Source: a virus
IMG/VR virus record: IMGVR_UViG_3300023174_006299
Location: 1 to 20,562 of that record
DNA: 20,562 bases
Reading direction: 5' to 3' (one strand)
Shown here piece by piece: positions 1 to 20,562 of the stretch (position 1 is its first letter; the number at the start of each line of letters is the position of its first letter). A program made the position numbers and the translations under genes. The notes under the pieces were generated by a model that saw only the letters and a list, made by a program, of their open reading frames with translations, ran no database searches and had not been told where the DNA came from.

Positions 1-1952
1 TTCACTTTAAAGAATTTGCAGGTGCTTTACAAGTTACCATAGGAGGAGTCAACCATTTAGACTACATGTTGCTTCATAAAAAATACATTATGAAGGAAGA
101 GCCATCATATAAATTAAATGACATTGGTTTAAAATATGTTGACTTAGGTAAGGTGGAATATGAGGGAAATTTAAACACATTGTTTAAAAACGATTTAAAT
201 GTGTTTATTGACTATAACTTACGCGATGTTGAAATTATTGAAAAATTAGAGGAAAAACTTAAATTTATTGAATTAACCATAATGATATCTCATATATGCA
301 ACATACCTTATGAGAGCATCTACTACAACACAGTAATGAATGAAGGTGCCATTTTAAAATATCTCAAACGAGAAGGCATCATATCACCAAATAAACCAAC
401 AACACACAATTCATCTTTAAAAATGGCAAATGAAACATATGCTGGAGGATACATACTTGAACCAGTGCCAGGCTTGTACTTTGACGTTATAGACTTAGAC
501 TTTACCTCACTGTATCCTTCAATTATCAAGTCTTTAAACTTAGGCATTGAAACATTAGTAGGCAGAATTAAAGTAGATCATAATCCAACATATGAACAAA
601 ATCACTCATTGGAAAAGCTCAAACAAAGAGACCCAAGTGAAATAGTAAATATTGAAAAGTTAAACAAAGAAAATTACACTCTTAAATCAACCAAAATAAA
701 ATTAGGAGACTTAATTGACATAATTGAAAAAAACAACTTTACAGTAGCAGCATCAGGTGCTATGTTTAGAACTGATGAACAAAGTGTAGTTGCAAAAATA
801 TTAGAAAGTTGGTTTGAAAAAAGAGAACACTATCGAACATTAAAGAAAAAAGCAGGTAAGGAAAAAGACTGGACAAAATACAATTCATATGACTTATTTC
901 AATTTTCTTTTAAAATTTTACAAAACGCAATGTATGGTACATTTGCAAAAAATGGTTGGAGATTTACTGATGGTCATTTGATTTGCAGTTCAGCCATTAC
1001 AAACTCAGGACAAAGACTAACTAAAGAAAGCATTAACTTTGTAAATGATAAAATCAACACTGAAATTAAAGAAAAAAAACAAAATATTTGTATTAGTGAC
1101 ACAGATTCACTGTACATTGTGTTAGGTGATCTTTTAAAACATAGATTTCCACATCTCAAACAGGAAGATAAAAATGGTAAAATATTAGAATTAGCTCAAG
1201 AAATACAAAACTCATCCAATTTTTACTTAAATGAGTTAAGCAAACGTTTGTTCAACATCAAGCCCAACACTCACTACTTTCAGCTCAAACAAGAGGTAAT
1301 TTGTGCTGGAGTGCTTACAACAGGCAAAAGAAGGTACGCAATGTATGTTACCAACAAGGAAGGAGTAGACGTTGAAGAACTAGACATGAAAGGCATTGAG
1401 TTGATGAAGTCCAACATGAACAAACTGTTTAAAAAGTTTGGTGAAAATTTTATCAAGGACATACTGTTTGGAAAACCACAAGAAGAAATAGACAGTTCAA
1501 TTGTTAACTTTTACAAGTCACTTAAAACACTAGATCCTAAAGTATTAGGCAAACCAATGGGAGTAAAACAAATAACAAACTATCAAGTAAAAGCAACAAC
1601 AGGAGAAATATTTAGTAGATTTAAGTTGAAAGCTCCCTTTAACACAAAAGCAGCTGTAAGATACAATGACTTGTTAAAGTTTAAAAAGTTAGACAAAAAA
1701 TATGAAAGCATAATTGAAGGTGACAAATTGTTTATCATCAACCTAAAACAAAATCCATTTAACATAGAAACAATTGGCATTCCAAATGCTCAAGTGCCTC
1801 CTGAAATTGAGGAATTTGTAAAGACATACATTGACGTTGAGGAAATATTTAACTCACTGCTAGCCAATAAGTTAAAAAGTTTATATGAGGATTTAAAATG
1901 GACATTTCCTCCTCTCAATCCAAATGTTGGAAAATTCTTTGCCTTTAACTAA
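1..1952 (+). CDS. 43: Family B DNA polymerase (T4 gp43-like), 5'-truncated by window edge
   Basis: This is the replicative DNA polymerase, and its 5' part lies outside the window. The frame is open from position 3 with no stop before the first internal ATG at 66, so 66 is not the true start. Visible motifs, in order: an Exo III-type YNLRDVEII near 213 (3'-5' exonuclease), polymerase motif A DLDFTSLYPSI near 492, motif B KILQNAMYG at 912-938, and motif C ISDTDSLYI near 1092 with the two catalytic Asp residues. The roughly 650 visible residues cover the end of the exonuclease, the palm, the fingers and the thumb. T4 gp43 is about 900 aa, so some 250 residues should lie upstream. The C-terminus ends in KFFAFN, an aromatic tail that could contact the clamp; that role is inferred. 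The sliding clamp gene follows directly. Confidence 0.95.
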   Translation, partial: HFKEFAGALQVTIGGVNHLDYMLLHKKYIMKEEPSYKLNDIGLKYVDLGKVEYEGNLNTLFKNDLNVFIDYNLRDVEIIEKLEEKLKFIELTIMISHICNIPYESIYYNTVMNEGAILKYLKREGIISPNKPTTHNSSLKMANETYAGGYILEPVPGLYFDVIDLDFTSLYPSIIKSLNLGIETLVGRIKVDHNPTYEQNHSLEKLKQRDPSEIVNIEKLNKENYTLKSTKIKLGDLIDIIEKNNFTVAASGAMFRTDEQSVVAKILESWFEKREHYRTLKKKAGKEKDWTKYNSYDLFQFSFKILQNAMYGTFAKNGWRFTDGHLICSSAITNSGQRLTKESINFVNDKINTEIKEKKQNICISDTDSLYIVLGDLLKHRFPHLKQEDKNGKILELAQEIQNSSNFYLNELSKRLFNIKPNTHYFQLKQEVICAGVLTTGKRRYAMYVTNKEGVDVEELDMKGIELMKSNMNKLFKKFGENFIKDILFGKPQEEIDSSIVNFYKSLKTLDPKVLGKPMGVKQITNYQVKATTGEIFSRFKLKAPFNTKAAVRYNDLLKFKKLDKKYESIIEGDKLFIINLKQNPFNIETIGIPNAQVPPEIEEFVKTYIDVEEIFNSLLANKLKSLYEDLKWTFPPLNPNVGKFFAFN

Positions 1953-1968
1953 AAAAAACATATATTAA
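1938..1968 (+). promoter_or_regulatory. Putative promoter for the sliding clamp gene (TTTG-N19-TATATTAA)
   Basis: TTTG at 1938-1941 lies 19 bp before TATATTAA at 1961-1968. This resembles the Bacteroidota -33/-7 promoter (TTTG / TAnnTTTG), with the last two box bases differing. The -33 part overlaps the end of the polymerase gene. The box ends only four bases before the clamp ATG, so transcription from it would be leaderless or nearly so. The call rests on motif plus spacing shared with five other intergenic sites. Confidence 0.5.
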
Positions 1969-1975
1969 AGTTATG
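1967..1975 (+). promoter_or_regulatory. AAAGTTATG start-codon box of the clamp gene
   Basis: The start codon is preceded by AAAGTT rather than a Shine-Dalgarno sequence. The same nonamer occurs at three other starts in the window, with near variants at three more. It may be a translation-initiation context or a translational operator; see findings. Confidence 0.45.
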
Positions 1976-2713
1976 ATTTCAAAAGTAGAATTTCAAGCGG
2001 TTATAAACAAATACTATTTAAATGGCCTTATAGAAGGAGTTAAATGGGATGTAAAAGACAACAACCTAAACATTAAATTTACTGCTCCAACTAGAGAAAT
2101 GATTGGAGAAATAAACTACAGTAACTTTAACTTAGTAGACTCATCAGTTGGAATAAGCAACACAACTCAACTTCTTAAACTCATAGGAATTTCAAGTGGA
2201 GAAATAATGTTAGACTACATTAAAAATGGTAAAACATTTACTAAACTTATCATCGCAGACAATCAATTCACTGTCAACTATGCCTTAGCAGACATATTAA
2301 CTGTTCCAAAAACTGGAGCATTTAATGGTTCTAACATATTCAATTTAGAAACAGAATTAAATGGAGAAATTATAACTGCCCTAATAAAAGCAAAGTCTGC
2401 CTTGTCTGAAAGTGAAACAGTTGTGTTTAAACCAACCACAAGCATAGATGGAGACTTTCAACTTGAACTTACATTTGGAGGAGACATTGAATATGCAAAT
2501 AAAGTATCTTACTTTATGACTAACTTTACACAAAAAGATGTGCTATCTGACTTTACTTTAAGTTTTAGTTCAAACTTGCTGAAGGAAATACTATCAGCAA
2601 ATAAAGATTCTGTAAAAGCAAAAATGAGCATTAACTTAGAAGGACTGTTGAAGCTGTCATTTGAAACAGCTAACACAAAAAGTACATATTACATTGTTAA
2701 AAAAGACATATAA
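1973..2713 (+). CDS. 45: Sliding clamp, DNA polymerase processivity factor (gp45-like)
   Basis: Codes for 246 aa, compared with 228 for T4 gp45. The family forms a trimeric ring that tethers the polymerase to DNA and, in T4, also activates late transcription. The sequence shows the alternating strand-helix pattern of clamp domains: an N-terminal half with a hydrophobic-strand segment near residues 75-100 (GEIMLDYIKNGKTFTKLII), and a C-terminal half starting near 125. No single catalytic motif exists for this family. The call therefore rests on length, overall pattern, position just after the polymerase, and the clamp loader in the same region. It has its own putative promoter and an AAAGTTATG start. 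Its stop overlaps the next start (TAATG). Codon use favours AAC over AAT (14:8) and GAC over GAT (9:4), unlike the sugar cassette downstream. Confidence 0.8.
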   Translation: MISKVEFQAVINKYYLNGLIEGVKWDVKDNNLNIKFTAPTREMIGEINYSNFNLVDSSVGISNTTQLLKLIGISSGEIMLDYIKNGKTFTKLIIADNQFTVNYALADILTVPKTGAFNGSNIFNLETELNGEIITALIKAKSALSESETVVFKPTTSIDGDFQLELTFGGDIEYANKVSYFMTNFTQKDVLSDFTLSFSSNLLKEILSANKDSVKAKMSINLEGLLKLSFETANTKSTYYIVKKDI

Positions 2714-2943
2714 TGTTTACAATAAGCAAACAAGTAGTAGATTGGGAAGATGCTTTATACATAATTAAGCGCATTCTTAAAGAAGATACATTTCCTGCAG
2801 ATTTTGTGCAGGAGTACAAGGAGTACATTTGCGCTGACACTGTGTTGAAAAAAGATGGTTTATATTACTTTTGTCAAAAAATTGAAGAAGCACAATTAGT
2901 TGAAGAAGAAGAAATTAAGCTTGTTCATTCACCTGAATCTTAA
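2713..2943 (+). CDS. Small acidic protein of unknown function
   Basis: Codes for 76 aa. I do not recognise a family. The start overlaps the clamp stop as TAATG, so the two are probably translationally coupled. The C-terminal third is strongly acidic (IEEAQLVEEEEIKLV). No membrane segment or signal peptide is visible. Two cysteines (in YICADT and YFCQK) are too far apart to suggest a metal knuckle. A T4-like genome might place an RNA polymerase-binding protein or replication accessory near the clamp, but nothing in the sequence shows either. Confidence 0.75.
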   Translation: MFTISKQVVDWEDALYIIKRILKEDTFPADFVQEYKEYICADTVLKKDGLYYFCQKIEEAQLVEEEEIKLVHSPES

Positions 2944-2951
2944 TATATTTA
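2921..2951 (+). promoter_or_regulatory. Putative promoter for the groES-groEL unit (CTTG-N20-TATATTTA)
   Basis: TTG at 2921-2923 is followed after 20 bp by TATATTTA at 2944-2951. The spacing matches the other sites with an upstream TTG and the Bacteroidota -33/-7 layout. A start about five bases downstream would leave a leader of roughly 30 nt before the GroES ATG, the longest leader predicted here. That leader contains AAGTTATA twice, at 2964-2971 and 2980-2987. Confidence 0.55.
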
Positions 2952-2978
2952 TCATAGTAAAATAAGTTATAAACCAAA

Positions 2979-2989
2979 AAAGTTATATG
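2979..2989 (+). promoter_or_regulatory. AAAGTTATATG start-codon box of groES
   Basis: This is a variant of the shared start box with an extra AT before the ATG. No Shine-Dalgarno sequence is present. The same AT-extended form occurs at the gene starting at 9257. Confidence 0.4.
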
Positions 2990-3277
2990 AAATTAACAGC
3001 CGTTTTCAACTCAATCATTGTCAAACCCCAAACACAAGAAGAAACTACTTATGGAAACATAGTGGTGCCAGACTTAGGAAAAGAAAAGCATCTAACAGGT
3101 ACTATTGTGTCTGTAGGTCCTGGTTATCACTGTGCAACAGGAGAATTTGTAGCTTCAACATTAAAAGTAGGTCAAAAGGTAATTTTACCTCAAATGGGAC
3201 CAACCAAAATAGAATTTGAAGGAGAAGAATACTATGGAACAGCAGAAAATCAAGTAATAGCAATTATAAACGACTAA
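2987..3277 (+). CDS. groES: GroES-type co-chaperonin (Cpn10)
   Basis: Codes for 96 aa, the usual Cpn10 length; T4 gp31 is about 111 aa. GroES forms a heptameric lid over the GroEL cage. The N-terminal strand with IIVKP, the mobile-loop region around residues 20-36 (YGNIVVPDLGKEK), the GTIVSVGPG turn near residues 38-46, the KVGQKVILP strand near 61-69 and the final NQVIAII strand are all recognisable. The mobile-loop tripeptide that docks on GroEL is IVV here rather than the bacterial IVL or IML, which may tune it to the phage GroEL. The gene lies ten bases upstream of groEL, an arrangement typical of bacterial operons. T4 encodes only the co-chaperonin. Confidence 0.93.
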   Translation: MKLTAVFNSIIVKPQTQEETTYGNIVVPDLGKEKHLTGTIVSVGPGYHCATGEFVASTLKVGQKVILPQMGPTKIEFEGEEYYGTAENQVIAIIND

Positions 3278-3280
3278 AAC

Positions 3281-3289
3281 AAAGTTATG
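3281..3289 (+). promoter_or_regulatory. AAAGTTATG start-codon box of groEL
   Basis: An exact copy of the nonamer overlaps the groEL start in the ten-base gap after groES. No purine-rich Shine-Dalgarno sequence is present. Confidence 0.45.
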
Positions 3290-4915
3290 AACAAAAACAT
3301 TGAATTTGGTTCTGAAGCAAGAAAAAAACTTGTCAGTGGAATCAACAAGGTAGCCAACGCAGTTACCTCAACATTAGGACCAAATGGTCGAAATGTCATT
3401 TACACTGAATATGGTGAAGTAAGAAGCACAAAAGATGGAGTTACTTGTGCTAAACAAATTTCCGACTTAGAAGACCAAGTGGAAAATTTAGGCGCTCAAA
3501 TGATTAAACAGGCCGCCATTAAAACAGGCAACAATGCAGGTGATGGAACAACCACATCAACTCTACTAGCACAAAGCATTATAAATGAAGGTTTAACTTA
3601 CCTAGACAAAGGAGCAAATGCAGTAGAAATCAAACGTGGAATAGATGCTGCTGTAAAAGAAGTAGTAACAGCTTTACGCAAAGACATTTCCAAAGACATC
3701 ACTTCAGAAACTCAACTAGAACAAGTAGCAACAATTTCTGCAAACAATGATGTTGAAATTGGAAAATTAATTGCAGCAGCAATGGAAAAAGTAGGTCGTG
3801 AAGGAGTAGTTCACATTGAAGAGTCTAAAAGTGGAGACACATATTTAGAAACAGTAGAAGGAATGCAATTTGACAGAGGATACAAGTCACATTATTTTGT
3901 CACAAACAACAATGACATGACTTGCACTTTAGAAGAACCATACATTTTAATTGCAGACAAACGATTTACTCAAGTAAAAGACTTACTGCCAATTTTAGAA
4001 AGTATTTCATCAACAGGTAAATCTTTGTTTATCATTGCTGAAGATATAGATGGAGAAGCTTTATCTACACTTATAGTAAACAAAATTCGAGGCACAATTA
4101 AAGTAGCAGCAGTAAAAGCTCCTGACTTTGGAGATCGTAGAAAACTCATTTTAGAAGACATTGCCACAATGACAGGTGGACAAGTGTTTAGCAGTGAAAA
4201 AGGAATGAAGTTAGACAAGTTTTCTTGGGACTGGTTTGGAAGCGCTCGTTTAGTTACAGTAACTAAAGACCAAACAACAATTGTTGATGGTAAAGGAACA
4301 GTTGAAAAAATTGAAGAAAGAATTGATGAACTGCAAATGCAAATTGACAAGTCAACAGTACCATTTGAAAAAGAAAAACTACAAGAACGTTTAGCAAAGT
4401 TTATAGGTGGAGTAGCAATTATACATGTTGGAGGAAATAGTGAATTAGAAATGAAAGAAACTAAAGACAGAGTAGATGATGCTTTACACGCTACAAAAGC
4501 AGCCATTGAGGAAGGCATAGTACCAGGAGGAGGAGCTGCATTGTTATACGCTAGAGAATCCATTACCATTTCTAAAGAAGACTTAAGTTCAGACATTCAC
4601 ATTGGTAAAAAAATTGTTAAAGAAGCATGTCTTGCTCCATTTATGAAAATTTTAACAAATGCTGGCTACACTGAAGGAGATTGTTACAGGTTGATCAACA
4701 AAATGGAAGGAAAAAACAACTGGAAAGGATACAACATTAAAAGTGAAACATTTGTAGACATGAAAGAAGCAGGCATCATTGATCCAACTAAAGTAACAAG
4801 AAATGCTTTAGAAAATGCATCATCTGTTGCAGGTACAGTTTTGTTAACAGAAGCAGCAATTGTAGAAGTAAACAATGACAAAAAAGAAGATACAGCTTCA
4901 CCTCAAATGTACTAA
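3287..4915 (+). CDS. groEL: GroEL-type chaperonin (Cpn60)
   Basis: A full-length ATP-driven folding cage subunit of 542 aa, matching the bacterial length of about 545. ATPase features are present: TLGPNGRNV near residue 29, STKDG with Asp50, GDGTTT at 85-90, and DDALHATKAA with Asp398. GIVPGGGAAL at 410-419 and IIDPTKVTRNALENASSVAG near 497-516 are also typical. The apical domain includes a canonical VVHIEESKSGDTYLETVEGMQFDRGY segment (residues 174-199). The C-terminus ends in TASPQMY and lacks the Gly-Gly-Met repeats that line the cavity floor of many bacterial GroELs. Together with groES it gives the phage a complete chaperonin, probably for capsid or other large phage proteins. A bacterial origin by transfer is likely, but codon use matches the neighbouring replication genes, so acquisition is probably old. 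Confidence 0.97.
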   Translation: MNKNIEFGSEARKKLVSGINKVANAVTSTLGPNGRNVIYTEYGEVRSTKDGVTCAKQISDLEDQVENLGAQMIKQAAIKTGNNAGDGTTTSTLLAQSIINEGLTYLDKGANAVEIKRGIDAAVKEVVTALRKDISKDITSETQLEQVATISANNDVEIGKLIAAAMEKVGREGVVHIEESKSGDTYLETVEGMQFDRGYKSHYFVTNNNDMTCTLEEPYILIADKRFTQVKDLLPILESISSTGKSLFIIAEDIDGEALSTLIVNKIRGTIKVAAVKAPDFGDRRKLILEDIATMTGGQVFSSEKGMKLDKFSWDWFGSARLVTVTKDQTTIVDGKGTVEKIEERIDELQMQIDKSTVPFEKEKLQERLAKFIGGVAIIHVGGNSELEMKETKDRVDDALHATKAAIEEGIVPGGGAALLYARESITISKEDLSSDIHIGKKIVKEACLAPFMKILTNAGYTEGDCYRLINKMEGKNNWKGYNIKSETFVDMKEAGIIDPTKVTRNALENASSVAGTVLLTEAAIVEVNNDKKEDTASPQMY

Positions 4916-4918
4916 AAC

Positions 4919-5155
4919 ATGGAACAAGAAGTTTACACACTAATTGCTAAACGCTATCCCCCAGGAGATTCTTGGAAGTTGATTGATGATAAAGTCATAC
5001 ATAAGTCTCTAACAGAAGCATTAGAGGCATACTATCAAAAAACTCAAACGGCTTATGACTTTAAACTGTCGCCTTTAAAAGGAGAAATATACATCATCAC
5101 AAATGAAATTGTGGCTCCTGAACCGCCTAAAAAATTCAACATTTACGGAGACTAG
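4919..5155 (+). CDS. Small protein of unknown function downstream of groEL
   Basis: Codes for 78 aa. I do not recognise it. It starts three bases after the groEL stop and is presumably co-transcribed with the chaperonin genes. The N-terminal part contains YTLIAKRYPPGDSWKL, then a predicted helix (LTEALEAYYQKTQ) and a proline-rich tail (APEPPKKFN). No cysteines, membrane segment or signal peptide is visible. The leader is A-rich (aaaac before the ATG) without a Shine-Dalgarno sequence. Confidence 0.75.
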   Translation: MEQEVYTLIAKRYPPGDSWKLIDDKVIHKSLTEALEAYYQKTQTAYDFKLSPLKGEIYIITNEIVAPEPPKKFNIYGD

Positions 5156-5187
5156 TTTGGCTTCCAAGATCCTTTAACATATATTTA
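5156..5187 (+). promoter_or_regulatory. Putative promoter for the 5203-onward unit (TTTG-N20-TATATTTA)
   Basis: TTTG at 5156-5159, then 20 bp, then TATATTTA at 5180-5187, all inside the 48-base gap after the groEL unit. This is one of three sites with a perfect TTTG-N20-TATATTTA pattern. A start near 5192 would give a leader of about 11 nt before the ATG at 5203. It could drive the run of small genes and the clamp-loader genes. Confidence 0.6.
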
Positions 5188-5196
5188 AGTCAAATA

Positions 5197-5205
5197 AAAG
5201 TTATG
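5197..5205 (+). promoter_or_regulatory. AAAGTTATG start-codon box
   Basis: An exact nonamer overlaps the start of the gene at 5203, within the short leader predicted from the promoter just upstream. It would therefore be present in the mRNA. Confidence 0.45.
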
Positions 5206-5505
5206 AAAATTATACTAAAAGAAAACACCCAAAAAGAAATAGAACGTCTTAATTTACTATATGGAGAAGAAAACTCTCCAGAGTATGATAATTGGGAAAA
5301 AATGTCTGAATTAGAAGTTCTAATTACAGATGCAGGAATGTACGCTGATGGAGCATATGAACAAAATACATTTGACGACTTAAATGAATGGTGTAAAAGT
5401 GTAGGTCCTATGGAATATAGACAAACATATCTCAACACTCATCCTAATGCTGTAAGAAGTAAAATAGATGAAATGTTGCGTAAAAATTTAATTGAAATAC
5501 TATGA
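5203..5505 (+). CDS. Small protein of unknown function (100 aa)
   Basis: I do not recognise a family. It is a mostly helical, charged protein: an N-terminal strand KIILKENTQKEIERLNLLYG, an acidic middle with aromatic residues, and a C-terminal helix (SKIDEMLRKNLIEIL). It is the first gene after a strong putative promoter. Its last bases overlap the next start (ATGA). A single cysteine and no membrane segment are visible. It uses somewhat more NNT codons than the groEL genes. Confidence 0.75.
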   Translation: MKIILKENTQKEIERLNLLYGEENSPEYDNWEKMSELEVLITDAGMYADGAYEQNTFDDLNEWCKSVGPMEYRQTYLNTHPNAVRSKIDEMLRKNLIEIL

Positions 5506-5738
5506 TAAAAATAATTAAATGGTTATCTCACAAGATGGGATTTAAAATAGCAATGATCAAAATTGGAGGTAAAGTACCTGGCATAACAATTGATGGTGAC
5601 AAGGAATTGCTTAGATATGTTGACATTACAGGATATGCTTTTAAAAAAGATCCACTTAAAAGAACATTTCCTAAAGTTGTTGAACCTAAACCTATTAAAC
5701 CATTAACATATGAACAATTAAAAGAAATTGGGTTATAA
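5502..5738 (+). CDS. Small basic protein of unknown function (78 aa)
   Basis: Not recognised. It overlaps the previous gene by four bases (ATGA) and the next gene follows after five bases, so it is embedded in an operon. The N-terminus is basic and hydrophobic (MIKIIKWLSHKMGFKIAMIK), which could be an amphipathic helix, but it is too broken by Lys to be called a membrane segment. The C-terminal third is rich in Pro and Lys (VVEPKPIKPLTYEQLKEIG). Confidence 0.7.
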   Translation: MIKIIKWLSHKMGFKIAMIKIGGKVPGITIDGDKELLRYVDITGYAFKKDPLKRTFPKVVEPKPIKPLTYEQLKEIGL

Positions 5739-5746
5739 AAGTTATG
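5738..5746 (+). promoter_or_regulatory. AAAGTTATG start-codon box
   Basis: An exact nonamer overlaps the start at 5744 and bridges the five-base gap from the preceding stop codon. There is no promoter box nearby, so here the motif is separated from any promoter. Confidence 0.45.
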
Positions 5747-5977
5747 GAATACAGTACAAGACTCTTGTATAAAAATCAATATAAAATGCATCCTGAAATA
5801 TACAATTCAAACATTCCAATGAGTCAAAAAATATTTTTACAAGAACAATTAGAATACTTAAAAGGTGACTTTGATAAGCTACTTAAGGACATGGAAAAAT
5901 ATGCTGTGCTTCCTAATGTAGAAGATTATGAAAATGCCGCACACATTAGAGATTATAGAAAAAGGTTACAAAAATAA
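5744..5977 (+). CDS. Small protein with a UVR-like motif
   Basis: Codes for 77 aa. The C-terminal segment, residues 59-77 (VEDYENAAHIRDYRKRLQK), resembles the UVR motif of UvrB and UvrC (E-x-AA-x-IRD-x-I-x-x-L), a helical hairpin used for protein-protein contacts. The preceding segment (residues 29-52) is a predicted helix, as expected for the first arm of the hairpin. UVR motifs also occur in McsA, ClpC and small phage proteins, so a repair role is not implied. The gene lies three bases upstream of the clamp-loader gene and may act with it. The motif match is by eye and short. Confidence 0.6.
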   Translation: MEYSTRLLYKNQYKMHPEIYNSNIPMSQKIFLQEQLEYLKGDFDKLLKDMEKYAVLPNVEDYENAAHIRDYRKRLQK

Positions 5978-5983
5978 GTTATG
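5975..5983 (+). promoter_or_regulatory. TAAGTTATG start-codon box of the clamp-loader gene
   Basis: A one-base variant of the shared start box. The TAA of the box is also the stop codon of the preceding gene, so the motif is kept even where it has to overlap a stop. Confidence 0.4.
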
Positions 5984-6901
5984 TCAAAAAGGTTACACAC
6001 AATATTAAATGAAAAGTATCGTCCAGACACTTTGGAAGGATACATTTGTAAAGATGAAGTGAAAGTAAAATTTCAAGAATTCATTGACAATCAAGACATT
6101 CCACACCTCCTATTTGCAGGAAAACCAGGCGCAGGAAAAACAACACTTGCAAAAATATTAGTCAACAACATTGACTGTGACTTTCTTTACATCAACGCAA
6201 CTGATGAAAGATCAATTGACATTATGAGAGACAAAGTAGGAGCATTTGCTGCTGCTGGATCATTTAAGCCACTTAAAATAGTGATTTTAGATGAAGCAAC
6301 TCACATTTTACAAGCAGGACAAGTTATTTTGTTAAACATGATGGAAACATATTCTTTAACAACTCGTTTTATTTTAACAGGAAACTATGCAGAACGATTG
6401 ATTGAACCTTTAAGAAGCAGATGTCAAGAATTTGACTTGTCTCCTCCAAGTAAAAAAGTAGTGGCACAACATGTTAGCATCATCTTAGACAAGGAAGACA
6501 TTGAATATGAAATTCCTGATTTAGTCACTATTGTAAACAAGTTTTATCCTGACTTTAGAAAAATCATCAACAACTGTCAAAAGTACACTATTGATGGAAC
6601 TTTAACATTAGACAACTCAATAAATGAATCTAATGACTATCAAGTAAAAATATTAGAAGAACTCAAAAAACCATCTATCAAGTCATTTAATGTTATAAGG
6701 CAAATTGTTGCAAATTCAGAAGTAGATGACTTTGAAAGTTTATATAAATTTTTATACAATAAATTAAATGAATATGCTAAAGAAAATGAAGGTACAATTA
6801 TATGTACTTTGGAGGAACATATGTATCACGCTCATTTTGTTTTGGACAAAGAAATAAACATCATGGCCTGCATAGGTAAAATTTTAGAAACAATCAAATA
6901 A
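5981..6901 (+). CDS. 44: Clamp loader large subunit, AAA+ ATPase (gp44 / RFC small-subunit type)
   Basis: Codes for 306 aa; T4 gp44 is 319. With gp62 it opens the gp45 ring and loads it on primer-template DNA using ATP. Motifs: an N-terminal LNEKYRPDTLEGY signature of RFC/gp44 proteins (residues 9-21), Walker A GKPGAGKT at 47-54, Walker B VILDEA at 101-106 (DEAT in place of DEAD), sensor 1 TGN at 133-135, and the SRC motif RSRC at 145-148 whose Arg acts on the neighbouring subunit's ATP. The C-terminal third is the helical collar domain. It sits in an operon with small unknown genes and a gp62-like partner one gene away. In T4, gene 44 is a target of the RegA repressor at its start codon; here the start carries a TAAGTTATG box. 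Confidence 0.95.
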   Translation: MSKRLHTILNEKYRPDTLEGYICKDEVKVKFQEFIDNQDIPHLLFAGKPGAGKTTLAKILVNNIDCDFLYINATDERSIDIMRDKVGAFAAAGSFKPLKIVILDEATHILQAGQVILLNMMETYSLTTRFILTGNYAERLIEPLRSRCQEFDLSPPSKKVVAQHVSIILDKEDIEYEIPDLVTIVNKFYPDFRKIINNCQKYTIDGTLTLDNSINESNDYQVKILEELKKPSIKSFNVIRQIVANSEVDDFESLYKFLYNKLNEYAKENEGTIICTLEEHMYHAHFVLDKEINIMACIGKILETIK

Positions 6902-6907
6902 ACAAAT

Positions 6908-7165
6908 ATGAACAACGAACAATTAAAAATGAAAATGGACATCACTCAGTCCACTCCCATTCTTTCAGAAGATGGAAAACCAATACTACTAGCTGAAGGA
7001 GCGGTTTTAAGAAAAATGAGTAAATTTCTAGCAGGAACAGCTGAGGATGCTTTAATTCCAATTCCTGTTATGTATGACGTTAACACTAACAAGATTCTTT
7101 TAGACATGATTCCTAAAGAAATTAGAGATGATTATAAAGACATTGGTTTTACTTTAGGAAAATAA
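6908..7165 (+). CDS. Small protein of unknown function between clamp-loader genes
   Basis: Codes for 85 aa and is not recognised. It lies six bases after gp44 and one base before the gp62-like gene, so it is clearly in the same unit. Visible features are a Thr/Pro-rich N-terminal part, a central ILLAEGAVLRKMSKFLAG segment, and VMYDVNTNKILLDMIPKEIRDDYKDIGF at residues 54-81. No cysteines or membrane helix are present. In T4, genes 44 and 62 are adjacent, so this is an insertion relative to T4. Confidence 0.75.
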   Translation: MNNEQLKMKMDITQSTPILSEDGKPILLAEGAVLRKMSKFLAGTAEDALIPIPVMYDVNTNKILLDMIPKEIRDDYKDIGFTLGK

Positions 7166-7166
7166 T

Positions 7167-7613
7167 ATGACAAAAACATCTAGTAAAGTAAAGACATTTA
7201 CCATCTTTGATTTTCTTAAAGCAATCATTGACACAAAGCCAAATTGGGACACATTTGGACCTGAACAAAGAAAAGTGTTTAACATATACATGATTCATAA
7301 ATTTTTAAGCATGAATCCAAAGTATGTTGACATTGCTAACTACATTCAAAAGTTAAACATTCAAGATCCTAAAAAATTGTATGAAGTGTACTGTTATATG
7401 ATTCCACAAAGTAAAAACACTTACTCTCCTTACATCAAGTCAACTGTTAAAAAAACCTTATCACCTGAAGTACTCCAACATGTTTCTGAATATTTTAAAT
7501 GTTCAACAGTTGAAGCAGAAGAATACATTCAAATTACAGATGATAAATGGCTGGAAAATGTTTTGCTAAGTAAGGGAGTTGATGAAAAACAAGTTAAAAA
7601 ACTAATCAAATGA
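7167..7613 (+). CDS. 62: Probable clamp loader small subunit (gp62-like)
   Basis: Codes for 148 aa; T4 gp62 is 187. gp62 is the single non-ATPase subunit that completes the gp44 pentamer. Support is mainly positional: it lies just downstream of gp44 in the same unit. Pattern support is modest: an N-terminal FDFLKAIIDTKPNW, then MIHKFLSMNPKYVDIANYIQKL near residues 42-63, which resembles the helical 'FM...LS..P' region of gp62, and PQSKNTYSPYIKSTVKK near 89-105, comparable to the PK-RY-W segment of gp62. The C-terminal half is helical and ends in Lys-rich residues. The stop overlaps the next small gene (ATGA). It could instead be an unrelated helical protein. Confidence 0.55.
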   Translation: MTKTSSKVKTFTIFDFLKAIIDTKPNWDTFGPEQRKVFNIYMIHKFLSMNPKYVDIANYIQKLNIQDPKKLYEVYCYMIPQSKNTYSPYIKSTVKKTLSPEVLQHVSEYFKCSTVEAEEYIQITDDKWLENVLLSKGVDEKQVKKLIK

Positions 7614-7732
7614 AGACTCAATTAGATGAATTAAATGAATTTCTAATTAAGCTAGGAAATACTGATGGTATTGGTATTCGTAGAAAAATAGTAGCAATTA
7701 AAAAATATCTAGAAAAACTAATAAATGGCTAA
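7610..7732 (+). CDS. 40-aa open frame overlapping both neighbours
   Basis: The start ATG overlaps the gp62-like stop (ATGA) and the stop overlaps the next gene's start region by eight bases. Without it there would be a gap of about 110 bases in an otherwise gap-free region. The product begins MKTQLDELNEFLIKLG and ends KKYLEKLING, with a Gly-Ile-Gly-Ile turn in the middle. It looks like a basic helix-turn-helix-shaped miniprotein of unknown role. Support is context and tight coupling only. Confidence 0.55.
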   Translation: MKTQLDELNEFLIKLGNTDGIGIRRKIVAIKKYLEKLING

Positions 7733-8087
7733 AGAAGAAAAAGAATACGCTGAACTATCAGTTATAGCTCAACTAGAAGAAGAATATCCAACCATCGCAA
7801 ATGGATATAAGAAAATCATTAGAGAACAGTATGAACTGTTTGCTAGAAAACATCTTGACTATGGAATGACTAATGTAGCAGCAGGCACTCAACTGGCAAA
7901 TGATGAAGAAAAACAATTCGCTTTAACAGGTCTGTTTTTCAGACTAAATGATAAAGTGAGTAGATGGAAAAATCTTATCATGACTAAACAAGTTGCTAAA
8001 AATGAAGCGTTAACAGACACTTATCAAGACATCACTAACTATGGTATTATAGCACAGTTAGTAGAGAGAGGATTGTGGAAAAAATAA
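7725..8087 (+). CDS. Nmad1/DUF1599-family protein (nucleotide-modification associated)
   Basis: Codes for 120 aa. The pattern LFARKHLDYGMTN near residues 38-50, LFFRLNDKVSRWKNLI near 70-85 and LTDTYQDITNYGIIAQLV near 97-114 matches the DUF1599 family, also called nucleotide modification associated domain 1. Members occur in phages, often near thymidylate or base-modification genes, and are thought to act on nucleotides. The conserved Lys/Asp-Tyr-Gly, Arg-x-x-Asp-Lys and Asp-Thr-x-x-Asp residues are all kept. No biochemical function is established to my knowledge. It lies one base before the PD-(D/E)XK nuclease gene. Family assignment is by eye. Confidence 0.75.
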   Translation: MAKEEKEYAELSVIAQLEEEYPTIANGYKKIIREQYELFARKHLDYGMTNVAAGTQLANDEEKQFALTGLFFRLNDKVSRWKNLIMTKQVAKNEALTDTYQDITNYGIIAQLVERGLWKK

Positions 8088-8088
8088 T

Positions 8089-9036
8089 ATGAAAAAAATT
8101 CCTTCCATCATAAAGAAAATACAGGACTTTAAGCCAGTGGCTGTTGACTATGCTTTTCAAAAGAGCATATCTTACTCACAACTGTCAATGTTTTTATCTT
8201 GTCCTAAAAAATGGTCTTTACAGTATAAGGAAGGACATAAAATACCTAGTTTTTCTATCAACATGACTTTTGGAACTGCAGTGCATGAAACACTGCAAAA
8301 TTATCTGTCTGTGATGTACAATGAAAGTGGAGTAAAGGCAGATGCCATAAACATAGAAGAATACTTTGAAGAAAGATTTAGAGAAAACTATGCAAAGGGC
8401 TATAAGGACAACAAAAATGTTCACTTTAGCAGTCCAAAAGAAATGAGAGAATTCTATGATGATGGTTTAGCCATTTTAGACTTCATCAAGAAAAAGCGAA
8501 GTGAATATTTTAGTTTAAAAGATTGGCATTTAGTAGGAATTGAAATGCCCATTGTTATTGCGCCAAATAAAACGCATAACAACGTTTTATTCAATGGATT
8601 TATTGACTTAGTCTTATACCATGAACCTACAGAGCAATTCATTATATACGACATAAAAACTAGCACTCGTGGATGGAAAGACAAAGAAAAGAAAGATGAA
8701 GTTAAACAATTTCAAATATTGTTGTACAAGTCATTTTTTAGTGAACAGTTTGGAGTGTCTGAAGAAAACATAGATGTTGAATTTTTTATAGTAAAAAGAA
8801 AAATATGGGAAGAAAGTGAATTTCCTCAAAAACGCATTCAACAGTTCAATCCTGCAAATGGCAAAATAAAAGTTAAAAAAGCTAAAACAGCATTGAGCAC
8901 TTTTATAGAAGAAACATTTAATCTTGATGGTTCATATAAGACTGTAAGTCATCAAGCAACACCATCAAAATGGGCCTGTGCATACTGTCCTTACAAGTTA
9001 AATAAGGAGTTGTGCAATGAAGCGATTTTAAAGTAG
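8089..9036 (+). CDS. PD-(D/E)XK nuclease, RecB/Cas4-like, possible Fe-S cluster
   Basis: Codes for 315 aa. The N-terminal ISYSQLSMFLSCPKKW (residues 27-42) and FGTAVHETLQ (61-70) are typical of the RecB-type nuclease family. Core residues fit: His66, Glu152, Asp173 in GFIDLVLY, Asp188-Ile-Lys190 in YDIKTS, and the Q-x-x-x-x-x-Y of QFQILLY (207-213). The C-terminus has CAYCPYKLNKELC, with Cys297, Cys300 and Cys309. Together with Cys38 this gives the one-plus-three cysteine layout of Cas4/AddB-type 4Fe-4S nucleases. Such enzymes are 5' or 3' exonucleases, or take part in recombination. In a phage, roles in end processing or host DNA degradation are plausible. It ends the replication block; the next gap carries a promoter-like box. 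Confidence 0.85.
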   Translation: MKKIPSIIKKIQDFKPVAVDYAFQKSISYSQLSMFLSCPKKWSLQYKEGHKIPSFSINMTFGTAVHETLQNYLSVMYNESGVKADAINIEEYFEERFRENYAKGYKDNKNVHFSSPKEMREFYDDGLAILDFIKKKRSEYFSLKDWHLVGIEMPIVIAPNKTHNNVLFNGFIDLVLYHEPTEQFIIYDIKTSTRGWKDKEKKDEVKQFQILLYKSFFSEQFGVSEENIDVEFFIVKRKIWEESEFPQKRIQQFNPANGKIKVKKAKTALSTFIEETFNLDGSYKTVSHQATPSKWACAYCPYKLNKELCNEAILK

Positions 9037-9042
9037 AATACA

Positions 9043-9050
9043 TATATTTA
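9043..9050 (+). promoter_or_regulatory. TATATTTA box upstream of the RHH gene
   Basis: An exact box lies in the 36-base gap before the ribbon-helix-helix gene, but no TTG occurs 17-23 bp upstream. A second AT-rich run (TATATAAT, near 9062) follows. Promoter status is less certain than for the sites with an upstream TTG. Confidence 0.35.
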
Positions 9051-9072
9051 TATATAACCAATATATAATACT

Positions 9073-9240
9073 ATGGATGAAATACTCACATCAGTAAAAG
9101 TTAACAAAGAAATATTTGACACTTTTAAAATAGAATGCATTAAAAGAAAATTTTCTTTAAATAAGCTTGTAAATCGAGCAATGGATTTGTATCTTAACTC
9201 AGAAGAATTTAGAAAACAAGTTACTAATCACAATAAATAA
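9073..9240 (+). CDS. Small ribbon-helix-helix DNA-binding protein
   Basis: Codes for 55 aa beginning MDEILTSVKVNKEIFDTFK. Residues 5-12 (LTSVKVNK) form the predicted ribbon strand; residues 13-24 and 30-41 (SLNKLVNRAMDLYL) form two helices. This is the Arc/MetJ/CopG-like fold, which acts as a dimer on operator DNA. It is preceded by a TATATTTA box. It is likely a phage transcriptional regulator; its targets are unknown. The spacing and AT-rich leader fit the neighbouring genes. It is the only regulator-like protein seen in the window. Confidence 0.7.
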   Translation: MDEILTSVKVNKEIFDTFKIECIKRKFSLNKLVNRAMDLYLNSEEFRKQVTNHNK

Positions 9241-9248
9241 ACACTAAA

Positions 9249-9259
9249 TAAGTTATATG
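9249..9259 (+). promoter_or_regulatory. TAAGTTATATG start-codon box of the first glycosyltransferase
   Basis: A variant of the shared start box with the AT extension, as at groES. It is the last of the seven boxes; none occurs at starts further downstream. Confidence 0.35.
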
Positions 9260-10702
9260 AATTCAAGTTTTGCCTATTTGCCTCAAAATGAGAGGAAAAA
9301 AATCATGCTCATTTGTGACGACATTCGAGTACACTCAGGAGTAGCAACGGTTGCTCGAGAAATGGTTCTTAACACAGCCCAACACTTTAACTGGATACAA
9401 GTTGCGGGAGCACTAAATCATCCAGACAAAGGTAAAAAATTAGACATTTCTCAAGACACTAATCTCAACACAGGATTGACAGACAGTTCAATTGCCATTT
9501 ATCCAGTAGATGGATATGGTGACGCCAATTTAATTAGACAACTTATTAAAATTGAAAAACCTGATGCTGTATTTTTAATCACTGATCCAAGATATTTCAT
9601 TTGGCTGTTTCAAATTGAAAATGAAATTAGAAGAAAAATTCCTATTGTTTACTTAAACATTTGGGACAACTATCCAGCTCCAATGTACAACAGACCATAC
9701 TATGAAGCATGTGATGCATTGTTAGGCATTTCTAAACAAACTGTAAACATCAACAAGTTAGTGTTAGGAGATAAAGTAAAAGATAAAATAATTGAATATG
9801 TGCCTCATGGATTAAATCATGATTTATTCAGACCTTTTTCTAATGAGGAAAAGAAAAATCCTGAATATGTTAAATTTAAAAATGAAATGTTTAAAGGAAA
9901 AGAATATGACTTTGTCTTATTTTTCAACTCAAGAAACATTCGCAGAAAACAAATTCCAGACACTTTACTAGCATATAAATTGTTCATTGATGAATTGCCT
10001 AAAGAAAAAGCAAAACGTTGTGCTATAATGTTACACACTCAAATATGTGACGACAATGGAACAGATTTAGCAGCAGTAAAAGAATACTTATTTAGTGATG
10101 ATGAAAAATACAACATTTTGTTTTCACCAGGAATGTTAAATCCTCAACAAATGAGCTATTTATACAACTTAACAGACGCTCAAATATTGCTAACAAGCAA
10201 TGAAGGTTGGGGATTGGCATTAACAGAAGCCATTTTATGTGGAAATCCAATTATAGCAAATGTAACAGGAGGAATGCAAGACCAAATGCGTTTTGTAAAA
10301 GATAAAAAATGGATGGAATTGGACGCTGATTTTCCTTCCAACCACAATGGCACAGTTAAAGAACATGGAGAATGGGCCTTCCCAGTATTTCCAACTAGCA
10401 GATCAATTCAAGGTTCTCCTATTACTCCATACATTTGGGACGACAGATGCACAGCAGAAGATGCAGCATTACAAATTAAAGCCGTTTATGACTTAAATAA
10501 AGAAGAACGTAAAGCAAGAGGATTGAAAGGTAGACAATGGGCTTTAAGTGATGAAGCAGGATTAACAGGAGAAAAAATGGGTCAAAGAATCATTAAATAT
10601 TTAGACATTTTGTTTTCAACTTGGAAGCCAAGAGCAAAATTTGAACTTATCAACACCAAAAATGTAGAAAAAAGAGTATTAAATCATAAAATTATATATT
10701 AA
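9257..10702 (+). CDS. GT-B glycosyltransferase (GT4-like)
   Basis: Codes for 481 aa. The N-terminal Rossmann-like half begins IMLICDDIRVHSGVATVAREM, where the Gly-rich turn near residues 26-30 is usual in GT4 enzymes. The hinge has YVPHGLNHDLFRP at 181-193, equivalent to the PHG-D motif. The C-terminal half has FFNSRNIRRKQIP near 222-234 and the E-x7-E donor-binding motif NEGWGLALTEA (Glu316 and Glu324), followed by GNPIIANVTGG. It should transfer a sugar from a nucleotide donor, with retention if it is truly GT4. The acceptor is unknown: phage DNA, virion protein or host glycan are possible. It starts from a TAAGTTATATG box. The codons for VPHGL carry 15 bases repeated at the start of the next gene. 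Confidence 0.88.
   Translation: MNSSFAYLPQNERKKIMLICDDIRVHSGVATVAREMVLNTAQHFNWIQVAGALNHPDKGKKLDISQDTNLNTGLTDSSIAIYPVDGYGDANLIRQLIKIEKPDAVFLITDPRYFIWLFQIENEIRRKIPIVYLNIWDNYPAPMYNRPYYEACDALLGISKQTVNINKLVLGDKVKDKIIEYVPHGLNHDLFRPFSNEEKKNPEYVKFKNEMFKGKEYDFVLFFNSRNIRRKQIPDTLLAYKLFIDELPKEKAKRCAIMLHTQICDDNGTDLAAVKEYLFSDDEKYNILFSPGMLNPQQMSYLYNLTDAQILLTSNEGWGLALTEAILCGNPIIANVTGGMQDQMRFVKDKKWMELDADFPSNHNGTVKEHGEWAFPVFPTSRSIQGSPITPYIWDDRCTAEDAALQIKAVYDLNKEERKARGLKGRQWALSDEAGLTGEKMGQRIIKYLDILFSTWKPRAKFELINTKNVEKRVLNHKIIY
9800..9814 (+). repeat. 15-bp direct repeat, copy 1 (inside glycosyltransferase gene)
   Basis: GTGCCTCATGGATTA lies in the PHG motif codons and is identical to 10745-10759, which spans the HNH gene start. 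The match is exactly 15 bp, with different flanking bases on both sides. Confidence 0.8.
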
Positions 10703-10732
10703 TTGTATTATTCCATGAGGTACACATATTTA
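10703..10732 (+). promoter_or_regulatory. Putative promoter for the HNH gene inside its hairpin (ATTG-N19-CATATTTA)
   Basis: TTG at 10703-10705, then 19 bp, then CATATTTA at 10725-10732. The box differs by one base from the window consensus. It lies in the loop of the inverted repeat whose right arm covers the HNH start codon. A start near 10737 would exclude the left arm from the mRNA, leaving a leader of about 15 nt. Confidence 0.5.
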
Positions 10733-10755
10733 TAATAAAATAAGGTGCCTCATGG
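10713..10755 (+). promoter_or_regulatory. Start-codon-sequestering hairpin of the HNH gene
   Basis: The left arm CCATGAGGTAC (10713-10723) pairs with the right arm GTGCCTCATGG (10745-10755) over 11 bp, with one G-U pair and a 21-nt loop. The right arm contains the HNH start codon (10752-10754). In read-through RNA from the upstream gene this should block translation. The promoter box is in the loop. There is no T-run after it, so it does not look like a terminator. Confidence 0.7.
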
Positions 10756-10759
10756 ATTA
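10745..10759 (+). repeat. 15-bp direct repeat, copy 2 (HNH gene start)
   Basis: GTGCCTCATGGATTA, identical to 9800-9814 in the upstream glycosyltransferase gene. It forms the right arm of the hairpin and the first codons of the HNH gene. Confidence 0.8.
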
Positions 10760-11435
10760 TCAAAACATTTACAGTCAAATAATAGAACGCGCTAAAACTC
10801 GTCAAATACAAGGTTATAAAGAAAAACATCATATTGTACCTAAGTGTATAGGTGGTATTGATGAAAAGGAAAACATAGCTGAATTAACAGCTAAGGAACA
10901 TTTTTTATGCCATATGTTACTTTGTGAAATATATCCTAAAGAATATAAACTTAGACATGCCTTATTTTTAATGACCATAGGTAAACAAAAAGTTAAAGAA
11001 AATACATATGTTATAGGTTCAAGAGTTTATGAACGGTTAAGAAAAGAATATTCTCAAATGCTAACTGGTAAAAAACATAGTGAAGAAACATGTATTAAGA
11101 AAAGTAATAAAATGAAAGAAATTTGGGGTTCTAAATCTTATGAAGAAAAACAACTTATATCTTCTAAGAGACAAAAAACTAAACTTAAAAACGGAACAAA
11201 TAAAATTAGTAAAACCACTGCTGAAAATATATCTAAATCACTACAAGGGAGAAAAATAACATGGGATCGAGGAGTGAATAAGAAAATACTACAGTTTGAT
11301 TTAAAAGGAAATTTTATAAAGGAATGGAATAGTATAGCTGAAGCTAGTAGGAGTGTAAAGGGAGATGTTGGGTCTCACTTAACAGGAAGACAAAAAACAG
11401 CTGGAGGTTACATTTGGAAGTATAAAGAAAATTAG
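10752..11435 (+). CDS. Free-standing HNH homing endonuclease with NUMOD domains
   Basis: Codes for 227 aa. The HNH nuclease spans about residues 24-60: KHHIVPKCIGG (His26/His27), Asn41 in ENIAEL, and His50 and His54 in EHFLCHMLL. A NUMOD3-like segment GKKHSEETCIKKS follows at 107-119, and a C-terminal NUMOD1 domain (ILQFDLKGNFIKEWNSIAEA, then GYIWKYK at 219-225) should help DNA recognition. The gene sits between two intact glycosyltransferase genes and not inside an intron or intein, so it is a free-standing mobile endonuclease. Codon use is richer in NNT than in the upstream glycosyltransferase, consistent with mobility. Its expression appears controlled by the hairpin and internal promoter just upstream. 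Its target is unknown; the neighbouring glycosyltransferase gene is a candidate. Confidence 0.92.
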   Translation: MDYQNIYSQIIERAKTRQIQGYKEKHHIVPKCIGGIDEKENIAELTAKEHFLCHMLLCEIYPKEYKLRHALFLMTIGKQKVKENTYVIGSRVYERLRKEYSQMLTGKKHSEETCIKKSNKMKEIWGSKSYEEKQLISSKRQKTKLKNGTNKISKTTAENISKSLQGRKITWDRGVNKKILQFDLKGNFIKEWNSIAEASRSVKGDVGSHLTGRQKTAGGYIWKYKEN

Positions 11436-11444
11436 TTATATTTA
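11413..11444 (+). promoter_or_regulatory. Putative promoter for the second glycosyltransferase (TTTG-N20-TATATTTA)
   Basis: TTTG at 11413-11416 (inside the last HNH codons), then 20 bp, then TATATTTA at 11437-11444. This is a perfect match to the window pattern. A start near 11449 would give a leader of about 12 nt to the ATG at 11461. Confidence 0.6.
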
Positions 11445-11460
11445 AATAAAAATCAAATTT

Positions 11461-12762
11461 ATGAATAGTAAAAACACATGTGTTATTTATGCTGCGATAG
11501 ATACACTCTCAGGCTACGGCGCACGCAGTAGAGACACTGTAAAGTCAATCATTGAATTGAAAAAAGATGAATGGGATTTTAAAATTATACCTTGCAATTG
11601 GGGAAACACTCCAAATGGATTTATTGAAGACAATCCTGAATGGCATTTTTTAAACAAATATCTTTATCCACAACAACTTACCACTCAGCCAGATGTTATG
11701 ATTTGGATTACTGTGCCAAATGAATTTCAAAAAGTAGGAAAATACAACATTGGCATAACTGCAGGTTTAGAAATAAACATGGTGCCAGCTGAATGGATTG
11801 AAGGAATGAACAGAATGGACTTAACATTAGTGTCATCAGAACATTCTAAAAAAGCATTTTTAGCGTCTAAATTTCAAAAAGTAAATGACACAACAAAACA
11901 AGTAGAAAGTATTGTTGAAATGAAAACACCTATTGAAGTTATATTTGAAGGTGTAGACACAAACATTTACAAACACTTAGAAGTGCCTAACAAAAAGATA
12001 GGCAATCTAGATTCAATTTCTGAAGATTTTTGCTACTTGTTTCTAGGACATTGGCTTCCAGGTGACTTAGGAGAAGACAGAAAAAATGTAGGACTGCTAA
12101 TTAAAGCATTTATAGAAACATTTAAAAATAAAAAAGTAAAACCTGCTCTTATTTTAAAAACATCTTTAGTAGGTTCATCATACATGGAACGTGATGAAAT
12201 TTTAAAACGAATTGAACAAATTAAATCAACATGTGCTACTGTAGACATGCCTAACATTTACTTGTTGCACGGAGAATTTACAGATGAAGAAGTAAATGAA
12301 TTGTACAACCATGTAAAAGTAAAGGCAATGGTATCATTAACTAAAGGTGAAGGATTTGGAAGACCACTACTTGAATTTACTCAAAGTAAAAAGCCAATTA
12401 TAACAACAAACTTCAGTGGCCATTTAGACTTCTTAAAGCCAGAATTTACAACTTTAATCAATGGTACTTTAACACCTGTTCATCCAAGTGCTGCAAACAA
12501 CATGTTGTTGAAAGAAGGTTCATGGTTTTCACCTGACACAGGTCAAGTAGGATTTTACTTAAAAGACATGTTTGAAAATTATAAAAACTATGTTGATGGA
12601 GGAAAAAGACAAGGATTTTACTGTAAACAAAATTTCTCATTTGAAAAAATGACTGAAAAAATGTCTGAGTACTTAAAACTAATTCCTGAATTTCCAAAAC
12701 AAATACAATTAAAATTACCACAATTGAAAAAAATTGAATTACCAAAACTAACTAAAATATGA
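11461..12762 (+). CDS. GT-B glycosyltransferase (GT4-like), second copy type
   Basis: Codes for 433 aa. The N-terminal half begins VIYAAIDTLSGYGARSRDT; the hinge has IEVIFEGVDTNIY (158-170), the equivalent of the PHG-D motif. The C-terminal half has FLGHWLPG near 194-201 and an E-x7-E donor motif GEGFGRPLLE (Glu297 and Glu305) followed by KPIITTNFSGHLDFL. It is divergent from the gene at 9257 in the N-terminal acceptor half, so different acceptors are likely. The C-terminal tail is Lys/Leu/Pro-rich (IQLKLPQLKKIELPKLTKI), a repeated pattern that might be a membrane or protein contact. The stop overlaps the next start by four bases. Confidence 0.85.
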   Translation: MNSKNTCVIYAAIDTLSGYGARSRDTVKSIIELKKDEWDFKIIPCNWGNTPNGFIEDNPEWHFLNKYLYPQQLTTQPDVMIWITVPNEFQKVGKYNIGITAGLEINMVPAEWIEGMNRMDLTLVSSEHSKKAFLASKFQKVNDTTKQVESIVEMKTPIEVIFEGVDTNIYKHLEVPNKKIGNLDSISEDFCYLFLGHWLPGDLGEDRKNVGLLIKAFIETFKNKKVKPALILKTSLVGSSYMERDEILKRIEQIKSTCATVDMPNIYLLHGEFTDEEVNELYNHVKVKAMVSLTKGEGFGRPLLEFTQSKKPIITTNFSGHLDFLKPEFTTLINGTLTPVHPSAANNMLLKEGSWFSPDTGQVGFYLKDMFENYKNYVDGGKRQGFYCKQNFSFEKMTEKMSEYLKLIPEFPKQIQLKLPQLKKIELPKLTKI

Positions 12763-13217
12763 AAGACAACTTAATTATATGTAAACACTGCTCTTCAGAT
12801 GCATGCTATGTTGTAGAAAACTCTACGTCAATAAAAACATATTCTTGCTTTGGATGTGGATTCACAACAAACTCTTTAATGAAAGAAGGAGAGGAATTTT
12901 ACACTCAACAGCTAGAAGTGTTGCCTGAACTGTATAAAGACTCAACATTTAAAGATGAAGACAACTTAATATGGATGCCTACTACTATAAATGTGCCACA
13001 ACAAGGTATGGTATTTTACAATGGCACATCTAAAGAAAATGCTAAATGGGCAGGAGTAAAAGCTGTTGAAGTAACAGAGGAGGAAAAAACAAAGTATCCA
13101 ATTAAAAGCAAACCAGGCGAATTTTACAAATGGAGAATGGACATGACTACAATGAAGTCTTTTGAAATGAAAGATTTTATGGAGGCTTTATCTTACATAG
13201 GAGTAATTCCAGAGTAA
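12759..13217 (+). CDS. Zinc-ribbon protein of unknown function
   Basis: Codes for 152 aa. The N-terminal zinc ribbon is CKHC (Cys8, Cys11) and CFGC (Cys30, Cys33) with an 18-residue spacing; Cys16 is extra. The ribbon is followed by a longer domain with WMPTTINVPQQGMVFYNGTSKENAKWAGVKAVEV (residues 68-101) and a C-terminal helix (MKDFMEALSYIGVIPE). I do not recognise the second domain. Zinc ribbons of this kind bind nucleic acid or protein. It overlaps the glycosyltransferase stop (ATGA) and should be co-translated with it. Confidence 0.8.
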   Translation: MKDNLIICKHCSSDACYVVENSTSIKTYSCFGCGFTTNSLMKEGEEFYTQQLEVLPELYKDSTFKDEDNLIWMPTTINVPQQGMVFYNGTSKENAKWAGVKAVEVTEEEKTKYPIKSKPGEFYKWRMDMTTMKSFEMKDFMEALSYIGVIPE

Positions 13218-13223
13218 ATTTTA

Positions 13224-13231
13224 TATATTTA
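13224..13231 (+). promoter_or_regulatory. TATATTTA box before the 13243 gene
   Basis: An exact box lies 11 bases before the ATG in a 25-base gap. No TTG lies 17-23 bp upstream, so the -33 element is absent and the promoter call is weaker than for the other sites. Confidence 0.35.
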
Positions 13232-13242
13232 TTGTAAAGCAT

Positions 13243-14085
13243 ATGAATAATTATACTAAAAAGTTAAATGAAGTAAAAGATTTATATCCAAAATTAAAAG
13301 ATTTAAATGATACTTGGGTCTGGAATTTGTATAATTCAATATGTGAACAGCAAACAATTAAAGAATTTATTACTCAAACCATAAATGATGAAAAAACTAA
13401 ACAAGAATTATTAAAAAGATTTCCAAATCAAACTACTGAGATAAGAACATATCTTGTAGATAAAGAAGATTATAAAGTATATAAAATGGGCATTTGGTTT
13501 TCCAAAACTCAATTTAAAAATATAAAAGACATAAATATTTTTATGGATTCATTTGGTTGGTTTCCAACATGGATTCAAAATCCTTCATCTCAAACTAAGT
13601 CAGGAAGATTTTCAGAAGAAAATTTAAAAATACTTAGTCAAAATAGTAATACTTTGCATGTTAAATATGAAGCAAAATATGATATTATGATTAATTCTGA
13701 TAAATATGATTATTTTTATCATTTAATACCTGATATTTTATATGAAAAAGTAGAATTAATGGGATTAACTCCAAAAAATAAAGAAAAAATTGCACCTCAT
13801 CCTGAAAGAATATATGTGTTAAAATCAATTCCTAAAAAATATTTTGAACAAATTGCTATAAAATTATGGATGACTTGGCCTGAAGAAACAAGAAAATTAA
13901 TTCAATATTATTATTTACTAGAAATAGATGCTAAAAATTTAATAAAGGAAAGACAGGTAAAATTTTATAATGATTCTGCTTTTGCTGTGTACGATGGATC
14001 TTCAGCATTTTGGACTTATGATAATATTCCTCCTAAATACATTAAGTTAAAAAATAAAATTTTAGTGAATCCTAAAAAAGATTAA
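13243..14085 (+). CDS. Unknown protein, faintly ADP-ribosyltransferase/KptA-like
   Basis: Codes for 280 aa. I do not recognise it with confidence. The C-terminal half shows YFYHLIP at 157-163, GLTPK at 174-178, HPERIYVL at 186-193, LLEIDAKNL at 225-233, and VYDGSSAFWTYDNIPPKYI at 249-267. The order 'YH-x-x-P ... GL-P-K ... P-x-R-I-Y ... IPP-x-I' is reminiscent of the H-Y-containing fold of Tpt1/KptA RNA 2'-phosphotransferases and related ADP-ribosyltransferases. The N-terminal 140 residues are unassigned. Codons are strongly NNT-biased, the start of the altered composition that continues through the sugar cassette. A structural or lysis-related protein is not excluded. Confidence 0.8.
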   Translation: MNNYTKKLNEVKDLYPKLKDLNDTWVWNLYNSICEQQTIKEFITQTINDEKTKQELLKRFPNQTTEIRTYLVDKEDYKVYKMGIWFSKTQFKNIKDINIFMDSFGWFPTWIQNPSSQTKSGRFSEENLKILSQNSNTLHVKYEAKYDIMINSDKYDYFYHLIPDILYEKVELMGLTPKNKEKIAPHPERIYVLKSIPKKYFEQIAIKLWMTWPEETRKLIQYYYLLEIDAKNLIKERQVKFYNDSAFAVYDGSSAFWTYDNIPPKYIKLKNKILVNPKKD

Positions 14086-14092
14086 TAAATAA

Positions 14093-14124
14093 TTTGTAAA
14101 AGCAATAAAAGTTTTATATATTTA
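14093..14124 (+). promoter_or_regulatory. Putative promoter of the sugar cassette (TTTG-N20-TATATTTA)
   Basis: TTTG at 14093-14096, then 20 bp, then TATATTTA at 14117-14124. The box ends four bases before the ATG at 14129, so a transcript would be leaderless or nearly so, as at the clamp gene. It precedes a run of tightly packed genes with no further TATATTTA box in any gap, so it could drive the whole cassette. Confidence 0.55.
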
Positions 14125-14128
14125 AAGT

Positions 14129-14758
14129 ATGAAAATTAGTTATGCAATTACTGTTTGTAATGAGTTAGAAGAAATTATAAGATTACTTGATCTTCTTCTT
14201 AAAAACAAGCAAAAGCAAGATGAAATTGTAGTGTTAATGGACATAACAAAAGCTAATGAACAGTTAACATCAACTCTGCGTCATTATGAAATGCACAACA
14301 TAGATCACATGGTTGTGTGGCCAGGAGAATTTGAAGGACACTTTGCCAATTGGAAAAACAAACTTAATAGTTACTGTAAAGGAGACTATATTTTTCAAAT
14401 AGATGCTGATGAAATGGTTAGTGAAACATTAATTCAAAACTTATCTGACATTTTAGAATACAATTTAAACAATGAAGTTTACTTAGTTGCTAGAATCAAC
14501 ACAGTAGATGGATTAACTGAAGAACATGTTAACAAATGGAAGTGGAATGTGAATGAAAATAATTGGATAAATTTTCCTGATTATCAATGGAGAATTTACA
14601 AAAATGATTCTAAAATTGTTTGGATAAATAAAGTACATGAGCGTCTATCAGGATTTAATACATATGCTAATTTGCCACCATCATTAGAATACTGTTTATT
14701 GCACCACAAAACAATAGCAAAGCAAGAAAAACAAAACAATTTTTACGATACATTATGA
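14129..14758 (+). CDS. Family 2 glycosyltransferase (GT-A)
   Basis: Codes for 209 aa. It begins KISYAITVCNELEEIIRLLDLLL, a normal GT2 N-terminus where the donor nucleotide binds. The DXD motif is DAD at 92-94 within GDYIFQIDADEMV, which coordinates metal and nucleotide-sugar phosphates. The C-terminal part has WRIYKNDSKIVWINKVHERL (residues 153-172) and a His-His pair near the end, as in WaaE/SunS-type GT2 enzymes that act on lipopolysaccharide or protein. It is shorter than many GT2 proteins but covers the core domain. The stop overlaps the next start (ATGA). Confidence 0.88.
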   Translation: MKISYAITVCNELEEIIRLLDLLLKNKQKQDEIVVLMDITKANEQLTSTLRHYEMHNIDHMVVWPGEFEGHFANWKNKLNSYCKGDYIFQIDADEMVSETLIQNLSDILEYNLNNEVYLVARINTVDGLTEEHVNKWKWNVNENNWINFPDYQWRIYKNDSKIVWINKVHERLSGFNTYANLPPSLEYCLLHHKTIAKQEKQNNFYDTL

Positions 14759-15567
14759 AGTTATTCATAAATCATTTTGATAAAAAAACTGTAGAGTCAA
14801 AAATGCCTCATTTAAAGGATATAGATTTTTCTTTATTTGTTGATGATATTCCTAAATCTCAAGATGATTTATCTCCAATTAATATTCTAGTACTTCAAGA
14901 ACCAAATGAATATTTTGGTTTACATGATTGGGCTATTCAAAATAAAGATACATTTGCAGCTATATTAACTTGGGATGATAAAATATTAAACAACTGTGAA
15001 AATGCTGTATTTTTACCTTTTGGTCATACTTGGTTTAAACCTGATCAATATGAAAAAGAACATAAAAAAGAATTTAAAGTAGCTCATTTATGTGGTAAAT
15101 TATTAAAAACATATGGTCAATCTTTAAGACATGAATTGTTAGCTAGAAAAAATGAAATTAAAATACCAACTAAGTTTTTTGATGTATATGGAGATAGACA
15201 CAATATTGAAAGTGCTAGAATAGGTAAAGAAGAAGTATTTGGAGATTCAATGTTTGGAGTAGCCATTGAAAACACATCTCATAGAGGATATTTTACTGAA
15301 AAGATACTAGATTGCTTTTTATTAAAAATAATTCCTACATATTGGGGTTGTTCAAACATAGAAGATTTCTTTAATAAAGAAGGTATAATTAAATTTAAAA
15401 ACATAGATGATTTAATTTATATTTCTAATCAATTAACAGAAGATTATTATATCTCTAAAAAGAATATTATTGAAGAAAATTATCAAAAAGCACTTCAATA
15501 TGTTAATTATGAACAAAATATAGTAAATAAAATAATAGAAATATTTAAACATAATAATTTAATATGA
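14755..15567 (+). CDS. GT10-like (fucosyltransferase-type) glycosyltransferase
   Basis: Codes for 270 aa. The C-terminal half contains FGVAIENTSHRGYFTEKILDCF (around 167-188), then LKIIPTYWGCSNIEDFF (around 190-206). This is the donor-binding signature of GT10 alpha-1,3/4-fucosyltransferases (EN-x-x-x-x-x-Y-x-TEK ... P-x-Y-x-G). The N-terminal half is short and divergent. GDP-fucose is the usual donor of the family, but the real donor here is unknown; no fucose synthesis gene was seen in the window. It overlaps its neighbours by four bases on both sides. Codons are AAT- and GAT-rich. Confidence 0.82.
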   Translation: MKLFINHFDKKTVESKMPHLKDIDFSLFVDDIPKSQDDLSPINILVLQEPNEYFGLHDWAIQNKDTFAAILTWDDKILNNCENAVFLPFGHTWFKPDQYEKEHKKEFKVAHLCGKLLKTYGQSLRHELLARKNEIKIPTKFFDVYGDRHNIESARIGKEEVFGDSMFGVAIENTSHRGYFTEKILDCFLLKIIPTYWGCSNIEDFFNKEGIIKFKNIDDLIYISNQLTEDYYISKKNIIEENYQKALQYVNYEQNIVNKIIEIFKHNNLI

Positions 15568-16181
15568 AATATTATTCACAATTTGAACAAGATAAATTTA
15601 TTTATGAGAATTATTTTATAAATAAAACAAAAGGATATTTTGTTGATATTGGAGCCCATGATGGAATAACATTTAGTAATTCTAAATTTTTTGAAGAACT
15701 AGGTTGGGATGGAGTATGCATAGAACCTAATCCTAAAATATTTGAAATATTACAATCAACTCGTAAATGTAAATGTATTAAAAAAGCTGTGTCTAATAAT
15801 ATAGGAGTATCTCAATTTTTTCAAATTATAGACGGTCCAGATATGTTAAGTGGTTTAGTAGAAGAATTTGATGATAATGCTGTATTAAGAATAAATAATG
15901 AACTCCAAGATAAATCAAAAGGATTTGATTATATAAATGTACAATGTGATTTATTTGAAAATATAGTTGATCAAAATCAAATTGATATTTTGTCATTAGA
16001 CACTGAAGGCAATGAATTAAAAATTCTTCAAACTATAGATTTTAATAAATATGATATTAAAATAATTACTGTTGAAAATAATAATTATGATAAAACATTT
16101 TTTGATTTTTTAATTCTTAAAAATTACACATTTGTTACATCACTAGGTTGTGATGAAATTTACTTAAAACATATAATATAA
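15564..16181 (+). CDS. FkbM-family SAM-dependent methyltransferase
   Basis: Codes for 205 aa. The SAM-binding start is FVDIGAHDGITFSNSKFFEELGW (around 26-48), with Asp28, Gly30 and Asp33, and motif II is VCIEPNP at 51-57. A later LSLDTEGNELKIL (around 147-159) is the conserved D-x-E-G-x-E of FkbM proteins. These enzymes O-methylate sugars and glycan ends in many polysaccharide clusters. All 18 Asn codons are AAT and 17 of 19 Asp codons are GAT, compared with 8 of 22 and 4 of 13 in the clamp gene. It overlaps the previous stop by four bases and is followed after one base by the PLP enzyme gene. Confidence 0.9.
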   Translation: MKYYSQFEQDKFIYENYFINKTKGYFVDIGAHDGITFSNSKFFEELGWDGVCIEPNPKIFEILQSTRKCKCIKKAVSNNIGVSQFFQIIDGPDMLSGLVEEFDDNAVLRINNELQDKSKGFDYINVQCDLFENIVDQNQIDILSLDTEGNELKILQTIDFNKYDIKIITVENNNYDKTFFDFLILKNYTFVTSLGCDEIYLKHII

Positions 16182-16182
16182 T

Positions 16183-17334
16183 ATGACTGCAAAAAGAAAA
16201 GTATGGTATGCTCCAAATAAGTTTGAATCTTATGGAGAAGAAGAAATTAAAGCTGTAGAAGCTTGTTTACGTGATGGATGGTTAGCTGGATTTGGTCCTC
16301 GCTCAATTAAATTTGAAGAAAAAATAGCAAAACGATTTGGCAAGAAGTATGGTGTATTTGTAAACTCAGGTTCTTCAGCTTGCTTATTGGCATTAGCTGC
16401 ATTAGACCTAGTTAAGGGATGCAAAGTAATAACACCTGCGTGCACATTCAGTACCACATTAGCTCCAATTATCCAATTAGGATTTAAGCCAGTATTTGTT
16501 GATGTAGGTTTAGATACCTATGTTCCAAGTGTTGATGACATAATGGCACTAATTGACAATGAAGTAAAAGCAATTATGGTACCAAATTTAATTGGTAATA
16601 AACCCAACTGGAAACTATTAAAAGAATCATTGATTAGTATTGGTAGAAGTGATATTATTGTGATAGAAGATTCAGCAGACACAATCACTCTTACAGAGGA
16701 TACTGATGTAGCTACTACAAGCTTCTATGCAAGTCATATCATCACTGCAGGAGGTACTGGAGGTATGGTGATGTTTAATGATAAGAAGCATGTTGATAGA
16801 GCATTGCAGTATAGAGATTGGGGTCGTATGGGTGATAACTCAGAGGTTATGGATGATCGTTTTAATCATATTGTAGATGGCATTCCATATGATCATAAAT
16901 TTTTATATGGAGTATTAGGTTATAATTTTAAATGTAGTGAGATGAGTGCTGCGTTTGGATTAGTGCAGTTAGAAAGATTTGAAACTTTTAAACATAAAAG
17001 AAGAGAAAACTTTGAACGCTACTTAACAAACTTAAAGGATGTTAAAGAATTATTATTACCTGATGATAGTATACAACCTAACTGGTTAGCTATTCCACTA
17101 CAAACAGAAAGACGCTTAGAATTATTAACATTTTTAGAAAAAAATAATATCCAGACTAGAGTTACTTTTGCGGGTAATGTTACTCGTCATCCAATTTATA
17201 GAGAATACTTGCAAGACTTTACTAACGCAGATGCAATTATGAAAAATGGATTTCTATTAGGAGCACACCATGGAATGAGTGTTGAGGATGTAGATTACGT
17301 TTGTAATAAAATTAAAGAATTTTTTAAAAAATGA
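16183..17334 (+). CDS. PLP-dependent sugar 3-dehydratase-like enzyme (RfbH/ColD type; DegT family fold)
   Basis: Codes for 383 aa. It has the DegT/DnrJ/EryC1 aminotransferase fold: NSGSSACLLAL at 61-71, ITPACTFSTTLAPIIQLG (around 83-100), FVDV at 105-108, and IEDSAD at 161-166, which holds the pyridine nitrogen. The position that normally carries the PLP-binding Lys is His185 in SFYASHIITAGGTGG. His at this place is the hallmark of sugar 3-dehydratases such as ColD and the E1/RfbH enzymes, which remove the C3 hydroxyl instead of transaminating. YDHKFLYGVLGYNFKCSEMSAAFG (around 236-259) and FAGNVTRHPIYR (around 329-340) also match RfbH more than aminotransferases. The cluster cysteines of E1 (in the WGR...RF segment) are absent (WGRMGDNSEVMDDRF), as in ColD. 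The product is likely a 3-deoxy sugar. Confidence 0.85.
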   Translation: MTAKRKVWYAPNKFESYGEEEIKAVEACLRDGWLAGFGPRSIKFEEKIAKRFGKKYGVFVNSGSSACLLALAALDLVKGCKVITPACTFSTTLAPIIQLGFKPVFVDVGLDTYVPSVDDIMALIDNEVKAIMVPNLIGNKPNWKLLKESLISIGRSDIIVIEDSADTITLTEDTDVATTSFYASHIITAGGTGGMVMFNDKKHVDRALQYRDWGRMGDNSEVMDDRFNHIVDGIPYDHKFLYGVLGYNFKCSEMSAAFGLVQLERFETFKHKRRENFERYLTNLKDVKELLLPDDSIQPNWLAIPLQTERRLELLTFLEKNNIQTRVTFAGNVTRHPIYREYLQDFTNADAIMKNGFLLGAHHGMSVEDVDYVCNKIKEFFKK

Positions 17335-18287
17335 AAGTAGTTTACATAACAGGTTGTTTAGGATTTATAGGATCTTATGTAACAAGAACATGTCTTCAAA
17401 AAGGATGGTATGTTAAAGGAGTTGATAAAATAACTTATGCTGCTAATAAAGATCTATTAAATGAGTTTAAACAATATGATAATTTTTCATTTGTTCATTG
17501 TGACATTAATGATTTAAAATTTTTATATGATTGTGACTATGTAATTAATACTGCAGCTGAAACTCATGTAGGAAATAGTATAGCAAGTAGTACTGAGTTT
17601 GTTAAATCAAATATTGATGGTGTTCACAACTTATTAGAACTTATTAAAAATCACAGAGGAGAAAATGTTAAAAAACCAACTCTAATTCATTTTAGTACAG
17701 ATGAAGTATATGGAGACATTGAAGAAGGAGATCACACAGAAAATGATTTACTTAAACCATCTAATCCATATTCAGCTACAAAAGCAGCTGCTGATATGTT
17801 AGTAATGGCTTGGGGAAGAACTCATAAAGTACCTTATATTATAGTTAGACCAACTAATAATTATGGTGTTGGTCAATATGTAGAAAAACTTATTCCTAAA
17901 GCATGCAAATGTCTTAAATTAGGAAGAAAAATCCCATTACATAATAATGGAACTCCTATTCGAAATTGGCTTCATGCTCAAGATACAGCAGATGCAGTTG
18001 TGACAATTATTAAATCAGGAGTAGAAAATGAAATTTATAATATTTGTGGAGGATTTGAGCAAAGTAATTTGGATACTATAAAAAAAGTTCTTATATTATA
18101 CTATAAAGGAGATGTAGATGAGAATTTTAGACAATATCTAGATTTATCATGTGATAGACAAGGACAAGATGTTCGTTATGCATTAAATGATGATAAACTA
18201 AGAGTACTAGGTTGGGAACCAAAAAAGAACTTTGATGAGGAATTACCTAAAATTGTAGAATACTATAACAATAAATTTATATGGTAA
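17331..18287 (+). CDS. Nucleotide-sugar 4,6-dehydratase-like extended SDR (RmlB-type)
   Basis: Codes for 318 aa, typical of the family. NAD-binding GxxGxxG is GCLGFIG (8-14). The TDE motif HFSTDEVYG (120-128) holds the Asp-Glu pair that catalyses water elimination in RmlB and GDP-mannose 4,6-dehydratase, and the YxxxK pair is Tyr147/Lys151 in YSATK. VRPTNNYGVGQYVEKLIPK (172-190) and TPIRNWLH follow as in dTDP-glucose 4,6-dehydratases. The product, a 4-keto-6-deoxy sugar nucleotide, is the known substrate class of the adjacent 3-dehydratase-like enzyme. It overlaps that gene by four bases, so the two are probably made together. The donor base (dTDP, GDP, CDP or UDP) cannot be read from the sequence. 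Confidence 0.88.
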   Translation: MKVVYITGCLGFIGSYVTRTCLQKGWYVKGVDKITYAANKDLLNEFKQYDNFSFVHCDINDLKFLYDCDYVINTAAETHVGNSIASSTEFVKSNIDGVHNLLELIKNHRGENVKKPTLIHFSTDEVYGDIEEGDHTENDLLKPSNPYSATKAAADMLVMAWGRTHKVPYIIVRPTNNYGVGQYVEKLIPKACKCLKLGRKIPLHNNGTPIRNWLHAQDTADAVVTIIKSGVENEIYNICGGFEQSNLDTIKKVLILYYKGDVDENFRQYLDLSCDRQGQDVRYALNDDKLRVLGWEPKKNFDEELPKIVEYYNNKFIW

Positions 18288-18297
18288 ATAAAATAAA

Positions 18298-18960
18298 ATG
18301 GAAGAATTAACATTGGATGATTTGGCAAATAAATATGAAACAGATAAAGGTACTTTGTATGGTGCTCGAACAGTACATGGATATGCTCCTTTATATGATA
18401 CCTATTTAAATAAATGGAGACATGAAGGTATAAGAATGCTTGAATTAGGTATATGCATGGAAGGAACTCCAGGAGGACATTCAGTTAGAATGTGGTATAA
18501 CTATTTTACCCAAGCAAATATTTTTACTTTTGACATAGTGGACATGACTCATCTAGAATTAGAAAGTGATAGAGTTAAATTTTATCAAGGTGATCAAGGC
18601 AATAGAGAAGATTTTAAAAAAATGTACAAAAACTTTGGAAATAAACCTTTTGATTTTATCTTAGAAGATGGATCTCACTTACATTACCATCAAATAATTT
18701 CACTAGGAGGTCTATTTCCATATGTTAAATCAGGAGGGTATTATATACTAGAAGACATGACTGAACGTGGTATTCCTACTTGTTGTAGTGATAATGATGA
18801 TACACTAGATACATTAAGAAAGTTTATTGACACAGGGGTAATGGATAACGAACATTTAACTGATGATGAAAAAATATATTTACAAAATAATATAAGTAAA
18901 ATAGAAATATTCCCTGATATTTTAAATGCTTACAGAGTTGCTATTATACATAAAAAATAA
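18298..18960 (+). CDS. Macrocin-type sugar O-methyltransferase
   Basis: Codes for 220 aa. It starts with LANKYETDKGTLYG (around 9-22); the 'DKG-T' and following HGYAPLYDTYL are the N-terminal signature of demethylmacrocin and tetracenomycin-sugar O-methyltransferases. The SAM-binding part is MLELGICMEGTPGGHSVRMW (around 47-66), then FDIVD (78-82), FYQGDQG (95-101), and a metal-binding ILEDGSH (121-127) with Asp124 and His127. These enzymes methylate hydroxyls of deoxy sugars, which fits its place after the 3-dehydratase/4,6-dehydratase pair. The leader is A-rich without Shine-Dalgarno. An internal TATATTTA at 18875 is likely coincidental. Confidence 0.85.
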   Translation: MEELTLDDLANKYETDKGTLYGARTVHGYAPLYDTYLNKWRHEGIRMLELGICMEGTPGGHSVRMWYNYFTQANIFTFDIVDMTHLELESDRVKFYQGDQGNREDFKKMYKNFGNKPFDFILEDGSHLHYHQIISLGGLFPYVKSGGYYILEDMTERGIPTCCSDNDDTLDTLRKFIDTGVMDNEHLTDDEKIYLQNNISKIEIFPDILNAYRVAIIHKK

Positions 18961-18966
18961 ATTAAA

Positions 18967-19767
18967 ATGAATACAAGAGAATTTAAATGTGTAAAAATCC
19001 TAACTGATCTTATTGAAAATGAAGGTTTAGTAGGTATCAAAACCTCTTTTGAAGATGAAGGAGCATTATTTAATGAAACTATACGCCTTAAAGAGATATG
19101 CAATCAGGCAAAAACTAAAATTACTTTAAAAATAGGTGGACCTGAAGCAATTAGAGATATAAAAGATGCTCAAATTATAGGTGTAAAAGGTTTAGTAGCG
19201 CCTATGATAGAATCAGAGTTTGGTTTAAAAAAGTTTATTCAAGCTACCAAATTATATATTCCTAAGGATATATTATCTGCAACTCAACTTAATATTAATA
19301 TTGAAACAGTTACAGCTGTTAGTAATGCTATTAAGATGTTGGATATAGATGAAGCTAAGGAACTATATGGTGTTACTGTTGGTCGAGTAGATTTAGTATC
19401 ATCTTTAGAAAAAGATAGAAATTATGTTAATAGTGAGGAAGTTTATAAAATGGTTTACGGAGTATTTTTAAAAGCTAAAGAAAAAGGACTTAAGGCTTGT
19501 TTAGGTGGTGCTATATCTATTGATTCATTAGATTTTTTAAAAAAACTACATTCTGAAAGATTACTTGATAAATTTGAAACTAGATATGCAATGTTTGATC
19601 CATCAATAACATTAAAAAATTTATCAAAAGCTTTATCAAAAGCACAGATGTTTGAATATGAGTGGTTAATGTGTAAACATGAACAATATACATTAATGGC
19701 TGATCAAGATATTAAAAGAATTAAAATGATTCAAGATCGTATTAACCAATCTGTATCATTCAAATAA
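18967..19767 (+). CDS. HpcH/HpaI-like aldolase family protein
   Basis: Codes for 266 aa. The N-terminus has LVGIKTSFEDEGALFNE (around 21-37), LKIGGPEAIRDIKDA (54-68), and GVKGLVAPMIESEFGLKKF (72-90), where the Glu of the PMIE motif (Glu82) is the metal ligand in HpcH/HpaI aldolases. VTVGRVDLVSSL corresponds to the later metal-site Asp region, and KGLKACLGGAIS to the next strand. Family members cleave or form 2-keto-3-deoxy acids using pyruvate. Here it may make or break a keto-sugar acid; that is inference. It overlaps the following SDR gene as TAATG. The length matches the family (about 260). Confidence 0.72.
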   Translation: MNTREFKCVKILTDLIENEGLVGIKTSFEDEGALFNETIRLKEICNQAKTKITLKIGGPEAIRDIKDAQIIGVKGLVAPMIESEFGLKKFIQATKLYIPKDILSATQLNINIETVTAVSNAIKMLDIDEAKELYGVTVGRVDLVSSLEKDRNYVNSEEVYKMVYGVFLKAKEKGLKACLGGAISIDSLDFLKKLHSERLLDKFETRYAMFDPSITLKNLSKALSKAQMFEYEWLMCKHEQYTLMADQDIKRIKMIQDRINQSVSFK

Positions 19768-20402
19768 TGAAAGTATTAGTTACTGGAGGTTCTAAAGGAA
19801 TTGGAAAGGCCATTGTGGATTTATTTATCTACAATGGTCATTCTGTCTCAGCACCAAGCAGATCTGAATTAGATCTTACACAACCAATACAACTTCAAGA
19901 CTGTGAGTTTGATATTGTTATTAATTGTGCTGGAATTAACCCAATTAAACATTTAGATAGTATAGTAGACAACACTGTGATGCAAGTTAATTATTTAGCC
20001 CCGCTACAGATAGTACAACAATGCTTACCTTATATGATTAGTAAACAATATGGTAGAATTATCAATATTGGTAGTGTTTGGATTAATACAGCAAAACCAG
20101 CTAGGTTAGCTTATAGCGCAAGTAAGAATGCTCTTCATGCTTTAACAAAAGCAATAACAGCTGAGTATGGACACTTTAACATAATAGCTAACACCGTTTC
20201 ACCTGGGTTTATACAAACAGAATTGACTCTTAAAAACAATACACCAAAAGAAATTCTTAACATTTTGCACAATGTACCAGCAAGTCGCTTAGGAGAACCT
20301 GCAGAGGTTGCAAAACTAGTTTACCAATTGACTGTAGAAAATACTTTTGTTAATGGTCAAAATATTATTATAGATGGAGGTTTTTCATGCACAACATACT
20401 AA
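19767..20402 (+). CDS. Classical short-chain dehydrogenase/reductase
   Basis: Codes for 211 aa, shorter than the usual 245-250. TGGSKGIG (6-13) binds the dinucleotide, NCAG at 53-56 stabilises the fold, and Ser103, Tyr116 and Lys120 (YSASK) form the catalytic set. NTVSPGFIQTELT (142-154) and the C-terminal NGQNIIIDGGF are standard FabG-like features. The shortening is between the first and second strand: the usual loop and helix are trimmed to SRSELDLTQP. It should reduce or oxidise a keto group on a sugar or cyclitol intermediate, given its neighbours. The next gene begins before this one ends (overlap 20387-20402). Confidence 0.88.
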   Translation: MKVLVTGGSKGIGKAIVDLFIYNGHSVSAPSRSELDLTQPIQLQDCEFDIVINCAGINPIKHLDSIVDNTVMQVNYLAPLQIVQQCLPYMISKQYGRIINIGSVWINTAKPARLAYSASKNALHALTKAITAEYGHFNIIANTVSPGFIQTELTLKNNTPKEILNILHNVPASRLGEPAEVAKLVYQLTVENTFVNGQNIIIDGGFSCTTY

Positions 20403-20562
20403 ACATAAAATCAAAAGTATCTGACTATCGTCTAGGATTTATAAACAATATAGAGGATATTGAGCAACATATAGATAAACCAAACACTATTACATTTATT
20501 GATAGCAATGTTAGTAGATTGTATCCAAGTCTTAATCGAGACAGTAGTATTGTTATAAAGAC
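20387..20562 (+). CDS. Start of a dehydroquinate-synthase-like gene, 3' end outside window
   Basis: Fifty-eight codons are visible before the window edge, starting MHNILNIKSKVSDYRLGF. The segment TITFIDSNVSRLYPSL followed by SIVIK resembles the N-terminal Rossmann part of 3-dehydroquinate synthase and related sugar-phosphate cyclases ('V-x-D-x-N-V-x-x-L-Y ... I-x-I-x-x-G-E-x-x-K'). The key GE-x-x-K motif would come just after the edge and cannot be checked. If correct, it would suggest cyclitol-type chemistry alongside the aldolase and SDR. It overlaps the SDR by 16 bases. The call is tentative. Confidence 0.5.
   Translation, partial: MHNILNIKSKVSDYRLGFINNIEDIEQHIDKPNTITFIDSNVSRLYPSLNRDSSIVIK

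Follow-up and report, generated by a model that had tools for sequence, protein, structure and literature searches.

Why should a phage encode a small protein of a family named for nucleotide modification directly ahead of a nuclease? The question is raised by virus record IMGVR_UViG_3300023174_006299, positions 1 to 20,562 of which were analysed here as a whole (hereafter the window, a fragment of 20,562 bp). The initial annotation had described an ORF for an Nmad1 protein (7725-8087) and another for a nuclease (8089-9036) separated by one base, and both are present as claimed. It had also suggested that the pair could be part of a system in which phage DNA is modified and unmodified DNA is attacked.

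Gene order and the predicted Fe-S nuclease

The genes of the window, for which all coordinates given here are on the + strand, run in the order PolB (T4 gp43-like), GroES, GroEL, gp44-like, gp62-like, a 40-aa ORF, Nmad1, nuclease, a 55-aa protein and glycosyltransferases, with a homing endonuclease splitting the glycosyltransferase run. What we take to be GroES and GroEL were identified by eye from the translations. Upstream of the pair lie the large subunit of the clamp loader (gp44-like, 5981-6901; phrog_168, E 1.7e-74; T4 gp44 by phmmer, E 1.4e-30) and its small subunit (gp62-like, 7167-7613; phrog_225, E 7.6e-16). The 40-aa ORF (7611-7733), whose start overlaps the gp62 stop (ATGA), was found elsewhere among 130 slots only in L004, a contig of the same phage as the window. 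Downstream of the nuclease, the 55-aa protein (9073-9240) has phmmer matches in six related loci (L005, L007, L034, L013, L065 and L002), and its Pfam matches (Synaptobrevin, ParG) are all below cut-off.

The nuclease (315 aa) matches PF12705 PDDEXK_1 with 85.8 bits (cut-off 22; E 5.8e-24) and phrog_69 (E 6.8e-22), as well as exonuclease and Cas4-like PHROGs. It carries the motif H66, D173, D188xK190 and Q209xxxY213, presumably the catalytic residues of a PF12705-type nuclease, and cysteines at 38, 297, 300 and 309 and nowhere else. Lack of conservation of these cysteines in homologues had been named beforehand as one result that would refute the annotation. Among the 236 full-length proteins retained from 266 distinct sequences (the window's own included, 30 cut off or short ones dropped), C38, C297 and C300 are invariant, as are H66, D173, D188, K190, Q209 and Y213, and C309 is present in 229. 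The seven nucleases without C309, a six-member tree clade plus L241, have C-termini that end early, and all seven have a Cys at most 10 residues ahead of C297, which none of the 229 C309 carriers has. In each of these seven proteins one cysteine is lost and another gained, a pattern consistent with a cluster that has four cysteine ligands. At the level of sequence, the PF12705 match and the invariant motif residues and cysteines uphold the RecB/Cas4-like identity first proposed, and the prediction of a Fe-S PD-(D/E)XK nuclease is well supported.

Outside CRISPR, Cas4-like proteins of PF12705 are found in several groups of phages according to PMC5704561, which places a Campylobacter phage Cas4-like protein in pfam12705. 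The window nuclease resembles these Cas4-like and RecB-type Fe-S enzymes in its family, its PD-(D/E)XK residues and its four cysteines, one N-terminal and three C-terminal. It differs from them in being 315 aa long, in belonging to a family encoded downstream of gp44/gp62 or of DUF3310 within a replication module, and in the last spacing, C-x2-C-x8-C, with the fourth Cys before the CxxC in 7 of 236 relatives. Against the CRISPR cas4 model TIGR00372 it scored 23.6 bits, below the cut-off of 65; NCBIfam and PADLOC Cas4 models match it weakly, and a PDB sequence search gave no convincing match. An SbcC-type gene (PF13476 and strong phrog_100) was not found in 9 of 11 records, while the same search was positive in 14 of 14 control genomes. 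That none was found in most records makes it plausible that the nuclease processes DNA ends or degrades host DNA. The other two records, G006 and Microcystis phage Mel-JY01, carry PF13476 and strong phrog_100 within one open frame (SbcD and SbcC) and yet keep the nuclease, so that the idea of a simple stand-in for T4 gp46/47 did not hold up cleanly. Weak phrog_100 matches in four further records fall in frames of 235-253 aa.

Nmad1 and KYG-LD as alternative cassettes ahead of the nuclease

The window was compared with the related locus L005 by blastn. Identity is 99.1% as far as 7613, where the gp62 stop ends, and 98.3% from the second nuclease codon (8092) onward. The slot enclosed by these breakpoints (7614-8091) measures 478 bp in the window, where it contains the 40-aa ORF and Nmad1, and 212 bp in L005, and the two slots have no similarity. 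In L005 the slot encodes another small protein, KYG-LD, whose start overlaps the gp62 stop (ATGA) and whose stop overlaps the nuclease start. Nmad1 and KYG-LD thus replace each other as cassettes whose left edge is the stop codon of gp62 and whose right edge is the start codon of the nuclease. The nucleases of L005 and L004, the latter the same as the window's, differ only in the first 17 residues and at residue 224.

KYG-LD proteins have 63-132 aa and an invariant K-Y, L-D and E..D...Y pattern; five members scanned gave strong matches to PHROGs, all of unknown function, and only sub-threshold matches to unrelated families in Pfam. A third family, DUF3310, occupies the slot in Flavobacterium phage immuto, and DUF3310 is also present in other phages beyond immuto's close relatives. 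We compared the profiles of Nmad1, KYG-LD, DUF3310 and the PRA-PH family of these phages by hhalign. All eight comparisons, two of them nuclease/gp62 negative controls, stayed below 2% probability, with shallow profiles and without a positive control, and so gave no sign of homology among the three slot families.

To describe how the slot is filled, we ran searches seeded with each gene, taking the best 80 of more per list and counting near-identical contigs from different samples separately. Two scans with the nuclease, best matches only, gave 80 contigs and then 74 further distinct ones (3 already seen were dropped). Among the matches listed, the first 80 had Nmad1 in 31 and KYG-LD ahead of the nuclease in 49, and the further 74 had Nmad1 in 34, KYG-LD in 30, DUF3310 in 5 and none in 5. 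Hence, among these 154 matches listed, 149 contigs carried exactly one slot family, 5 none and 0 two, and a permissive search for a second family in the nuclease-seeded contigs found nothing better than E 0.078. The slot of L555 is genuinely empty, and the other four contigs without a slot gene were judged within the stretch examined. The same exclusion appears in 32 whole records chosen for holding the nuclease, where 19 have Nmad1 and 12 KYG-LD with an overlap of 0, and immuto has DUF3310. Some slots contain additional small ORFs, in one case an HNH gene, and HNH genes recur around the neighbourhood.

The pairing with the nuclease was also followed from the other side. Starting from DUF3310 of immuto, which retrieved close relatives, the nuclease lay downstream in 80 of the 80 matches listed (79 within 150 bp), and the pairing was kept even though no gp62 lay within 1 kb upstream. 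From KYG-LD it was downstream in 70 of 79 matches listed, 42 of them within 150 bp, and from Nmad1 in 68 of 71 and 50 of 65 matches listed, two sets that share contigs. Fifteen Nmad1 contigs had no adjacent nuclease; in six it lies farther away, and the nine without any are all 20.7 kb or shorter. Where such contigs exceed 29 kb, the nuclease was 5-8 kb downstream in 4 of 4. In 141 de-duplicated loci, the window included, 88 had both genes, 50 the nuclease only and 3 Nmad1 only. A start-stop overlap or a spacing of 0-10 bp to the nuclease was found in 151 of 191 pairs with Nmad1, 114 of 149 with KYG-LD and 85 of 86 with DUF3310; these figures refer to loci, and some contigs enter them repeatedly.

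We mapped the slot labels onto a maximum-likelihood tree, quickly built from 112 nucleases, that carried a long-branch warning for L003, L002 and others. The labels required at least 7 changes, at least 6 of them forced by well-supported branches, against 34.6 when they were shuffled; they are therefore strongly clustered, as inheritance would give. The exchange between the window and L005 stands independently of the tree. Mutual exclusion and repeated exchange of the slot families are shown by these data. Nmad1 carriers and KYG-LD carriers are not distinguished by any column when their nucleases are aligned, and this, together with the near identity of the L004 and L005 nucleases, argues against a specific co-evolved interface. 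With unrelated neighbours beside nucleases about 98% identical, the slot proteins more probably have an activity in common than a common surface for binding.

DNA modification and the glycosyltransferases

Relatives of the window do encode a candidate modification pathway. Of the annotated phage genomes, that of immuto matches best (42% identity), and it is annotated with QueC, QueD, QueE, FolE, QueF and DpdA. Two records of 155-160 kb, G001 and G002, carry DpdA, QueC, QueD and FolE, with QueE in G001 only, at 10-17 kb from the nuclease. PHROGs names QueC, QueD and QueE of G001 and lists the DpdA protein as unknown, so that the DpdA label of the relatives derives from the annotation of immuto. 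No match to DpdA or Que genes was found in the 20.6-kb window, a fragment short of that region. Protection from restriction that depends on DpdA is known in other phages (PMC6884629). The likeness to that 7-deazaguanine system lies in the DpdA, Que and FolE genes of the relatives, and the difference in their distance from the nuclease in G001 and G002 and in the lack of any match in the window.

A DpdA profile match was present in 16 of the 32 nuclease-bearing records (many of which are fragments) and in 6 of the 8 longer than 150 kb. The 16 positive records comprise 12 with Nmad1, 3 with KYG-LD, and immuto with DUF3310, and two records above 150 kb, G006 and Mel-JY01, have the nuclease and Nmad1 and lack the DpdA match. 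Nmad1 is exchanged irrespective of DpdA, and it is therefore not a marker of the DpdA pathway. The link with modification proposed at the outset survives in part: these phages may carry modified DNA, but Nmad1 is not tied to the genes that would produce it.

Nor did we find the enzymes of the T4 pathway. Searches by phmmer with T4 gp42, alpha-gt and beta-gt as queries found nothing at E <= 0.05 in G001, G002 and immuto (1-156,000 of 160,366), and nothing at E <= 0.01 among the ORFs of the window, itself a fragment. Six of 11 records contain PF00303, the family that comprises thymidylate synthase and dCMP hydroxymethylase. On TIGR03284 (cut-off 108) these six proteins reach 301-328 bits, against 30.6 for T4 gp42, and are hence plain thymidylate synthases. 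DNA modification in this lineage is likely and, where present, is predicted to come more likely from the separate DpdA/7-deazaguanine pathway, while Nmad1 itself is probably not a DNA modifier.

The two glycosyltransferases (Glycos_transf_1) at 9257-10702 (PF00534, E 8.7e-7) and 11461-12762 (PF00534, E 9.9e-9) had been suggested as a source of hypermodification. They lie among aminotransferase, epimerase and methyltransferase-like genes, a sugar-cluster setting in which they are as expected for surface or virion sugars. Their order is conserved in immuto, G001, G002 and G004 (immuto/L002 counterparts at L002 10159-11598 and 11604-12911). Moreover, the succession of 55-aa protein and both glycosyltransferases is kept across phages with Nmad1, KYG-LD or DUF3310 (L013, L034, L005, L007, L065 and L002), that is, whichever slot gene is present, and the suggestion is not supported.

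Candidate functions of the slot proteins

The Nmad1 protein (120 aa) owes its name to PF07659 (DUF1599, 'Nucleotide modification associated domain 1'), which it matches barely above the cut-off of 25, with 26.2 bits and over residues 74-111 only (38 aligned); two relatives fall below (L146, 24.8; L003, 15.8). It differs from that family in that no recognised modification gene stands beside it and in being one of three exchangeable small proteins. A search for chromosomal DUF1599 gave one MAG match, from a phylum with three genomes. In an alignment of 39 rows, the invariant residues of Nmad1 include E34, K42, D45, Y46, G47, N50, R73, D76, K77, R80, K82, E94, D98, D102, N105 and Y106, and such charged, strongly conserved positions suggest a predicted active or binding site.

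The structure model of Nmad1 has four helices (mean pLDDT 83.8). Its longest fold alignment among the matches listed was with 2p06 (AF0060), over 83 of 84 residues with rmsd 3.5, the next longest covering 70; the Z score of 7.2 ties with unrelated helical rows and is in the range of chance helical bundles. AF0060 is classed among the all-alpha NTP pyrophosphatases in PMC4030988, and a small all-helical model is what Nmad1 has in common with that group (AF0060-like, MazG, PRA-PH). It differs in that we found no sequence or profile similarity. Foldseek gave no match at E <= 0.001 (E 1.8 in the pyrophosphatase fold test), a PDB sequence search nothing better than E 0.14, and hhalign against the PRA-PH family of these phages a probability of 0.3%, with shallow profiles and without a positive control. 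In addition, relatives already encode a separate PRA-PH pyrophosphatase, which counts against the idea. With these results and the tied Z score, the case for Nmad1 as a pyrophosphatase is weak. The KYG-LD protein of L005 was modelled as two helices (pTM 0.41); the fold comparison gave no useful match and the PDB sequence search nothing convincing.

We believe that the pair may form an operon that is early and linked to replication, in a lineage of T4-like phages. The nuclease would be a RecB/Cas4-type Fe-S enzyme acting on DNA, with a putative role in replication, recombination or host-DNA breakdown. The slot before it would be the site for one small helical protein, Nmad1 here and KYG-LD or DUF3310 in relatives. 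These proteins would be interchangeable because they provide one kind of activity, which would most likely act on nucleotides, candidates being nucleotide binding and a pyrophosphohydrolase-like reaction that cleans up the dNTP pool; they would be neither DNA modifiers nor dedicated subunits of the nuclease. We hold this reading, an early operon joining an interchangeable, nucleotide-acting small protein to a DNA-processing Fe-S nuclease, tentatively and with somewhat less than even confidence, every biochemical activity in it being putative. The empty slot of L555 and a two-helix KYG-LD model without a fold match count against it.

The slot proteins might instead regulate or protect the nuclease as inhibitors, loaders or specificity factors, with translational coupling setting the ratio and different families binding the same enzyme. 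The tight spacing usual for all three families favours this, and the steady pairing, which includes DUF3310 loci lacking gp62 upstream and longer Nmad1 contigs with the nuclease 5-8 kb away, could also mean a regulator. We nevertheless find it rather unlikely, given nearly identical nucleases with unrelated neighbours, an alignment in which no column splits Nmad1 from KYG-LD carriers, the empty slot, and the many invariant charged residues of Nmad1 across divergent phages, unlike a fast-evolving inhibitor. If small genes simply came and went beside the nuclease, aided by homing endonucleases and with no common function, the extra ORFs and the HNH genes in and near the slots would be accounted for; frequent empty or double slots would be expected too, and with one family in 149 of the 154 contigs listed and two in none, a neutral hotspot of this kind is very improbable. 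Hardly any weight is left to the original proposal, in which Nmad1 and the glycosyltransferases would hypermodify DNA and the nuclease would destroy what is unmodified. The Pfam name of PF07659, the predicted deazaguanine pathway of the relatives and a C5 cytosine methyltransferase that overlaps the start of the nuclease in Mel-JY01 speak for it, but Nmad1 is exchanged independently of DpdA, two large records have Nmad1 and nuclease without a DpdA match, the genomes tested gave no match to T4 gp42 or DNA glucosyltransferases, the six PF00303 proteins found in relatives are thymidylate synthases, and the glycosyltransferases are retained whatever the slot holds.

A further explanation concerns the exchange itself: the slot protein may be an early factor sensed by host abortive-infection systems, so that unrelated substitutes escape recognition. 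DUF3310 is the domain of lactococcal SaV; mutations in sav lead to AbiV insensitivity, overexpression of SaV is toxic, and the protein binds AbiV (PMC8306868 and PMC3231927). A mycobacteriophage DUF3310 protein, cytotoxic, ranks among the most toxic of its phage (PMC11373665). A swap between near-identical phages would also fit an arms race. Against this, the literature searched, at the level of titles and abstract openings, shows no abortive-infection record for Nmad1, and an unspecified 'nucleotide modification associated domain' is predicted in a candidate bacterial defence system in PMC13092281. Sensing would account for the exchange and not for the function, and is compatible with the nucleotide reading that we prefer; taken as the explanation it seems distinctly unlikely. 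Equally doubtful is the bolder form, that the three families, without detectable homology, are functionally interchangeable partners of one conserved Fe-S nuclease module and are swapped because AbiV-like abortive-infection systems of the host recognise them; the slot would then be an 'antigenic' position in the replication operon.

Two known cases come close. SaV of lactococcal phages shares DUF3310 with one of the three slot families, but the window carries Nmad1, which has no detectable homology to it. The exchange of mazG among cyanophages (PMC2297514) is likewise that of a small nucleotide gene moving between phages; there one family spreads, whereas here unrelated families replace each other at one site. 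A search of titles and abstract openings, in a literature that mostly leaves out subscription journals, found no publication on such slot exchange. What is new, and was unexpected, is that one small gene is strictly and repeatedly replaced by genes that show no detectable relationship to it.

For this family of phages, the label 'nucleotide modification associated' that Pfam attaches to PF07659 does not warrant reading DNA modification into this locus, and the results point to a probable deazaguanine-modified T4-like phage lineage among environmental viral contigs. Strict replacement at one site links three orphan families, of which one is a known abortive-infection trigger, and a function found for one of them would predict those of the others.

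Gene order around the nuclease in Flavobacterium phage immuto

The gene preceding GroES differs between immuto and the window, the former carrying, by annotation, a family A DNA polymerase and the latter PolB, and T4 gp43 and gp44 used as queries found no match in immuto. Despite this difference in the polymerase gene, the order of slot gene (the one preceding the nuclease), nuclease and glycosyltransferase was common to both.

Accessory genes in the relatives

At three loci (L149, L151 and L152), Nmad1 was flanked by several related ORFs of 184-206 aa displaying an H..E..GGETEF pattern, which we take to be typical of 2OG-Fe(II) oxygenases. Microcystis phage Mel-JY01 has a gene for a C5 cytosine methyltransferase (8090-9004 of locus L003) that overlaps the nuclease start, and an S-adenosylmethionine synthase lies two genes upstream of it; this phage was the sole carrier of PF00145 among the 11 records searched. 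A weak match to the immuto protein annotated as thymidylate kinase was present in both relatives read whole (L163, G001 94123-94650; L168, G002 31298-31825). SbcD-like and SbcC-like matches shared one open frame of ca. 1060 aa, apparently a fused SbcDC, in G006 (70079-71920) and Mel-JY01 (PP395634.1, 183215-184999), the two records of more than 150 kb that had no match to DpdA, the predicted 7-deazaguanine DNA modification gene.

Glycosyltransferases and sugar cluster of the window

The two glycosyltransferase genes are separated by a homing endonuclease gene (10752-11435, region 10704-11508; phrog_655, with NUMOD1/HNH sub-threshold in Pfam). The near-identical locus L005 has only about 45 bp at this position, and relatives of the endonuclease were found at different places in L007. 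Further downstream, a cluster (14129-19767) encodes family 2 and family 10 glycosyltransferases, a DegT aminotransferase, a GDP-mannose dehydratase-like epimerase, an HpcH aldolase-like protein and, by a sub-threshold match, a methyltransferase-like protein. This sugar cluster probably serves surface or virion glycans.
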